Positions 1-64,000 of a stretch of DNA of 64,000 nt are shown one piece after another; the stretch's first letter is position 1; each line of letters begins with the position of its first letter. Source of the DNA: Dokdonella fugitiva. Lineage in GTDB: Bacteria; Pseudomonadota; Gammaproteobacteria; Xanthomonadales; Rhodanobacteraceae. Location: contig NZ_JACGXL010000001.1 in assembly GCF_014138265.1 (NCBI RefSeq), positions 248,001-312,000 on the forward strand. Direction: 5' to 3'. The notes beneath the pieces were generated by a model, which was not told where the DNA came from, searched no databases, and saw only the letters and a list, made by a program, of their open reading frames with translations. The translations under genes and the position numbers were made by a program.

Positions 1-1004
<1,004 letters not shown>

Positions 1005-1028
1005 CGCGATCGAGTCGCCGGAATGGAA

Positions 1029-1057
1029 AAGGCCGCGCACTGCGCGGCCTTTTTTTT
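1029..1057 (+). terminator. Intrinsic terminator after clpA
   Basis: A perfect 8-bp GC stem (GGCCGCGC, loop ACT, GCGCGGCC at 1031-1049) is followed directly by eight T residues at 1050-1057. It lies 25 bp past the clpA stop. The minus-strand side has only four consecutive T, so it would work less well for the converging infA gene. Confidence 0.9.
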
Positions 1058-1077
1058 GTGCTCGAAGGTTCCGTCAC

Positions 1078-1296
1078 CTACTTCATGCGGTAGGTGATGC
1101 GACCCTTGGTCAGGTCGTACGGTGTCATCTCGACCTTGACCTTGTCGCCGGTGAGGATGCGGATGTAGTTCTTGCGCATGCGGCCGGAGATGTGCGCGGT
1201 CACCACGTGGCCGTTCTCGAGCTTCACGCGGAACATCGTGTTCGGAAGGGTCTCGAGGATCGAGCCTTCCATTTCGATGACGTCGTCTTTGGACAT
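1078..1296 (-). CDS. infA: Translation initiation factor IF-1
   Basis: IF-1 binds the A site of the 30S subunit and, with IF-2 and IF-3, controls start-site selection. The 72-residue product starts [18 protein letters not shown] and ends in a YRMK tail, the full S1-like OB-fold of the family at its usual length. The open frame extends further upstream, but the ATG at 1296 matches the conserved N-terminus, so I chose it. It converges on clpA. Whether it is transcribed alone or with aat (107 bp upstream, same strand) is not clear. Confidence 0.97.
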
Positions 1297-1403
1297 TGGT
1301 TCCCGATATGGCCGGGCGTCAGGCCCGGAAAGGCGCGCGATTCTGCCACGATCGGGCGGCTGCGGGAAGCGAAAATGTCGACAAACCGCAAGAACGGCCC
1401 GGA

Positions 1404-2126
1404 TCAGCAGCCCAGATCCGCCGGATCCAGCCGTGGAAACCGCTCGCGCCACGAGCCGTCATGGGCAGGCAGGCGGACCAGCGCATCGACCTTGGCGCAG
1501 AAGCCGGCGCGCGGCATTTCGCGTGCGCCGAGCGTGAACAGGTGGTCGGAGGCGACCTGCGCGTCGAGCAACGGCCAGCCCCAATCGCGCATCGCGCGAC
1601 ACAGCGCGAGCAAGGCGACCTTCGAGCCGTTCGTCGCGCCGCTGAACATCGACTCGCCGTAGAACATGCGGCCGATCGCCACACCGTAGATGCCGCCGAC
1701 GAGCTGATCGCCGTCCCACGCCTCGACCGAGTGCGCGTGGCCGAGCGCATGCAAGGTGGCGTAGGCGGCGAGCATGTCGTCGGTGATCCAGGTGCCGTGT
1801 TCGTGCCGACGCGGTGCGGCGCAGGCGCGCATGACATCGACGAACGCGGTGTCCGCGTGGATGCGCCAATCGCACGAACGCAACCAGCGCGCGAGCCGGC
1901 GCGGAATATGCATCGCTTCCGTGTCGAACACCGTGCGCGACGAGGGTGACCACCAGAGGATCGGCTGGCCGTCGGAGTACCACGGGAAGATGCCGCGGCG
2001 ATAGGCCGACAGCAGGCGGGCAGGCGCGAGATCGCCGCCGGCAGCGAGCAGGCCGTCAGGTTCGGCGAGTGCGCGCTCGACGGCGGGGAACGTCGTGTCG
2101 CCGGCGTGCAGCCAGTGGATTCTCAT
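1404..2126 (-). CDS. aat: Leucyl/phenylalanyl-tRNA--protein transferase
   Basis: Aat transfers Leu or Phe from aminoacyl-tRNA to the N-terminal Arg or Lys of proteins, creating N-degrons for ClpS/ClpAP. The 240-residue product has the family blocks in order: RRGIFPWY and ILWWSPSSR near residues 43-62, the GTWITDDM region near the middle, and [18 protein letters not shown] near 155-172. Length is typical. It reads away from the secreted-protein gene at 2223; the 96 bp between them hold a CRP/Clp-type operator, so aat could also respond to it. The cluster with clpA suggests shared control of N-degron turnover, which is inference. Confidence 0.95.
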
Positions 2127-2154
2127 GCGGGCTCGCCGCCGACCGGCGTCAAAA

Positions 2155-2170
2155 TGTGACGTGGTTCACA
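2155..2170. promoter_or_regulatory. Perfect CRP/Clp-type operator TGTGA-N6-TCACA
   Basis: TGTGACGTGGTTCACA is a perfect inverted repeat of the cAMP-receptor-protein consensus half sites. It is centred at 2162.5, 60 bp before the start of the secreted protein gene at 2223 and 36 bp before the aat start on the other strand. In Xanthomonads the CRP homologue Clp binds this consensus and activates exoprotein genes. A TTAGCT hexamer at 2188-2193 could be a -10 for a class II arrangement. Function is inferred from sequence alone. Confidence 0.75.
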
Positions 2171-2222
2171 AATTACGGACACGTGTGTTAGCTTTCCGGC
2201 CGCTCAAACAGGGGGTTCTCCA

Positions 2223-3818
2223 ATGTACAACCATGCATCGTCGTACCGGGTCCGGTGCGCTGCGTTCCCGCGTGCCCGAACAATGGCTGCCGGCCTCATG
2301 CTCGCATTGGCCCCGCTCGTGGCCGCCGCGAATCCGCCGGGCTGGAGCACGGCGATTCCGGTCACGATCACCGAAGGCAGCGGCACCGCCCTGACCGACT
2401 ACCAGGTGCGGTTCGTCGTCGACACCGCGAGCATCATCGCGGCCGGCAACATGAACGCGGACGCGAGCGACCTGCGCTTCGCCACGGATTTCGAAGGCAC
2501 CGACGCGATCAGCTACTGGATCGAGAGCGGTGTCGATACGGCCTCGACCGTCGTCTGGCTCAAGGTGCCGTCGCTGCCGGCATCGAGCGATACCGGCATC
2601 TGGCTGTTCAGCGGCAATGCGGCCGCGGCCAGCGAGAGCACGCTCGACGTGTTCGATTTCACCGGCGTGCCCGAGAACTCGGCGACCAACCAGGTTTTCG
2701 GCGGCGGCGCCGGCGGCGTCGGCAACAGCCAGCGCGGTTTTCGCTTCAGTCCCAACGAGGACATCCTCGTGACCCAGTTCGGCAAGGCCGAACCGACGGG
2801 CACGACGCGATACATCACCTTGTTCGACTACGCGACGCAGGCGTTGCTCGCGCAGACCCAGGTCGGCGGCCCGGCCGCACAGTACTCGTACGTCGACCTG
2901 CCGCAGCCGATGTGGCTCAACCCGGGTCAGCAGTACGTGCTCGAGATGTACCAGGAAGCCAGCGACGGCTACTACTTCGGGAATTCGTCGCAGATCAATC
3001 CGCGCCTGACGTACTACGACATGCGCTACTGCAACAGTTGCACGAAGGATTCCTTCCCGCCGAATGTGCTGACCAACTACCACTACGGCTATCCGGATTT
3101 CGAATTCCGCACGCGCCAGCACGCGGGCGTCGAGCCGGTCGCGACGCCGGGCCCGGGACCGACGCAGACGTCCCTGCAGAGCGACAGCGCAACCCCCGTG
3201 CTCGGCACGACGGTGACGTTCACCGCGTCCGTCGACGGCATCTTCGCGCCCGGCGGCGTCGTCGACTTCACTTCGGATGGTTCGCCGATCGCGGGCTGCA
3301 CCGCCGTCGCGCTCAGCACCGACGTTCCGCCGATCGCCAGTTGCGCGACCAGCGCATTGTCGGCGGGCGACCACGCGATCGTCGCGGCCTATGCCGGCGA
3401 CGCCAACAACGCCGGTTCCAGCTCGGATACGTTGACGCAGACGATCCTGCGCCTGACCAGCGCGACCACGCTCGCCACCGCATGCCAGACGACGTTCGTC
3501 GAGGGCCAGCCGATCACGTTCCAGTCGAATACGACGAGCAGCCAGGCGCCGACGGGCGCGGTCACGTTCGACAAGGGCGGCGCGGCGATGTGCACGGACG
3601 TGCCGCTCGCCGCCGGTGCGGCCACGTGCACCGTGACCGATCTCGCGGTGGTGGGCGGCGGTCCACTCAGCAGCTACGACATCACGGCGATCTACGGCGG
3701 CGACGCGGACAACCTGCCGAGCACGTCGGCGATCCTTCCGGTTACCGTGCTGAGCGCGACCGAAGTATTGCTGCGCGACGGCTTCGATCTCGGCGGCGTG
3801 ATCTGCCCGACGCAATGA
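2223..3818 (+). CDS. Secreted DUF2341 / Ig-like repeat protein with C-terminal DGFD tag
   Basis: The 531-residue product is predicted to be exported: about 36 N-terminal residues carry RARTMAAGLMLALAPLVAAA with a likely cut after VAAA. Residues about 38-145 match the DUF2341 pattern (W-S-I-P-V-T-I, SDLRFATDFEGT, ISYWIES, VWLKVPSLPASSDT), a beta-sandwich found in surface and secreted proteins. A central region of unknown fold follows (about 145-315). Two Ig-like Big_3 type repeats occupy about 318-410 and 412-510. The chain ends with VLLRDGFDLGGVICPTQ, resembling the tags on the proteins at 48668 and 58551. The gene stands alone behind a CRP/Clp-type site, with a purine-rich AGGGGG before the ATG. 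Exact role unknown; binding or adhesion is a guess. Confidence 0.8.
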   Translation: MYNHASSYRVRCAAFPRARTMAAGLMLALAPLVAAANPPGWSTAIPVTITEGSGTALTDYQVRFVVDTASIIAAGNMNADASDLRFATDFEGTDAISYWIESGVDTASTVVWLKVPSLPASSDTGIWLFSGNAAAASESTLDVFDFTGVPENSATNQVFGGGAGGVGNSQRGFRFSPNEDILVTQFGKAEPTGTTRYITLFDYATQALLAQTQVGGPAAQYSYVDLPQPMWLNPGQQYVLEMYQEASDGYYFGNSSQINPRLTYYDMRYCNSCTKDSFPPNVLTNYHYGYPDFEFRTRQHAGVEPVATPGPGPTQTSLQSDSATPVLGTTVTFTASVDGIFAPGGVVDFTSDGSPIAGCTAVALSTDVPPIASCATSALSAGDHAIVAAYAGDANNAGSSSDTLTQTILRLTSATTLATACQTTFVEGQPITFQSNTTSSQAPTGAVTFDKGGAAMCTDVPLAAGAATCTVTDLAVVGGGPLSSYDITAIYGGDADNLPSTSAILPVTVLSATEVLLRDGFDLGGVICPTQ

Positions 3819-3862
3819 TCGGTCGTTCGGTGGCACCCGCAGCGACGGGTGCCGCCGGCGGA

Positions 3863-5026
3863 TCAGCCGGACGTGCGCGCGGCAACGTACGGCGAATGTG
3901 CGAGCAGGTCGGCGCGATAGTCGTCGAGCGCGGTCGCCTCGCGCCGTAGTGCGGAGGCGATCGCGCTGCGGAAGCGCGGATCGGCGATCCAGTGGAACGA
4001 ACGCGTGCGCGTCGGCAGGAAGCCTCGCGCGAGCTTGTGTTCGCCCTGCGCGCCGGGCTCGAACGTGTGCAGTCCCTCGCGCAGGCAGTAGTCGATGCCC
4101 TGGTAGTAGCAGGCTTCGAAATGCAGGCCGGCAACCTGTTCGCGGCATCCCCAGTAGCGTCCGTACAGCGTGTCTGTGCTGCGCAGCATGAAGCTGCCGG
4201 CGACGAGCCGGCTTGCACGGCGACACAGCACCGCGACGACGTTGCGTGGCATCGTCGTCCCGAGGTGGCGGAAGAACGCGAGCGTCAGGGCAGGGTAGTT
4301 GCCCTTGTCCTCGAACGTCGCGAGATAGAAATCGTGCAATGCCTGCCAGTCCGCGTCGTCGAGTTCGTCGCCGTGGCGGATCTCGCAGGAGACGCCCGCG
4401 CGCACGACCTGCGCGCGCTCCTGGCGGATGTTCTTGCGCTTCTTGTGGCTGAGTGCGGCGAGGAAGTCGTCGAAGTCGCGCCAACCGCCGTCACCGTCGG
4501 TACTCGGGTTGCGCCAGTGGAATTGCCAGTCGAAGCGCGGCAGCCACGCATTGCCGCTGAAGGCGCCTGCGTCCGCGTCCGAGGCGAAGTTGAGGTGTGC
4601 GGACGACAGCGCGAGCCGTTCGGCTTCGCTGCGCATCGTGTCGACGAGCGCGCGACGCAGCATGTCCGCGTCGCCGCCGGTGCCGACCAGCAGGCGTGCG
4701 CCGCCGACCGGCGAATACGGCACCGCGCAGAGGAGCTTGGGGTAGTACTCGAGGCCGTGGGTCGCGTACGCGTGCGCCCAGCTCCAGTCGAACACGAACT
4801 CGCCGTGCGAATCGTGCTTGAGGTAGAGCGGTGCCGACGCGACGAGGCGTTCGCCATCGTACAGGCCCAGATGATGCGGCTGCCAGCCGTTGCGCAGGTT
4901 CGCGCAACCGTGCTCCTCGAGGCCGGAAAGGAACGCATGTGCGAGGAACGGATTGTCGTCGTCGCGCAGCGCGTCCCACTGCGCGGCCGGGATGTCCCGC
5001 AGCCGGGCATGGAAACGCGCTTTCAT
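3863..5026 (-). CDS. FemAB/GNAT-fold peptidogalycan biosynthesis-like protein
   Basis: A 387-residue member of the family once called DUF482 (Peptidogalycan_biosyn), which has tandem GNAT folds like the FemAB aminoacyltransferases. Recognisable blocks are NPFLAHAFLSGLEEHGC near the N-terminus, PYSPVGGARLLVG, LSHKKRKNIRQERAQV in the middle, and FEPGAQGEHKLARGF with RGFLPTRTRSFHW near the end. The family's substrate is not established, and its name rests on a weak homology. The frame is open to a TTG at 5044; I chose the ATG at 5026 because it begins the conserved MKARFH segment. It follows trxB on the same strand across a 123-bp gap that holds a palindromic repeat, and converges on the DUF2341 gene. 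Confidence 0.85.
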   Translation of the reverse strand: MKARFHARLRDIPAAQWDALRDDDNPFLAHAFLSGLEEHGCANLRNGWQPHHLGLYDGERLVASAPLYLKHDSHGEFVFDWSWAHAYATHGLEYYPKLLCAVPYSPVGGARLLVGTGGDADMLRRALVDTMRSEAERLALSSAHLNFASDADAGAFSGNAWLPRFDWQFHWRNPSTDGDGGWRDFDDFLAALSHKKRKNIRQERAQVVRAGVSCEIRHGDELDDADWQALHDFYLATFEDKGNYPALTLAFFRHLGTTMPRNVVAVLCRRASRLVAGSFMLRSTDTLYGRYWGCREQVAGLHFEACYYQGIDYCLREGLHTFEPGAQGEHKLARGFLPTRTRSFHWIADPRFRSAIASALRREATALDDYRADLLAHSPYVAARTSG

Positions 5027-5062
5027 GTCCGTGAGTTCAGGCAAAAGGCAAAAGCCGAAGAT

Positions 5063-5128
5063 CGAAACACGAAGGACACGAAGAAAGATATGGAAATGCT
5101 CTTCCTTCGTGCCCTTCGTGGTTCATTC
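5063..5128. repeat. Dispersed palindromic repeat, copy A (ACGAAGGACACGAAG type)
   Basis: Left arm at 5064-5089 (core ACACGAAGGACACGAAG) pairs imperfectly with the right arm at 5101-5128 (core CTTCGTGCCCTTCGTG) around a short A/T-rich centre. It fills the gap between the FemAB-like gene and trxB. Two further copies lie at 40851-40930 and 43781-43870. Elements of this look recur between genes in many environmental proteobacteria, in my recollection. The local sequence is clearly lower in GC than the flanking genes. Confidence 0.8.
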
Positions 5129-5149
5129 TTTTCCTTCACGCGCAGACGA

Positions 5150-6265
<1,116 letters not shown>

Positions 6266-6322
6266 TCAAGGCGCCCGGCGTCCCGCAACGATCCTGGCAA
6301 CACTTCTTTCGAGGAACCTGCA

Positions 6323-7384
6323 ATGCGTATCGGTGTGCCTTCGGAAACCAAGACCCTGGAAGGGCGCGTCGCGCTCGTGCCGGCTGCCTGCGCCGATCTC
6401 GTGCGCCGTGGCCACGAGGTGTACGTGCAGGCCGGGGCCGGCCTGAAGAGCGGCTTCAAGGACGAGGACTACACGCGCGTCGGCGTGAAGATCGCCGCGA
6501 CAGCGAAGAAGCTGTACGAAGTGGGTGAGCTCATCGTAAAGGTGAAGGAGCCGATCGCCGGCGATCTCAAGCTGCTGCGCAAGGACCACCTGCTGTTCTG
6601 CTACCTGCACCTCGCGCCGGAGCCGAAGCTGACCAAGGCGCTGCTCGACATCGGCCTCACCGGCATCGCGTTCGAGAGCGTGCAGGAAGACGACGGTTCG
6701 CTGCCGCTGCTCGCGCCGATGTCGATCATCGCAGGCCGCATCGCCACGCAGATCGGTACGCACCTGCTGCACCAGCCGGCCGGCGGCAAGGGCAAGCTGC
6801 TCGGCGGCCTGCCGTCGACCGAACGCGGCAAGGTCGTCGTGCTGGGTGCCGGCGCCGCGGGTGGCAACTCCGCCGCGCTCGCCGCCGCGATGGGCGCGAA
6901 CGTGGTCGTGTTCGACAAACGCCAGGATCGCCTCGCGCAGATGATGGCGCTCGGCAGCAACGTCACCGCGCTGTACCCGTACGAGGAATACGTCGCGCGC
7001 GAAGTGCGCGACGCCGACCTCGTCATCGGTGCCGTGCTGATCCCGAGCGCGAAGGCGCCGCACGTCGTCACGCGCAAGATGGTGAAGTCGATGGAGCCGG
7101 GCTCGGTGCTCGTCGACATCTCGATCGACCAGGGCGGCTGCTTCGAAACCTCTAAGCCGACGACGTACGCCGAGCCGACCTACCAGGTCGACGGCGTCAC
7201 CCATTTCTGCGTGACCAACATGCCGGGCGCGGTGCCGCAGACGTCGTCGCAGGCGATCTGCGCGGCGATCCTGCCGTACGTGCAGCGCCTCGCCTCGGAC
7301 AAGAACTGGAAGAAGTTCGAGCCGCTCAAGCGCGGCATCAACGTCGAGGGCGGCAAGATCGTCCATCCGGCGCTGAAGGGCTGA
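6323..7384 (+). CDS. ald: Alanine dehydrogenase
   Basis: Ald interconverts L-alanine and pyruvate plus ammonia with NAD(H), linking amino-acid catabolism to central carbon. The 353-residue product shows the catalytic Lys75 (KVKEP) and His96 (CYLHLAPEP) at the same numbers as the Mycobacterium tuberculosis enzyme, the nucleotide-binding VLGAGAAGGNSA near 174-185, and Asp269 in SIDQGG. The frame is open from 6257, but ATG 6323 fits the family N-terminus MRIGVPSETK and has GAGGAA six bases before it. It stands alone, with a hairpin after it and a long leader before it. Confidence 0.96.
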   Translation: MRIGVPSETKTLEGRVALVPAACADLVRRGHEVYVQAGAGLKSGFKDEDYTRVGVKIAATAKKLYEVGELIVKVKEPIAGDLKLLRKDHLLFCYLHLAPEPKLTKALLDIGLTGIAFESVQEDDGSLPLLAPMSIIAGRIATQIGTHLLHQPAGGKGKLLGGLPSTERGKVVVLGAGAAGGNSAALAAAMGANVVVFDKRQDRLAQMMALGSNVTALYPYEEYVAREVRDADLVIGAVLIPSAKAPHVVTRKMVKSMEPGSVLVDISIDQGGCFETSKPTTYAEPTYQVDGVTHFCVTNMPGAVPQTSSQAICAAILPYVQRLASDKNWKKFEPLKRGINVEGGKIVHPALKG

Positions 7385-7397
7385 GCAGGCCTGCTAT

Positions 7398-7424
7398 CCT
7401 GCGCGGGCGGTGAGCCCGCGCAGG
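7398..7424 (+). terminator. GC hairpin after ald (no T tract)
   Basis: An 11-bp perfect stem (CCTGCGCGGGC at 7398-7408, loop GGTGA, GCCCGCGCAGG at 7414-7424) starts 14 bp after the ald stop. There is no T run directly behind it, so it may be a weak terminator or an mRNA 3'-end stabiliser. Confidence 0.5.
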
Positions 7425-7492
7425 GTGCGCCGTCACTGAATTTTCCAGTTAAAACAGTGGCCTGTTATAGCAACTTCAGGTAAATTATCCTG

Positions 7493-9820
7493 GTGGCGCG
7501 CACAACCAAACCCGCAAAACCGACCCCGCGACTCGACGAGCACTGGCACAAGCGCCTGCGCGAAGCCGGCTTCCTGCTGTTGCTGCCGGTCGCGATCTAC
7601 CTGTTCGCGTGCCTGGCGTCCTACGACAAGGACGATCGAGCGTGGTCGCATGCAGGCGACCCGAACCGCGCGATCCACAATTTCGGCGGCGCGTTCGGCG
7701 CGTGGATCGCCGACCTCGTGTTCTATCTGATCGGACTCGTCGCGTACGCGTTCCCGCTGCTGCTGCTCGTGGTCGGCTGGATCGTGCTGCGCGGCGCGGC
7801 GCGCGAAGAGCGCTCGCCGCTCGAGCCGACCTTGCGCCTGATCGGCTTCGTGACGTTCTTCATCGCCGCGCCCGGCCTCGCGTTCCTGCAGGGCAGCGGC
7901 CCGACCATGCTGCCCGCCGGACGCGGCGGGATCCTCGGCCATCTCGTCGGCGGCAGCCTCGTCGGCAGCTTCGGTCCGCTCGGTGCCGGGCTGTTCCTGC
8001 TCGCGCTGCTGCTCATCGCGATCACGCTCGCGACCGGACTGTCGTGGTTCAAGCTCATGGACGCGATCGGCCGCTTCCTGCTCGGCGCGGGCGCCGGCGT
8101 GGCCGACCGCATGAAGCGCGCCGAGGACTGGAACGCCGCGCGCGAGGCGCGCGCCGAACGCGAGGTCGTGCGCAAGATCGAAACGGTCAAGCAGGCCAAG
8201 CGCGATCCGATCCGCATCGAACCCGTCGTCGCGCCGATCGAGAAGAGCGAGCGCGCGCAGCGCGAGACGCAGATCCCGCTGTTCTCGGGCGCGTCCGATT
8301 CGGGCCAGTTGCCGCCGCTGTCGCTGCTCGACGAGCCGCGCCAGCAGGTCAAGGGCTATTCGGAGGAGACGCTCGAAGCGTTGTCGCGCCAGGTCGAGCT
8401 CAAGCTCAAGGATTTCCGCATCGAAGCACAAGTCGTCGGCGTGTTCCCAGGCCCGGTCATCACGCGCTTCGAGATGCAGCCCGCCCCCGGCATCAAGGGC
8501 AGCCAGATCTCGACGCTCGACAAGGACATCGCGCGTGGCCTGTCGGTGACGAGCGTGCGCGTGGTCGACGTGATCCCGGGCAAGTCGGTGATCGGCCTGG
8601 AGATCCCGAACGCGAACCGCGAGATCGTCTATCTCTCGGAGATCCTGCGCTCGGACAAGTACGACACGCTGAAGTCGCCGCTGGCGCTCGCGCTCGGCAA
8701 GGACATCGGCGGCAAGCCGGTCGTCGTCGACCTCGCGAAGATGCCGCACCTGCTCGTCGCCGGCACGACCGGTTCGGGCAAGTCGGTCGCGGTCAACGCG
8801 ATGGTGCTGAGCCTCTTGTACAAGTCGAGCGCGCAGGACGTGCGCCTGATCATGATCGATCCGAAGATGCTCGAGCTGTCGGTCTACCAGGGCATTCCGC
8901 ACCTGCTCGCGCCGGTCGTGACCGACATGAAGGAGGCCGCCAACGCGCTGCGCTGGTGCGTCGCCGAGATGGAGCGGCGCTACAAGGTGATGTCCGCGGT
9001 CGGCGTGCGCAACCTCGCCGGCTTCAACAAGAAGGTGAAGGACGCCGAGGACGCCGGCCACCCGCTGCTCGACCCGCTGTTCCGCCCGGACGCGTCGCAG
9101 CCGTCGCGCGTCGCCGAGCCGTTGCAGCCGTTGCCGTACATCGTCGTCATCATCGATGAATTCGCCGACATGATGATGATCGTCGGCAAGAAGGTCGAAG
9201 AACTCATCGCGCGGCTAGCGCAGAAGGCGCGCGCCGCGGGCGTGCACCTGATCCTCGCCACGCAGCGCCCGTCGGTCGACGTGATCACCGGCCTGATCAA
9301 GGCGAACATCCCGACGCGCATCGCGTTCCAGGTGTCGAGCAAGATCGACTCGCGCACGATTCTCGACCAGTCCGGCGCCGAGACGCTGCTCGGCCACGGC
9401 GACATGCTCTACCTGCCGCCGGGCACGGCGATGCCCGAGCGCGTGCACGGCGCGTTCGTCGACGACCACGAAGTGCACAAGGTGGTCGACTGGCTGCGCC
9501 AGCAGGGCGCGCCGGACTACATCGAGGGCGTGCTCGAGGAAGTGCAGTCGCTCGGCAACGGCCAGGTGATCAGCGAAACGGGCTTGCCGCAGGACGCGGG
9601 AGACGGCGAGGGCGGCGAGGACGCGCAGCTCTACGACAAGGCGGTCGCGATCGTCACGAAGACGCGGCGCGCATCGATCTCCGGCGTGCAGCGCCACCTG
9701 CGCATCGGCTACAACCGCGCGGCCCGCCTGATCGAGCAGATGGAGCGAGACGGCGTCGTCAGCGGTCCCGAGCACAATGGCAACCGCACCGTGCTCGCGC
9801 CGCCGCCGCCGGAAGACTGA
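7493..9820 (+). CDS. ftsK: DNA translocase FtsK
   Basis: FtsK is anchored at the division septum and pumps chromosome termini, activating XerCD recombination at dif. The 775-residue product has four N-terminal membrane segments (about 27-46, 73-98, 114-132, 160-185), a short linker of about 140 residues, a motor domain with Walker A GTTGSGKS near 421 and Walker [13 protein letters not shown] near 549, and the C-terminal gamma winged helix (about 710-770, [17 protein letters not shown]) that reads KOPS. The short linker is normal for Xanthomonads, unlike E. coli. The start is GTG at 7493; the preceding sequence lacks a strong Shine-Dalgarno. lolA follows 64 bp downstream, the usual gene order. 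Confidence 0.96.
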
Positions 9821-9884
9821 GCCGGCCGCGATTCATCCGCAGCGCGCATAATCGCGCGCCGTATCCTTTACGACGACGACACCC

Positions 9885-10535
9885 ATGCGCCTGATCGCCG
9901 CCCTCGTTGCCCTCGCTTTCGCCACCCACGCGGTCGCTGCCGACAGCGCGCGCGCGCGCATGGAGGCGTTCTCGAAAGGCCTGCATGCGGTCAGCGGCAG
10001 CTTCAGCCAGTCGGTCACCGACGCCAACGGCCATCGCGGCGACGCGTCGCGTGGCACGCTCGCGCTCGAGGCGCCGCGCCAGTTCCGCTGGGAGACGACG
10101 GCGCCGTACCAGCAGACGATCGTCGCCGACGGCAGCAAGGTGTGGGTCTACGAACCCGACCTCGAGCAGGTGTCCGTGCGCGGCCAGAGCGCAGCCGAGG
10201 CGCACAGTCCGCTGACCGTGCTGACCAACCTGTCTCAGCTCGACAGCCAGTTCAAGGCCAGCGAAGGCGGCGAGCACGACGGCTTCGCCTGGCTGCGCCT
10301 GACTTCGAAGGCGAAGGAGCCCGAGTTCGAATACGCCGAACTCGGCTTCGACGCGGCGTCGTTGCAGCGCATGCGCTTCAAGGACCAGCTCGGCAATCTC
10401 ACCGAGATCCGTTTCGCCGACTGGAAGCGCAACCCGTCGCTGCCGGCGGGCACGTTCACGTTCACGCCGCCCAAAGGCGTCGACGTCGTCGGTGACGTCA
10501 AACCGGACGCCGAGGTGTTCCCGGTCCGCGACTGA
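9885..10535 (+). CDS. lolA: Outer-membrane lipoprotein carrier protein LolA
   Basis: LolA is the periplasmic chaperone that takes lipoproteins from LolCDE to LolB at the outer membrane. The 216-residue product has a signal peptide (MRLIAALVALAFATHAVA, cut before ADSA) and family blocks SGSFSQSV, RQFRWETTAPYQQTIVADG, VWVYEPDLEQV, and the C-terminal IRFADWKRNP with FTFTPPKGVDVV. In related genomes rarA often follows; here it does not. It is probably cotranscribed with ftsK. An inverted repeat sits directly behind its stop codon. Confidence 0.95.
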   Translation: MRLIAALVALAFATHAVAADSARARMEAFSKGLHAVSGSFSQSVTDANGHRGDASRGTLALEAPRQFRWETTAPYQQTIVADGSKVWVYEPDLEQVSVRGQSAAEAHSPLTVLTNLSQLDSQFKASEGGEHDGFAWLRLTSKAKEPEFEYAELGFDAASLQRMRFKDQLGNLTEIRFADWKRNPSLPAGTFTFTPPKGVDVVGDVKPDAEVFPVRD

Positions 10536-10536
10536 C

Positions 10537-10550
10537 GTGACAGGCGTCAC
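10537..10550. promoter_or_regulatory. Inverted repeat GTGA-N6-TCAC between lolA and the small peptide gene
   Basis: GTGACAGGCGTCAC matches the inner four bases of each CRP/Clp half site but lacks the outer T and A. It lies 2 bp after the lolA stop and 87 bp before the small ORF at 10637. It could be a weak CRP/Clp-type site or part of transcript-end structure. Low confidence in either role. Confidence 0.3.
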
Positions 10551-10599
10551 TCGCGATCCTTGACGACTGCGCCTGCCGCGGCGCGGCGCGCATCGCGAT

Positions 10600-10633
10600 G
10601 ATCTCCTCGCACCGACGCGGTGCGGAGGAGATC
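10600..10633 (+). promoter_or_regulatory. Hairpin enclosing the Shine-Dalgarno of the small ORF
   Basis: GATCTCCTCGCACCG (10600-10614) pairs with CGGTGCGGAGGAGATC (10618-10633) with a single bulged C, loop ACG. The right arm contains the strong ribosome-binding site GGAGGAG at 10624-10630, six bases before the ATG at 10637. The 15-bp stem would hide the site in the mRNA until melted or bound, as in RNA thermometers or translational attenuators. Confidence 0.6.
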
Positions 10634-10636
10634 GCC

Positions 10637-10822
10637 ATGAACAACGTTCCGCTTTCGAATCTGTCGCAGGCGCAGCGCGAGACGCTGGAGAAGCTGCTGC
10701 CGATCGTGCTCGTCTTCGGCCTCGCCTGGCTTGCCGCGCGTGGCGTGAAGAAGCTCGCCTGGTCGCTGTTCGGCCTCTACTGGGCGTTCCATTGGGCGCA
10801 TCCGTGGCGCCTGTTCCACTGA
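10637..10822 (+). CDS. Small hypothetical membrane protein (61 aa)
   Basis: The peptide starts MNNVPLSNLSQAQRETLEK, continues with one hydrophobic segment (about residues 20-36, LLPIVLVFGLAWLAARG), then a basic patch and an aromatic tail rich in Trp, Phe and His ending in HPWRLFH. I do not recognise the family. The frame opens 39 bases earlier, but the GGAGGAG at 10624-10630 points to the ATG at 10637. That ribosome-binding site lies inside a long stem-loop. It sits between lolA and an unrelated operon, with its own downstream hairpin. A tail-anchored or single-span inner-membrane peptide is likely; the function is unknown. Confidence 0.65.
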   Translation: MNNVPLSNLSQAQRETLEKLLPIVLVFGLAWLAARGVKKLAWSLFGLYWAFHWAHPWRLFH

Positions 10823-10841
10823 CGCCGCCGATGGCCGACCC

Positions 10842-10875
10842 GTGGGAGCGTCGGAGCGCGCGACGCTCCTGCCAC
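10842..10875. repeat. Palindromic element downstream of the small ORF
   Basis: GGAGCGTC (10845-10852) and GACGCTCC (10862-10869) form a perfect stem, extended by GTG and CAC with a small bulge. The form GTGGGAGCGTC...GACGCTCC resembles the REP-like palindromes common between genes in Xanthomonads and Pseudomonads. It may also end transcription of the small ORF. Only one copy is seen in this window. Confidence 0.45.
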
Positions 10876-10959
10876 GCACGTTCGCCGGGTGATCGCCGCT
10901 GCTACGATAACCGGCCCTGACCGCGCCCGATCCGGCACGGCGATCACACGGAACACGCC

Positions 10960-11370
10960 ATGACGCAAGACACCGCGCGCGCATTGATCGAAACCTACTA
11001 CGCGGCGTTCAACCGCGCCGACTGGAACGCGATGCTCGAATGCCTCGCCGGCGACGTCGTGCACGATCTCAACCAGGGCGGGCGCGAACACGGGCGCGAT
11101 GCGTTCCGCGCATTCCTCGCGCGCATGGATCGCTGCTACGAGGAACAACTGCGCGACATCGCCGTGTTCGCTGCCGCGGACGGCACGCGCGCGGCGGCCG
11201 AGTACGTCGTCCATGGCCGCTACAAGGCGACCGACGAGGGCCTTCCTCCTGCGCGGGATCAGCGCTACGCATTGCCGGGTGGCGCCTTCTTCGACCTGCG
11301 TGACGGGCGCATCGCGCGCGTGACGAACTACTACAACCTGCAGGACTGGCTGCACCAGGTCGGCGCTTGA
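10960..11370 (+). CDS. NTF2/SnoaL-like protein (ketosteroid isomerase-related family)
   Basis: The 136-residue product has the cone-shaped NTF2-like fold signature: LIETYYAAFNRADWNAMLECLAGDVVHDLNQG at the N-terminus, a central VFAAADGTRAAAEYVVHGRY strand pair, and FFDLRDGRIARVTNYYNLQDW at the end. It fits the ketosteroid isomerase-related family (TIGR02096 type); these include enzymes and binding proteins, and the substrate here is unknown. It is the first of four genes joined by 4-bp overlaps up to 14088. A TACGATAAC motif about 50 bp upstream could serve as a -10. Confidence 0.85.
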   Translation: MTQDTARALIETYYAAFNRADWNAMLECLAGDVVHDLNQGGREHGRDAFRAFLARMDRCYEEQLRDIAVFAAADGTRAAAEYVVHGRYKATDEGLPPARDQRYALPGGAFFDLRDGRIARVTNYYNLQDWLHQVGA

Positions 11371-12611
11371 CTCGGGTACACATCATAGGGGGAGGGCCTG
11401 CAGGATTGATGGCCGCCGAAGCCGCGCGCGCCACCGGCGCCGAGGTCGACGTCTACGATCGCATGGGGTCGGTCGGCCGCAAGTTCCTCGTCGCCGGCAA
11501 GGGCGGACTCAATCTCACCCATTCCGATCCGTTCGAGCGCTTCGCGTCGCGCTATCGCGGGCGCGCCGACGAAATCCGCGCGTGGCTGCGCGAGTTCGAC
11601 GCCGATGCGCTGCGCGCGTGGGCGCGCGGGCTCGGCGTGGACACCTTCGTCGGTACCTCGGGGCGCGTGTTTCCGCTCGACCTCAAGGCCGCGCCGCTGC
11701 TGCGCGGCTGGGTGCGGCGCCTGCGCGCGAGCGACGTGCGCTTCCACGTCGGCCACGATTGGATCGGCTGGGACGAACACGGTGCGCTGCGCTTCGCGAG
11801 CGGCGACGGCGAACGCAAGGTCAAGGCCGACGCGGTCGTGCTCGCCTGCGGCGGCGGCAGCTGGCCGGTGCTCGGATCCGACGGGCGCTGGGTCGCGCCG
11901 CTCGCCGCGCGCGGCGTCGCGATCGCGCCGCTGCAACCGTCGAACTGCGGCTTCGACGTCGCCTGGAGCGCGCACTTCGCCGGACGCCACGCCGGCGAGC
12001 CGGTCAAGCCGGTCGTGCTCGAATGCCACGACGCCGACGGCACGGCGCACCGGCGCCAAGGCGAATTCGTCGTCGGCGCGCACGGCATCGAAGGCAGCCT
12101 CGTCTACGCCTACAGCGGCATCCTGCGCGATGCGATCGCCGCGCGCGGCAGCGCGACGATCCGCCTCGACCTCGTGCCCGGTCGCGACGTCGAGCGCCTC
12201 GCGCGCGAACTCGCCCGCCCGCGTGGGCGCCGTTCCTTCGGCGAGCACCTGCGCCGCGCCGCCGGCATCGACAGCGTGAAGGCGGGGCTCCTCTACGAAG
12301 TGCTCGGCAAGGACGGCCTCGCCGACGCAGGGAAGGTCGCCGCGACCTTGAAAGCGCTGCCGTTGAAGCTGTTGCGTGCGCGTCCGATCGACGAAGCGAT
12401 CAGCAGCGCAGGTGGCGTCCGCTTCGACGCGCTCGATGCACACCTCATGTTGCGCGATCTTCCTGGCGTGTTCTGCGCGGGCGAGATGATCGACTGGGAA
12501 GCGCCGACCGGCGGCTATCTGCTGACCGCCTGCTTCGCGAGCGGACGCATCGCGGGCGCCGCGGCCGCGGGCTGGCATGCGCGCGCGGCCGGCGCTACCG
12601 TTCCGGCATGA
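11367..12611 (+). CDS. NAD(P)/FAD-dependent oxidoreductase, TIGR03862/BaiN-like flavoprotein
   Basis: The 414-residue flavoprotein has an N-terminal Rossmann site VHIIGGGPAGLMAAEAA, a GRKFLVAGKGGLNLTHSD block typical of the HI0933/BaiN group, VVLACGGGSWPVLGSDGRW near residue 155, and the C-terminal FCAGEMIDWEAPTGGYLL block that closes the FAD site. The TIGR03862 subgroup is widespread and of unknown substrate. The start is TTG at 11367, overlapping the previous stop (TTGA), and the next gene starts in an ATGA overlap with its stop, so translation is coupled. A weak internal start is possible but would remove the Rossmann motif. Confidence 0.9.
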   Translation: MTRVHIIGGGPAGLMAAEAARATGAEVDVYDRMGSVGRKFLVAGKGGLNLTHSDPFERFASRYRGRADEIRAWLREFDADALRAWARGLGVDTFVGTSGRVFPLDLKAAPLLRGWVRRLRASDVRFHVGHDWIGWDEHGALRFASGDGERKVKADAVVLACGGGSWPVLGSDGRWVAPLAARGVAIAPLQPSNCGFDVAWSAHFAGRHAGEPVKPVVLECHDADGTAHRRQGEFVVGAHGIEGSLVYAYSGILRDAIAARGSATIRLDLVPGRDVERLARELARPRGRRSFGEHLRRAAGIDSVKAGLLYEVLGKDGLADAGKVAATLKALPLKLLRARPIDEAISSAGGVRFDALDAHLMLRDLPGVFCAGEMIDWEAPTGGYLLTACFASGRIAGAAAAGWHARAAGATVPA

Positions 12612-13204
12612 TCGAAGTCCATCCGTTGAGCGGCCCGGAAGCCGCCCGTCACGTCGATGCGGTCGCCGCGTTGCGCATCGCCGTGTTTCGCGACTGGCCG
12701 TACCTCTACGAGGGGGACTTCGACTACGAGGCGAAGTACCTCGCCACCTACGCAGCGTCGGCCGAGAGCCTGTTCGTGCTCGCGTTCGACGGCGCGCGCA
12801 TCGTCGGCGCGTCGACGGGCATTCCGCTCGCCCACGAGACCGCCGCGTTCGTCGAACCGTTCTCCGCGCGCGGGATCCCGAGTGCGGACGTGTTCTACTT
12901 CGGCGAATCCGTGCTGCTGCCCGAGTACCGCGGGCGAGGCCTCGGCCACCGCTTCTTCGACGAGCGCGAGCGCTACGCGCGGCGCCTCGGCCGCTTCCGC
13001 ATGACCGCGTTCTGCGCGGTCGAGCGCGACGCCGACGACCCGCGCCGTCCGCCCGGGCATCGGCCCAACGACGCGTTCTGGAGCAGGCGCGGCTACCGCC
13101 GCCAGGACGACATGTTCTGCCGCATCGACTGGCCCGAGGTCGGCGACGGCGTGCCGCTGTCGCACCGGCTGCGCTTCTGGCTGCGCCCGCTGGATCCCGC
13201 ATGA
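12608..13204 (+). CDS. GNAT family N-acetyltransferase
   Basis: The 198-residue product carries the GNAT fold with an acetyl-CoA loop in LLPEYRGRGLGHRFFDERE near residues 103-120 and a C-terminal FWSRRGYRR strand. N-terminal AALRIAVFRDWPYLYEGD and EAKYLATYA resemble the GNAT domain that is fused to a nitrilase domain in some bacteria. Here the nitrilase-type gene follows immediately, with an ATGA overlap at 13201-13204, so the two probably act together. The acetyl acceptor is unknown. Confidence 0.88.
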   Translation: MIEVHPLSGPEAARHVDAVAALRIAVFRDWPYLYEGDFDYEAKYLATYAASAESLFVLAFDGARIVGASTGIPLAHETAAFVEPFSARGIPSADVFYFGESVLLPEYRGRGLGHRFFDERERYARRLGRFRMTAFCAVERDADDPRRPPGHRPNDAFWSRRGYRRQDDMFCRIDWPEVGDGVPLSHRLRFWLRPLDPA

Positions 13205-14088
13205 GCGTGCGCGTCGCGGTCGCCCGTTACGCGATCGGCGAACCGGCCGATTTCGCCGCGTTCGCCGATCGCGTCGCCGCGCGCGTCGATGCCGCCGCGC
13301 GAGCGGGCGCGCAGTGCGTCGTGTTGCCCGAGTACCTCGCGCTCGAAGCCGCGGCCGCGCAGGAGCACGCGGTGCGCGCCGATTTCGTGCGCTCGCTCGA
13401 TGCGCTGCAGGACCAGCGTGGCGACTACGAGGCATTCGCACGCGAACTCGCGCGCCGGCATTCGATCTACCTCGTCGCGGGTACCTTCCTCGCCGCGCAC
13501 GGCGACGGCCGCTATCGCAATCGCGCCTGGCTCGCGACGCCCGAGGGCGCGCTCGCGTTCCAGGACAAGCTCACCCTGACCGGCTTCGAGCGCGCGAGCG
13601 GCGTGATCGAGCCCGGCGATGCGATCAAGGTGTTCGACACAGCGATCGGCCGTATCGCGATCGATGTCTGCTACGACATCGAATTCCCGCTGTACGCGCG
13701 TGCGCAGGCCGAGGCCGGCGCGAACCTGCTGCTCGTGCCCAGTTGCACCGACACCGAAGCCGGAGCGAGCCGCGTGCGCATCGGCTGCCAGGCGCGCGCG
13801 CTGGAGAACCAGGCGTTCGTCGCATGCGCGGTGACCGCGGGCGTCGCCGACTGGAGTCCGGCGCTCGATCGCAATACCGGATCGGCCGCGATCTATACGC
13901 CGGTCGATCGCGGCTTCCCGGCCGACGGCATCGCCGCGGCGACGGGCGAACGCGACGACTGGGCCTGGGCCGACGTCGACCTCGACGCGCTCGCGGCCGC
14001 GCGCCGCGAGGGCCAGGTCGCGAACGCCGCCGACTGGCCCGCGCAGCAGCGGCCCGCGCTCGCGCGTGCGCGCGTCGAACGCGCCTGA
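13201..14088 (+). CDS. Carbon-nitrogen hydrolase (nitrilase superfamily)
   Basis: The 295-residue product keeps the superfamily's Glu-Lys-Cys triad: Glu in VVLPEYLAL near residue 42, Lys in FQDKLTLTGFE near 123, Cys in IDVCYDIEFP near 158. Such enzymes hydrolyse amides or nitriles, or make amides. The GNAT-plus-hydrolase pair occurs in many bacteria as separate or fused genes, and I know of no established substrate for the pair. It is the last gene of the four-gene coupled operon that starts at 10960 and converges on the PAP2 gene with one base between the stop codons. Confidence 0.9.
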   Translation: MSVRVAVARYAIGEPADFAAFADRVAARVDAAARAGAQCVVLPEYLALEAAAAQEHAVRADFVRSLDALQDQRGDYEAFARELARRHSIYLVAGTFLAAHGDGRYRNRAWLATPEGALAFQDKLTLTGFERASGVIEPGDAIKVFDTAIGRIAIDVCYDIEFPLYARAQAEAGANLLLVPSCTDTEAGASRVRIGCQARALENQAFVACAVTAGVADWSPALDRNTGSAAIYTPVDRGFPADGIAAATGERDDWAWADVDLDALAAARREGQVANAADWPAQQRPALARARVERA

Positions 14089-14089
14089 A

Positions 14090-14620
14090 TCAGCCGATCA
14101 GCCAGAGCGACGAGCCGGCCAGCGCGCACGCGATGACCGTCGCCGCGAGCACGTCGCTCGGATAGTGCAGGCCGAGCACGACGCGCGACATCGCGACGAG
14201 CAGGGTGAACGGCAGCAGCAACGGCGCGAGCCACGGGAAGTACGCGAGTGCGATGAGTGTGAAGCTCACCGCGTGCAGCGTGTGGCCCGACGGAAAGCTG
14301 AACTCGTCGAGCGGCGCGATGTACGGGGTGATGTCCGCGTGCGTGCGGAACGGGCGCGGACGCCGCGTCCAGCGCTTGAGCGTGCGATAGAGCAGGGCGG
14401 CGACGATGCCGACGCAGGCCATGTGCAGCGCGGCCTGCAGGCCGCGCCGTCCGGCGAACAGCGCGAGCACGAGCATGAGCGCGTACCAGAACGCGCCGTC
14501 GCCGAGCCGGCTGACCAGGCGGAACAGGCGTATGAGCGCGCGCCTTGCGCCCCAGCGGTTCATCGCCAGGCACAGGCGGCGTTCGCCGCTGCCGATTTCG
14601 ATGCGTTGCCAGGTGGTCAT
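14090..14620 (-). CDS. PAP2-family membrane phosphatase
   Basis: The 176-residue membrane protein carries the three PAP2 phosphatase motifs: KRWTRRPRPF near residue 91, PSGHTLHA near 118, and SRVVLGLHYPSDVLA near 144-158, with about five hydrophobic segments. Family members dephosphorylate lipid phosphates such as undecaprenyl or phosphatidylglycerol phosphate at the outer face of the inner membrane. It overlaps the upstream glycosyltransferase by four bases (ATGA), so the pair is a coupled operon and probably handles a glycolipid or lipid carrier. Confidence 0.92.
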   Translation of the reverse strand: MTTWQRIEIGSGERRLCLAMNRWGARRALIRLFRLVSRLGDGAFWYALMLVLALFAGRRGLQAALHMACVGIVAALLYRTLKRWTRRPRPFRTHADITPYIAPLDEFSFPSGHTLHAVSFTLIALAYFPWLAPLLLPFTLLVAMSRVVLGLHYPSDVLAATVIACALAGSSLWLIG

Positions 14621-15762
14621 GCCGCGTTCCTCCTGCCGAGGGCGCCGAGCAGGTCGGCGAAGTGTTCGGCGACGCTGGACGGACTCAGCATCGCCACGGT
14701 CGAACGCGCCGCGTCGCGCGGATGCGGTGCGCCGGCCTGCGCGGTGGCCACGCGCGCGGCGAGGGAGACGGCCGCGTCGACGAACGCGTCGTCGTCGCCG
14801 AGCGCGACGCGCGCGCCGGCCTGCGTGTCGCGCACGTGCTCGCGCGCGGCGCCGTAGTCGAATGCGACGACGGGCACGCCGCTCGCGAGCGCTTCGAGAG
14901 TCACGTTGCCGAAGGTCTCGGTGCGGCTCGGGAACAGGAACAGGTCGCCGCACGCGTAGTGCCGCGCGAGTTCGTCGCCGCGGCGCACGCCGGCGAACAG
15001 CACGTGCGGATGCTGCGCCGCGAGTGCTTCCCGCGCGGGTCCGTCGCCGACGACGACGAAGCGCGCGCGCGGGTGCGCGGCGCGGATCGCCTCGAATGCG
15101 CGCACCGCGAGGCCGAGGTTCTTTTCCGGCGCGATGCGGCCGACGTGCACGACCGCGAGGTCATCGGGCGCGAGGCCCCATTCGGCGCGCAGCGCGGGAT
15201 CGCGGCGTCGCGGGTGGAACAGGTGGGTGTCGACCGCGCGACGCAGCAGGCGCACGTTGCGGAAACCGGTCGAGCCGAGGAATTCGACCAGTTCGGCGGT
15301 CGGCACGAGGGTCGCCGCGGCGCGATTGTGGAAGCGGCGCAGGTAGGCGAACACGATCGGCGTGAGCAGGCCGAGGCCGTAGTGGTTCACGAAATCGTCG
15401 AAGCGCGTGTGGAATCCCGTGCACGCGGGGATGTCGAGCCGGCGCGCGGTGCCGAGGGCGGACCAGCCGAGCGGGCCTTCGGTCGCGATGTAGAGCGCGT
15501 CGGGGCGACGCTCGGACCAGTGGCGATGCAGGTGCCGGTGTGCGGGCAGGCCGAAGCGCAGGCCCGGGTAGCGCGGCAGCGCCGCGCCGGGCAGCAGCAA
15601 CTGTTCGAACTCGGCGCCGTCGCCGACGTCGGCGTCCTGGCGCGGGCGCACGAGTTCGACGTCGTGGCCGAGCGCGACCAGCCCGCGCGCGAGCGACTGC
15701 ACCGTCAACGCGACGCCGTTGATTTCGGGTGGCCAGGTTTCGGTGACGATCGCAACGCGCAT
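14617..15762 (-). CDS. Glycosyltransferase family 4 (GT-B)
   Basis: The 381-residue GT-B enzyme starts MRVAIVTETWPPEINGVA, the usual GT4 N-terminus, and has LAVVHVGRIAPEKNLGLAV near the start of the second Rossmann domain, VVVGDGPA, and the donor-site block FLFPSRTETFGNVTLEALASG. It resembles the group that adds mannose or glucose to diacylglycerol or phosphatidyl-inositol type lipids; the exact donor and acceptor cannot be read from the sequence. The frame opens at 15783, but the ATG at 15762 gives the conserved start. It is followed by the coupled PAP2 gene, and diverges from the PHO-box promoter of pst. Confidence 0.92.
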   Translation of the reverse strand: MRVAIVTETWPPEINGVALTVQSLARGLVALGHDVELVRPRQDADVGDGAEFEQLLLPGAALPRYPGLRFGLPAHRHLHRHWSERRPDALYIATEGPLGWSALGTARRLDIPACTGFHTRFDDFVNHYGLGLLTPIVFAYLRRFHNRAAATLVPTAELVEFLGSTGFRNVRLLRRAVDTHLFHPRRRDPALRAEWGLAPDDLAVVHVGRIAPEKNLGLAVRAFEAIRAAHPRARFVVVGDGPAREALAAQHPHVLFAGVRRGDELARHYACGDLFLFPSRTETFGNVTLEALASGVPVVAFDYGAAREHVRDTQAGARVALGDDDAFVDAAVSLAARVATAQAGAPHPRDAARSTVAMLSPSSVAEHFADLLGALGRRNAA

Positions 15763-15856
15763 GCAGGGATCCGCATCGGGCATGCGGCAAGGCTCGCGCG
15801 TGGCCTTGAAGTGCGTGTTGCATCGCGGTGGCGGATCGATGACAGTGCGGCCATGC

Positions 15857-15874
15857 CTGTAACAAGGCTGTCAC
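15857..15874 (+). promoter_or_regulatory. PHO box upstream of pstC
   Basis: CTGTAACAAGGCTGTCAC consists of two 7-bp direct repeats (CTGTAAC, CTGTCAC) separated by four bases, matching the PhoB-binding consensus unit. It ends 22 bp before the pstC ATG. PhoB sites replace the -35, and a TAGCGT at 15885-15890 lies where a -10 would be expected. That would place the transcript start at or near the ATG, giving a leaderless or nearly leaderless mRNA (inference). Confidence 0.8.
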
Positions 15875-15896
15875 ATCGACCGCCTAGCGTGCGTGA

Positions 15897-16982
15897 ATGC
15901 CCGTGAATCCAGTGACTTGCGACCCGTTGTCGAGTTCCGGTCTCGTGCGCGCCTCGGCGCGCCGGCGGTACTGGCGCGGGCGCGTGCAACGCGTGCTCGT
16001 CGCCGCGGGGGCGTCGTTCGTCCTGCTCGGGCTGTTCGCGATCCCGGTCTACCTGGCCGCCGCGGTCGCCGCGTCGCGCGCGCCGGTCGGTGTCGACTGG
16101 GCGCATCTCGGCCTGCTGTTCGCGGGCAGCCTGCGCGCGACCGCGTGCGCGATCGCGGTCGCATTGCCGCTCGGCTTCGCGACCGCGATGTTCAGCGCGC
16201 ATTTCTGCGCGCCACGCCTGCGCGCGTGGCTCAAGCCCGCGCTGGAGATGCTCGAGGCGGTGCCGACGGTGATCCTCGGCCTCGTCGCCGCGACGTCGTT
16301 CGCGCCCTGGCTCAAGTCGCATGCCGCGACGCTGCTCGCGCTGCTCGTCGCGTTGCCGGCGCTGCTGCTCGCGGCCGGCTTCGCGTTCGGCCGCCCGTCG
16401 CGCCACGACGGTTGGCTGCCGCTGAGCGTGCTGCCGCTGCTGTGCGCGATCGTCGCGTTCGGCCTGTGGCTGTCGTCGCGCGCGCAGGCGCCGTGGATCG
16501 TTCCGGCGAGTCCGTGGAATGCGACCCTCGTCGGCCTCGCGCTCGGCGTCGCGGCGCTGCCGCTCGTGTTCTCGGTCGCCGAGGATGCGCTGTTCCTCGT
16601 TCCACGCGAGCAGACCCAGGCTGCGTTCGCGCTGGGCGCGACGCGCTGGCAGGCGCTCACGACCGTCGTGCTGCCGGCTGCGGGCGCCGGCCTGTTCGCT
16701 GCGGCGCTGCTCGGCATCGCCCGCTGTTTCGGCGAGACGATGATCGTGCTGATGGCGAGCGGCAATACCGCGATCGGCGGTTTCGATCCGTTGATCGGCC
16801 TGCGTTCGCTCGGTGCCGACATCGCGCTCGGCATGCCCGATGCGGCGCCCGCGAGCGCGGTCTGGCGCGACCTGCTCGTCGCCACGCTCGCGCTGCTCGC
16901 TTCGACGGTGCTGCTGAGCCTCGCCGCCGGTTTCGTTCGCGCGCGCCTGCGGCGCCGGCTGCACGCAGGCGCAGCGGCATGA
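15897..16982 (+). CDS. pstC: Phosphate ABC transporter permease PstC
   Basis: PstC is one of the two inner-membrane permeases of the high-affinity phosphate uptake system. The 361-residue protein has about eight hydrophobic segments and the permease motif EAVPTVILGLVAA near residue 120, plus the EAA-like loop LVPREQTQAAFALGATRWQALTTVVLPAA near 235-262 that contacts PstB. No Shine-Dalgarno is evident before the ATG, consistent with a very short leader. It overlaps pstA by four bases and lies behind a PHO box. No pstS for the binding protein is adjacent. Confidence 0.9.
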   Translation: MPVNPVTCDPLSSSGLVRASARRRYWRGRVQRVLVAAGASFVLLGLFAIPVYLAAAVAASRAPVGVDWAHLGLLFAGSLRATACAIAVALPLGFATAMFSAHFCAPRLRAWLKPALEMLEAVPTVILGLVAATSFAPWLKSHAATLLALLVALPALLLAAGFAFGRPSRHDGWLPLSVLPLLCAIVAFGLWLSSRAQAPWIVPASPWNATLVGLALGVAALPLVFSVAEDALFLVPREQTQAAFALGATRWQALTTVVLPAAGAGLFAAALLGIARCFGETMIVLMASGNTAIGGFDPLIGLRSLGADIALGMPDAAPASAVWRDLLVATLALLASTVLLSLAAGFVRARLRRRLHAGAAA

Positions 16983-18244
16983 ACGGCACGCGTGCCGCGA
17001 CCGCGGCGACCTGGATGCTCGGCGGCCTCGTCGGCCTGTGCATCGCGGCGATGCTCGGCCTGCTGTTCTTCACGCTCGGCAGCGGGCTCGCTTCGCTGCG
17101 ACCCGGCACGATCGAGCGCATCACCCTCGCCGACGGATCGTCGCGTCTCGCCGAGGTCGTCGCCGACGACGGCCACGCGCTGCTGCTGCGCACGAGCGAG
17201 ACGCGTCGCCTCGGCGAAGGCTACGAACGCGTGCGCCGTGGCGACGTCGTCGCTCGCAGCGAACCCGTCGACGCCTTCATGATCGGTCTGGGCGACGGCC
17301 GGCGCGTGCTCGGCGTCGGCGACGATGCCGCGCTCGCCGCGGCCGTGGGAAGCATCGGCGCGCTCGCGCGCGTGGTCGAGGTGCTGCGGCCGAACGCGCT
17401 CGGCGCGTTCGAAGGCGCCGGCATCTTCCTGCGCCGGCTCGCGCGTTTCGTCGCGACGCCGCCCGACGCATCCAACCTCGCCGGCGGGGTGCTGCCGGCG
17501 CTGGTCGGTACGGTCACCCTCGTGCTGCTCATGAGCGTGCTCGTGATGCCGTTCGGCGTCGCGGCCGCGGTCTACCTGCACGAGCGCCGCGGCGTCGGCG
17601 CACGCATCGTGCGCACCGCGATCGACACGCTCGCCGGCGTGCCCGCGATCGTCTACGGCGTGCTCGGCCTCGGCCTGTTCGTGCACGGTATCGGCGCCGG
17701 CATCGACCGCTGGTTCTACGCCGATCGCCTGCCGGTGCCGACCTTCGGCGGCGGCGGCCTGCTGTGGGCAGCGCTCACGCTCGCGCTGCTGACCTTGCCG
17801 GTCGTCGTGGTCAGCGTCGAGCAGGGACTCGCGCGCATTCCGTCGAGCCTGCGCGACGGTTCCCTCGCGCTCGGCGCGACGCGCGAAGAGACCCTTCGGC
17901 GCCTGCTGCTGCCGGCCGCGCGTCCCGCGGTACTGACCGGGTTCGTGCTGGCGATCGCGCGCGCGGCCGGGTCGGTGGCGCCGCTCATGCTCGTCGGCAT
18001 GGTCAAGCTCGCACCGGCGTCGCCGCTCGACGGTGCATTCCCGTACCTGCACCCGTCGCGCCAGTTCATGCATCTCGGTTTCGCCGTCTACGACGCGGCG
18101 CTCGCGAGCCCCGACGCGATCCGCGGCGTGCCGCGCGCCTACGCCTGTGCGATGCTGCTCGTGTGCGTGGTGATCGTGCTGAACCTGTCGGCGATCCTGT
18201 TGCGCAATCGCCTGCGCGACCGTTATCGCGCCCTGGAATCCTGA
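16979..18244 (+). CDS. pstA: Phosphate ABC transporter permease PstA, with N-terminal insertion
   Basis: The C-terminal 270 residues are a standard PstA permease: [42 protein letters not shown], and the EAA loop [28 protein letters not shown]. The total is 421 residues rather than about 290, because about 110 residues (about 38-150) lie between the first membrane segment and the core. This insertion includes [15 protein letters not shown] and is probably extracytoplasmic; longer PstA proteins are known in Pseudomonads. Translation is coupled to pstC (ATGA), and pstB starts 4 bp after the stop. Confidence 0.9.
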
Positions 18245-18248
18245 GTAC

Positions 18249-19070
18249 ATGTCGAACAGCGTGACTCCTGCCATCGATGGCGGCGCGAGCGTGTCGCGCG
18301 AGCAAGCCGCCGGTGCCGCGCCGGCACTGCGCACGCGTGCGCTGAGCCTATGGTACGGCGCGCGCCGCGCGCTCGATGCGGTCGACCTCGACGTGCCGGC
18401 GCGACGCATCACCGCGCTGATCGGCCCGAGCGGGTGCGGCAAGTCGAGCCTGCTGCGCTGCCTCAACCGCCTCACCGACGAGATCGAAGGCACGCGCGTC
18501 GAGGGCGAGGTGCGCCTCGGCGAAGCCGACGTCTATGCGCCGGACGCGTTCGTGCACGAACTGCGCCGGCGCGTCGGCATCGTGTTCCAGCGGCCGAATC
18601 CGTTCCCGTTGTCGATCCACGACAACGTCGCCTACGGCCTGCGCCTGCTCGGCATCCGCAGCCGGCGCGAACTCGACGAGCGCGTCGAGGCGGCGCTGAA
18701 GGCAGCCGCGTTGTGGGATGAAGTCGCGAGCCGGCTCGACGACGGCGCGCTCGGCCTTTCGCTCGGCCAGCAGCAACGCCTCGTCATCGCGCGCGCGATC
18801 GCGGTCGAGCCCGAGGTGCTCATGCTCGACGAGCCTGCGTCCGCGCTCGATCCCGCCGCGACGCTGCGCTTCGAGGAACTGCTGCACGAGCTCGCCGGGC
18901 GCTACACGCTGCTGCTCGTCACGCACAACATGCAGCAGGCGGCGCGGGTGTCCGATTTCACCGCGTTCATGCACGCGGGCCGCCTGATCGAATTCGGCGA
19001 CACCGACGCGCTGTTCACCAATCCGCGCGAACGGCAGACCGAGGATTTCATCACCGGCCGCTACGGCTGA
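18249..19070 (+). CDS. pstB: Phosphate ABC transporter ATP-binding protein PstB
   Basis: PstB powers phosphate import and, with PhoU, signals to PhoR. The 273-residue product has Walker [10 protein letters not shown] near residue 60, the Q-loop [18 protein letters not shown] typical of PstB, Walker [14 protein letters not shown], and the switch His in [12 protein letters not shown]. The signature is GLSLGQQQR where PstB normally has LSGGQQQR, so Leu replaces the first Gly; the change is read directly from the sequence (18753-18779). The N-terminal 25 residues are an extra low-complexity tail. It lies between pstA and phoU in the operon. Confidence 0.93.
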
Positions 19071-19168
19071 GCCGCCGCCGCCCGCGCCCACCGGACGCAA
19101 TCGCGTCACGACGCGTCCGCTATAGTGCCTTCCCGTCCACGCACCACGACCATCCGCCCGGTTCCATC

Positions 19169-19879
19169 ATGGATCGCCTGCATCTCACCCAGCACATTTC
19201 CCGCCAGTTCAACAGCGAAATCGAGGACGTGCGGCGGCAGGTGCTCGCGATGGGCGGCATCGTCGAGGAGCAGATCGCCGCGGCGGTCCGCGTGCTGGTC
19301 GCGCGCGAGGCGGGCGCGCTCGGCGAGATCCGCGAGCGCGAGCAGCGCATCAACGCGGCCGAGCTCGCGATCGACGAGCAGTGCGCGTTCATCCTCGCCC
19401 GGCGCCAGCCGGCCGCGTCGGACCTGCGCCTCGTGCTCTCGGTCATGAAGATGCTCGCGGACCTCGAGCGCATCGGCGACGAGGCCAAGCGCATTGCGCG
19501 GCTCGGCGAACACCTGCTCAACGAGGAAAGCGGAGCCGACGTCACCGCGGCACTGGCCGAACTCGGCCACGTCGCGCGCGACATGCTGCGCGGCGCGCTC
19601 GACGCGTTCGCGCGCCTCGACGAACAGCTCGCGCTCGACGTCATGCACCGCGACCGCCGCCTCGACGGCAGCTTCCGCTCGGTGTCGGCGACGCTCGTCG
19701 CGCGCATGCAGCAGGTGCCCGAGCAGATCCCCGTCGAACTCGACCGCCTCTGGTGCGCGCGCTCGTTCGAGCGGATCGGCGACCGCTGCAAGAACCTGTG
19801 CGAGTTCGTGCTCTACCTCGTGCGCGGCAAGGACGTGCGCCACTCGGGTCTCGCCAAGGGCGACGCGCCACGCGGCTGA
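19169..19879 (+). CDS. phoU: Phosphate-signalling protein PhoU
   Basis: PhoU is a peripheral cytoplasmic protein that couples Pst transport to PhoR, repressing the Pho regulon when phosphate is plentiful. The 236-residue all-helical product has the two PhoU repeats with their metal-site blocks: DLRLVLSVMKMLADLERIGDEAKRIA near residue 85 and DRLWCARSFERIGDRCKNLCE near 191. It lies 98 bp after pstB, and a TATAGTGCC segment in the gap could be a separate promoter. A GNAT gene follows. Confidence 0.95.
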   Translation: MDRLHLTQHISRQFNSEIEDVRRQVLAMGGIVEEQIAAAVRVLVAREAGALGEIREREQRINAAELAIDEQCAFILARRQPAASDLRLVLSVMKMLADLERIGDEAKRIARLGEHLLNEESGADVTAALAELGHVARDMLRGALDAFARLDEQLALDVMHRDRRLDGSFRSVSATLVARMQQVPEQIPVELDRLWCARSFERIGDRCKNLCEFVLYLVRGKDVRHSGLAKGDAPRG

Positions 19880-19926
19880 CCGCGCCGACCCTTGCGGAAC
19901 GCGCGCCGCGCCACCATCACGCGGAC

Positions 19927-20412
19927 GTGGACAGCGCCATCGACATCGGTCTCGCACGACCCGACGAAGCGCCGGTGATCGCCGCGCAATCGCGCGAACT
20001 CATCGAGCACGGACTCGACTGGCGCTGGACGCCGGGTCGGTTGCGGCGCGCGATCGCCTCGAACGACACGAACGTCGCGGCCGCGCGCTTCGACGGCCAG
20101 CTCGTCGGCTTCGGCGTCATGCAGTACCTCGACGAGGAGGCGCACCTGTGCCTGCTCGCAGTGCTGCCGGGCTGGCAGCGCCGCGGCGTCGGCGCGCGCC
20201 TCGTGCGCTGGCTCGAGGCGGCGGCGCTCGAAGCAGGTATCGGCGTGATCCGTCTCGAGGCGCGTCGGCGCAATGCCGTGGCGCGCGCGTTCTACCGCCG
20301 GCTCGGTTACGAGGAGATCATGCTCTCGACCGGCTACTACGCACCGCACGAGGATGCGGTGCGCTTCGCCAAGGACCTCTGGCTCGCGCCGCCGGCGTTG
20401 CCGCCGGCCTAG
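19927..20412 (+). CDS. GNAT family N-acetyltransferase (RimI-like)
   Basis: A RimI-type GNAT domain of about 160 residues: IDIGLARPDEAPVIAAQSRELIEHG at the N-terminus, the acetyl-CoA loop LLAVLPGWQRRGVGARLV near residue 83, and LEARRRNAVARAFYRRLGYEE near 118. Substrates could be ribosomal protein N-termini or small molecules; not determinable here. The start is uncertain: no ATG is available before the first conserved strand, and I take the GTG at 19927, 47 bp after phoU. It converges on the beta-oxidation gene. Confidence 0.8.
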   Translation: MDSAIDIGLARPDEAPVIAAQSRELIEHGLDWRWTPGRLRRAIASNDTNVAAARFDGQLVGFGVMQYLDEEAHLCLLAVLPGWQRRGVGARLVRWLEAAALEAGIGVIRLEARRRNAVARAFYRRLGYEEIMLSTGYYAPHEDAVRFAKDLWLAPPALPPA

Positions 20413-20425
20413 CGGACGCCGGGCG

Positions 20426-22474
20426 TCAACTGCGCAGCGCGGGCGAGTCCCAGCCCGGGCGCGGTGCGAAGCGCGCGCCGTACGTCTTCGCGAGCGCGTC
20501 GAGGCGCGCCCTCAGTGCGTCGGCGCCGGTGTCGCGCACGTGCTTGATCGGGCCGCCGCGGAACGGCGCGAAGCCGGTGCCGAAGATGACGCCCGCGTCG
20601 AGCAGGTCGGCGTCGTCGACGACCGAGTCGTGCAGGCAGGCGACGGCCTCGTTGAGCAGGGGCAGGACCAGGCGATCCTCGAGGTCGTCCGGGGCGACGT
20701 AGTTCGGATCGACTTCGGGCTTCTGCGGCCTGCCGTCCTGCCAGGTGTAGAAGCCCTGGCCGTCCTTCTTGCCGCGCTTGCCGCCCTTGACGAGTTCGTC
20801 GAGGCCGGGCGGGATGTCGAGGCCGAGGAACGGCCCGAGTTCGGCGCCGACCGATGCGGCGACGTCGAGGCCGACCGTGTCGATGAGCTCGATCGGTCCC
20901 ATCGGCATGCCGAACTTCTTCGCCGCGCGATCGATCACCGGCCCCGGCACGCCCTCGCTGTACGCGCGTGCGGCTTCGAGCATGTACGGCATGAGGATGC
21001 GGTTGACGAGGAAGCCCGGCGTGCCGGCGACCGGCACCGGCAGCTTGTCGAGCGCCTTGCAGAATGCGAGCGCGCGCTTCTCCACCGCGGCATCGAGCTG
21101 GTCGTGGCGCACGATCTCGACCAGCGGCATCAACGCGACCGGATTGAAATAGTGCAGGCCGAGGAAGCGCGCGGGCTTCTGCACGGTCGTGCGCAGTTCG
21201 GCGAGCGGAATGCTCGAGGTGTTGGTCGCGAGCAGCGCGTCGGACTTCATCTTCGGCTCGGTCGCGCGGTAGAGCGTTTCCTTCGCCTCGGCATTCTCGT
21301 AGATCGCCTCGATCGCGAGATCGGCGTCGGGGATGCCGGTGCCGTCGACGTCGGCCTTGAGGCGCGCGAGCACGGGTGCGACGCGCTCGGCGGTCTTCAG
21401 CTTCTTCGTGAACAGCTCCTTCGCGCGGTCGAGCGCGGGCTGCACGTATTTCATCTCGCGATCCTGCAGGGTCACGTCGAAGCCGCGCAGCGCGCACCAC
21501 GCGGCGATGTCGCCGCCCATGACGCCGGCGCCGACGACGTGCACGTGCTTGATGCCGTGTTCGGCGCCGCCGCCGAGTCCCTTCAGGCGCTCCTGCAGGA
21601 AGAACACGCGGATCAGGTTGTGCGCAGTCGGCGTCGCGGCGAGCTTCGCGACCGCGCGCGCCTCGAGCTTGAGGCGCTGCACGAGGCTCGAGCCGCCGCG
21701 GCGCCAGGTTTCGATCAGCGCGAACGGTGCCGGGTAGTGTTCCTTGCGCACCTTCGCCGCGGTCTGCTTGACGAGGATCGGCGCGAGCACCTGCCGCACC
21801 GGCCAGAGGTTGGTCGCCCACGCGGTCGCGCGCTGCGCGAGCGGGCGGCTGCGCGGATGGCGGATGAGTTCCTTCGCCGCTTCGACGAGCAGCTCGGGCG
21901 AGGTCAGCGCATCGACGAGGCCGAGCGCCTTGGCGTTCTCGGCCGAGGCGTTGCGGCCGGTGAGCATGAGTTCGAGCGCGGCCGGTGCGCCGATCAGGCG
22001 CGGCAGGCGCGCCGACCCGCCCCAGCCGGGGAAGATGCCGAGCTTGACTTCCGGCAGCGCGATGCGCGTCGAGGCGTCGCGCGAGGCGACGCGGTAGCGG
22101 CAGGCGAGGGAGAGTTCGGTGCCGCCACCCATGCAGACGCCGTGGATCGCCGCGACGGTCGGGCAGGGCAGCCGGCCCAGGCGCAGGAAGATGCGCTGGC
22201 CGTTCTCGAGCGCGTCCTGCACCGTGCCGTTCTTCTCGAAGCTCTCGAATTCCTTGATATCGGCGCCGACGATGAAGCCGTTCGCCTTGCCCGAGCGGAC
22301 GATCACGCCCTTCGGCGGCTCGATCGCGAGGCGTTGGATGATCTCGGACAGCTCGTCGAGCACCGCGCGCGAGAGCGCGTTGACCGAGCTGCCGGCACGG
22401 TCCAGCGTCAGCACCACGATGCCGTCGGCGTCACTGGTCGTCTGCCAATGCTGGAAACGCAGGCCTTCGAACAT
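20426..22474 (-). CDS. Bifunctional enoyl-CoA hydratase / 3-hydroxyacyl-CoA dehydrogenase (FadB/FadJ type)
   Basis: Two beta-oxidation steps in one chain of 682 residues. The N-terminal crotonase domain (about 1-190) has FIVGADIKEF for the oxyanion hole, GGGTELSLACRYRVAS with the first catalytic Glu and LPEVKLGIFPGWGG with the second. The dehydrogenase part has the NAD site VHVVGAGVMGGDIAAWCALRG near 311, then DADLAIEAIYENAEAKE, TNTSSIPLAEL and HYFNPVALMPLVE with the catalytic His. A C-terminal repeat follows (PNYVAP, GFAPFRGGP). No thiolase gene is adjacent, so the usual FadA partner must be elsewhere. The start at 22474 is the only ATG before the first strand. Confidence 0.92.
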   Translation of the reverse strand: MFEGLRFQHWQTTSDADGIVVLTLDRAGSSVNALSRAVLDELSEIIQRLAIEPPKGVIVRSGKANGFIVGADIKEFESFEKNGTVQDALENGQRIFLRLGRLPCPTVAAIHGVCMGGGTELSLACRYRVASRDASTRIALPEVKLGIFPGWGGSARLPRLIGAPAALELMLTGRNASAENAKALGLVDALTSPELLVEAAKELIRHPRSRPLAQRATAWATNLWPVRQVLAPILVKQTAAKVRKEHYPAPFALIETWRRGGSSLVQRLKLEARAVAKLAATPTAHNLIRVFFLQERLKGLGGGAEHGIKHVHVVGAGVMGGDIAAWCALRGFDVTLQDREMKYVQPALDRAKELFTKKLKTAERVAPVLARLKADVDGTGIPDADLAIEAIYENAEAKETLYRATEPKMKSDALLATNTSSIPLAELRTTVQKPARFLGLHYFNPVALMPLVEIVRHDQLDAAVEKRALAFCKALDKLPVPVAGTPGFLVNRILMPYMLEAARAYSEGVPGPVIDRAAKKFGMPMGPIELIDTVGLDVAASVGAELGPFLGLDIPPGLDELVKGGKRGKKDGQGFYTWQDGRPQKPEVDPNYVAPDDLEDRLVLPLLNEAVACLHDSVVDDADLLDAGVIFGTGFAPFRGGPIKHVRDTGADALRARLDALAKTYGARFAPRPGWDSPALRS

Positions 22475-22505
22475 GACCGGCTCCGGGAGCGTGCTGGGGG
22501 ACGGC

Positions 22506-22576
22506 TATAATCCGGGCAAGCCGTGCGTCGGGTCAATGCAGTACCGGCAAGGAGTTGCGGAACACACTTGCGGTAC
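22506..22576 (+). promoter_or_regulatory. Possible -10 and leader hairpin upstream of the AAA-N-like gene
   Basis: TATAAT at 22506-22511 is followed by CCGGGC, the same 12-base string as at 6102. Downstream, GTACCGGCAAG (22541-22551) pairs with CTTGCGGTAC (22567-22576) with one bulge. If transcription starts just after the TATAAT, the mRNA for the gene at 22671 has a 150-nt leader containing this stem. No good -35 is seen. Confidence 0.35.
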
Positions 22577-22670
22577 GATCGCAGCAGGGAGCGCCGCGGA
22601 CACCGCATCGGCCGGATCGCCTCGTGCGCAGCCGGGGCGGCGTGCGCCGGACGCGTCTTCAGGGGAGCGT

Positions 22671-23159
22671 GTGATCGACAACAAAGCTGAATTGCCGGTC
22701 ATCCAGAAGCTGCTCGACCGCATCGTGCAGTCGGCGCAGCACATCGTGGCCCTGCAGACGTCGAGCGTCGCGGACACGGTGGCGCAGATGCGCGTGCTGG
22801 CGATGCGCGGCGGCACGTCGATCTACGCCTGGGATCCGGACGGCGGCCTCGCCTCGCTGCGCGAGAGCGGCATGCACGTGCCCGGTTCCAAGCGCATGTC
22901 CGACGCACTGCGCTACGTGCTGCAGAGCATGCACTTCGGCATCTACCTCTTCGTCGACTACGAGGCGCACCTCAAGCCCGCGGACGTGCTGCTGCTGCGA
23001 CGCATTTCGCGCACGCCGACCAGCAACGAGCGCAAACTCGTGTTCGTCAGCGGCCGCGGCGAGTTGCCGGAGGAACTGGACGGGATGTACGACCGCCTCG
23101 CGGTGGAGAGCGAGTTGCACCGCCAGCTGCGCTTGCGCGACGGGCGCTGGGTCACATGA
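22671..23159 (+). CDS. Hypothetical protein resembling the N-terminal domain of AAA ATPases
   Basis: A 162-residue protein with no ATPase motifs. VAQMRVLAMRGGTSIYAWDPDGGL and YLFVDYEAHLKPADVLLLRRI with RKLVFVSGRGELPEELDG resemble the non-catalytic N-terminal domain of a group of bacterial AAA ATPases in which a similar stretch reads as a degenerate P-loop fold. The start is taken as the GTG at 22671, with AGGGGA seven bases earlier. It overlaps the following GGDEF-EAL gene (ATGA at 23156-23159), so the two products probably work together, perhaps as a sensor partner. Function unknown. Confidence 0.7.
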   Translation: MIDNKAELPVIQKLLDRIVQSAQHIVALQTSSVADTVAQMRVLAMRGGTSIYAWDPDGGLASLRESGMHVPGSKRMSDALRYVLQSMHFGIYLFVDYEAHLKPADVLLLRRISRTPTSNERKLVFVSGRGELPEELDGMYDRLAVESELHRQLRLRDGRWVT

Positions 23160-25744
23160 GCAATCCGGCCCCCGAAGCGCGTGGTGGGGCACTGATCGTC
23201 GCGGCCGATCGCGAAGACCGGCGCGTGCTGTTCGACGCGCTCGACGCGCAGGCGTTCGAGGAAATCTATTCGGCCAGGGACATCGAACAGGCGCGCGGCT
23301 TCCTCGTGCCCGACCTCGACATCGATCTCGTACTGCTCGAGTTCGGCGAGGACCCGGCCGAAGCGCTCACCTTCTGCGACGAACTGCGCAAGCACGCGCG
23401 ACACGACCTGCCGGTCATCGGCATCCTCGGCAGCCGCGGCGGCAGTTGGCGCGACGGTCGCCTGCCGGCCGGGCTCATCGAGTGGATCGCACGGCCGGTC
23501 AAGCCCGACGACGCGCTCGCGCGGATCAAGGTCGCGCTCGCCGCGCGCAGCGCCGGCACCGTGCGCAGCCAGCACGCGACCGGCGGCGAGCGCTACCAGT
23601 TCGCGTTCGACGGCAGCCTCGACGAACTGGCGATCGTCGACCCGGCGAGCGGACGCATCCTCGAGGTCAATGCGACCTTCGTGCAGCGTTCCGGCTATCC
23701 ACGCGCGCAGATCCTCGCCGGCCGCATCGACGGCTTCGATCTGGTGCTGACCGCCGAGCGGCGCGAGGAGATCGCGCGCAAGCTCGAGCGTGACGGCAGC
23801 GTGCACGTGCGAGCGCGCAAGCCGCGCGCCGACGGCGGCAGCTATCCGGTCGACCTGCACGTGCGCCTCGCGGTGCAGGAGGGACGCGTCGTCCACTTCT
23901 ACCTGTTCCGCGAGATCGAGGAACTGAGCCGCCACCAGGAGGCGCTCGTCGCGCTGCTGCGCATGGCGCAGGGCGGGTCTCACGACCCGGCGGAAACCAC
24001 GCTGCGCTGCCTGGTCGACTGGCTCGCACTCGACTACGCGGTGTTCGTCGAGGCGCCGGCGGAACAGGCGCCGGAGCCGCAGGCGCTCGCCGTTTTCCGC
24101 CGCATGGAGGACAGCGAGGGTCCCGACCCGCTGCGCGAGGTGAACCTGCGCCACGTGCTCGACGGCAACGAGATCCTGCAGGCGTCCGGCGCGTGGCGCA
24201 GTCCCGGCGCGGATGCGTCCGTGCGCGAACATCGCTACGAATGCGTGATCGGCCTGCCGCTGTACGGCGAACGCCAGACCTGCCTCGGTGCACTGATGAT
24301 GGCGCGCCACGACCCGCTCGTGCTCGACGCCGCGGTGATCGCCGGCGTGCGCGTGGTCGCCCATTCGCTCGCGAGCGAACTCGACCTGCGCCACGCGCGT
24401 GCGCAGGGACGCGCGATCGGCCTGCGCGACCCGCTGACCGGGCTGCCGAACCGCCTGCTGTTCAACGACCGCCTGAACTCCGCGATCAGCGAGGCGCACC
24501 GCACGAGCGAGATGTTCGCGGTCGTATTCGTCGACCTCGACCGCTTCAAGAACATCAACGATTCACTCGGCCACGCGGTCGGCGACCAGGTGCTCGCCGC
24601 GGTCGCCAAGCGCCTGCGTGCGAGCGTGCGCAGTTCCGACACGGTCGCGCGCTACGCCGGCGACGAGTTCACGTTGATCCTGCGCCACATCGTGCAGCGC
24701 GAGGACGTCGTGCGCATCGCCGAGAAGATCGTCCGCGCGATGGAGGCGCCGCTGCAGCTGACCGGCGGGCTCGAGCTGAGCATGACCGCGTCGCTCGGCC
24801 TCAGCTTCTACCCGGACGACGCGACCGACGCCGAGCGCCTGCTCAAGCACGCCGACGTCGCGATGTATTCGGCCAAGGGCATGGGGCGCAACAACTTCCA
24901 GGCCTACGTGGCGGTGCCCGAGGAGTCGCACCAGCAGCGCCTCGCGCTCGAGGCGAAGCTGCGCCAGGCCGAGCGCAACGGCGAGCTGCGCGTGTTCTAC
25001 CAGCCGCAGCTCGACGGGCAGACCGAAGACATCGTCGGCATGGAGGCGCTGATCCGCTGGGAGCACCCCGAACTCGGCATGATCAGTCCCGGCTTCTTCA
25101 TCCCGTTGGCCGAGGAGTCGGGACTGATCATCCCGATCGGCGAGTGGATCCTGCGCGCAGCCTGCCGTGACACGCACCGCTGGCAGGTGCAGCACGGCCT
25201 GCCGTTACGCATCGGCGTGAACCTGTCGCCGTTGCAGCTGCGCCAGCCGAACCTCGTCCAGGTCGTCGCCGACGTGCTCAAGGAAACCGGGCTCGATCCG
25301 CGCCTGCTCGACCTCGAGGTGACCGAGAGCATCAACGTCAAGTCGATCCCGAACCTGCTCGAGACGCTGCACGGACTGCGTGGCCTCGGCTGCGGCATCT
25401 CGATCGACGATTTCGGCACCGGGCAGTCTTCCCTCGACTACATCAAGCGCTTCCCGGCCGACCGCATCAAGATCGACCAGGCCTTCGTGCGCAACATCGG
25501 CGTCGACCCCGACGACGAGGCGATCGTGCGCGCGACGATCTCGATGGCGCACAATCTCAACCGCGAGGTCGTTGCCGAAGGCGTCGAGATCGAGCAGCAT
25601 CTGGATTTCCTCCGCGCCGAGGGGTGCGAGGTGCTGCAAGGGTTCCTGTTCTGCCGCCCGCTGCCCGCGGCCAGCTTCGAGGCCCTGCTGCAGGAACGTG
25701 CCCGGCTCCTCGGCCGGGTTGCCGTGCCGACCGCGCGCGCCTGA
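23156..25744 (+). CDS. REC-PAS-GAF-GGDEF-EAL protein (cyclic-di-GMP signalling)
   Basis: A five-domain 862-residue cytoplasmic protein. The N-terminal response-regulator-like domain (about 10-125) has Glu62 (VLLEFGED) where the phospho-acceptor Asp would be, so it may be locked or unphosphorylated. A PAS domain (about 150-260) and a GAF domain (about 265-410) follow. The diguanylate cyclase domain (about 425-585) reads AGDEF, an accepted variant of GGDEF. The EAL phosphodiesterase domain (about 600-850) has EALIRW and DDFGTGQSSL. Which activity dominates cannot be told. Translation is coupled to the preceding small protein. rpoE starts 83 bp later. Confidence 0.92.
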   Translation: MSNPAPEARGGALIVAADREDRRVLFDALDAQAFEEIYSARDIEQARGFLVPDLDIDLVLLEFGEDPAEALTFCDELRKHARHDLPVIGILGSRGGSWRDGRLPAGLIEWIARPVKPDDALARIKVALAARSAGTVRSQHATGGERYQFAFDGSLDELAIVDPASGRILEVNATFVQRSGYPRAQILAGRIDGFDLVLTAERREEIARKLERDGSVHVRARKPRADGGSYPVDLHVRLAVQEGRVVHFYLFREIEELSRHQEALVALLRMAQGGSHDPAETTLRCLVDWLALDYAVFVEAPAEQAPEPQALAVFRRMEDSEGPDPLREVNLRHVLDGNEILQASGAWRSPGADASVREHRYECVIGLPLYGERQTCLGALMMARHDPLVLDAAVIAGVRVVAHSLASELDLRHARAQGRAIGLRDPLTGLPNRLLFNDRLNSAISEAHRTSEMFAVVFVDLDRFKNINDSLGHAVGDQVLAAVAKRLRASVRSSDTVARYAGDEFTLILRHIVQREDVVRIAEKIVRAMEAPLQLTGGLELSMTASLGLSFYPDDATDAERLLKHADVAMYSAKGMGRNNFQAYVAVPEESHQQRLALEAKLRQAERNGELRVFYQPQLDGQTEDIVGMEALIRWEHPELGMISPGFFIPLAEESGLIIPIGEWILRAACRDTHRWQVQHGLPLRIGVNLSPLQLRQPNLVQVVADVLKETGLDPRLLDLEVTESINVKSIPNLLETLHGLRGLGCGISIDDFGTGQSSLDYIKRFPADRIKIDQAFVRNIGVDPDDEAIVRATISMAHNLNREVVAEGVEIEQHLDFLRAEGCEVLQGFLFCRPLPAASFEALLQERARLLGRVAVPTARA

Positions 25745-25756
25745 GGTCGCGGCGGC

Positions 25757-25784
25757 GGAACTATTCGCGCCGGACGTGGTCGAG
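25757..25784 (+). promoter_or_regulatory. rpoE: Possible sigma-E-type promoter upstream of rpoE
   Basis: GGAACTA at 25757-25763, 16 bases of spacer, then TCGAG at 25780-25784. The -35 is close to the RpoE/AlgU consensus GGAACTT; the -10 is a weaker match. It lies 44 bp before the rpoE ATG and would give positive autoregulation, which is known for this sigma factor. Confidence 0.45.
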
Positions 25785-25827
25785 GTGGTATGCCCGAACG
25801 CGCCGGCAAACAGGGAGTAAGGCCCGG

Positions 25828-26421
25828 ATGGGCGAAAGCGACTCGGATCAGGCGCTCGTCGAACGCGTCCAGAATGGCGACAAGCGCGCGTTCGACCTTC
25901 TGGTCAGGAAGTACCAGCACAAGCTGGTCAGCGTCATTTCCCGCTATGTCAACGACTGGAGCGAATGCCAGGACGTGGCGCAGGAGGCGTTCGTGCGCGC
26001 GTATCGAGCGATCGGCTCGTTCCGCGGCGACGCCCAGTTCTACACGTGGATCTATCGCATCGCGATCAATACCGCCAAGAACTGGCTCGTCTCGCAGGGA
26101 CGGCGTCCGCCGACCGAGGACGTGGCGGTCGAGGACGCGGTCCAGTACGACGGCGCGGCGCGCCTGCACGAATCGGCCACGCCCGAACGTGAACTCATGC
26201 GCCAGGAAATTGAACGAACCGTGTTCGCCACGGTCGAACAGTTGCCGGAAGAGCTGCGCACGGCGATCACGCTGCGCGAGGTCGACGGTTTGAGTTACGA
26301 GGAAATCGCGGAAGCGATGAATTGCCCGATCGGTACGGTCAGGTCGCGCATCTTCCGAGCCCGCGAAGCGATCGACGAGCAATTGCGTCCGTTGTTGTCG
26401 GAGGAAAACAGAGCCTCATGA
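25828..26421 (+). CDS. rpoE: RNA polymerase sigma factor RpoE (AlgU type)
   Basis: The ECF sigma factor that drives the envelope-stress response. The 197-residue product has sigma-2 (FDLLVRKYQHKLVSVISRYV, DVAQEAFVRAYRAIGSFRGDAQFYTWIYRIAINTAKNWL) and sigma-4 (LPEELRTAITLREVDGLSYEEIAEAMNCPIGTVRSRIFRAREAI). The ATG at 25828 has GGGAG about ten bases earlier. rseA, rseB and mucD follow in order, the standard arrangement, with rseA overlapping by four bases. Confidence 0.97.
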   Translation: MGESDSDQALVERVQNGDKRAFDLLVRKYQHKLVSVISRYVNDWSECQDVAQEAFVRAYRAIGSFRGDAQFYTWIYRIAINTAKNWLVSQGRRPPTEDVAVEDAVQYDGAARLHESATPERELMRQEIERTVFATVEQLPEELRTAITLREVDGLSYEEIAEAMNCPIGTVRSRIFRAREAIDEQLRPLLSEENRAS

Positions 26422-27095
26422 ACGAGCACATCGACGAACAAGTGTCGGCCCTCATGGACGGCGAGCTCGAACGCGACCAGACGCGCTTCGTGCTGCGTCG
26501 GATTTCGGCCGACAGTGCGCTGCCACTGCGCTGGGAGCGCTACCACATCGCGCGCCAGACCCTGCGCCGGCAGGACATCGTCGTGCTGCGCCACGGCTTC
26601 GCCGATGGCGTGATGGCGCGGCTGGAGGCCGAGACGGCGGTGCGCGCCCATGCCGGCGGCCAATGGCTGCGCTGGGGTGCGGGCGGTGCGATCGCTGCCT
26701 CGGTCGCGGTCGCGGCGCTCGTCATGACGCGCCCGGCCTCGACGCCGGGCGAGACGTCGACCGTCGCGAGCACGCGTTCGGCGACGCTGTCGGGGCCGAC
26801 GATCGCCGCCGCTCCGGCCGCGGCGAGCACGGCTCCCGCGGTCACCGGCTTGCCCGACGTGCGTCCGCCGCTGCTGTTGCCGAACGCCCCCGCGGACGCG
26901 TCGCCCGTGAGCTTCGGCGGCGAAGGCGGCCAGGTCGTCGTGCTGGATCCGCGCCTGCAGTCCTACCTCGTGCGCCATTACCAGTCCGTCGGCCCGGGCG
27001 GGCAGTCCGGCTTCGTGCCGTACGTGCTGCTCGCGACCCCGCAGAATCCCGGCGATGCCGCGCAGCCGGGCACGGCAGGCGCGCAGAACCGTTGA
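26418..27095 (+). CDS. rseA: Anti-sigma-E factor RseA
   Basis: A single-pass inner-membrane protein that holds RpoE at the membrane until DegS/RseP cleavage. The N-terminal cytoplasmic domain (about 1-80) shows the RseA pattern EQVSALMDGELERDQTRFVLRRI. A membrane segment covers about 86-104 (WGAGGAIAASVAVAALVM). A periplasmic Ala/Pro-rich stretch and a C-terminal LQSYLVRHYQSVGPGGQSG block, conserved in RseA and MucA, follow. It overlaps the end of rpoE (ATGA). Confidence 0.92.
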   Translation: MNEHIDEQVSALMDGELERDQTRFVLRRISADSALPLRWERYHIARQTLRRQDIVVLRHGFADGVMARLEAETAVRAHAGGQWLRWGAGGAIAASVAVAALVMTRPASTPGETSTVASTRSATLSGPTIAAAPAAASTAPAVTGLPDVRPPLLLPNAPADASPVSFGGEGGQVVVLDPRLQSYLVRHYQSVGPGGQSGFVPYVLLATPQNPGDAAQPGTAGAQNR

Positions 27096-27129
27096 GTCGA
27101 AGCCTCGGGACGGAGCACGGTCCGGCGCC

Positions 27130-28092
27130 ATGGTCGACCAAGGCCAGCGCGTGACGACCGCCCGTTCGTTGCCGATGGCCTTCCTCGTCGCGCTCGTTCT
27201 CGCCGCCGGCGTGGCGCGCGCGGAAGCGCCGGTGCCGCCGCAGGCGCTCGTGCGGATGTACGACGCGATCCGCCGCCTCGACTACCAGGGTTCGTTCGTC
27301 TACGCGCGCGGCGCCCAGGTCGATGCGCTGCGCATCTTCCATGCCGGCGGCATCGCCGAGCGCGAGCGGCTGGTCGGGTTGAACGGTGCGCGCAGCGAAG
27401 TCGTGCGCGACGGTGCGACCGTCACCTGCATGCAGGGCGCGGCGCCGACGATGCTGTTCCGCAGCTCGGGCACGCACCTGCTGCCGCTGCTGCCGGACGT
27501 GGGCGCGGCGGCGACCGGACGCTACTACGCGGTGGTCGCAGCGGGGACCGATCGTGTCGCGGGTTACCAGGCGCATCGCGTCGACGTCGTCCCGCGCGAC
27601 GGCTACCGCTACGGCTACCGGCTCTGGCTCGAGGACGACAGCGGCTTTCCGCTGCGCTCGGCGGTGATCGACGCGAACCATCGGTCGCTCGAGGAATACA
27701 TGTTCGTGACCCTCGACATCGGCGCCAGGCCGCGCGACAGCGATCTCGCGGCGAGCGCGGGGACGACGGTCGCGGCGCCCGCGGACGAACCAACGCTCGG
27801 CGCGCCCCGCTGGCGCGTCGGCGACCCGCCGCCCGGATTCGTGTTGAGCCGCACGCACGCGCCGGTCGGCGGTGCCGAGCACCAGCTGTACACCGACGGC
27901 GTCGCCAACGTGTCGATCTACATCGAGCCTGCCGGTGGCGGCGCGCGCGCCGACCAGCGCCTCAGCCGTGGCATGCTCGGCATCTATTCGCACGAGGCCG
28001 GCAACGTGCGTTTCACCGCGATCGGCGACGTGCCGCGCATCACGCTCGAGCGCATGGTGCGGTCGTTGCAGCCGGTCGCGCCGGCGCGCTGA
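27130..28092 (+). CDS. rseB: Sigma-E regulatory protein RseB (MucB)
   Basis: The periplasmic protein that binds RseA and shields it from DegS, releasing it when lipopolysaccharide fragments bind. The 320-residue product has a signal peptide ending LVALVLAAGVARAEA, the MucB/RseB N-terminal lipid-binding-like block LDYQGSFVYARG, VDVVPRDGYRYGYRLWLED, and a C-terminal domain from about 225 (PRWRVGDPPPGFVLSR). The frame opens upstream inside rseA; I chose the ATG at 27130 because it directly precedes the signal peptide. Confidence 0.92.
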   Translation: MVDQGQRVTTARSLPMAFLVALVLAAGVARAEAPVPPQALVRMYDAIRRLDYQGSFVYARGAQVDALRIFHAGGIAERERLVGLNGARSEVVRDGATVTCMQGAAPTMLFRSSGTHLLPLLPDVGAAATGRYYAVVAAGTDRVAGYQAHRVDVVPRDGYRYGYRLWLEDDSGFPLRSAVIDANHRSLEEYMFVTLDIGARPRDSDLAASAGTTVAAPADEPTLGAPRWRVGDPPPGFVLSRTHAPVGGAEHQLYTDGVANVSIYIEPAGGGARADQRLSRGMLGIYSHEAGNVRFTAIGDVPRITLERMVRSLQPVAPAR

Positions 28093-28122
28093 AGCGATGC
28101 TGAAAACGCGGCCGGTCGCACC

Positions 28123-28150
28123 GGAACTTTGGCGCGCCGCACGCGTCAAT
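28123..28150 (+). promoter_or_regulatory. mucD: Sigma-E (AlgU)-type promoter upstream of mucD
   Basis: GGAACTT at 28123-28129, 16 bases of spacer (28130-28145), then TCAAT at 28146-28150. This fits the RpoE/AlgU consensus GAACTT-N16/17-TCxxA closely. It lies 63 bp before the mucD ATG, in the only sizeable gap of the operon, so mucD can be induced separately from rpoE-rseA-rseB. A TGCCCC/GGGGCA stem at 28164-28179 sits in the resulting leader. Confidence 0.75.
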
Positions 28151-28212
28151 AGCGGAAATCGGCTGCCCCTCCAGGGGCACCGGAATCGAATTCCCAGGAG
28201 GCAATTGACACC

Positions 28213-29655
28213 ATGACGATGATTTCAAGGAGTGAACGACGCTCCCTGTCGCGCTGGGCCGTGGCGCCGCTGCTCGTGTTCGCGTTCGCCGCGAACGTGC
28301 CGGCGGTCGAGCTGCCCGATTTCTCGGGCCTGGTCGAACGCTACGGCCCGGCCGTGGTCAACGTGCAGGCGAGCGGCAACCCGGACGCGCAGGCGCAGGA
28401 CCCGTCGAACGACCAGCAGGACGTGCCGGAGATCTTCAAGCGCTTCTTCGGGCCGATGCCGCAGCCGCGCGAGCGCGGCATGCGCGTGTCGATGGGCTCG
28501 GGTTTCATCATCTCGCAGGACGGCTACGTGCTGACCAACAACCACGTCGTCGACGGCGCCGACGAAGTGACCGTGCGCCTGTCCGACCGGCGCGAGCTCG
28601 ACGCGAAGGTGGTCGGCACCGACGCGCAGTACGACATCGCGCTGCTCAAGCTCAACGCGACCGACCTCCCGGTGGTCAGCCTCGGCGATTCCAAGGTCGT
28701 CAAGGCCGGCCAGTGGGTCGTCGCGATCGGCTCGCCGTTCGGCTTCGACCACTCGGTCACCGCCGGCATCATCAGCGCAGTCGGTCGCCAGTTCGGCGGT
28801 GCCGACCAGCAGTACGTGCCGTTCATCCAGACCGACGTGCCGATCAACCGCGGCAATTCCGGCGGGCCGTTGTTCAACCTGAGCGGCCAGGTGGTCGGCA
28901 TCAACTCGCAGATCTTCTCGAACACCGGCGGCTTCATGGGCGTGTCGTTCGCCATTCCGATCGACATCGCGATGAACGCGGTCGAGCAGATCAAGGCGAC
29001 CGGTCGCGTGAGCCGCGGCATGATCGGCGTGCAGATCCAGAACGTCGATCGCGAGCAGGCGAAGGCTCTCGGCCTGCCGCGCAGCGGCGGCGCGCTCGTC
29101 AACAAGGTCACGCCGGGCAGTTCGGCCGACAAGGCGGGCGTGCAGGTCGGTGACGTCATCCTCGGTTTCGCCGGCCACGAGATCGCGATGTCGGCGGACC
29201 TGCCGCCACTGGTCGGATCGAGCAAGCCGGGCAGCAAGGCGGACCTGTCGGTCTGGCGCGAAGGCAAGACCCTGACGATCCCCGTCACGGTCGGCGAACT
29301 GCCGGCGGACAAGGAGGCGCTCGCGGGCGCGCGCAGCACCGCCCCCGCGGCGGCGGCCGGCAATCCGCTCGGCATCGTCGTCGAGGACCTCACGGCCGAC
29401 CAGCGCAAGCAGCTCGGCATCACCGACGGCCAGGGCGTCGTCGTCACGCGCATCACCGGCAACGCCGCGCGGCGCGCGGCGCTCGAGCCGGGCGACGTGA
29501 TCCTCATGGTCGGCCGCAAGCCGGTGAAATCGGTCGGCGACTTCAATGCGAGCCTGAAGGACGCCAAGCCCGGTGAATCGGTGATGCTCCTCGTGCGTCG
29601 CGACGAGCAGACGCAGTTCCTCGCGCTGACGGTACCGACGCCCGGCAAGGGCTGA
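28213..29655 (+). CDS. mucD: DegP-like periplasmic serine endoprotease MucD
   Basis: A periplasmic HtrA protease that clears misfolded proteins. The 480-residue product has a signal peptide (about 1-32, ending NVPAVEL), a trypsin-like domain with the His of NNHVVDGAD near residue 110, the Asp of YDIALLK near 140 and the Ser of GNSGGPLF near 215, and two PDZ domains (about 275-365 and 385-470). The ATG at 28213 has AGGAGG 11 bases upstream; a second ATG lies two codons on. It is the last gene of the sigma-E operon, with its own sigma-E-like promoter. Confidence 0.96.
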   Translation: MTMISRSERRSLSRWAVAPLLVFAFAANVPAVELPDFSGLVERYGPAVVNVQASGNPDAQAQDPSNDQQDVPEIFKRFFGPMPQPRERGMRVSMGSGFIISQDGYVLTNNHVVDGADEVTVRLSDRRELDAKVVGTDAQYDIALLKLNATDLPVVSLGDSKVVKAGQWVVAIGSPFGFDHSVTAGIISAVGRQFGGADQQYVPFIQTDVPINRGNSGGPLFNLSGQVVGINSQIFSNTGGFMGVSFAIPIDIAMNAVEQIKATGRVSRGMIGVQIQNVDREQAKALGLPRSGGALVNKVTPGSSADKAGVQVGDVILGFAGHEIAMSADLPPLVGSSKPGSKADLSVWREGKTLTIPVTVGELPADKEALAGARSTAPAAAAGNPLGIVVEDLTADQRKQLGITDGQGVVVTRITGNAARRAALEPGDVILMVGRKPVKSVGDFNASLKDAKPGESVMLLVRRDEQTQFLALTVPTPGKG

Positions 29656-29677
29656 GCGCGTTCGACCGCTCCACCAC

Positions 29678-29701
29678 GGACGGGGCCGCACGGCCCCGTC
29701 C
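29678..29701 (+). terminator. Hairpin after mucD
   Basis: A perfect 10-bp GC stem (GGACGGGGCC at 29678-29687, loop GCAC, GGCCCCGTCC at 29692-29701) begins 22 bp after the mucD stop. There is no T run, so it is a candidate terminator or transcript-end structure. It separates the sigma-E operon from lepA. Confidence 0.55.
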
Positions 29702-29803
29702 GCACGTCCGGACCTGGGATCCGGATCGCGGCGGGACGCGGGGGGAGACTTTCTGCGATAATCCGGCTCTTGTGCCGATCGCTCGCCCGCAGCCGCAATC
29801 CGA

Positions 29804-31594
<1,791 letters not shown>

Positions 31595-31608
31595 AATCGC
31601 CAGGATTG

Positions 31609-31670
31609 GAGATTCGGGATTCGGGATTCGGCGGGCTCGCCTCGTCGAATTACGAATCCCGAATCTCGCG
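31609..31670. repeat. Dispersed palindromic repeat of the GATTCGGG type
   Basis: The left arm (31609-31633) contains the tandem unit GATTCGG three times; the right arm (31645-31670) reads CGAATTACGAATCCCGAATC. It fills the lepA-lepB gap. Repeats of this look are common between genes in Xanthomonads, in my recollection. It differs in sequence from the family at 5063, 40851 and 43781. Confidence 0.75.
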
Positions 31671-31693
31671 TCCCGGCTCCGAAGGAGCCCCAG

Positions 31694-32518
31694 ATGGATT
31701 TCGATTTCGCATTGCTGCTCGTCGTGTTGACCACCGTGACCGGTGTGGTCTGGCTGTTCGACTGGCTGCTGCTCGCGCGGCGCCGCGCCCACCGCGCCGA
31801 GGCGATCAAGGCGATGACCGCGCTGACCGAAGAGGAGCGCGAAGCACGTGCGCGCACTGCGATGCAGGAGTCGGTACCGGTCGAGTACGCGCGCTCGTTC
31901 TTCCCGGTGCTGCTGGTGATCCTGCTGTTCCGCTCGTTCATCGCCGAGCCGTTCAAGATCCCCTCGGGGTCGATGATGCCGACCCTGCTGGTCGGCGATT
32001 TCATCCTCGTGAACAAGTTCGCATACGGCTTGCGCCTGCCGGTGTTGAATACGAAGATCCTGGATGTCGGCGAACCCAAGCGTGGCGACGTCTTCGTGTT
32101 CCGCTACCCGCAGAACCCGAAAGAGGACTACATCAAGCGCGTGATCGGCCTTCCGGGTGACGAAATCACCTATCGCAACAAGGTGTTGTCGGTCAACGGC
32201 AAGCCGGTCGAGGAGACCGACCTCGGTGCCTACACCGGCCCGACCGAGCCGGGGCGCCGCAAGGACGATGCGCAGGTGAAGCGCGAGAACCTCGAGGGCG
32301 TCGAGCACCGTATCCTCGAGATCCCGCAAGCCTGGAGCGCGAAGGAAGGAACCTGGGTCGTACCGGCCGGGCACTATTTCGCGATGGGCGACAATCGCGA
32401 CAATAGTGCCGACAGCCGCTTCTGGGGTTTCGTGCCGGAGGCGAACCTGGTCGGCAAGGCGTTCGTGATCTGGATGAACTTCGACGGCCTCAGCCGCATC
32501 GGGACGATGATCAAGTAG
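31694..32518 (+). CDS. lepB: Signal peptidase I
   Basis: LepB cleaves signal peptides of exported proteins at the outer face of the inner membrane. The 274-residue product has two N-terminal membrane segments (about 4-28 and 70-82), the catalytic Ser in PSGSMMPTLLVGD near residue 97, the catalytic Lys in IKRVIGLPGDE near 154, and the MGDNRDNSADSRFWGFV box near 232. It follows lepA across a repeat-containing gap of 99 bp. Confidence 0.96.
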   Translation: MDFDFALLLVVLTTVTGVVWLFDWLLLARRRAHRAEAIKAMTALTEEEREARARTAMQESVPVEYARSFFPVLLVILLFRSFIAEPFKIPSGSMMPTLLVGDFILVNKFAYGLRLPVLNTKILDVGEPKRGDVFVFRYPQNPKEDYIKRVIGLPGDEITYRNKVLSVNGKPVEETDLGAYTGPTEPGRRKDDAQVKRENLEGVEHRILEIPQAWSAKEGTWVVPAGHYFAMGDNRDNSADSRFWGFVPEANLVGKAFVIWMNFDGLSRIGTMIK

Positions 32519-32564
32519 AGTCGGCTTCCGCAACACTGGGCGCGATCGCGCGAGGGGAGGGCAG

Positions 32565-32954
32565 ATGAGCATGCAGCATCGAAAGAGCAGGGGCATCACG
32601 TTGATCGGATTCGCGATCATGCTTTGCGTCGTGGGCTTCTTCGCCTATCTGGCGATGCGCCTGGTCCCCGCGTACACGGAGTACTACGGGGTCGTGAAGT
32701 CGATGGAGCTGGAACGCAAGGAGGCGGGCGCGGTGAACAAGACGCTCGAGGACGTCCGGCGCGAACTCGCCTTCAAGTTCACGACGCAATACGTCGACGA
32801 GAGGAACGTACCGCCGCAGTCGATTACCCTCAAGCGCGAAGGCGGTGGGTCGACGTTGCGTGTCAACTACGAGCGCCGGATTCCCTTCATGTACAACATC
32901 GACCTGCTGGTGACGTTCGACAAGTCGGTGAGCATGACCGGGGCCGGTGAATAG
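32565..32954 (+). CDS. DUF4845 membrane protein
   Basis: The 129-residue product has one N-terminal membrane segment (about 11-32, TLIGFAIMLCVVGFFAYLAM) after a short basic stretch, then a periplasmic part that includes VPAYTEYYGVVKSMELE and a YERRIPFMYNIDLLVTFD end. It matches DUF4845, found between lepB and rnc in many gammaproteobacteria. Function unknown; the fixed location suggests a link to export or RNase III. The next gene starts 8 bases before its stop. Confidence 0.88.
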   Translation: MSMQHRKSRGITLIGFAIMLCVVGFFAYLAMRLVPAYTEYYGVVKSMELERKEAGAVNKTLEDVRRELAFKFTTQYVDERNVPPQSITLKREGGGSTLRVNYERRIPFMYNIDLLVTFDKSVSMTGAGE

Positions 32955-33612
32955 ACACCTGCTGCTGGGACACGAATTCGTCGATACGACGCTGCTCGAG
33001 CGTGCGCTCACGCACCGCAGCGCGGGTCACGAGAACAACGAACGCCTCGAGTTCCTCGGCGACGCGCTGCTCAACCTGCTCGTCGCCGAACTCGTGTACG
33101 AGTTGCATCCGCGTGCGACCGAGGGCGAGATGACGCGCTTGCGCGCGGCACTCGTCAACGGCTCGGCGCTGGCCGAGATGGCGCGGGCCGAGGAACTCGG
33201 TGATCGCCTCCGCCTCGGCGCGGGCGAGCTCAAGAGCGGCGGTTTCCGCCGCGACTCCATTCTCGCGGACGCAATCGAGGCGGTGATCGCCGCGATCTAC
33301 CTGGATGCGGGATGGGCCAGCTGTCGCGACTGCGTGCGCCGCCTGTTCGCCGCGCGCGTCGAGGCGGGGGCGCACACGCCGAAGGACGCCAAGACACGCC
33401 TGCAGGAATTCCTGCAGGCACACAACCTGCCGTTGCCGGCCTACGAACTCGTCGCCGCGCAAGGCGAGGACCATGCGCGCGTGTTCGAAGTGAGCTGCAC
33501 GATCGACGCGCTGTCGATCCGCACCGGCGGGACCGGTTCGAGTCGCCGCGCGGCCGAGCAGGTCGCCGCGGAGCAGGCGTTCGAGGCGGCCATCGCGAGA
33601 ACCGGAACATGA
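32947..33612 (+). CDS. rnc: Ribonuclease III
   Basis: RNase III cuts double-stranded RNA in rRNA precursors and regulatory RNAs. The 221-residue product has the catalytic signature NNERLEFLGDALLNLLVAE near residue 36, a second acidic residue set in DSILADAIEAVIAAIYLDAG, and a C-terminal double-stranded RNA-binding domain (about 152-220). The start is GTG at 32947, inside the end of the DUF4845 gene, implying translational coupling. era starts within its stop (ATGA). Confidence 0.95.
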   Translation: MNRHLLLGHEFVDTTLLERALTHRSAGHENNERLEFLGDALLNLLVAELVYELHPRATEGEMTRLRAALVNGSALAEMARAEELGDRLRLGAGELKSGGFRRDSILADAIEAVIAAIYLDAGWASCRDCVRRLFAARVEAGAHTPKDAKTRLQEFLQAHNLPLPAYELVAAQGEDHARVFEVSCTIDALSIRTGGTGSSRRAAEQVAAEQAFEAAIARTGT

Positions 33613-34511
33613 ATACCGCAACGATCCCCCACCGCTTCGGGCGCGTCGCGCTCGTCGGCCGGCCCAACGTCGGCAAGTCCACGCTGCTCAATGCGATCCT
33701 CGGCACCAAGCTCAGCATCGTCACGCCCAAGCCGCAGACGACGCGACACCGCATCCTCGGCGTCGAAACGCGCGACGACGCGCAGATCGTGTTCATCGAC
33801 ACGCCCGGCCTGCATCACGGCGGCAAGCGCGCGCTGAACCGCCAGCTCAATCGCGTCGCGCGCCAGGTGCCCGAGGAGGCCGACCTGCTCGTGCACGTGA
33901 TCGACGGCGTTCGTTGGCGCGACGAGGACGAGGCGGTCTGGCAGCTCGTCTCGAAGCAGTCGGCGCCGTGCCTGCTCGTCGTCAACAAGGTCGACAAGCT
34001 CGCCGACAAGAAGGCGCTGCTGCCGTTCGCGGCCGAGGTCACGCGCGAGCGTCGCTACGCGGCGGTGCATTTCCTGGCAGCCCGACGCGGCGACGGCGTG
34101 CCGGCCCTGCTCGACGAGATCGTCGCCCTGCTGCCGGAAGGGCCGGCCGAGTTTCCCGCCGACGAATTCACCGATCGCAGCGAACGCTTCCTCGCCGCCG
34201 AACTCGTGCGCGAGCAGCTCATGCTGCAGCTCGCCGCCGAACTGCCCTACGCGGCGGCGGTCGAGATCGAACGGTTCGAGGACACGCCCGAGCTGACCCG
34301 CATCGGCGCGGTGATCTGGGTCGAGCGCGAAGGACAGAAGGGCATCGTCATCGGTGCCGGCGGCGCCCAGCTCAAGAAGATCGGCAGCGCGGCGCGACGC
34401 ACGATGGAGCGCGTGTTCGACCGCAAGGTGTTCCTCGAAGTCTGGGTGCGCGTGCGCGAGTCGTGGAGCGACGATGCCGCGGCGCTCAAGCAGTTCGGCT
34501 ACAGCGAGTAG
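33609..34511 (+). CDS. era: GTPase Era
   Basis: Era binds 16S rRNA near its 3' end and acts in 30S maturation. The 300-residue product has the G1 loop GRPNVGKST near residue 17, the switch-II DTPGLHH near 63, NKVD near 125, and a C-terminal KH domain with GQKGIVIGAGGAQLKKIGSAAR. The ATG at 33609 overlaps the rnc stop. recO follows 15 bp later. Confidence 0.96.
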   Translation: MNTATIPHRFGRVALVGRPNVGKSTLLNAILGTKLSIVTPKPQTTRHRILGVETRDDAQIVFIDTPGLHHGGKRALNRQLNRVARQVPEEADLLVHVIDGVRWRDEDEAVWQLVSKQSAPCLLVVNKVDKLADKKALLPFAAEVTRERRYAAVHFLAARRGDGVPALLDEIVALLPEGPAEFPADEFTDRSERFLAAELVREQLMLQLAAELPYAAAVEIERFEDTPELTRIGAVIWVEREGQKGIVIGAGGAQLKKIGSAARRTMERVFDRKVFLEVWVRVRESWSDDAAALKQFGYSE

Positions 34512-34526
34512 CCGCCGCACACGCGG

Positions 34527-35243
34527 ATGCGCGTAGACCAGCAGCCGGGCTACATCCTGCACGCGCGGCCGTACCGCGAGACGTCGCTGCTGCTCGAGGT
34601 ATTCAGCCGCGACCACGGCCGCGTCGGCCTCGTCGCGCGCGGCGTGCGGCGCGAACGCAGCCGCCTGCCGCGCGGCGTCCTGCAGCCGTTGCAGCCGCTG
34701 TTGTTCGACTGGATCGCACGGGGTGAACTCGGTGCGCTGGTCGCGGCGGAAATCGCCAGCGCGCCGTTCGCGCTGGCTGGCGACCTGCTGTTCTCGGCGA
34801 TGTACGTCAACGAACTCGTGTCGCGCCTGTGCGCGCGCAACGATGCGCATCCGCTCGCCTTCGCCGCGTACGCACAGTGCCTCGACCGCCTGGCGGCCGA
34901 CGAGCCGGCCGGCTGGACGCTGCGTCGTTTCGAACGTGAACTGCTCGCCGACCTCGGCTACGCGTTGCTGCTCGATCGCGACGCGGCCGACGCTGCGCTG
35001 CTGCCGGAGCAGGACTATGCCTACGACCCGGAATCCGGTGCGCGTACGTGGACAGCGGGCGACGGTCGCATGCCCCGCGTATCCGGCGCCGCGTTGCTCG
35101 CCCTCGGCGCCGACCGGACGCCGGATGCCGCGCAGCTGGCGCAGTTGCGGCGGCTCATGCGCAGCGTGATCCGCCACCATCTCGACGGTGAGCTCAACGC
35201 CTGGACGTGGGCGCGACCTGCGGCGCCGCCGACGTCAGGCTGA
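34527..35243 (+). CDS. recO: DNA repair protein RecO
   Basis: RecO works with RecR to load RecA on SSB-coated DNA. The 238-residue product has an N-terminal OB fold (PGYILHARPYRETSLLLEVFSRDHGRVGLVARG) and a helical C-terminal part containing VNELVSRLCARNDAHP and FERELLADLGYALLL. It lacks the zinc-finger cysteines seen in some RecO proteins. Its last nine bases overlap the end of the converging response-regulator gene. Confidence 0.94.
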   Translation: MRVDQQPGYILHARPYRETSLLLEVFSRDHGRVGLVARGVRRERSRLPRGVLQPLQPLLFDWIARGELGALVAAEIASAPFALAGDLLFSAMYVNELVSRLCARNDAHPLAFAAYAQCLDRLAADEPAGWTLRRFERELLADLGYALLLDRDAADAALLPEQDYAYDPESGARTWTAGDGRMPRVSGAALLALGADRTPDAAQLAQLRRLMRSVIRHHLDGELNAWTWARPAAPPTSG

Positions 35244-36002
35244 CAGGCGCCGGCGCGCGCGCTCGCCGGCGGCGAGGAAATCCGCCACGCCCTGCGCCGG
35301 CCATGCCGCGCCGTCGAGCAGGTTGCGCAGGCGCGCCGACGCGGCGACGAGCGCCGGAACACCGCAGAAACCCGCCGACGCGTCGAGGCGATGCAGGCGA
35401 TCGCGCAGCGCCTCGCGGTCGTCACGCGCGGCGAACGCTTCCACTTCCGCGGGCAATGCTTCGAGCTCGCCGACGAACAATCCGCGCAGCGCGGCGACGA
35501 TAGCCTCGTCGCCGCCGGCCGCGCGACGGGCCTGCTCGTCGTCGAGCGCGGCGTCGTCGTGCGGGTCGACGTCGCGAACCGCGTGAACGGACCCACCGCG
35601 TCGCGACGGCGTCGCGGCGAAGGCGGTGCCGGCCGGCAGGTGGCGCGCGACCGCTTCACGCAGCGTGTCGATGCGCAGCGGCTTGGGCAGTACCGCGGCG
35701 AAGCCGCACTCGCGCAGGGCGGCGGCAGTCGCGGCACCGTCGTCCGCGGTCGTCGCGAGCGCGATCGCGTGCCGCGACGGACCCTCGTCTGCGCGGATGC
35801 GCGCGAGTGCCGCCGCACCGTCGAGGCCGGGCATGCGCGCATCCAGCAGCAACAGGTCGAAGGCTGACGCGTTCGCGCATCGCACCGCCGCGAGCCCGTC
35901 GACCGCTTCGCCGATGTCGGCACCCGCGTCGGCGAGGGCGTCGGCGAGGAAACGCAGGCTCAGCGGGTTGTCGTCGGCGACGAGGATGCGTGGTGCATTC
36001 AC
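35235..36002 (-). CDS. Response regulator receiver / Hpt domain protein
   Basis: A 255-residue protein with an N-terminal receiver domain (about 4-120) and phospho-acceptor Asp54 in LLLLDARMPGLDG. A C-terminal Hpt domain (about 165-250) carries the phospho-accepting His in LHRLDASAGFCG. Such proteins relay phosphate in hybrid-kinase pathways; no kinase gene is nearby. The open frame continues far upstream without other homology; the GTG at 36002 lies just before the receiver's first strand. It converges on recO with a 9-base overlap and diverges from the YdbH-like gene. Confidence 0.85.
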   Translation of the reverse strand: MNAPRILVADDNPLSLRFLADALADAGADIGEAVDGLAAVRCANASAFDLLLLDARMPGLDGAAALARIRADEGPSRHAIALATTADDGAATAAALRECGFAAVLPKPLRIDTLREAVARHLPAGTAFAATPSRRGGSVHAVRDVDPHDDAALDDEQARRAAGGDEAIVAALRGLFVGELEALPAEVEAFAARDDREALRDRLHRLDASAGFCGVPALVAASARLRNLLDGAAWPAQGVADFLAAGERARRRLSA

Positions 36003-36043
36003 GGGACTGTTGTATCTGCGGCGATGAGGCAGAATGGACGGCG

Positions 36044-38860
36044 ATGCGCCGCCCGTCAACGCAGACGCTGCTGATCCCACTGCTCGCCGCCTCGTTCGCG
36101 CCGGCGGCGACCGCGCGCAGCCTGTCGGTCGACGTGGCGCGCGCGGCCAATGCGCACGTCGACGCGCGCGGCGTGCACCTGCGCCTCGCGCCGGGCGCCG
36201 CGGGAGACGCGCTGATGGTGGTCGTCGACGAGTTGCACAGCGCCCCGCTCGGGCTCGACGGTCGCCTCGCATGGTCGTGCACCTTGCAGCGCGGCGGCGA
36301 CGACGGATCTGCCTGTGCAGGCCCCGTGACGCTGCATTCCACGCGCGACGAGGCGCGCGCCGACCTGCACGTGCGCGTCACGCGCGCGCAGGTCGAGCTC
36401 GCGCTCGTACAGGGCGAACGCAGCGCCGCGCTCGACCTCCCGCTCGGTGGTGACGTCGCCGCAGTTGCGCGCCTGCAGCGCGTGCCGGCGGCGTGGCTGC
36501 AGGCGCCGCTCGCGACGGTTTGGAAAGGCGGCGAACTGCGCGCAGGCACGTTCGACGCACAGGCCCGCTGGCGCAATGACGGTGGGCTCGAAGCGACGTA
36601 CGCGGCCGACGGCGTCCAGTTCAACACGTTCGACGGCAGCTTTGCCGGCGACGGGCTTGCGCTGCGCGGCACGCTCGCGAGCGCGGCGAGCGCGGCGAGC
36701 GCGCAGGCGCGTCGCGTCACGGCCGACCTGCAGGCCAGCGGCGGCAACCTGCAGGCGGGCACGATGCGCTTCGCGTTCCCGCCGACGCCGGTTGGCGTGG
36801 CGCTCGACGCGCGCGTCGGGAACGACGGCCGCTGGGCGGTCGACCGCTTCGCCTGGCACGATCCGGAGGCCCTCGAATTCGAAGCACGCGGCGAGTTCGA
36901 GCCGGCCGCGACCGTGCCGCTGCGTGCGCTCTCGGTGACCGCCGCGCGGCTGGTGTTCCCTGCGGCCAAGCAACGTTATGCTGCAGGCTTCTTGGCCGCT
37001 CACGGTCTCGGCGACCTCGTGCTCGACGGCAGCGTGACCGGCAGCGTCGACGTCGATGCGGATGGATTGCAGCGCATCACGCTCGCGACCGAGGCACTGG
37101 ACCTGCGCGACCCCGCGCACGCGCTCGTACTCGACGGCCTCGCCGGCGGCATCGACTGGAGCGCGCGCGGGGCAGGTGAGCCGACCCCGCTCGCATGGCG
37201 CAAGGCGCGCATCGGCGGCGTCGCGATCGGCCCGGCGCGATCGCGCTGGCAGTCGCGCGACGGCTCACTCGTGCTGCTCGGCGCGCTGCGCACGAAACTG
37301 TTCGGCGGTACGCTCGAGCTCGGGCAGACCGTACTGCATCCGTTCGCCGACGCCGGCGAGCGCGTGCGCACGCGTTTCGGCCTCGACGGCCTCGGCTACG
37401 ACGGTGCCGACGGCACCCTTGCGGCCGCGCACGTCAGCGCCGACGGCGAACTGCGCCTCGATGTCGATGCGGGCGAGCCGCGCATCCGGCTCGACGCTCG
37501 CCTGCGCGGTGGCGAGGCGCTCGTCGGCGCGTTCTACGTGAAGCTGCCGGAACAACCGGTTTCCGTCGTGGCCGACGTCGCGGCGGGCACGGATCGCTGG
37601 CGCCTCGAACGGCTCGAATGGAACGACCCGGATGTGCTCGCCTTCAGCGCGAGCGGCGAGTACGTGCCGCTGGGCACGCCGTCCGTGCAGGCCTTGCGCT
37701 TCGACCTGCGCGAAGCGCACCTCGCGCCCGCGCTGCATCGTTATGCGCAGAGCTGGCTCGCGACGCGCGGCTACGCCGAAATCGCGGCGAGCGGCCGCAT
37801 CGAAGGCCAGCTCGAACTCGACCAGGGCAAGCCGCGGCGATTCGCGGTCGCCGCGCACGACGTGTCGGTGCGCGACGGCGGCGGCCGCTTCGCGGTGGAC
37901 GGCCTCGACGGCGCGATCGATTGGGATCTCGCGGAGGATCGGCCGGCGACAACGTTCGGCTGGCGCTCGCTCGAGCTGTTCCGCCTGCCGTTCGGCGTCG
38001 CGCGCGCACGGCTCGCATCGCGCGATGGCACGATCACGCTCGCCGAACCGCTCGCGCTCGACGTGCTCGGCGGCCAGCTGCGGCTCGAACGCTTCACCGC
38101 GCAACCGCGGTCGCCGCGCGGCGACCGCTACGCCGGTTCGTTCGCGCTCGGCGGCATCGAGATGGCGAGCCTGTCCGACGTGCTCGGCTGGCCGCGATTC
38201 CCGGGCAAGCTTTCAGGCGGCATTCCCGAGATCGAATTCGTCGGCGAGCGCATCGAGTTCCGCGGCGGCCTCGACCTGTACGCGTTCGACGGCCATCTCG
38301 GCCTCAGTGGGCTCGCGCTCGAACGTCCGTTCGGCGTCGCGCCGTCGCTGTCGGCCGACGCGCACTTCGAGAACCTCGACCTCGAACAGGTCACCCGTGC
38401 GTTCTCGTTCGGCGGCATGAGCGGGCGCCTGTTCGGCACGATCGGCGGCGTGCGCCTGGTCGACTGGAGCCCGGTCGCGTTCGATGCATGGCTGCGCACG
38501 GACGGCGGCGGTCGCATGAGCTACAAGGCGGTCGACGATCTCACCGCGATCGGCGGCGGTGGCGGGCTGTCGTCCAACCTGCAGACGATGGCGCTGAAGA
38601 TCTTCGATACGTTCGGCTATCGCCGGCTCGGCATCCGCTGCATCCTGCGCGACGACGTCTGCGCGATGGGTGGCATCGATCCGATCCCGCCGGCGCCCGC
38701 CGCCGGCGGCGTCGATTCATCGACCGCCGGCTACACTATCGTCGAAGGATCGGGCCTGCCGCGCATCACGATCGTCGGCCACCGTCGCCGGGTGGACTGG
38801 CCGACGCTCGTACGGCGCCTCGTCGAAGCCACGCGCGGCAGCGGTCCGGTCATCGAGTGA
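36044..38860 (+). CDS. YdbH-like AsmA-family intermembrane protein
   Basis: A 938-residue protein with a signal/anchor peptide (PSTQTLLIPLLAASFAPAATA) and long beta-rich repeats resembling AsmA-like proteins. The C-terminus matches the YdbH dicarboxylate-like type: GKLSGGIPEIEFVGERIEFRG near residue 724, GGMSGRLFGTIGGVRLVDWSPVAFDAWL near 788, and NLQTMALKIFDTFGYRRLGIRCILRDDVCAMGG near 845. In E. coli YdbH, TamB and YhdP share the job of moving phospholipid to the outer membrane. A YdbL-type gene follows 28 bp later, mirroring the E. coli ydbH-ynbE-ydbL operon. Confidence 0.82.
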   Translation: MRRPSTQTLLIPLLAASFAPAATARSLSVDVARAANAHVDARGVHLRLAPGAAGDALMVVVDELHSAPLGLDGRLAWSCTLQRGGDDGSACAGPVTLHSTRDEARADLHVRVTRAQVELALVQGERSAALDLPLGGDVAAVARLQRVPAAWLQAPLATVWKGGELRAGTFDAQARWRNDGGLEATYAADGVQFNTFDGSFAGDGLALRGTLASAASAASAQARRVTADLQASGGNLQAGTMRFAFPPTPVGVALDARVGNDGRWAVDRFAWHDPEALEFEARGEFEPAATVPLRALSVTAARLVFPAAKQRYAAGFLAAHGLGDLVLDGSVTGSVDVDADGLQRITLATEALDLRDPAHALVLDGLAGGIDWSARGAGEPTPLAWRKARIGGVAIGPARSRWQSRDGSLVLLGALRTKLFGGTLELGQTVLHPFADAGERVRTRFGLDGLGYDGADGTLAAAHVSADGELRLDVDAGEPRIRLDARLRGGEALVGAFYVKLPEQPVSVVADVAAGTDRWRLERLEWNDPDVLAFSASGEYVPLGTPSVQALRFDLREAHLAPALHRYAQSWLATRGYAEIAASGRIEGQLELDQGKPRRFAVAAHDVSVRDGGGRFAVDGLDGAIDWDLAEDRPATTFGWRSLELFRLPFGVARARLASRDGTITLAEPLALDVLGGQLRLERFTAQPRSPRGDRYAGSFALGGIEMASLSDVLGWPRFPGKLSGGIPEIEFVGERIEFRGGLDLYAFDGHLGLSGLALERPFGVAPSLSADAHFENLDLEQVTRAFSFGGMSGRLFGTIGGVRLVDWSPVAFDAWLRTDGGGRMSYKAVDDLTAIGGGGGLSSNLQTMALKIFDTFGYRRLGIRCILRDDVCAMGGIDPIPPAPAAGGVDSSTAGYTIVEGSGLPRITIVGHRRRVDWPTLVRRLVEATRGSGPVIE

Positions 38861-38888
38861 TCGAGCGTCCGCCACTGGAGAAGCACCG

Positions 38889-39479
38889 ATGCGCCACGTC
38901 CTCAGCTGGTCCGTCCTCGCCGCCGCGCTCGCGCTGCTGGCCGCCTGCGTCACGATCAACGTCTATTTCCCGGAAGCCGCCGCGCAGAAGGCGGCCGAGC
39001 AGTTCGTCGACAAGGTGATCGGGCCCGCCGCGGAACAGGTGCAGCCGCCGGCCGAGCCACCGCCGGGTCATTCGCCCGGCGCGATGCTGCTCGATCTCGT
39101 CGTGCCGAGCGCGCACGCGCAAGGCGCGGACATCACGATCCAGACGCCGCAGATCCAGGCGATCCAGGCGCGCATGCGCCAGCGCTTCGCTTCGACGCTC
39201 GCGAAGTACTGCGCGAGCGGCGCGGTCGGCTTCACGCGCGACGGCTTCGTCGCGCTGCGCGACGCCGCGAGCGTGCCGCTGCCCGAGCGCGCCGCGGCCA
39301 CGGCTGCGGTCGCCGACGAGAACCGCGACCGCCAGGCGGTGTACCGCGAGATCGCGCTCGCCAACGGCCATGCCGAGTGGGAAGGGCAGATCCGCGACAC
39401 GTTCGCCAAGCAGTGGATCCAGCAGGCGAGGCCGGGCTGGTATTATCAGGACCCTTCCGGCGCCTGGAAGCAGAAATAG
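38889..39479 (+). CDS. YdbL-family (DUF1318) lipoprotein
   Basis: The 196-residue product is a predicted lipoprotein: lipobox LAAC with Cys20 after MRHVLSWSVLAAALALLAA. The residues just after the Cys read VTINVYFPEAAAQKAAEQF, a segment also found near the start of YdbL-type proteins in other proteobacteria. The DUF1318 core (about 75-185) includes MRQRFASTLAKYCASGAVGFTRDG and NRDRQAVYREIALANGH. In E. coli the separate lipoprotein YnbE is needed by YdbH and YdbL modulates it; here no separate ynbE is seen, so this protein may cover both jobs (inference). Confidence 0.82.
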   Translation: MRHVLSWSVLAAALALLAACVTINVYFPEAAAQKAAEQFVDKVIGPAAEQVQPPAEPPPGHSPGAMLLDLVVPSAHAQGADITIQTPQIQAIQARMRQRFASTLAKYCASGAVGFTRDGFVALRDAASVPLPERAAATAAVADENRDRQAVYREIALANGHAEWEGQIRDTFAKQWIQQARPGWYYQDPSGAWKQK

Positions 39480-39505
39480 CCGGCGTCGCCACCCGCATCA
39501 GTCAC

Positions 39506-39535
39506 GCGCCCGCCTCGACGGCGGGCGCTTCGTTT
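39506..39535 (+). terminator. Intrinsic terminator-like hairpin after ydbL
   Basis: A perfect 9-bp stem (GCGCCCGCC at 39506-39514, loop TCGAC, GGCGGGCGC at 39520-39528) is followed by TTCGTTT. It lies 27 bp after the ydbL stop and just before the rlmD ATG, so it would end the ydbH-ydbL transcript. Confidence 0.7.
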
Positions 39536-39542
39536 GGACCCC

Positions 39543-40838
39543 ATGCAGAACCACGACGTCGAGATCACCGACCTTTCCCACGACGGCCGCGGCGTCGCCC
39601 GCATCGACGGCAAGACCGTGTTCGTCGCGGGAGCGCTGCCGGGCGAGCGCGTGCGGCTTGGCCGCGTGCAGCGCCACCGCAACTACGACGAGGCCAAGGT
39701 CGAGGAGATCCTCGTGCGGTCGCCGCAGCGGATCGAACCGCGCTGTGCTCACTTCGGTACCTGCAGCGGCTGCAGCCTGCAGCACCTTTCGCCCGAGGCG
39801 CAGATCGCCGCGAAGCAACACGTGCTGGTCGAGAACTTCGAGCGCATCGGCAAGGTATCGCCCGAGCGCTGGATCGAGCCGCTGACCGGCGAACCGTGGG
39901 GCTATCGCCGCAAGGGCCGCCTTTCGGTCAAGTGGGTTGCGAAGAAGGACAAGGCGCTGGTCGGTTTCCGCGAGGACAATCCGCGCTTCGTCGCCGACCT
40001 CGCGCACTGCCACACGCTGCTGCCCGAAGTCGGCGAACGCCTCGCCGACCTCGGCGCGCTGGTCGGCGCACTCGATGCGCGCGCGGAGATCGCGCAGATC
40101 GAAATCGCCGCGGGCGACGACGCGGTCGCGCTGACGTTCCGCAACCTGCGTCCACTGTCGGACGGGGACCGTGACGCGCTGGTCGCGTTCGGCCAGCATC
40201 ACGGCCTCGCGATCCTGCTGCAGCCGGGTGGACCGGACAGCGTGACACCGCTGTGGCCCGAGCGCGTGTCGCTGTCGTTCCGCATCCCGGCGTCCGACAT
40301 CGACATCGCATTCCGCCCGCTCGACTTCATCCAGGTCAACGCGGGCATGAACCAGCGCATGATCGCGCGGACGCTCGAACTGCTCGACTTGCGCGCGGGC
40401 GACCGCGTGCTCGACCTGTTCTGCGGCCTCGGCAACTTCACCTTGCCGATCGCCCGCATCGCCGCCGAGGTCGTCGGCGTCGAAGGCGAGGCGGCGCTCG
40501 TCGCGCGTTCGCGCGAGAACGCCGTGCGCAACGGCATCGCCAACGCCGAGTTCCATGCCGCCGACCTCGCCGCGGACCAGCGCGGCACGGGCTGGGCGCA
40601 GGCGCGCTACGACAAGCTGCTGCTCGACCCGCCGCGCTCGGGCGCGGCCGCCGTGCTCGACTACCTGCCGCGCAAGGGCACCGATCGCGTCGTCTACGTG
40701 TCGTGCCACCCGGGGTCGCTCGCGCGCGACGCCGGCACGCTCGTCACGCAGCACGGTTTCAAGCTCGTCGCCGCGGGCGTGATGGACATGTTCCCGCACA
40801 CCGCCCACGTCGAGTCGATCGCACTGTTCGAACGCTGA
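39543..40838 (+). CDS. rlmD: 23S rRNA (uracil-5-)-methyltransferase RlmD
   Basis: RlmD methylates U1939 of 23S rRNA with SAM. The 431-residue product starts with a TRAM domain (about 3-60, GRGVARIDGKTVFVAGALPGE), then the iron-sulfur cysteines CAHFGTCSGCSLQH near residue 65 and AHCH near 156, the SAM site DRVLDLFCGLGNFTLPIA near 290, LLDPPRSGA near 360, and the catalytic Cys in VSCHPGSLARD near 385. The frame opens at a TTG, 39534; I chose the ATG at 39543. A palindromic repeat follows. Confidence 0.95.
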   Translation: MQNHDVEITDLSHDGRGVARIDGKTVFVAGALPGERVRLGRVQRHRNYDEAKVEEILVRSPQRIEPRCAHFGTCSGCSLQHLSPEAQIAAKQHVLVENFERIGKVSPERWIEPLTGEPWGYRRKGRLSVKWVAKKDKALVGFREDNPRFVADLAHCHTLLPEVGERLADLGALVGALDARAEIAQIEIAAGDDAVALTFRNLRPLSDGDRDALVAFGQHHGLAILLQPGGPDSVTPLWPERVSLSFRIPASDIDIAFRPLDFIQVNAGMNQRMIARTLELLDLRAGDRVLDLFCGLGNFTLPIARIAAEVVGVEGEAALVARSRENAVRNGIANAEFHAADLAADQRGTGWAQARYDKLLLDPPRSGAAAVLDYLPRKGTDRVVYVSCHPGSLARDAGTLVTQHGFKLVAAGVMDMFPHTAHVESIALFER

Positions 40839-40850
40839 GCGAGCAGAAGC

Positions 40851-40930
40851 TTTCGACACGAAGGACACGAAGAAGAGCAGCGAGGAAAATCTTTTGCTTC
40901 ACTTCGCGTCCTTCGTGTTTCAATCTTTCG
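40851..40930. repeat. Dispersed palindromic repeat, copy B (ACGAAGGACACGAAG type)
   Basis: The left arm (40851-40875, core CGACACGAAGGACACGAAG) pairs with the right arm (40897-40930, core CTTCGCGTCCTTCGTGTTTC) around a purine-rich centre. It fills the gap between rlmD and the CYTH gene. The core is shared with the copies at 5063 and 43781. Confidence 0.85.
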
Positions 40931-40945
40931 CTTTGGCCCTGACAG

Positions 40946-41449
40946 ATGGCAATCGAAATCGAACGGAAATTCCTCGTCGACGGCGCCGCGTGGCGCGAAG
41001 GCGTCTCGCGCAGCGAGCCGATGCGGCAGGGCTACCTCGCGGGGCCGCCGGCGGCTCGCTGCTCGGTGCGCGCGCGCATCGAAGGCGAACACGCATTCCT
41101 CAACATCAAGTCGGCGACGGCGGGCGTGCAGCGTGACGAATACGAGTACGCAGTTCCCGTCGACGACGCGCGGCGCATGCTTGCGACGCTCGCCGGCGAT
41201 CTCGTCGAGAAGGTGCGCCACCACGTCGTCGTCGACGGCCACCTGTTCGAGATCGACGAGTTCGGCGGCGCCAACACGGGCCTGGTCGTCGCGGAAATCG
41301 AACTCGACGCCGTCGATGCGCCGTTCCCGCGACCGCCCTGGCTCGGGCGCGAAGTGAGCCACCTCGCACGCTACTACAACCTCCATCTCGCGACGCATCC
41401 GTATGCGCGCTGGAGCGAGGCCGAGCGCAACGCCGACGACGCGGCCTGA
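40946..41449 (+). CDS. CYTH domain protein (triphosphate-binding)
   Basis: A stand-alone 167-residue CYTH domain. The ExExK signature is Glu4, Glu6, Lys8 in IEIERKFLV, followed by QGYLAGPPAARCSVRARIEG and LEIDEF-like (LFEIDEFGG) strands that line the tunnel. CYTH proteins include class IV adenylate cyclases, thiamine triphosphatases and inorganic triphosphatases. In short bacterial ones like this, hydrolysis of inorganic triphosphate is the usual finding; not proven here. It precedes nagZ by 13 bp, so the two are probably cotranscribed. Confidence 0.9.
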   Translation: MAIEIERKFLVDGAAWREGVSRSEPMRQGYLAGPPAARCSVRARIEGEHAFLNIKSATAGVQRDEYEYAVPVDDARRMLATLAGDLVEKVRHHVVVDGHLFEIDEFGGANTGLVVAEIELDAVDAPFPRPPWLGREVSHLARYYNLHLATHPYARWSEAERNADDAA

Positions 41450-41462
41450 TACGATCCACGCC

Positions 41463-42482
41463 ATGCTCATCATCGGACTTCCCGGCAAGACCCTCACCGA
41501 CGCCGACCGGCGCCAGCTCGCTGCACCGCAGGTCAGCGGCGTGATCCTGTTCTCGCGCAACTTCGCCAGCCGCGACCAGGTCGTCGACCTCATCGACGAC
41601 ATCCGCGTCGAGCGCCCCGAGCCGTTCCTCGTCTGCGTCGACCAGGAAGGCGGACCGGTGCAGCGTTTCCGCGACGGCTTCACGCGCCTGCCGGCGCTCG
41701 CGCGCATCGGCGAACTGTACGGGCGCGATGCCGCGGCGGCGATCCGCGCGGCCGAAGAACACGCCTGGCTCATGGCAAGCGAGATGCGCGCGATCGGCAT
41801 CGACCTCAGCTTCGCGCCGGTGGTCGATCTCGCACGCGGCAATCGCGCGGTCGGTGAACGCGCGTTCCATGCCGATCCGCAGATCACCTCCGAGCTTTCG
41901 CAGGCGTACCTGCGCGGCATGCGCCTCGCCGGCATGGCGGCGACGATCAAGCATTTCCCCGGGCACGGCACGGTGGCCGAGGACACGCATTTCGACGCGG
42001 CGGTCGATCCACGCCCGCTCGACGAACTGCTCGCGACCGACCTCGTGCCGTTCGCCGATGCGATCGCGAGCGGCGCCGAGGCGGTCATGATGGCGCACGT
42101 CACGTATCCCGCGGTCGATGCGCGCGCGGCCGGCTATTCGCGCGCGTGGATCGAGGACGTGCTGCGCGGCGAGCTCGGCTTTCGTGGCAGCGTGATCGGC
42201 GACGACATCGGTATGGCTGCGGCTGAGCAGGTCGGCAGCATCGCCGCGCGCATCGAAGCCCACCTGCTCGCGGGATGCGACCTGCTGCTCGCCTGCAGCC
42301 CGGCGATCGTCGACGAGTCGATCGCCGCGAGCGCGCACGCGCCGCCGTGCGACGCCGGTCGCGTCGCCGCGTTGCAGGGTGCGGTCGCGCAGACCTGGGA
42401 CGCGCTCGTGAGCAACCCGCAGCGCGACGCTTTCATCGCGCGCCTCGCCGAACTCGACGGCGCCGCACGGACCACGACATGA
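41463..42482 (+). CDS. nagZ: Beta-N-acetylhexosaminidase NagZ
   Basis: NagZ removes GlcNAc from muropeptide fragments in cytoplasmic peptidoglycan recycling; its product anhydro-MurNAc-peptide can signal for beta-lactamase induction. The 339-residue GH3 enzyme has VDQEGGPVQRF near residue 60, the phosphate-loop-like KHFPGHGTVAEDTHFD with catalytic His near 163, and the nucleophile Asp in VIGDDIGMAA near 245. hpt starts inside its stop codon (ATGA), so nagZ-hpt-mtnP act as one coupled unit. Confidence 0.95.
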   Translation: MLIIGLPGKTLTDADRRQLAAPQVSGVILFSRNFASRDQVVDLIDDIRVERPEPFLVCVDQEGGPVQRFRDGFTRLPALARIGELYGRDAAAAIRAAEEHAWLMASEMRAIGIDLSFAPVVDLARGNRAVGERAFHADPQITSELSQAYLRGMRLAGMAATIKHFPGHGTVAEDTHFDAAVDPRPLDELLATDLVPFADAIASGAEAVMMAHVTYPAVDARAAGYSRAWIEDVLRGELGFRGSVIGDDIGMAAAEQVGSIAARIEAHLLAGCDLLLACSPAIVDESIAASAHAPPCDAGRVAALQGAVAQTWDALVSNPQRDAFIARLAELDGAARTTT

Positions 42483-43021
42483 GCACAGCCAACCTCGCCG
42501 ACGCGCTCGCGCGCGCCGACCTCGTCCACGAGCACGCCACGCTCGCCGCCGCGATCGAACGCGTCGGCCGGGAGATCGACGCCACGCTCGACGGCACGCC
42601 CGCGGTCTTCCTCACCGTCATGCAGGGCGCGCTCGCGTTCGCGGGCCAGCTCGCGACGACGATCCGGGCGCCGCTCGCGTTCGACTACGTGCATGCGACG
42701 CGCTACCGCGGCGCGACCAGCGGCGGCGCGCTGCTGTGGATCAAGCAGCCGGCGATCTCGCTCGCCGGCGCTACCGTGCTGCTCGTCGACGACATCCTCG
42801 ACGAAGGCCACACGCTGAAGGCGATCCGCGATTTCTGCCTCGAGCAGGGCGCCGCGCGGGTGCTGCTCGTCGTGCTCTGCGAGAAGCGCCACGGTCGCGG
42901 TGCCGGCCTGCGCGCCGACTTCGTCGGCGTCGAGGTGCCGGACCGCTACGTGTTCGGCTACGGCATGGACTATCACGAACAGGGCCGCAACCTCGCGGCG
43001 ATCTACGCGGTGGACGCATGA
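42479..43021 (+). CDS. hpt: Hypoxanthine-guanine phosphoribosyltransferase
   Basis: Salvages hypoxanthine and guanine to IMP and GMP with PRPP. The 180-residue product has the PRPP loop VLLVDDILDEGHTLKAI near residue 100-116 and the C-terminal PDRYVFGYGMDYHEQGRNL block. It overlaps nagZ and the next gene by four bases on each side (ATGA), so translation is coupled. Confidence 0.93.
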   Translation: MSTANLADALARADLVHEHATLAAAIERVGREIDATLDGTPAVFLTVMQGALAFAGQLATTIRAPLAFDYVHATRYRGATSGGALLWIKQPAISLAGATVLLVDDILDEGHTLKAIRDFCLEQGAARVLLVVLCEKRHGRGAGLRADFVGVEVPDRYVFGYGMDYHEQGRNLAAIYAVDA

Positions 43022-43764
43022 GCCGGCACATCGACCTCGCCCTGATCGGCGGCACCGGCCTGTACCGCTTCCCCGGTCTCGAAGCGGCCGAACGCCATGC
43101 GGTCGACACGCCGTACGGGCATCCATCCGACAGCGTCGTCGTCGGCCGGCTCGGTGGCAAGCGCGTCGCGTTCCTCGCGCGCCACGGCGAATCGCACACG
43201 ATCCCGCCGCATCGCGTGAACTACCGCGCGAACGTCTGGGCGCTGCACCACCTCGGCGCGCGCCGGGTGATCGGCGTGAACGCGGTCGGCGGCATCCGCG
43301 CCGACATGGGGCCGCGCGTCGTCGCGCTGCCCGACCAGATCATCGACTACACGAGCGAGCGCCTGACCAGTTTCTGCGACGTCGCCGGTGCCGAGGTCAA
43401 GCACATCGATTTCAGCGAGCCGTACACGGCCGCGCTCCGCAAGGACCTGCTCGCCGCGGCGACGCGGGTCGGCGTCGCCGTCGTCGACGGCGGTTGCTAC
43501 GGCGCGACGCAGGGGCCTCGCCTCGAGACGCGCGCCGAGATCGCGCGCATGCGCCGCGACGGCTGCGATCTCGTCGGCATGACGGGGATGCCCGAGGCTG
43601 CGCTCGCGCGCGAACTCGAACTCGAGTACGCGTGCATCGCGCTGGTCGCGAACTGGGCGGCGGGCTGCGGCGACGAAGCCGAGATCAGTCTGCCCGAGAT
43701 CTTCGCCAACCTCGAAGCCGCGACCGCGGCGGTACCGCGTATCGTGACCGCGATGCTCGACTGA
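43018..43764 (+). CDS. S-methyl-5'-thioinosine phosphorylase (MTAP/PNP family)
   Basis: The 248-residue product is a purine nucleoside phosphorylase of the MTAP type: LALIGGTGLYRFPGLE at the N-terminus, RHGESHTIPPHRVNYRAN near residue 53, NAVGGI near 82, and the active-site block GATQGPRLETRAEIARMRRDGCDLVGMTGMPEAALAREL. In gammaproteobacteria with nagZ-linked genes of this family, the enzyme is S-methylthioinosine phosphorylase, as in Pseudomonas aeruginosa; it yields hypoxanthine, which the upstream hpt enzyme can salvage. Alternative: methylthioadenosine phosphorylase. Confidence 0.88.
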   Translation: MSRHIDLALIGGTGLYRFPGLEAAERHAVDTPYGHPSDSVVVGRLGGKRVAFLARHGESHTIPPHRVNYRANVWALHHLGARRVIGVNAVGGIRADMGPRVVALPDQIIDYTSERLTSFCDVAGAEVKHIDFSEPYTAALRKDLLAAATRVGVAVVDGGCYGATQGPRLETRAEIARMRRDGCDLVGMTGMPEAALARELELEYACIALVANWAAGCGDEAEISLPEIFANLEAATAAVPRIVTAMLD

Positions 43765-43780
43765 CGGTCGAAGCAAGAAC

Positions 43781-43870
43781 TTTCGACACGAAGCACACGG
43801 AGCACACGGAGAAGGCAGAAGAGGAATCTGCTGGACGCCCTTCGTGTGCTCCGCGTGCTTCGTGTTTCAG
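43781..43870. repeat. Dispersed palindromic repeat, copy C (ACGAAG variants)
   Basis: The left arm (43781-43811) reads CGACACGAAGCACACGGAGC and onward; the right arm (43840-43870) contains CTTCGTGTGCTCCGCGTG. They pair across a purine-rich centre. It lies between the MTI phosphorylase and the cold-shock gene. It is a diverged member of the family at 5063 and 40851, with an extra tandem unit in each arm. Confidence 0.82.
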
Positions 43871-43939
43871 GCCTTCTGCGCCGCATCGATCGTAGGGTGA
43901 CCCTAGCGCCCACGGCGTCCGGGACTTGCGCACTGCAAC

Positions 43940-43970
43940 TTGATTCGATCCGTTAAGCAATTGTTATACT
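43940..43970 (+). promoter_or_regulatory. Promoter of the cold-shock gene
   Basis: TTGATT at 43940-43945 and TATACT at 43965-43970, with 19 bases between. The -10 is good and the -35 moderate. Transcription from here would give a leader of about 70 nt before the cold-shock ATG at 44046. Long leaders are typical of cspA-type genes, whose mRNA structure senses temperature. Confidence 0.6.
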
Positions 43971-44045
43971 CGGTACGCACCTGTTCGTTGCGCCGAGGGG
44001 AGGGCAGCGCTGCATGGGGTGCGATCCAATCAGCGAGAGGCATCG

Positions 44046-44252
44046 ATGCTTACCGGTACAGTGAAGTGGTTCAACGACGCGAAGGGCTTCGGCTTCATCG
44101 CGCCCGAGGACGGCGGGGAGGACGTGTTCGTTCACTACTCGGCCATCAATTCGCAGGGCTTTCGCACGCTGCAACAGGGGCAGCGCGTCAATTTCGAAAT
44201 CGTGCAGGGGCCGAAGGGTTCCCAGGCATCGGGCGTGCAACCGGTCAAGTAG
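44046..44252 (+). CDS. Cold-shock protein (CspA family)
   Basis: A 68-residue OB-fold RNA chaperone. It contains [15 protein letters not shown] (RNP1) at residues 4-18 and DVFVHYSAI (RNP2) near 27-35. The family melts RNA secondary structure and supports translation in the cold; several paralogues usually exist. The Shine-Dalgarno GAGAGG at 44035-44040 lies about five bases before the ATG. A promoter with a long leader precedes it and a strong terminator follows, so the gene is monocistronic. Confidence 0.96.
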
Positions 44253-44276
44253 CGCTCCCGACGGCACCCGCAAACG

Positions 44277-44304
44277 AAGCCCCGCAACCGCGGGGCTTTT
44301 TTTT
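44277..44304 (+). terminator. Intrinsic terminator after the cold-shock gene
   Basis: A perfect 8-bp stem (AGCCCCGC at 44278-44285, loop AACC, GCGGGGCT at 44290-44297) is followed by a run of eight T to 44304. It starts 25 bp after the stop codon. Confidence 0.93.
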
Positions 44305-44318
44305 GCCGCGTGATCGCC

Positions 44319-44373
44319 CTCGATCGCCTCTCGCGGCTGCGCCGGCGCGATCCACGCGTAAACGGCGATCGAG
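44319..44373. other. Long-loop inverted repeat between converging genes
   Basis: CTCGATCGCC (44319-44328) is repeated in reverse as GGCGATCGAG (44364-44373), with 35 bases between them that are themselves GC-rich and partly self-complementary. It lies 40 bp past the GT41 stop on the minus strand and could end that transcript. No T run. Confidence 0.4.
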
Positions 44374-44413
44374 AGCAGCGCGCCCTGTCATGCGGCACGT
44401 TCCAGGACAACGC

Positions 44414-46156
44414 TTACGCCGGATGGTGGGCACGCCAGCGCGCCTGGATCATTCTCGCGAACTCGTCGGCGTGATGGCGTGCATCGCAGAGTGCGACCAG
44501 CGTGCGCTCGCGCAACGTGGCGCGAGCAGCGCGCAACGCGTCGACTCCGCCCGCCAGGTGGAGCGCACGGGCGACGTAATCGTCCGCGCCGGTCGCGATC
44601 CAGTCCGTCGCGCCGAGCCGGTGCAGCAGGCTCGCGCTCTGCCGGCCGACGTAGGTGCGGCCTTCCAGTGTGACGACCGGGCAGCCCATCCAGAGCGCGT
44701 CGCAAGTCGTCGTGCAGCCGGAGAACGGGAACGGATCGAGCGCGACGTCGACGCGACGATAGGCCTCGAGCAGGTCGCGGTACGACAGCGCTCCGCCGAG
44801 CTCGAGCCGGCGTTCGTCGATGCCACGCGTGGCGAAGCGTGCGGCGACGTGCGCGCGTGTCGCGGCTTCGCCGAAATGCCGCGCACGCAGCACGAGGCGT
44901 GCGTCGTCGCACTGGAGCAGGATACGTGCCCAGGCATCGAGCACGCCGTCGTTGAGCTTGGCGAGCCGGTTGAACGAGGCGAACACCACGGGGCCGTCGC
45001 CGGCGCGCGACACCTCGACGGCGTCGCGCGGCGGCGTGTAGCAGAAGCGCCCGGACGGCAGCATGGCGATCGTCTCGCTGAAATCGGCGGCCGAGCCGGG
45101 CGGCGTGAGCCAGGGGTCGCCGACGAAGGCATCGATCGCCGCGACGCCGGTCGTGTCGAACCAGTCGAGCCAGGTCAGTTGCAGCGGCGCCGCGCGGCGC
45201 GCGAGCACGCGCAGTCGGTTCGTGGTCGAGTGGCCCGCGAGGTCGACGAGCACGTCGAGCTGCAGCGCGCGCAGGCGCTGCAGCAGGGCGCCGTCGTCGA
45301 GGTGGCTCGCGTCGACCCAGGTGTCGCCCTGGGAAAGCATCGAGCGCGCGACGCGCGTGTGCGTGCCGGCGAGATCGATGAGCACGTGCTCGTGCCGTTC
45401 ACGATCGAACGCGCGCAGCAGGCCGGCAAGGAACGTCGGCACCGGGCCGTCGCCGAGGCGCGGCGACACCCAGCCGATGCGCAAGCGCTGCCCCGGCGCG
45501 CGCGAGCGCGGCTCGATCCGTTCCGGCGGCGGCAGGAAGCGCCGTGCATAGGCACGGATCGCTGCCGACATCGCTGCTGCGTCGAGCGCCGGGTCGTAGT
45601 GCATGAGTACGAGCTGGCGCGCGGCGTGCTCGGCGTCGCCCTCCTGCATCGGCAGGGCGCGATAGTCGGCGAGCCCCGCTTCGACGTCGCCGCGGTCGAC
45701 CAGCGCGGTTGCAGCGATCGCGCGCGGCATCGGTTCGGACGGCCGCAACGCGCTCGCATGCCGGGCCCAGTGCAGCGCGGCACTCGGGCAGCCGAGCGCA
45801 TGCAGCGCCGCGGCGAGTGCGAGCACGGCCTCGTAGTCGGCCGGGTCGTGGCGCGCGACGGCCTCGAGCAGCGCCGCGTGCTCCTGCCAGGCGCCGGCGC
45901 CCGCGAAATCGGCGACCACCGCATACAGCGTCGCGCGGTCCGCGATCAGCGACGGATGCGTGACGACCGCGAGCGCCGCGTCGCGGTCGCCCGCGCGCAG
46001 GTGGCAGCGCGCGAGCAACTGGCGTAGCGCCGTGACTTGCGGGCGGTCGAGCAGCAGCGCGTGCAGGTGTTCGATCGCCGCAGGCAGCGCGCCGCGATCG
46101 GCGAGCGCGACCGCCTCGTGCAGGCGCCGCTCGAACGCGTCGTCGGCCGCGTTCAT
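44414..46156 (-). CDS. TPR / GT41 (O-GlcNAc transferase-like) glycosyltransferase
   Basis: A 580-residue protein with about 200 N-terminal residues of tetratricopeptide-like helices (PAAIEHLHALLLDRPQ, AALLEAVARHDPADYEAVLALA) and a C-terminal GT41 catalytic part related to eukaryotic OGT and bacterial SPINDLY-type enzymes. Key blocks are LDVLVDLAGHSTTNRLRVLA near residue 305, WLDWFDTTGVAAIDA near 338, and DPFPFSGCTTTCDALWMGCPVVTLEGRTYVGRQSASLLHRLG near 475-515. The substrate is unknown; protein or lipid-linked glycan are both possible. It is the last gene of a three-gene unit with an MsbA-like exporter and an IMPACT protein; the start overlaps the exporter stop by one base (TGATG). Confidence 0.9.
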   Translation of the reverse strand: MNAADDAFERRLHEAVALADRGALPAAIEHLHALLLDRPQVTALRQLLARCHLRAGDRDAALAVVTHPSLIADRATLYAVVADFAGAGAWQEHAALLEAVARHDPADYEAVLALAAALHALGCPSAALHWARHASALRPSEPMPRAIAATALVDRGDVEAGLADYRALPMQEGDAEHAARQLVLMHYDPALDAAAMSAAIRAYARRFLPPPERIEPRSRAPGQRLRIGWVSPRLGDGPVPTFLAGLLRAFDRERHEHVLIDLAGTHTRVARSMLSQGDTWVDASHLDDGALLQRLRALQLDVLVDLAGHSTTNRLRVLARRAAPLQLTWLDWFDTTGVAAIDAFVGDPWLTPPGSAADFSETIAMLPSGRFCYTPPRDAVEVSRAGDGPVVFASFNRLAKLNDGVLDAWARILLQCDDARLVLRARHFGEAATRAHVAARFATRGIDERRLELGGALSYRDLLEAYRRVDVALDPFPFSGCTTTCDALWMGCPVVTLEGRTYVGRQSASLLHRLGATDWIATGADDYVARALHLAGGVDALRAARATLRERTLVALCDARHHADEFARMIQARWRAHHPA

Positions 46157-47922
46157 CACGCAGCGAATTGCAGGCGCGCGAGTTCGGCGTAGAGGCCGCC
46201 CGCGCGCACGAGTTCGGCGTGCGTGCCCTGCGCGACGATGCGCCCGCCGTCCAGGACGACGATGCGGTCGGCGCGCTGCACCGTGGCGAGGCGGTGCGCG
46301 ATCACGAGCGTCGTGCGCCCGGCTTCGAGGCGCTCGAGCGCCTGCTGGATCAGGTGCTCCGATTGCGCATCGAGGCTCGAGGTCGCTTCGTCGAGCAGCA
46401 GCACGGGCGCGTCGCGCAGCAACGCGCGCGCGATCGCGACGCGTTGCTGTTGGCCGCCGGACAGGCGCACGCCGCGTTCGCCGAGGTAGGTCTCGTACGC
46501 TTCGGGCAGGGTTTCGACGAAGTCGTGCGCCTCGGCCGAGCGCGCGGCGGCGACGACGTCGTCGCGGCTCGCGCCGGTGCGGCCGAAGCCGATGTTGTCG
46601 GCGGCGCTCGCACCGAACAGGACCGGATCCTGTGGCACCAGTGCGTAGCTGCCGCGCAGCTCGGGCAACGCGAGCGCACGAAGGTCGACGCCGTCGAGCA
46701 GGATGCGGCCGCTGCCCGGATCGTAGAAGCGCAGCAGCAGCTGGAACACGGTGGTCTTGCCCGCGCCCGACGGGCCGACCAGGGCGATCGTCTGGCCCGG
46801 TTGCACATCGAGCGTGAAATCGTGCAGCGCGGCGCGATCGGGGCGCGACGGATAGTGGAACTCGACGTGTTCGAAGCGGATCGCGCCACGCACCGGCTGC
46901 GCGAGCGGCACGGCGGGCATGGGCGAGACGATGCCCGCGCGCGTGTCGAGCAGGTCGCCGATGCGGCCGAGCGCGCCGACGGCGCGCAGCACCTGGCCCC
47001 ACACTTCGCTGAGCGCGCCGACCGAGCCCGCGGCGAACACCGCGTACAGCACGAACTGGCTGAGCACACCCGGCGCCATCGTGCCGGCCATGACCGCCTT
47101 CGCGCCGGCCCACAGCACGAGCGTGATCGCACCGAATACGAGCAGGATCACCATCGCGGTCAGGCTGCCGGTCATCGCGATGCGCCGGCGCGCGACGTCG
47201 AGCGCGCGGCGGATCGCGTCGGCGTAGCGGCGCGACTCTTCCGGCTCGCGCGTGTACGCCTGCACCGTGTGCACCGCGTTGAGCGCCTCGCTCGCCGTCG
47301 CCGACGCGTCGGCGATGCGGTCCTGGCTCTCGCGCGAGAGCTTCGACACGCGCCGGCCGAACACGACGATCGGCAGCACCACCGCCGGGATTACCAGCAC
47401 GGTGAAGCCGGCAAGGCGCGGACTCGTCCAGATCATCGCGGCGGCGCCGCCGATCAGGGTCACGACGCTGCGCAGCGCGACCGACAGGGTCGAGCCGACG
47501 ACCGTCTGCACGAGTTCGGTGTCGGCGGCGAGGCGCGACACGAGTTCGCCCGTGCGCGTGCTCTCGTAGAACGCCTGGTCGAGCGTGAGCAGGTGGTCGT
47601 ACAGGCGCCGGCGCAGGTCCGCCGCGACACGCTCGCCGAGCAGGGTCACGAAGAAGAAGCGAGCCGCGGTCGCGATCGCGAGCACCGCGGCCACCGCGAA
47701 CAGGCCGAGGAAGCTCGCGTTGATCGCCGCCGCGTTCGACTGCGTGAAGCCGTGGTCGATCATCACCCGCACGGCTTGCGGCAGGGTCAGTGTCGCCGCG
47801 GACGATACGGCGAGGAAGCCGAGCCAGCCCGTGAGCAGGCCGCGGTACGGCCTGAGGTAAGGCAGCAAGCGGGTCAGCGAGCGGAGCTTGCGCGGCGGGT
47901 CGGTGGCAGGCTGGTCGGGCAT
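46156..47922 (-). CDS. MsbA-like ABC exporter (fused membrane and ATPase domains)
   Basis: A 588-residue half-transporter. The N-terminal membrane domain (about 25-310, six hydrophobic segments) has the intracellular-loop block TGELVSRLAADTELVQ near residue 128. The C-terminal ATPase has Walker A GPSGAGKTT near 385, signature LSGGQQQR near 488, Walker B LLLDEATSSLD, and the switch His in IAHRLATVQ. It resembles MsbA and other lipid or peptide exporters. The neighbouring glycosyltransferase suggests a lipid-linked or glycan substrate; this is inference. The frame opens far upstream, but the ATG at 47922 precedes the first conserved stretch. Confidence 0.9.
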   Translation of the reverse strand: MPDQPATDPPRKLRSLTRLLPYLRPYRGLLTGWLGFLAVSSAATLTLPQAVRVMIDHGFTQSNAAAINASFLGLFAVAAVLAIATAARFFFVTLLGERVAADLRRRLYDHLLTLDQAFYESTRTGELVSRLAADTELVQTVVGSTLSVALRSVVTLIGGAAAMIWTSPRLAGFTVLVIPAVVLPIVVFGRRVSKLSRESQDRIADASATASEALNAVHTVQAYTREPEESRRYADAIRRALDVARRRIAMTGSLTAMVILLVFGAITLVLWAGAKAVMAGTMAPGVLSQFVLYAVFAAGSVGALSEVWGQVLRAVGALGRIGDLLDTRAGIVSPMPAVPLAQPVRGAIRFEHVEFHYPSRPDRAALHDFTLDVQPGQTIALVGPSGAGKTTVFQLLLRFYDPGSGRILLDGVDLRALALPELRGSYALVPQDPVLFGASAADNIGFGRTGASRDDVVAAARSAEAHDFVETLPEAYETYLGERGVRLSGGQQQRVAIARALLRDAPVLLLDEATSSLDAQSEHLIQQALERLEAGRTTLVIAHRLATVQRADRIVVLDGGRIVAQGTHAELVRAGGLYAELARLQFAA

Positions 47923-47975
47923 CGGCGCGTCGGAAGCGGGAAGGTCGGGACGAGGTGCGGGCGGCGTTCGCGGGT

Positions 47976-48566
47976 TCAAGCGCGTTCGAGCGCGCCGCGG
48001 CCGCGCGTGAGGTCGCGCACGTAGGCGGCGAGGGCGTCGACGCGTTCGGCCGGCAGCTCGATGTCGAGCTCGATGCCGTCGGCATCGGCGCGTTCCGCGC
48101 GCTTGGCCGCGCCGAACTCGCGCAGCCGCGCGTGCAGCACCGGCAAGGTCGCGTAATCGCAGCGGATGCGTGCACGGCGCAGGTCGACGATCGGTTCGCG
48201 CTCGGCGCGCCGCAGGCATTCGGCGGCGCAGCCGCCGTACGCGCGCGCGAGTCCGCCGACGCCGAGCTTGATGCCGCCGTACCAGCGCGTGACGACGACC
48301 GCCACCCGATCGACCGACTGCCCATCGATCGCCATGAGGATCGGCTTGCCCGCGCTGCCACCGGGTTCGCCGTCGTCGCTGAAGCGGTAGCTCGCGCCGA
48401 TGCGCCAGGCCCAGCAGTTGTGGGTGGCCGCGGCGTCGCCGACGCGCGCGACGAACGCGGCGGCCGCCTCGGGCGTGTCGGCCGGCACGGCGCGCGCGAG
48501 AAAGCGGCTCTTCCTGACGTCCAGCTGCAGGCTCGCTTCGCCGCGCAAGGTGCATGCTTCGCTCAT
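47976..48566 (-). CDS. IMPACT family protein (YigZ-like)
   Basis: A 196-residue protein with the UPF0029 N-terminal domain: DVRKSRFLARAVP, RFSDDGEPGGSAGKPIL near residue 64, and VVVTRWYGGIKLGVGGLARAYGG near 90-112, followed by a C-terminal domain of ferredoxin-like shape. E. coli YigZ and the eukaryotic IMPACT proteins are tied to translation control, but the bacterial role is not settled. It is first of the minus-strand unit with the exporter (53 bp) and GT41. The ATG at 48566 fits the conserved start. Confidence 0.9.
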   Translation of the reverse strand: MSEACTLRGEASLQLDVRKSRFLARAVPADTPEAAAAFVARVGDAAATHNCWAWRIGASYRFSDDGEPGGSAGKPILMAIDGQSVDRVAVVVTRWYGGIKLGVGGLARAYGGCAAECLRRAEREPIVDLRRARIRCDYATLPVLHARLREFGAAKRAERADADGIELDIELPAERVDALAAYVRDLTRGRGALERA

Positions 48567-48667
48567 CGATGCGAGTGTATCGCCTGCACCGGGCGACCGC
48601 GTGCCCGGTTCCGCCGTCGTTCGGCGTGTAACAGGGAAATCGCGGCGATCCGCGAGCGGAGGCTCCC

Positions 48668-49705
48668 ATGAACCGATCGAAGGCATCGTCCATCGCGACG
48701 ACCCTGAGCATCGCGGCGGCGCTGGTGCCGGCCTGTGCCGCGGCGGCGACGTGGTGCGTGAGTACGGCCGGCGACCTGCGCGCGAAGCTGCAGGTCGCGG
48801 CGAGCAACGGCGAGGACGACGTCATCCGCCTCGTCCGCGGCAACTATCTCACCGGCGGCAACGGCTTCTCGTTCAACTCGACCCAGGTCTTCGCATTGAC
48901 GATCAACGGCGGCTTCGACGCGTCCTGCACGAGTGGATCGCAGGACCCGCGCGACACCGTGCTCGACGGCGGCGGCGTGTCGCAGGTGCTCGCGATCAAC
49001 GGGCCGGGCAGCGTCGCGATACGCCACCTGACGATACGCAACGGGCTGCGCAGCGGATCCTCGGGCGGCGGGCTGCAGATGAGCGGCAGCCTTTCGACGA
49101 GCCAGGTCGTGCTCGCCGCGTGCATCCTGCGCGACAACAGCTCCGACTACGCGGTCGGCGGCGCGATCATCGACGGCGATGGCGAGATCCACGTCGACGG
49201 CAACCTCGTCACCGGCAACAGCGCGCCGAACAACGGCGCGCTCTACCTGTACGGCGGCACCACGACGAACGTGTACATGACCAACAACACGATCACCGGC
49301 AACAGCGCGAGCGGCGCCGCGCCGACGATGGTGTTCATCAATTACCGCAACGGCGCCGTGCCGAGCTCGTACCTCGCGAACAACGTGTTCTGGGGCAACA
49401 CGGGCGGCACCGACCTGCAGTTCTACGATGGTCGCACGCTGCTCGACCACAACGACTACGCGGCGATCACCGGCTCGCCGGCTGCCGGTAGCAACGGCAA
49501 CCTCGGCGTCGATCCGCAGTTCGCCGCCGCGGGCAACTTCCACCTGTCGGCCGCGTCGCCGCTGCTCGGCGCAGGGACGCCGGCACCTGCCGGCGGCCTG
49601 CCGACCATGGACCTCGAAGGCAATCCGCGCACCTATGCGGGCACCGTCGACCTCGGCGCGTACGAGCGCGGCGACGTGATCTTCGCCGACGACTTCGAAA
49701 CCTAG
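48668..49705 (+). CDS. Secreted right-handed beta-helix protein with C-terminal ADDFE tag
   Basis: A 345-residue exported protein with a signal peptide (IATTLSIAAALVPACAAAAT). Repeated Asn/Gly/Ser-rich turns (TIRNGLRSGSSGGGLQMS, VTGNSAPNNGALYLYGG, TITGNSASGAAP) indicate a right-handed parallel beta-helix. The C-terminal part matches the choice-of-anchor Q repeat: GVDPQFAAAGNFHLSAASPL, AGTPAPAGGLPTMDLEGNPR, VDLGAYE. It ends VIFADDFET, similar to the tag on the proteins at 2223 and 58551. Shine-Dalgarno GCGGAGG precedes the ATG. Carbohydrate binding or surface attachment is plausible, not shown. Confidence 0.82.
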   Translation: MNRSKASSIATTLSIAAALVPACAAAATWCVSTAGDLRAKLQVAASNGEDDVIRLVRGNYLTGGNGFSFNSTQVFALTINGGFDASCTSGSQDPRDTVLDGGGVSQVLAINGPGSVAIRHLTIRNGLRSGSSGGGLQMSGSLSTSQVVLAACILRDNSSDYAVGGAIIDGDGEIHVDGNLVTGNSAPNNGALYLYGGTTTNVYMTNNTITGNSASGAAPTMVFINYRNGAVPSSYLANNVFWGNTGGTDLQFYDGRTLLDHNDYAAITGSPAAGSNGNLGVDPQFAAAGNFHLSAASPLLGAGTPAPAGGLPTMDLEGNPRTYAGTVDLGAYERGDVIFADDFET

Positions 49706-49769
49706 GGCATCGGCACACGACGTTCGCACACCCCGCGCGACGCTGGCCCTTGTGATGGCTCGGCGGCTT

Positions 49770-50642
49770 TCAGTCGAGCAGCGCGCGCAGCTCGTCCGGC
49801 AGCGGATGGCGCGGATGCGCTTTGCGGAACAGGCGCAAGCTCTCGATCGCCTGCTGACGCCGACCCTGGTGCAGCAACTGGCGGACGTGCGCGAGCCAGT
49901 CCTCCGGCGCGAGCTGCATGTCGCGGCGCAGTTCGACCGAACTGCTCGGCGGCGCCGGTGCGGCGCGCGTGCGCAAGGCCTTGTCGTCGAGGCGCTCCTT
50001 CGCCATCAGGTCGGATTCGGCGGCGGCGCCGGCGCGCGCCGCACCCGTGGCCGCCTCGGCTTCCTGGCGCTGCGTCTGGGCGGGGAACGCTTCCGCTGCG
50101 GGCGCTGCCGCAGCCGCCGCGGGCGGCGGGGCGACGGGCGGTGTGGCCGGTTGGGCGAGCGGAGGCGCGACGTCCTTCGCGCGCGCCCCGGCCTTGCGCG
50201 GCACGGGCTTGGCCGCTGCAGGTGGCGGCGCCGCAGCAGGCGCGGCCGCGCCGACCGCGTCCTGCGCCATCGGCGGCGCGTGTTTGGCGGCAGGCTCGCT
50301 GAGCGGCTGCACCGGTACGTAGTTCTGGTTGCGCGAGGGTGCCGCCGGCGCGCTCTGCACGGGCATTTCGCCTTGGGCCTCGTGCCGCACCGCATCCTGG
50401 CCGACGTGCCAGGCGATGCCCGCTGCGAGCACGATGCCCGCAGCGGAGCCGACGCCGAGCAGCCAGCGCTGCCGGCGCGGCGTGTAGCCGCGCACCGCGC
50501 GCGCGGCTTCGCCGAGCACGCTGCGGTCGAGCCGGCGCGGCGGCTCGGCCTTCGGCAGGCGCCGATACAGCGCAGTCAGTTCGCCGCCGTCGTCGGCGAG
50601 CAGGCGGTCGAGATCGTGGTCGGGGTCGCGCGGCAGGCTCAT
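49770..50642 (-). CDS. Anti-sigma factor, membrane-anchored (partner of the ECF sigma at 50639)
   Basis: A 290-residue protein. The N-terminal cytoplasmic part (about 1-60, PKAEPPRRLDRSVLGEAARAV) is followed by a membrane segment (about 61-78, LLGVGSAAGIVLAAGIAWHV). A long Ala/Pro-rich extracytoplasmic linker covers about 90-230. A C-terminal helical motif (PEDWLAHVRQLLHQGRRQQAIESLRLFRKAHPRHPLPDELRALL) resembles a single TPR-like hairpin seen at the end of Xanthomonad anti-sigma proteins. It overlaps the upstream ECF sigma gene by four bases. Confidence 0.75.
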   Translation of the reverse strand: MSLPRDPDHDLDRLLADDGGELTALYRRLPKAEPPRRLDRSVLGEAARAVRGYTPRRQRWLLGVGSAAGIVLAAGIAWHVGQDAVRHEAQGEMPVQSAPAAPSRNQNYVPVQPLSEPAAKHAPPMAQDAVGAAAPAAAPPPAAAKPVPRKAGARAKDVAPPLAQPATPPVAPPPAAAAAAPAAEAFPAQTQRQEAEAATGAARAGAAAESDLMAKERLDDKALRTRAAPAPPSSSVELRRDMQLAPEDWLAHVRQLLHQGRRQQAIESLRLFRKAHPRHPLPDELRALLD

Positions 50643-51190
50643 GTCTGGAACCTTGCGCGGATGCGCGCGAGCGCGTAGCGCAGGCGCGACTTCACGGTCT
50701 CGCGGCCGGCGCCGGTGATCTCGCCGATCTCCTCGAGGCCGAGGCCGCCTTCGACGCGCAGCAGGAACGCGACGCGCTGCTCCTCGGGCAGGTCCTCGAG
50801 CGCCAGCTGCAGGCGTCGGCGCTGCTCGAACTCGCTCAGCGCGCGTTCGGGCTGCTCGCTGTCGGGCGCGTCGAGGTTGCGCAGCACGGTCTCCGTCTCT
50901 TCGGGCGATGCCTGCGGTCGTTGGCGGCGGAAGCGGTCGATGACGAGGTTGTGCGCGATCTGCAGCAGCCACGTCGTGAACTTCGCATCCGGCCGGTAGC
51001 GCTCCCGTGCCGCGACGAGCCGGCTCCAGCACTCCTGGAACAGCTCGTCGGCGTCGGCGCGATGGCGCAGGCTGCGCAGCAGGAAGCGGTACAGCGTGCC
51101 GCGGTGGCGCCGATAGAGCGTCTCGAAGGCGAGCAGGTCGCCTCCGGCGTATGCGAGCATCAATTCCTCGTCGGTTCTTTCGTCCCCCAT
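50639..51190 (-). CDS. ECF-type sigma factor (module 1)
   Basis: The 183-residue product has sigma-2 (LLAFETLYRRHRGTLYRFLLRSLRHRADADELFQECWSRLVAARERY) and sigma-4 (LPEEQRVAFLLRVEGGLGLEEIGEITGAGRETVKSRLRYALARIR). The start is probably the ATG at 51190 (MGDERTDEEL); the frame continues upstream without conserved sequence. It is coupled (ATGA) to the membrane anti-sigma downstream and diverges from a second ECF module across 162 bp. Confidence 0.92.
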   Translation of the reverse strand: MGDERTDEELMLAYAGGDLLAFETLYRRHRGTLYRFLLRSLRHRADADELFQECWSRLVAARERYRPDAKFTTWLLQIAHNLVIDRFRRQRPQASPEETETVLRNLDAPDSEQPERALSEFEQRRRLQLALEDLPEEQRVAFLLRVEGGLGLEEIGEITGAGRETVKSRLRYALARIRARFQT

Positions 51191-51352
51191 TGGCCGAGGG
51201 TACGGCATAGGGACCGGAAACGTCACGATCCGGGTCGGACCGCCTCATGCAACGCGGCCGACCCGGCCGCGGGGTTGCCGCTGCGGCGCTGCCGTTCAGG
51301 CAAGCGCCCGGACCTTGCTAACCACCGCCACCGATCGCGCATCCTATGCAGC

Positions 51353-51913
51353 ATGACCGACGACGAAGCGCGCTGGATCGCCAGCGCAGGCGCAGGGGAT
51401 GCCGTCGCGTTTCGACGCCTCGTCGATGCGCACGCGGGCGCGTTGTACCGCGTCTGCGCGCGCATCACCGGCGACAAGGCCATCGCCGAAGATGCGGTGC
51501 AGGAGGCGTTCTTCAATGCCTGGAGGCATTTGCGTGATTTCGACGGGCGCGCCGCGTTCTCGACCTGGCTGCACCGCATCGGGGTGAACGCGGCGCTCGA
51601 GCAGATGCGTCGACGCGGGCGCGTCGAGTCCGCACTGCCCGAGGGCGAGGAGGGCGAAGACCTGCTCGCGCGCGCGCTCGAGGCGCGTCCCGGCCCCGAG
51701 CGGCTCGCGCGCAGTGCGGAGCTGCGCCGCGGCATCGAGGCCGAACTCGCGCGCATGAGCGTGCTCGAGCGCAGCGCGTTCGTGCTGCGCCATCACGAGG
51801 GCCAGTCGCTCGAGGACATCTCGGCGGCGCTGTCGCTCAACGTCGGCGCCTGCAAGCAGGCGATCTTCCGCGCGGTGCGCAAGCTGCGCAGCGTGCTCGA
51901 ACCCAGCGGGTGA
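51353..51913 (+). CDS. ECF-type sigma factor (module 2)
   Basis: The 186-residue product has sigma-2 (FRRLVDAHAGALYRVCARITGDKAIAEDAVQEAFFNAWRHL) and sigma-4 (LERSAFVLRHHEGQSLEDISAALSLNVGACKQAIFRAVRKLR). It is not a duplicate of module 1: the two differ throughout. An anti-sigma gene starts 4 bp after it, then two HEAT-repeat genes. Divergent arrangement with module 1 suggests shared control from the 162-bp gap, where I see no clear ECF promoter. Confidence 0.93.
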   Translation: MTDDEARWIASAGAGDAVAFRRLVDAHAGALYRVCARITGDKAIAEDAVQEAFFNAWRHLRDFDGRAAFSTWLHRIGVNAALEQMRRRGRVESALPEGEEGEDLLARALEARPGPERLARSAELRRGIEAELARMSVLERSAFVLRHHEGQSLEDISAALSLNVGACKQAIFRAVRKLRSVLEPSG

Positions 51914-51917
51914 AGCC

Positions 51918-52673
51918 ATGAACACGATCAGCGACGAAGACCTCGTCCTGCACCACTACCGCGACGGCCTCGAGCCCGGCGAACTCGCGCGCATCGACGC
52001 GGCGCTCGCCGCATCGGCGGAGCTGCGCGCGCGGCGCGACGCGCTGTTGCGCGTGCTCGCCGAGGTCGACGCGCTGCCCGCGCCGGTCGCCGACGCCGGC
52101 TTCGAGCGGCGCCTGTGGCGCGGGCTCGAGCCGCGCCTCGCCGTCCGCGCGCCGCGCGCGGCGTGGCTCGACCGCGTGCGCGACTGGCTCGATCCGCCGC
52201 GCCTCGCCTGGGCCGGCGCGTTCGCGCTCGCGCTCGTCGTCGGCGCGGCGTTCTACGCGGGCCGGCAAAGCGCGCCAGGACCCGACGAGGTCGCGCAGGC
52301 GCGCGCGGACGCGACCGCGATGCGCGTGCTGGACGCCTACGTCGCGGCGCACCTGCGCGCGACCGAAGGCGTGCTGCTCACCGCGAGCAACAGCGACAGC
52401 CGCGAGCTGCTCGACGGCAACCGCGAACTCGCCGCCTCCCTCGTCGACGCGAATCGACTGTACGCACGCGCGGCCGCGCGCGCCGGCAACGGCCAGCTCG
52501 CCGATTTCCTGCGCCAGCTCGAACCCGTGCTGATCTCCCTCGCTAACCAGCCCGCGTCGACGCCCGTCAAAGGCAATGAAGGCCTGCGCGACTACCTTCG
52601 CTCGACCGACCTGTTGTTCCAGGTGCGCGCGACGCAGGCCCGCCTCGACCGTAACGGCGAACGCCGCACGTAA
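51918..52673 (+). CDS. Putative anti-sigma factor, membrane-anchored
   Basis: A 251-residue protein: a charged cytoplasmic N-terminus (LARIDAALAASAELRARRDALLRVLAEV), a membrane segment at about 97-115 (LAWAGAFALALVVGAAFYAG), and a helical extracytoplasmic part (about 120-250) without recognised domains. The position directly after an ECF sigma gene supports an anti-sigma role; no zinc-binding HxxxCxxC motif is present. HEAT-repeat genes follow at 14 bp. Confidence 0.75.
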   Translation: MNTISDEDLVLHHYRDGLEPGELARIDAALAASAELRARRDALLRVLAEVDALPAPVADAGFERRLWRGLEPRLAVRAPRAAWLDRVRDWLDPPRLAWAGAFALALVVGAAFYAGRQSAPGPDEVAQARADATAMRVLDAYVAAHLRATEGVLLTASNSDSRELLDGNRELAASLVDANRLYARAAARAGNGQLADFLRQLEPVLISLANQPASTPVKGNEGLRDYLRSTDLLFQVRATQARLDRNGERRT

Positions 52674-52696
52674 GACGACCACGGAGCATGCCCCGA

Positions 52697-53935
52697 ATGA
52701 AAACGATCACCGTCCGCCTCCTCGCCGCCGCCGTCGCGCTCGCCGCGAACGTCGCGTTCGCCGCGAGCGAAGGCGACATGGCGCCGAACGACAAGGCGTC
52801 GAACCAGCTGTATTGGCAGGGCCAGGCGGCATTGAAGAAATCGGACTGGAGCACGGCGCTGAAGCGCTTCACCGAGCTCGAGGCGCAGCTGCGCGAGAAG
52901 GAACCGCAGAGCGCCGACGCTGCGCTGTACTGGGAAGCGTACGCGCTCGTGCAGGCCAAGCGCACGAACGAGGCGAAGAACGTGCTCGACAAGCTCCGGC
53001 GCGAATTCCCGCAGAGCCGCTGGAGCAAGGACGCCGATGCGCTCGTGCAAAAGGCCTCGCCGGCGACGGCGAAGCCCGCCGCGACGGACATCGGCAACGA
53101 GGAACTCGCCGAAGTCGCGCTCGAGGGCCTCATGAGCGCGCCGGCCGAGCGCGCGATGCCGCTGCTCAAGAAGGTGCTGAAAGGGCCGTATTCGGTCAAG
53201 TTGAAGAAGCGCGCGCTGTTCGTGATGAGCCAGCTCGACGACAGCCACGGCCTCGACGACGTGGTGGAGGCGGCGAAGGGTGCGAGCGATCCGGAGTTGC
53301 GCGAGGAAGCCGTGCGCATCCTCGGCGTGAGCGGCGAGGACCGCGCGATCGAGCGCCTGCGCGAGCTCTACGCGGGCAGCAAGGACGCGCGCGAAAAGCG
53401 GCAGATCCTCGACGCCTACCTCGTCGCCGACCGCAAGGACCTCGTGCTCGCCGCCGCGCGCGGCGAGACGGACCCGGCCGTGCGCGCGCACGCGATCCAG
53501 ACGCTCGGCGCGCTCGACGCCTCGGCCGAACTCAAGCAGCTTTACGACGTCACGCAGGACCTGCCGAACCGGCACGCGATCGTCGACGCGCTCGGCGTCG
53601 CCGGCAACAGCGACGCCCTCGCGGTGATCGCCGCGGACGCGACGCAGCCCGAGGAAATCCGCATCGCCGCGCTGCACGCTCTCGGCGTCGCCGGCGACCG
53701 CGGCGGTGCCGCGGAGCTGCGCAGGTTGTACGCGAGCGCGAACACGCCGGCGTTGCGCGATGCGGTGCTGCAGGGCCTGCTCGTCGCCGACGACAGCGAC
53801 GCCGTGCTCGAGCTGTACCGCAATGCGAAGACGGTCGACGAGAAGAAGACACTGCTGCGCACGCTGACGACGATGGGCGACGACGCCGCGATCGACGCCA
53901 TCGAATCCGAACTCGACAAGGCGGGCAAGCCATGA
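52697..53935 (+). CDS. Exported TPR/HEAT-repeat protein (first of pair)
   Basis: A 412-residue protein with a signal peptide (VRLLAAAVALAANVAFAAS). A tetratricopeptide-like region (about 33-100) has LYWQGQAALKKSDWSTALKRF and LYWEAYALVQAKRTNEAKNVL. HEAT-type repeats fill about 125-400 (ELREEAVRILGVSGEDRAIERL, AVRAHAIQTLGALDASAEL, EEIRIAALHALGVAGDRGG, ALRDAVLQGLLVADDSD). Periplasmic scaffolding is likely. An ATG at 52688 gives three more residues; I chose 52697 because of the Shine-Dalgarno spacing. The next gene starts in its stop (ATGA). Confidence 0.78.
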   Translation: MKTITVRLLAAAVALAANVAFAASEGDMAPNDKASNQLYWQGQAALKKSDWSTALKRFTELEAQLREKEPQSADAALYWEAYALVQAKRTNEAKNVLDKLRREFPQSRWSKDADALVQKASPATAKPAATDIGNEELAEVALEGLMSAPAERAMPLLKKVLKGPYSVKLKKRALFVMSQLDDSHGLDDVVEAAKGASDPELREEAVRILGVSGEDRAIERLRELYAGSKDAREKRQILDAYLVADRKDLVLAAARGETDPAVRAHAIQTLGALDASAELKQLYDVTQDLPNRHAIVDALGVAGNSDALAVIAADATQPEEIRIAALHALGVAGDRGGAAELRRLYASANTPALRDAVLQGLLVADDSDAVLELYRNAKTVDEKKTLLRTLTTMGDDAAIDAIESELDKAGKP

Positions 53936-54945
53936 CCAGGACCTTGCTGTTGTGCATGCTGGCTGCGCTCGGCGCGCACGCGACGCCGGCGAAGGCGGCC
54001 GATTTCGCCGCCGACGTCGCGCGCAGCGACGGTTGGGTCGGCTGGCGCGTCCCGCTCGTCGACGGCGCCCGCGCACCGTGCTGCTACAGCACCCGTCGCG
54101 GCGTGCCGCTCGAGGTCGGCTGCGATCTCGATGCGCGCGTCGGGATCTTCGGCACCAGCGACGGCGACCCGCGCCACGACACCGAGCTCGCCGTCTACGC
54201 GCGCGTCGTGAAAGGTCGCATCGGCGATGTGCGCGCGGTGGGTGCGTCGTGTCCGGTGCGCGGCGCGAAACCAATCCGCGAGATCGACGCGGTCGTGCCC
54301 GCGCGCAGCGTCGAGCTGCTCGCGGCGTGGGCAACCGAACCACGCTCGGCCAAGGCGGACATCGATTCCGCGCTCTCGGCGATCGCGTACCACGCGGAAC
54401 CCGCCGCGACGCGCGCGCTCGCGACGCTCGCCGAGCCGAAGCATGCGCAGGAGACGCGCGAGCAGGCGCTGTTCTGGCTCGGCCAGGCGCGCGGCGCCGA
54501 CGGCGCCGGGATCGTCGAGCACTACGCGACGACCGACGCCGATCCGGACCTGCGCGAACACGCGATCTTCGCGCTGTCGCAGGCCTCGGGCGTCGACGCC
54601 TATGCGCGCATCCTCGCGATCTCGCGTAGCGATCGCAGCGACCATGTACGCAGCCAGGCATTGTTCTGGATGGCGCAGATGGGCGATCCACGCGCGGCGG
54701 CCGACATCACCGCGGCGGTCGCCGGCGACACCTCCGCCGATGTGCGTGAGCAAGCCGTGTTCGCGCTGTCGCAGCTCGGCGACGACAAGGCCGAGGACGC
54801 GCTCATCGCGATCCTGCGCGGCACATATCCGCGAGACGCGAAGAAGCAGGCGCTGTTCTGGCTCGGCCAGTCCGGTTCGCCGCGTGCGCTGCAGGCGCTC
54901 GACGACGTGCTCGCGAAGGCGGGCGCGGCGTCGCCATCGCGCTGA
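53932..54945 (+). CDS. Exported HEAT-repeat protein (second of pair)
   Basis: A 337-residue protein with a signal peptide (LLLCMLAALGAHATPAKAA), a Cys-containing N-terminal domain of about 120 residues (RAPCCYSTRRGVPLEVGCDL, VRAVGASCPVRGAKP), and five C-terminal HEAT-like repeats that alternate strictly: QALFWLGQ, HAIFALSQ, QALFWMAQ, QAVFALSQ, QALFWLGQ, at about 31-residue spacing. I recognise no named domain in the N-terminal half. It is coupled to the first HEAT gene by an ATGA overlap. The converging DoxX-like gene ends 6 bp away. Confidence 0.75.
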   Translation: MTRTLLLCMLAALGAHATPAKAADFAADVARSDGWVGWRVPLVDGARAPCCYSTRRGVPLEVGCDLDARVGIFGTSDGDPRHDTELAVYARVVKGRIGDVRAVGASCPVRGAKPIREIDAVVPARSVELLAAWATEPRSAKADIDSALSAIAYHAEPAATRALATLAEPKHAQETREQALFWLGQARGADGAGIVEHYATTDADPDLREHAIFALSQASGVDAYARILAISRSDRSDHVRSQALFWMAQMGDPRAAADITAAVAGDTSADVREQAVFALSQLGDDKAEDALIAILRGTYPRDAKKQALFWLGQSGSPRALQALDDVLAKAGAASPSR

Positions 54946-54951
54946 AGCGCC

Positions 54952-55806
54952 TCAGGAACCCGTGACCGCGGCGCGGCGTGCGAGCCAGCCGCGGTCGCGA
55001 TAACCGTCGGCGACGATCCATGCACCGCAGGCGATCGCGCTCGAGATGAAGAAACCGGTCCAGTTCGTCCGATCGAGCACGAGCAGTTTCGGTCCCCAGA
55101 CGAGCAGGGTGATGACCCCGAGCATGGCCGCCTCGAGCGTCGCGGCGAGGCGCGGCCAGACGCCGAGCAGCAGGGCGAGGCTCGCGGCGAGGCTGCCGGT
55201 GCCGGTCAGGTAGGCCCAGAACAGCGGATACGGCAGCCATGCGGGCACGAAGGCGGCGGTCTGCTCCGCGTAGAAGAAGTGCGACAGGCCGATCATCGGC
55301 AACGTGGCGACGAACAACGCACGCGCACCGCGCAGGCCACGCTCGCCGACCGCGAACGGAACGTGCGCGCGCTCCCAATCGCCGGGCCGCTGCGCGAGCA
55401 GGGTCCACGTACCGGCGAACATGACCGCGATCTCGCCGAAGCCGAGCCAGGTCGCTTCCATCTGCGGCACGACCACGACCGCCGGCAGCTTCAACAGCAC
55501 GAGCCAGAGCAGCAGGAACACGGCGAGCACGCGGGTTGCGCCGCGCGTCGTCGCCGCAGGCAGCAGGGCGAGGCCGCCGCCGAGTTCGACCAGCGCGCAC
55601 GCATAGGCGATCGCAGTGCGGCCGGGCAGATGCTCGATCGGGATGCGTTGCCAGACGAGCGCAAAGTCGCCGTGGACGAGGCCGAGCACGCCGAGGGCGA
55701 TCATCGTCACCGCGAAGGCGATCCGCGAGGCGGCCGGGCGGTCCGCTTCGGCGGGAGTGGAGGCGGCGGCCGGTGCGCCGGATGCGGCTGCGAGCGAAGA
55801 GGCCAT
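54952..55806 (-). CDS. DoxX-like membrane protein
   Basis: A 284-residue membrane protein with about seven hydrophobic segments (for example ASRIAFAVTMIALGVLGLVH and VLAVFLLLWLVLLKLPAVVV). It resembles the DoxX/YqjF group of membrane proteins, of which some take part in thiosulfate:quinone reduction or redox stress. No catalytic residues that I can name. It stands alone between converging and diverging neighbours. Confidence 0.7.
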   Translation of the reverse strand: MASSLAAASGAPAAASTPAEADRPAASRIAFAVTMIALGVLGLVHGDFALVWQRIPIEHLPGRTAIAYACALVELGGGLALLPAATTRGATRVLAVFLLLWLVLLKLPAVVVVPQMEATWLGFGEIAVMFAGTWTLLAQRPGDWERAHVPFAVGERGLRGARALFVATLPMIGLSHFFYAEQTAAFVPAWLPYPLFWAYLTGTGSLAASLALLLGVWPRLAATLEAAMLGVITLLVWGPKLLVLDRTNWTGFFISSAIACGAWIVADGYRDRGWLARRAAVTGS

Positions 55807-55968
55807 CGTCGGGTCCTGCGTTGCAGTGGCCCGTTTTACCACGCGTGACCGCGGTCGGTGCCGCGGATGGGCATGCGCGCACCGCTCGTCCGCGATGCAC
55901 GGATTGCGCGCGACGGCCGCCATCCCGCGTCGCCGCGCGCCCGCACGCAGCGCTGGCGGGTGGACGAA

Positions 55969-55985
55969 GGCGATAAGCTATCGCC
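55969..55985. promoter_or_regulatory. Perfect 17-bp inverted repeat directly before the regulator start
   Basis: GGCGATAAGCTATCGCC is a perfect 7-bp stem with loop AGC ending at the base before the ATG of the CadC-like gene. It may be an operator for autoregulation or a hairpin that limits initiation. TAAGCT at 55974-55979 could double as a -10 of a leaderless transcript. No Shine-Dalgarno is visible. Confidence 0.5.
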
Positions 55986-58343
55986 ATGTCGTTGCCCATC
56001 TATCGCTTCCGCAATTTCCGTCTCGACCCGCAGGCACGCGAGCTGTACAAGGACGACGAACTGGTCGCGCTACCGGTCAGCACGATCGATTGCCTCGTCT
56101 ACCTGATCCGCAACCGCGAGCGCTCGGTCGGCCGCGACGAACTCGTCGCCGCCGTATGGGGGCGCGCGGACAGCAGCGACGTCTCGCTCAGCCACGCGAT
56201 CATGCGGCTGCGCCGGCTGCTCGGCGACACCGGTAACGAACAGAACAGCATCCGCACCTTGCCCAGGCTCGGCTATCGATGGATCGTCGAGCCGACCGTC
56301 GAAGCATCCGAGGGACGATCGGCGGAGCCAATGGCCGCGGCGCCAGGGCCGGTCGACGCACCGATGCCGGCACCCACGCCGGCGAGCGCGACGCGCGCGC
56401 CTGGCGGACGCCCGCGGATTCGCGCGCTGCTCGCGTTCGCTGGCGCGCTGGTCGCGCTGGTCGCGATCGGATTCTTCCTCGTCGAACGTCGACCCGCCCC
56501 GCGCGCGACCGTGCCGATGGTCGCGGAGCGGCGCGCGCCGGCGATGGTGTTGCCGGCGCAGGTCGAAGCGAGCGGCGAATGGGCATGGCTGCGCCTCGGC
56601 TTCATGGATCTCGTCGCCAACCGGTTGCGCAAGGGCAACTTGGTCACCACGCCGAGCGAGAGCGTGCTCGGACTCGTCAACGCGCACCAGCTCGATGCGG
56701 GCATCGCCAGCCACACCGGCTCGAAGGCCCTGCTGATCCAGCCGCGCGTCGTGCTCGCGAACGCGACCTGGAGCGTGAGCCTCGAAGCGCGCGGCGACGG
56801 TCGCACCGTGCTCGCCGAAGGCCAGGCCACCGACGTGCTCGCGGCCGGCCGTGCGGCCGCGGACCAGCTTCTCGTGAAGCTCGGCCTGTCGCCGCCGCCG
56901 AGCGAGGAGACCGATCAGTCGCGCGCCGCCGAAGAGCTCGATCGCCGGGTCAGTGCCGCGGTGTTGTCGGGGCAGCTCGACTTGGCGCGCGCACTGATCA
57001 AGGACGCGCCTGCCACGGTGCAGGCGAGTCCCGAGATCGCGTTGAGCACGTCCGTGATCGAGTTCTTCGCGGGCGAGTACGAAGCGAGCCGGAAGCTCGC
57101 CGAGTCGGTGCTGGATCGCGTGCCGGCCGACCGCAACCCGCGCTTGCGCGCGCGCGCGTTGAACCGGCTCGGCGTCGCTCTGGTCCGGCTCGACCGCGAT
57201 ACCGAGGCCGACGCCGCGTTCGTCGAGGTCATTCAGTTGTTGCGCCTGCAGAATGATCCCGACCTGCTCGCGGCCGCCTACACCGGTCGCGGCGTCGTCG
57301 CCGGGCAGGCGCAGCGCCTCGACGAGGCCGCCGCGTTCTTCGGCCAGGCGCGCATGCTGCACGAAATGAGCAACGATGCATTCGGCGTCGCGCGCGTGGA
57401 TCTCAACCTCGGCGCCGTCGCGATGGATCGGGGACAGCCGGCGATCGCGGCGCCGATCTTCAGCGATGCAGCCGACCGCTTCCGCGTCCTAGCCACGCCC
57501 GAGGCGCTGAATTCGGCGTTGCGTTCGCTCGCCGACGCGCAGTCGATGCTGCTCGAGCACGACAAGGCGCTCGCGACGACCGACCGCTTCTGGCCGGTGG
57601 ACACCCATAGCCGCAACCCGCGCGAGGGCTGGTGGCTCACGCTCAGCCGCGCGGTCGCGCTCGCCGGCGCGGGCCGGCTGCGCGACGCGGATGACCTCGT
57701 CGCGCGCATCCGCGCGTCGAGCGATCCGACCACCGACGCGGTCGTGCGCATCGAAGCCGACGCGCTCGCCGCCGACCTCGCCCTCCTGCGTGGCGACCAT
57801 GCGCACGCCGTGGCGTTGGCAGGGAAGGCGTTGACGCCCGAACTCGAAAGCACGAACTGGCTCGACTACGAGGGCGCCTGGACCACGCGCATCCGCGCGC
57901 TCCAGCGCGCCGGCGACGTGACCTCCGCCGCGGCCGAGATCAAGCGGCTGCGGGCGTGGGCAGACGCCGCATCCGGAGATCGGCGCTCGCTCTACGTCGA
58001 ACTGCTCGAAGCGGACCAGGCGCGCCTCGAAGGCAGCGTGGAGCCCGCGCTGCAGGGGTACGCGGCGGCGATGACGCGAGCGGAGCGCCTCGGCATCCCC
58101 GAAGACATCGTCGTCGTCGGCCAGTCGTACGTCGAAGCGCTGCTCGCTGCGGGACGCGTCGAGCAGGCCAGCGCGATCGGCGGTCGCCTCGCACCGTGGT
58201 CGAACCAGGACATGCGGGCGAGCTGGGTGCAGGCCCAGGTCTACCAGGCCTTGCGCAAGGACGATGCTGCGCGCGCGGCGCTCGAGCGGGCGCGCCAGCT
58301 CGCGGGCGAGCGCGTCCTTCCCGCAACGACGGCAAGCCACTGA
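55986..58343 (+). CDS. CadC-like membrane regulator with OmpR-type winged helix and TPRs
   Basis: A 785-residue one-component regulator. Residues about 1-100 are a Trans_reg_C winged helix (FRLDPQARELYKDDELVALP, RSVGRDELVAAVWG, SDVSLSHAIMRLRRLLGD, RTLPRLGYRWI). A Pro/Ala-rich linker leads to one membrane segment (about 141-160, RALLAFAGALVALVAIGFFLV). The extracytoplasmic or large C-terminal part is built mainly from TPR-like helices (for example LAAAYTGRGVVAGQAQRLDEAAAFFGQA). Such regulators bind DNA directly from the membrane. A direct-repeat array fit for a winged helix lies just downstream. Confidence 0.88.
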   Translation: MSLPIYRFRNFRLDPQARELYKDDELVALPVSTIDCLVYLIRNRERSVGRDELVAAVWGRADSSDVSLSHAIMRLRRLLGDTGNEQNSIRTLPRLGYRWIVEPTVEASEGRSAEPMAAAPGPVDAPMPAPTPASATRAPGGRPRIRALLAFAGALVALVAIGFFLVERRPAPRATVPMVAERRAPAMVLPAQVEASGEWAWLRLGFMDLVANRLRKGNLVTTPSESVLGLVNAHQLDAGIASHTGSKALLIQPRVVLANATWSVSLEARGDGRTVLAEGQATDVLAAGRAAADQLLVKLGLSPPPSEETDQSRAAEELDRRVSAAVLSGQLDLARALIKDAPATVQASPEIALSTSVIEFFAGEYEASRKLAESVLDRVPADRNPRLRARALNRLGVALVRLDRDTEADAAFVEVIQLLRLQNDPDLLAAAYTGRGVVAGQAQRLDEAAAFFGQARMLHEMSNDAFGVARVDLNLGAVAMDRGQPAIAAPIFSDAADRFRVLATPEALNSALRSLADAQSMLLEHDKALATTDRFWPVDTHSRNPREGWWLTLSRAVALAGAGRLRDADDLVARIRASSDPTTDAVVRIEADALAADLALLRGDHAHAVALAGKALTPELESTNWLDYEGAWTTRIRALQRAGDVTSAAAEIKRLRAWADAASGDRRSLYVELLEADQARLEGSVEPALQGYAAAMTRAERLGIPEDIVVVGQSYVEALLAAGRVEQASAIGGRLAPWSNQDMRASWVQAQVYQALRKDDAARAALERARQLAGERVLPATTASH

Positions 58344-58362
58344 TTCCCGCGCCGGCAACGCG

Positions 58363-58406
58363 TTCTACAAGCGCCGCTCAAGCCTCCTACAAGACTTCTA
58401 CAAGCG
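58363..58406 (+). promoter_or_regulatory. Four tandem 11-bp direct repeats with CAAG core
   Basis: Four consecutive 11-mers: TTCTACAAGCG (58363), CCGCTCAAGCC (58374), TCCTACAAGAC (58385), TTCTACAAGCG (58396). The first and last are identical and CAAG falls at the same phase in all four. An 11-bp period is one helical turn, the arrangement used by OmpR/PhoB-type winged-helix proteins that bind head to tail. It lies 20 bp after the gene of such a regulator and about 145 bp before the secreted-protein gene at 58551. Confidence 0.75.
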
Positions 58407-58550
58407 CACCGCGCCGGCTGCGTCCACCCTGCATCGACCGCCGACATGCGGCGGACATGCGCAGGCCCGACCGGAGCGTCGAGCCCGAAAGAAGGTCAGG
58501 CGTCGCGGTCCTGGGCGGGCCGTGGACGACATCTGCAGTGGGGTACGTTG

Positions 58551-61487
58551 ATGAAAGTCCTGCCATATCTCGGCCGCGTGCTGCCGGCTGCCGCGCTCAC
58601 GCTGCTCGCTGCAGGCGTGACGGCGCAGCCGCTGCCGCGCACGAGCATGAACAAGGCGAGCGCCGGGCACGCGTTCACGCTCGGCACCGCACCCGTGAAG
58701 CAACCCGGCGGCGTCGCCGGCGGCAGCTGCGCGCCGGACGGACTCTGCCTCGCCGTCACGCTTGCCCTGGCCGATCCGGGCGATCCGAACCTGTGCGGAA
58801 CAGCGACCGATCTCGCGGTCGACGTCGGCGACGAGGTCGACGTCTGTTACACCGTGACCAACCAGTCCGCGACGACGCTCAACTACCACACCCTCGTCGA
58901 CGATCATGTCGGGCAGCTGCTGACCAATTCGAACGTCGTGCTCGCGCCGGGCGCGACCTACCGCTACCACCGCGTGATCGTCGCGAGCGCGAGTCCGGGC
59001 CACGACAACGGCACGTTCACGTCGACCTGGACCGCGAGCGACGCCCTCGCCGGCTACAGCGCGAACGCATCGGCGCCGTACGCTTTCGTCGACGTCAGCG
59101 CGAGCGGCACCGCGCTCAACCTCAGCGACGACGGCGCCGCGGCGGTCACGATGCCGTTCGCCTTTCCGTTCTACGGAACCGCGTCGAGCGACCTGTGCAT
59201 CGGCAACAACGGCGGCCTCTACTTCGGGCTGTCGTCCTGCTCCGCGTTCCCGTACAACAACACCGCGCTGCCGTCGTCCGGACTGAACAACCCGGCGATC
59301 CTGCCGTACTGGGACGACATGCTGCCGAACGGCACGATCTACTACGCCACGCTCGGCAGCGCGCCGAACCGGCAGTTCGTGGTCGAGTACAAGAACAAGT
59401 TCAGCTACGGCGACAACGGCGACCCGACCGGTCAGACCGGCGCGACGTTCGAGGTCATCCTCGACGAGGCCGACGGCTCGATCGATTTCGAATACCAGAC
59501 GACGAGCTTCGGCGGCGCCGGCGCGGGGTACGACAACGGCGTCTCGGCCACGGTCGGCCTGCAGTCGAACGGCTCGTTCGCGAACCAGTACTCCTACGAC
59601 AGCGCGAGCCTGCACGACGGCCTCGCGATCGCGTGGACACCGGCCAATCCGACCAGCTACAGCGCGACGGCGGCGGCGACGCTCGACGTCGGCACGCCGA
59701 CGATGATCACGACGCCCAATGCTGCCACCGGCTTCACGCCGAGCGTGCCCGCGGGCAGCAGCACGAGCGCGCCCCTGTCGATCGACAACATCGGCAACCG
59801 CGACCTCGTCTGGAGCATGACGCCGCCGGCCGCGAACGCGCACTTCCCGAAGACGCCGCGCACGAGCGTGCCGTTCCACGGCCCGTGGGACGGTGTCGGC
59901 GTGTCGCCGGACAGCGCCCGCCGCGCGTCGAAGTCGAAGGTGCACGCGCCCGCGGGCACGATGCAGGTGCCGGTCTACGCGACGCAGGTCACCGTGAACG
60001 GGGCCGACTACGTGAGCTTCGACGCGGCGGCACCGTCGACGTCGAACGTCATCCTCGCCGACAGCCCCCCGCTGTTCGGCATCACTTTCGTCGACAACGA
60101 CTTCAGCAAGCAATACGGCGTCGACTACTTCGAAGGCAAGCTCTACACGATCAGCACGCTCGACGGCAGCACGACGGTCGTCGGCAGCACAGGGCTCGTG
60201 AGCTGCTGCATCGTCGAGCCGGGCGGCATGCGCTGGGATCCGACCAGCGGAACGACCTATCTCGTCATCGACGACTTCCGCAGCGCGTCGCGCTCGAGCA
60301 CCCTCTACACGATCGACCTCGCGACGGCCGCCACCACGCTGGTCGGCACGCTCGGCGGCATGATCCGCGACATCACGTTCGACCGCAGTGGCCTCATGTA
60401 CGGCATCGATTCGGACGGCGACGCGCTCGTCGCGATCGACAAGACCAACGCCGCGACCCAGGTGATCGGCTCGCTCGGCTTCGACGCGGTGTTCGGCCAG
60501 GGGCTCGATTTCGACGCCGAAACCGGAGTGCTCTATCTCGCCAGCGCGGACGAGACGAGCCGCGTCATGTACACGGTCGATCCGCTGACCGGCGCGGCGA
60601 CCGCGATCAGCGACATGGCGAGCGAAGTCGACAGCATGGCGATCGCGAAGTCGGGTGCGGTGTGCGCGACGCCGGCGGACACGCCGTGGCTCGGCTACGA
60701 CATCGCCGGCGGCACGGTCACGCCGGACCCGGAACAGGCGCATCCCACGACGGTCAACGTCACGTTCGATGCGGCAGCGCTCGCCCCGGGTGACTACGAC
60801 GCGAACCTCTGCGTCTACAGCAACGACCTCTCGCACAGCCGCGTCGCGATCCCGGTGCACCTGACCGTCGGGCCGGCGCAACCGGTCGACACGATCTTCG
60901 CGGACGGCTTCGACGGGGCCGGTGGCGGCGGGGCGACGACGCTCGCGCAGACCGCAGCCAGCACGCCGATCGCGCAGAACTCCGCCGCCTGCGGCGACAG
61001 CGCGAGCGGCACGACCGCGGACAACCAGTACTGGCGCCGCTATTACTTCAGCGAGTATGCGCTGACCTCGCCGGTGCACGTGTCGAGCGTCGACGTTTCG
61101 GTCGAACAGACGAACGGAGCGCCCGGCGTCACCGTCACGCTGTACACGATCCCGCACGGCGTCGCGGTCGACACCATCGACACCGCGCAGTTGACCCAGG
61201 TCGGCCAGGCGGCGACGACCGCGCCGGCCGGCTCGGCGCTGACCAGCATCAACGTGCCGGTCTCGGGCACGGTGGCCGACACGGTCGCGAACGACCTCGT
61301 CGTCGAAGTCTCGACCGAGGATGGCAGCGGTGACGGCACGGCGTTCTACATCGGCTCGACGACGGCGGCGGAAACGCACCCGAGCTTCCTGAGCTCGACC
61401 GCGTGCGGCCTCGCCGCGCCGGCGACGACGGCATCGATCGGCTTCCCGGGGATGCACGTCATCCAGGGCGTCAACATCGACGGCTGA
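58551..61487 (+). CDS. Large secreted multidomain protein with internal ADGFD tag
   Basis: A 978-residue exported protein. The signal peptide is about 1-25 (GRVLPAAALTLLAAGVTAQP). A region near 70-190 holds a DUF-like beta domain (VGDEVDVCYTVTNQSATTLNYH); near 195-350 is a sandwich with the YCF-type VTMPFAFPFYG and IGNNGGLYFG; BACON/Ig-like and DUF4394-like stretches (MYGIDSDGDALVAIDKTNAATQ) follow. VDTIFADGFDGAGGGG near 779-794 is the tag usually found at the very end; here about 185 residues of a further beta domain follow it. The frame opens at 58446; I chose the ATG at 58551, which starts the signal peptide. Function unknown; adhesion or extracellular binding suggested. Confidence 0.8.
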   Translation: MKVLPYLGRVLPAAALTLLAAGVTAQPLPRTSMNKASAGHAFTLGTAPVKQPGGVAGGSCAPDGLCLAVTLALADPGDPNLCGTATDLAVDVGDEVDVCYTVTNQSATTLNYHTLVDDHVGQLLTNSNVVLAPGATYRYHRVIVASASPGHDNGTFTSTWTASDALAGYSANASAPYAFVDVSASGTALNLSDDGAAAVTMPFAFPFYGTASSDLCIGNNGGLYFGLSSCSAFPYNNTALPSSGLNNPAILPYWDDMLPNGTIYYATLGSAPNRQFVVEYKNKFSYGDNGDPTGQTGATFEVILDEADGSIDFEYQTTSFGGAGAGYDNGVSATVGLQSNGSFANQYSYDSASLHDGLAIAWTPANPTSYSATAAATLDVGTPTMITTPNAATGFTPSVPAGSSTSAPLSIDNIGNRDLVWSMTPPAANAHFPKTPRTSVPFHGPWDGVGVSPDSARRASKSKVHAPAGTMQVPVYATQVTVNGADYVSFDAAAPSTSNVILADSPPLFGITFVDNDFSKQYGVDYFEGKLYTISTLDGSTTVVGSTGLVSCCIVEPGGMRWDPTSGTTYLVIDDFRSASRSSTLYTIDLATAATTLVGTLGGMIRDITFDRSGLMYGIDSDGDALVAIDKTNAATQVIGSLGFDAVFGQGLDFDAETGVLYLASADETSRVMYTVDPLTGAATAISDMASEVDSMAIAKSGAVCATPADTPWLGYDIAGGTVTPDPEQAHPTTVNVTFDAAALAPGDYDANLCVYSNDLSHSRVAIPVHLTVGPAQPVDTIFADGFDGAGGGGATTLAQTAASTPIAQNSAACGDSASGTTADNQYWRRYYFSEYALTSPVHVSSVDVSVEQTNGAPGVTVTLYTIPHGVAVDTIDTAQLTQVGQAATTAPAGSALTSINVPVSGTVADTVANDLVVEVSTEDGSGDGTAFYIGSTTAAETHPSFLSSTACGLAAPATTASIGFPGMHVIQGVNIDG

Positions 61488-61509
61488 TCCCGCGGTCGAT
61501 CCGTTCAAC

Positions 61510-61567
61510 CTCCTGCGCCGCGCCCGTTCTCTTTCCTCCCTTGAGGGAGCGGGCGCAGGCGCAGGAG
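61510..61567. other. Long inverted repeat between the secreted protein and the protease
   Basis: CTCCTGCGCCGCGCCCG (61510-61526) pairs with CGGGCGCAGGCGCAGGAG (61550-61567) with a single bulge, around a 23-base centre. No T run. It could end the upstream transcript or fold in a leader of the protease mRNA. Confidence 0.5.
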
Positions 61568-61619
61568 TCACGACGAGCTCGCGCGCCGTGCGCGCGACCA
61601 CGCTTCGAGGACCATGACC

Positions 61620-64000
61620 ATGCGCAACTCCCTCGCGACGGCGATCGCCGTCGTGCTGTGCGCCGCGAGCGACGCGTCCGTTTTCGCTCCTGCGTCGGCG
61701 ACCACGCCGACGCCGGCGACCCGCAAGCTGCTGGTGCCTGCCGATGCGCCGATGTCCGGCGCTGGCGTGCGCCTGCTGCAGGATTACGGCAGCTTCGCGC
61801 TGTACGACGTCGCGGGCACGCAGGCGACCGTGGACGGCGCGGTCGTCGCCTCGGACGTGCTGCGGTTCACCGCGCACCCGTTCGACACGCGCGACGGAAC
61901 GCCCGCGGCACCGGCGCCGTTCTCGCTGCAGGCGCCGGCCGGAGCGTCGCTGCAGGTCGTGCAGTTCGTCGGCCCCGTGCGCAAGGCCTGGCTCGACGCG
62001 CTCGCTGCACGCGGCATCGTGCCGGTGCAGTACGTCGCCGATCACGGCTACCTCGTCTGGGCCGACGCGCAGGCGCAGGCGCGGCTCGCGCGGCTGCGCG
62101 ACACGACGAGCTGGCTGCAGTACGCGGCGCCGTACTACGGTTTCCTCAAAGTCGATCCGCGACTGCAGCAGCGCCTCGACGCGAACGCGGCGTCGAACGA
62201 CGAAGTCGACGTGACGGTGCAGGTGTATCGCCACGCCGGCGTCGACGCCACCCGTCGCTTCGTGCAGGAGCGGGCGCTGCTGCCGCCGGCGCGGCAGGCG
62301 CCGCTCGGTGCGGGCATGTCCGACGTCCGCTGGACGCCGATCCTCGCGTTCGAGAACGCATCGCTGCGCGTGCGCGTCGCCGACGTCGCGGCGATCGCCG
62401 AACGGTCCGACGTGACCTTCGTCGGCGAGACGCCGGCGTTCAAGCTCATGGACGAGAAGCAGGACGTGATCCTCGCCGGCGATCTCGCGCCGACGCCGGC
62501 ATCGGTCGGCTACCTGCAGTTCCTGCTCGATCGCGGCTTCAGCCGGGACCCGGGCGCGTATCCTGTCGTCGATCTCACCGACAGCACGATCGACGAAGGC
62601 GGCAGCGGCGTGACGGTGCTGAACACCGCGGACGTCAAGCTGCACGTCGATGGCGACGCCGCACAGCCGTCGCGCGTCGCGTACTTCCACAATTGCTCGT
62701 CGACGCCGGACGCGCAGGTCGGCGCGATCGACGGGCACGGTTCGCTCAACGCCGGCATCGTCGTCGGCTACGACCAGCGCGGCGGATCGCCGTACCAGGA
62801 CGCGTCGGGCTTCCAGCTCGGACTGGGCGTGAATCCGTTCGGTCGCATCGGCTCGACCGCGATCTTCGTGCCGGGCTTCGACACGAGCGCGTGCGGCGAC
62901 AGCGCGCAAGGCCTCATTGCCGCGAACGCGCAGAACGGCGCGAAGATCAGCAGCAACTCGTGGGGTGCCAACCCGCCGCCGCTCACCTACGACGCGGTCG
63001 ACCAGGCCTACGACGCGGGCGTGCGCGATGCCGACGCCACCCGCGCGGGCAACCAGGAAATGATCTACGTCGTCGCCGCGGCGAACTCCGGCCCGAATGC
63101 GGCGACGATCTCGTCGCCGGCCGCAGGCAAGAACGTCATCACCGTAGGCGCGTCGGAGAACGTGCGTCCCGACTGGACCGACGGCTGCGGCGCCGGGCCG
63201 TCCGACGCGAACGACGCGAACGATGTCGCGCGCTTTTCGAGCCGTGGTCCGGCGCCCGGCAACCGCGTGAAGCCCGAGCTCATCGCGCCGGGCTCGCACG
63301 TCCAGTCCGGCGCGAGCAACTATGCGGGTTACACCGGCGAAGGCGTGTGCGACCCGTACCATCCCGCGGGGCAGACCGAGTTCGCCGCGTCGTCGGGTAC
63401 GAGCCATTCGACGCCGGCGGTGTCGGGTATCGCGTCGCTCGCGTACTGGTGGATCGAGCAGGGCGGTGCCGGTGCAGGCGCCGGCAGCGTCGTCGAGGTC
63501 GGCGACGCACGCGCACCGAGTCCGGCGCTGATGAAAGCGTGGCTGATGGCGCACCCGAGCTACCTCACCGGTGTCGACGCGAACGACGACCTGCCGAGCA
63601 ACGCGCAGGGTTTCGGTATGCCGAACCTGCGCGACATGTTCGACGCGACGCCGAAGATCGTGCTCGACCAGAGCGACCTCGTCACCGCCAGCGGCGAGAC
63701 GCGCAGCTACATCTGGGGCGTCGCCGATCCCGCGCGGCCGCTGCGCGTCGCACTCGCCTACACCGACGCGCCGGGCGCGCTCGGTACAAGCCCGCAGGTC
63801 AACGATCTCGACCTCGCGGTCGCGGTGGGCGGGCAGGCGTATCTCGGCAACCATTTCGACCACCAGTGGAGCACGACCGGCGGCGTTCCCGACGCGCTGG
63901 ACAACTACGAAGCCGTGTTCCTGCCGCCGGGACGTTCCGGCGAAGTCGCGGTGACCGTGCTCGCGCGCAACATCGCCGGCGACGCGACCAACAGCGGCAC
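61620..64000 (+). CDS. S8 (subtilisin) family secreted serine protease, 3' truncated
   Basis: The frame is open from 61614 to the window end; about 793 residues are visible. A signal peptide (MRNSLATAIAVVLCAASDASVFAPASA) precedes a long N-terminal pro-region of roughly 300 residues. Catalytic residues are Asp321 (LTDSTIDEG), His373 (GHGSLNAGI) and Ser595 (SGTSHSTPAVSG), with the oxyanion Asn in VAAANSGPN. A P/homoB-like beta domain (TASGETRSYIWGVADP) follows. GAGGA at 61607-61611 fits the ATG at 61620 (8 bases) better than the ATG at 61614 (2 bases). It may form a secretion cluster with the preceding gene. Confidence 0.88.
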   Translation, partial: MRNSLATAIAVVLCAASDASVFAPASATTPTPATRKLLVPADAPMSGAGVRLLQDYGSFALYDVAGTQATVDGAVVASDVLRFTAHPFDTRDGTPAAPAPFSLQAPAGASLQVVQFVGPVRKAWLDALAARGIVPVQYVADHGYLVWADAQAQARLARLRDTTSWLQYAAPYYGFLKVDPRLQQRLDANAASNDEVDVTVQVYRHAGVDATRRFVQERALLPPARQAPLGAGMSDVRWTPILAFENASLRVRVADVAAIAERSDVTFVGETPAFKLMDEKQDVILAGDLAPTPASVGYLQFLLDRGFSRDPGAYPVVDLTDSTIDEGGSGVTVLNTADVKLHVDGDAAQPSRVAYFHNCSSTPDAQVGAIDGHGSLNAGIVVGYDQRGGSPYQDASGFQLGLGVNPFGRIGSTAIFVPGFDTSACGDSAQGLIAANAQNGAKISSNSWGANPPPLTYDAVDQAYDAGVRDADATRAGNQEMIYVVAAANSGPNAATISSPAAGKNVITVGASENVRPDWTDGCGAGPSDANDANDVARFSSRGPAPGNRVKPELIAPGSHVQSGASNYAGYTGEGVCDPYHPAGQTEFAASSGTSHSTPAVSGIASLAYWWIEQGGAGAGAGSVVEVGDARAPSPALMKAWLMAHPSYLTGVDANDDLPSNAQGFGMPNLRDMFDATPKIVLDQSDLVTASGETRSYIWGVADPARPLRVALAYTDAPGALGTSPQVNDLDLAVAVGGQAYLGNHFDHQWSTTGGVPDALDNYEAVFLPPGRSGEVAVTVLARNIAGDATNSG

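Follow-up and report, generated by a model that had tools for sequence, protein, structure and literature searches.

Four 11-bp direct repeats lie between a regulator gene and a secreted-type gene in the 64,000-nucleotide stretch of Dokdonella fugitiva DNA analysed here (the window), and we consider it highly likely that they are the activator-binding site of the neighbouring membrane regulator in the promoter of the secreted gene at 58551. The array, its phasing, its tie to the regulator and the secreted gene, the subclade-specific cores and the spacing to a -10-like element are all computed results. An initial annotation of this DNA had surmised that the winged helix of the regulator reads the array and that the array controls the secreted gene. 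Comparative evidence now supports this link well, since 11 bp is the sole spacing enriched beside regulators of this kind and is enriched where a secreted-type gene follows, since none of 11 homologous secreted genes without such a regulator showed an array, and since the core follows the regulator subclade, with a -10-like element at a fixed distance. The features concerned are:

55986..58343, + strand: one-component regulator of 785 amino acids, probably membrane-anchored, with an OmpR/CadC-type winged helix, a linker, a probable transmembrane segment and a C-terminal TPR region
56172..56222, + strand: residues 63-79 of the regulator (SSDVSLSHAIMRLRRLL), the presumed recognition-helix segment by analogy with PhoB/OmpR structures
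58363..58406, + strand: four 11-bp direct repeats with an ACAAG/TCAAG core, the proposed operator, at predicted positions -74 to -31
58425..58430, + strand: -10-like hexamer CACCCT, beginning 25 bp past the point where the last ACAAG core starts
58440..58461, + strand: two extra ACATG units in the 11-bp phase of the array, just 3' of the predicted start site
58551..61487, + strand: proposed target, 978 amino acids, with a signal-peptide-like N-terminus and a DUF4394 match
61614..64000, + strand: second open reading frame with a hydrophobic N-terminus, running past the window edge

The regulator, the array and the downstream genes

Re-reading of positions 58363-58406 (TTCTACAAGCG CCGCTCAAGCC TCCTACAAGAC TTCTACAAGCG) confirmed that four 11-mers share CAAG at an exact 11-bp spacing and that the outer pair is identical, as first annotated. 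The three-unit lag-11 score of the DNA 3' of the window regulator was matched by 0/200 and 1/200 dinucleotide shuffles in two runs. Moreover, the DNA from the regulator stop to the secreted gene holds six ACA triplets, of which five fall in a single 11-bp phase (58367, 58389, 58400, 58444 and 58455; p=0.001, 1000 shuffles), the two at 58444 and 58455 lying beyond the coordinates originally given to the array. In a genome-wide scan for privacy, which covered the window's motif only, TACAWG-N5-TACAWG had two mismatch-free occurrences in the 4.77-Mb genome, one in the window and one beside a paralogous regulator (C2:196676), and matched five further places with one mismatch, the reversed control giving two matches. 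The looser CTACAAG-N4-CTACAAG, with up to two mismatches, was found at three places in the same genome versus nine for its reversed control, and such loose matches are therefore uninformative.

The preceding gene had been described as a winged helix fused to a membrane segment and TPRs. Pfam bears out the winged helix (Trans_reg_C, residues 27-98, E=3.6e-13, 49.8 bits and thus above the gathering cut-off of 26.2) and the TPRs (TPR_12, E=1.9e-9), while the membrane segment stands as probable, being a hydrophobic stretch at about residues 146-166 found by eye. In a comparison of the winged helix with PDB structures CadC was nearest, followed by ToxR and OmpR-type domains; against the CadC equivalog model of NCBIfam (NF007540), the regulator scored 37.4 bits, below the 400 required. 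A Pfam scan of the regulator found neither a BTA domain behind the OmpR domain nor a receiver domain. Of the downstream genes, first described as encoding secreted proteins, the one at 58551 has a signal-peptide-like start by a simple hydrophobicity heuristic, and the one at 61614 has a hydrophobic N-terminus. The proposed target had its DUF4394 match in Pfam and none in NCBIfam at E<=0.1, and no array was seen by eye before the 61614-64000 reading frame.

Distribution of the regulators

A search of the genome itself gave 33 regulator matches at E<=0.001, a count in which one gene figures as two pieces, and 20 at E<=1e-30, the window's gene counted in. At the latter level, 15 of 16 genomes of the genus had a match, and one congener (G009) had 40, some of them fragments. 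Dokdonella belongs to the Rhodanobacteraceae, and the family search found a match at E<=1e-60 in 34 of 147 genomes and 9 of 26 genera. Among the 274 genomes of the class search only the own genome had a match at E<=1e-40, and since scoring there was limited to three candidates per genome at the most, absence outside is weak evidence. For family-wide analysis we collected 149 places, from which one without a stop and one duplicate were removed; the 147 regulators that remain represent 15 genomes of the genus and 20 from outside it, 35 in all, and are the better matches of their genomes, not every match. A neighbour was called secreted-type by a heuristic based on a hydrophobic N-terminus and GC3, by which 110 of 141 called reading frames qualify and which misses some, for instance at locus L073, where an array and a hydrophobic N-terminus are both present.

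An 11-bp spacing is enriched just 3' of the regulators

Just 3' of the stop codon, the mean lag-11 z over 146 regulators was 1.45 versus -0.14 to 0.50 at other lags, and p<=2/200 was reached at lag 11 by 33 of them versus 0-7 at nine other lags (7-16). At the same level, lag-11 controls gave 1/146 upstream of the gene, 1/147 at the coding end and 0/147 at 450-700 bp downstream. We then used a likelihood array score, computed on the stretch before the next gene only with a threshold of >6, and found that among the regulators with a secreted-type neighbour it was exceeded at lag 11 in 65 of 110 versus 4-11 at six other lags; a score >10 was seen in 38 of the 110 versus 0-2. Without a secreted-type neighbour, only 4 of 37 regulators had an array score >6, and in a shuffle test the two groups differed likewise (49/110 with versus 2/36 without such a neighbour, p=6e-6). 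No array above threshold was present in 45 of the 110 regulators with a secreted-type neighbour. In the own genome, 14 of the 20 regulators had an array score >6, and the best 20 had a mean lag-11 z of 2.37 versus 0.06-0.41 at other lags from 8 to 14; the lag-11 signal was absent from the 12 weaker matches.

Several loci deserve separate mention. The relatives from other genera in the set (L102-L113 and L181-L193) had no array score >6 and mostly no called secreted neighbour, and these regulators may control something else. At L067 (5001-7438) the regulator reading frame is broken, and the GCGAAT-type repeats and the secreted neighbour persist. At L049 (G000:C1 near 1015800) a palindromic REP-like sequence and a repeated CTCCCACA with a 13-bp lag sit just past the regulator stop, between this paralogous regulator and its array.

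Arrays accompany secreted genes that adjoin a regulator

The closest homologues of the window target, in genomes G108 (52%) and G019 (50%), both adjoin orthologous regulators, and in each case three ACA lie in one 11-bp phase between the regulator and the target homologue (p=0.020 and 0.004, respectively). The initial annotation had expected the repeats to recur at orthologues of the target; they do so here as in-phase ACA, with general array scores of 3.8 and 3.1 that are under threshold. A third homologue, in G004 (47%), has no family regulator within 837 bp upstream and no array. Overall, homologous secreted genes without a family regulator upstream had arrays in 0 of 11 cases (444-1371 bp upstream examined), and those with one had arrays in 3 of 6, two of these three being already in the main set; in the same comparison three regulators followed by a secreted homologue have no array. 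Domain scanning covered 89 of the 110 target reading frames, many of them cut at the locus end, and revealed 22 with HAF repeats, 11 with LVIVD, 11 with DUF3466, 9 with delta-60 repeats, 7 with DUF5122, 6 with FG-GAP_2 and 4 with Kelch_3. Two single targets had other matches, one being class C beta-lactamase-like and one matching a model of the TcdB middle/N-terminal region.

The core is inherited together with the regulator subclade

A core was counted where three or more in-phase copies occurred at 11 bp, the cores having been chosen after the arrays were inspected. By this count, the ACA core is held by 11 of 12 regulators with the helix type of the window versus 1 of 98 others. The corresponding figures for a core's own subclade versus all others are 6/8 versus 0/102 for TCA, 7/7 versus 6/103 for CAT, 3/3 versus 3/107 for both TGA and GAAC, 6/8 versus 17/102 for GAA, 3/3 versus 31/107 for CGA and 1/6 versus 0/104 for TGGA. 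Within the clade of the window, L096 has just two in-phase ACA, the three of L175 are within the range of shuffles (p=0.15), and L095 and L176, the closest orthologues, have low general array scores. The first 75 bp past the L175 regulator stop (in G019) also hold five copies of ACAGC spaced by 10-11 bp, not strictly by 11.

In a partial Mantel test on 50 regulators, the helix had an effect over and above those of the C-terminus and of the remainder of the domain (r 0.18, p 0.001), and an effect of the C-terminus given the helix remained as well (r 0.17, p 0.001). With 63 arrays and 60 permutations at each of four limits, a kernel leave-one-out test of the helix gave z of 5.0-18.2. In a nearest-neighbour test with partners of <45% C-terminal identity, z was 6.1 for the helix and 9.5 and 9.7 for two C-terminal stretches; with partners of <38% identity, it was 1.0 for the helix and 4.9 and 3.2 for the C-terminal stretches. 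What we claim is therefore joint inheritance of regulator subclade and core, and not a proven helix code, because the nearest-neighbour test failed to bear out a helix effect. A recognition-helix code as a proven relation was rejected on this ground and as inseparable from shared descent.

Spacing between the last repeat and a -10-like element

We scored the tails of 39 arrays with a defined core for the form xAnnnT, in which A and T fall at +26 and +30, counted from where the last core starts, and are read as -11 and -7 of a -10 element. This form begins exactly 25 bp past the start of the last core in 24 of the 39, versus a mean of 0.8 at other distances from 12 to 41, the highest count among these, 7 at +37, being offset by one turn. 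When one or two further units were allowed, the +26 count became 30 and 32 of 39, respectively, the whole-turn distances climbing too. The xAnnnT form, the seven cores and the register of two of these seven (the CAT and GATCC-type groups) had been picked after inspecting the tails; the stricter consensus TAnnnT showed no favoured distance in the 39 tails. Held-out arrays with one further unit allowed (27 of 29, those with a conserved A column) gave 13 at +26 and 11 at +27, a peak spanning two neighbouring distances, and 0-2 at nine other distances. In the window, 18 bp separate the last 11-mer from the hexamer CACCCT, which is without the consensus first T. Because the -10-like element stands at a fixed family-wide distance that the window fits, the array very probably serves as an element of the promoter and spans -35, and from this spacing the transcription start is predicted near 58437, 114 bases 5' of the ATG at 58551.

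Comparison with known systems

Each part of the system is of a known kind. Head-to-tail binding to tandem direct repeats is known for OmpR-family proteins, and the PhoB and AfsR sites overlap -35 (PMC10936776, PMC3348028). CadC has an N-terminal OmpR-type winged helix, one transmembrane segment and C-terminal tetratricopeptide-type helices (PMC9214523), an order that the window regulator would share, its own probable transmembrane segment having been placed by eye. The CadC site that was studied, however, is an AT-rich region that includes a quasi-palindromic 17-mer, at -153 to -113 (PMC5430869), unlike the 11-bp array at -35 in the window. The SARP regulator AfsR is alike in its OmpR-type domain, its 11-bp direct repeats over -35 and the TPR of the large form, and differs in that the 3' repeat lies 8 bp from the -10 (PMC10936776), the window array standing about one turn further upstream. 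AfsR is also made up of OmpR-type, BTA, NOD and TPR parts, whereas the window regulator is without a BTA match and has a probable membrane segment. Tandem winged helices on direct repeats over -35 are likewise found at the pho box (PMC3348028). PhoB, however, serves one regulon, whereas here many paralogues have their own cores, and no receiver domain was matched. HilA/EilA, which combine an OmpR-type domain with TPR, are alike in that their NCBIfam model (NF009037) matches the N-terminal domain of the window regulator, far below the cut-off (27.1 bits of 589 required). HilA is not known to have a membrane segment. The initial annotation had not recognised the unit as described before. This holds for the expanded, privately matched regulator-promoter set, of which no description was found in the literature searched, most subscription journals being outside it, but not for the parts, which are well known.

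Proposed mechanism and alternatives

If the array is an activator site, the regulator would sit anchored in the inner membrane, and its OmpR-type winged helices would bind the array head to tail, one domain per 11-bp turn. With the last repeat over -35 and the -10-like element one fixed step 3', binding would recruit RNA polymerase, and signal reception would fall to the C-terminal TPR region, which is probably periplasmic. Binding, activation, membrane topology and signal are what we infer from sequence. The genome would hold about 20 such paralogous units, that of the window among them, and in many of these the core is spelled differently.

The same array and regulator might instead form a repressor site that silences the secreted gene until a periplasmic signal arrives, and the two in-phase ACATG units just 3' of the predicted start are where a bound protein would block transcription; yet the last unit stands family-wide at a fixed distance 5' of the -10-like element, over -35, which is the usual place of an activator, and we regard repression as unlikely. 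We attach still less weight to the idea that the arrays serve some other DNA-binding protein, for instance a response regulator of the PhoB kind, the wHTH-TPR gene being a bystander. Such a protein would suit some of the cores (TGTCA), which resemble the pho box, and 11-bp repeats are used by other OmpR-family proteins too; against it, the core tracks the subclade of the adjacent regulator, the 11 homologous secreted genes that lack the regulator showed no arrays, and the mismatch-free window motif occurs only here and beside a paralogue. As for random repetition in GC-rich DNA, an array of three short units carries little weight on its own, and shuffles do as well as many of the 147, but a strong enrichment at lag 11 alone, just 3' of regulators alone and with a fixed -10 spacing, makes coincidence exceedingly improbable. 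Activation by the neighbouring regulator is thus the reading that we prefer.

Implications

Regulators with OmpR-type winged helices rank among the most common in bacteria, and the rule that relates helix to site is difficult to extract as long as each protein has a single known site. Dozens of related regulators beside their own arrays, in a common promoter geometry, make a specificity code and the insulation of paralogues directly testable, and one bacterium with about 20 switches, many with their own landing strip, is a natural catalogue of regulator-promoter pairs. The arrays also offer a regulatory handle on a large and little-understood group of secreted proteins of the HAF, LVIVD, delta-60, FG-GAP and Kelch-type repeat kinds. 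It is quite possible, if somewhat short of probable, that Dokdonella and its relatives carry a large, radiating set of insulated membrane-to-promoter circuits, in which each wHTH-TM-TPR paralogue would read only its private array through a diverged helix and activate one adjacent secreted repeat or beta-propeller-type protein, the TPR sensing export or surface state. Such a set, if real, would amount to a naturally occurring library of the recognition code of OmpR-type winged helices.
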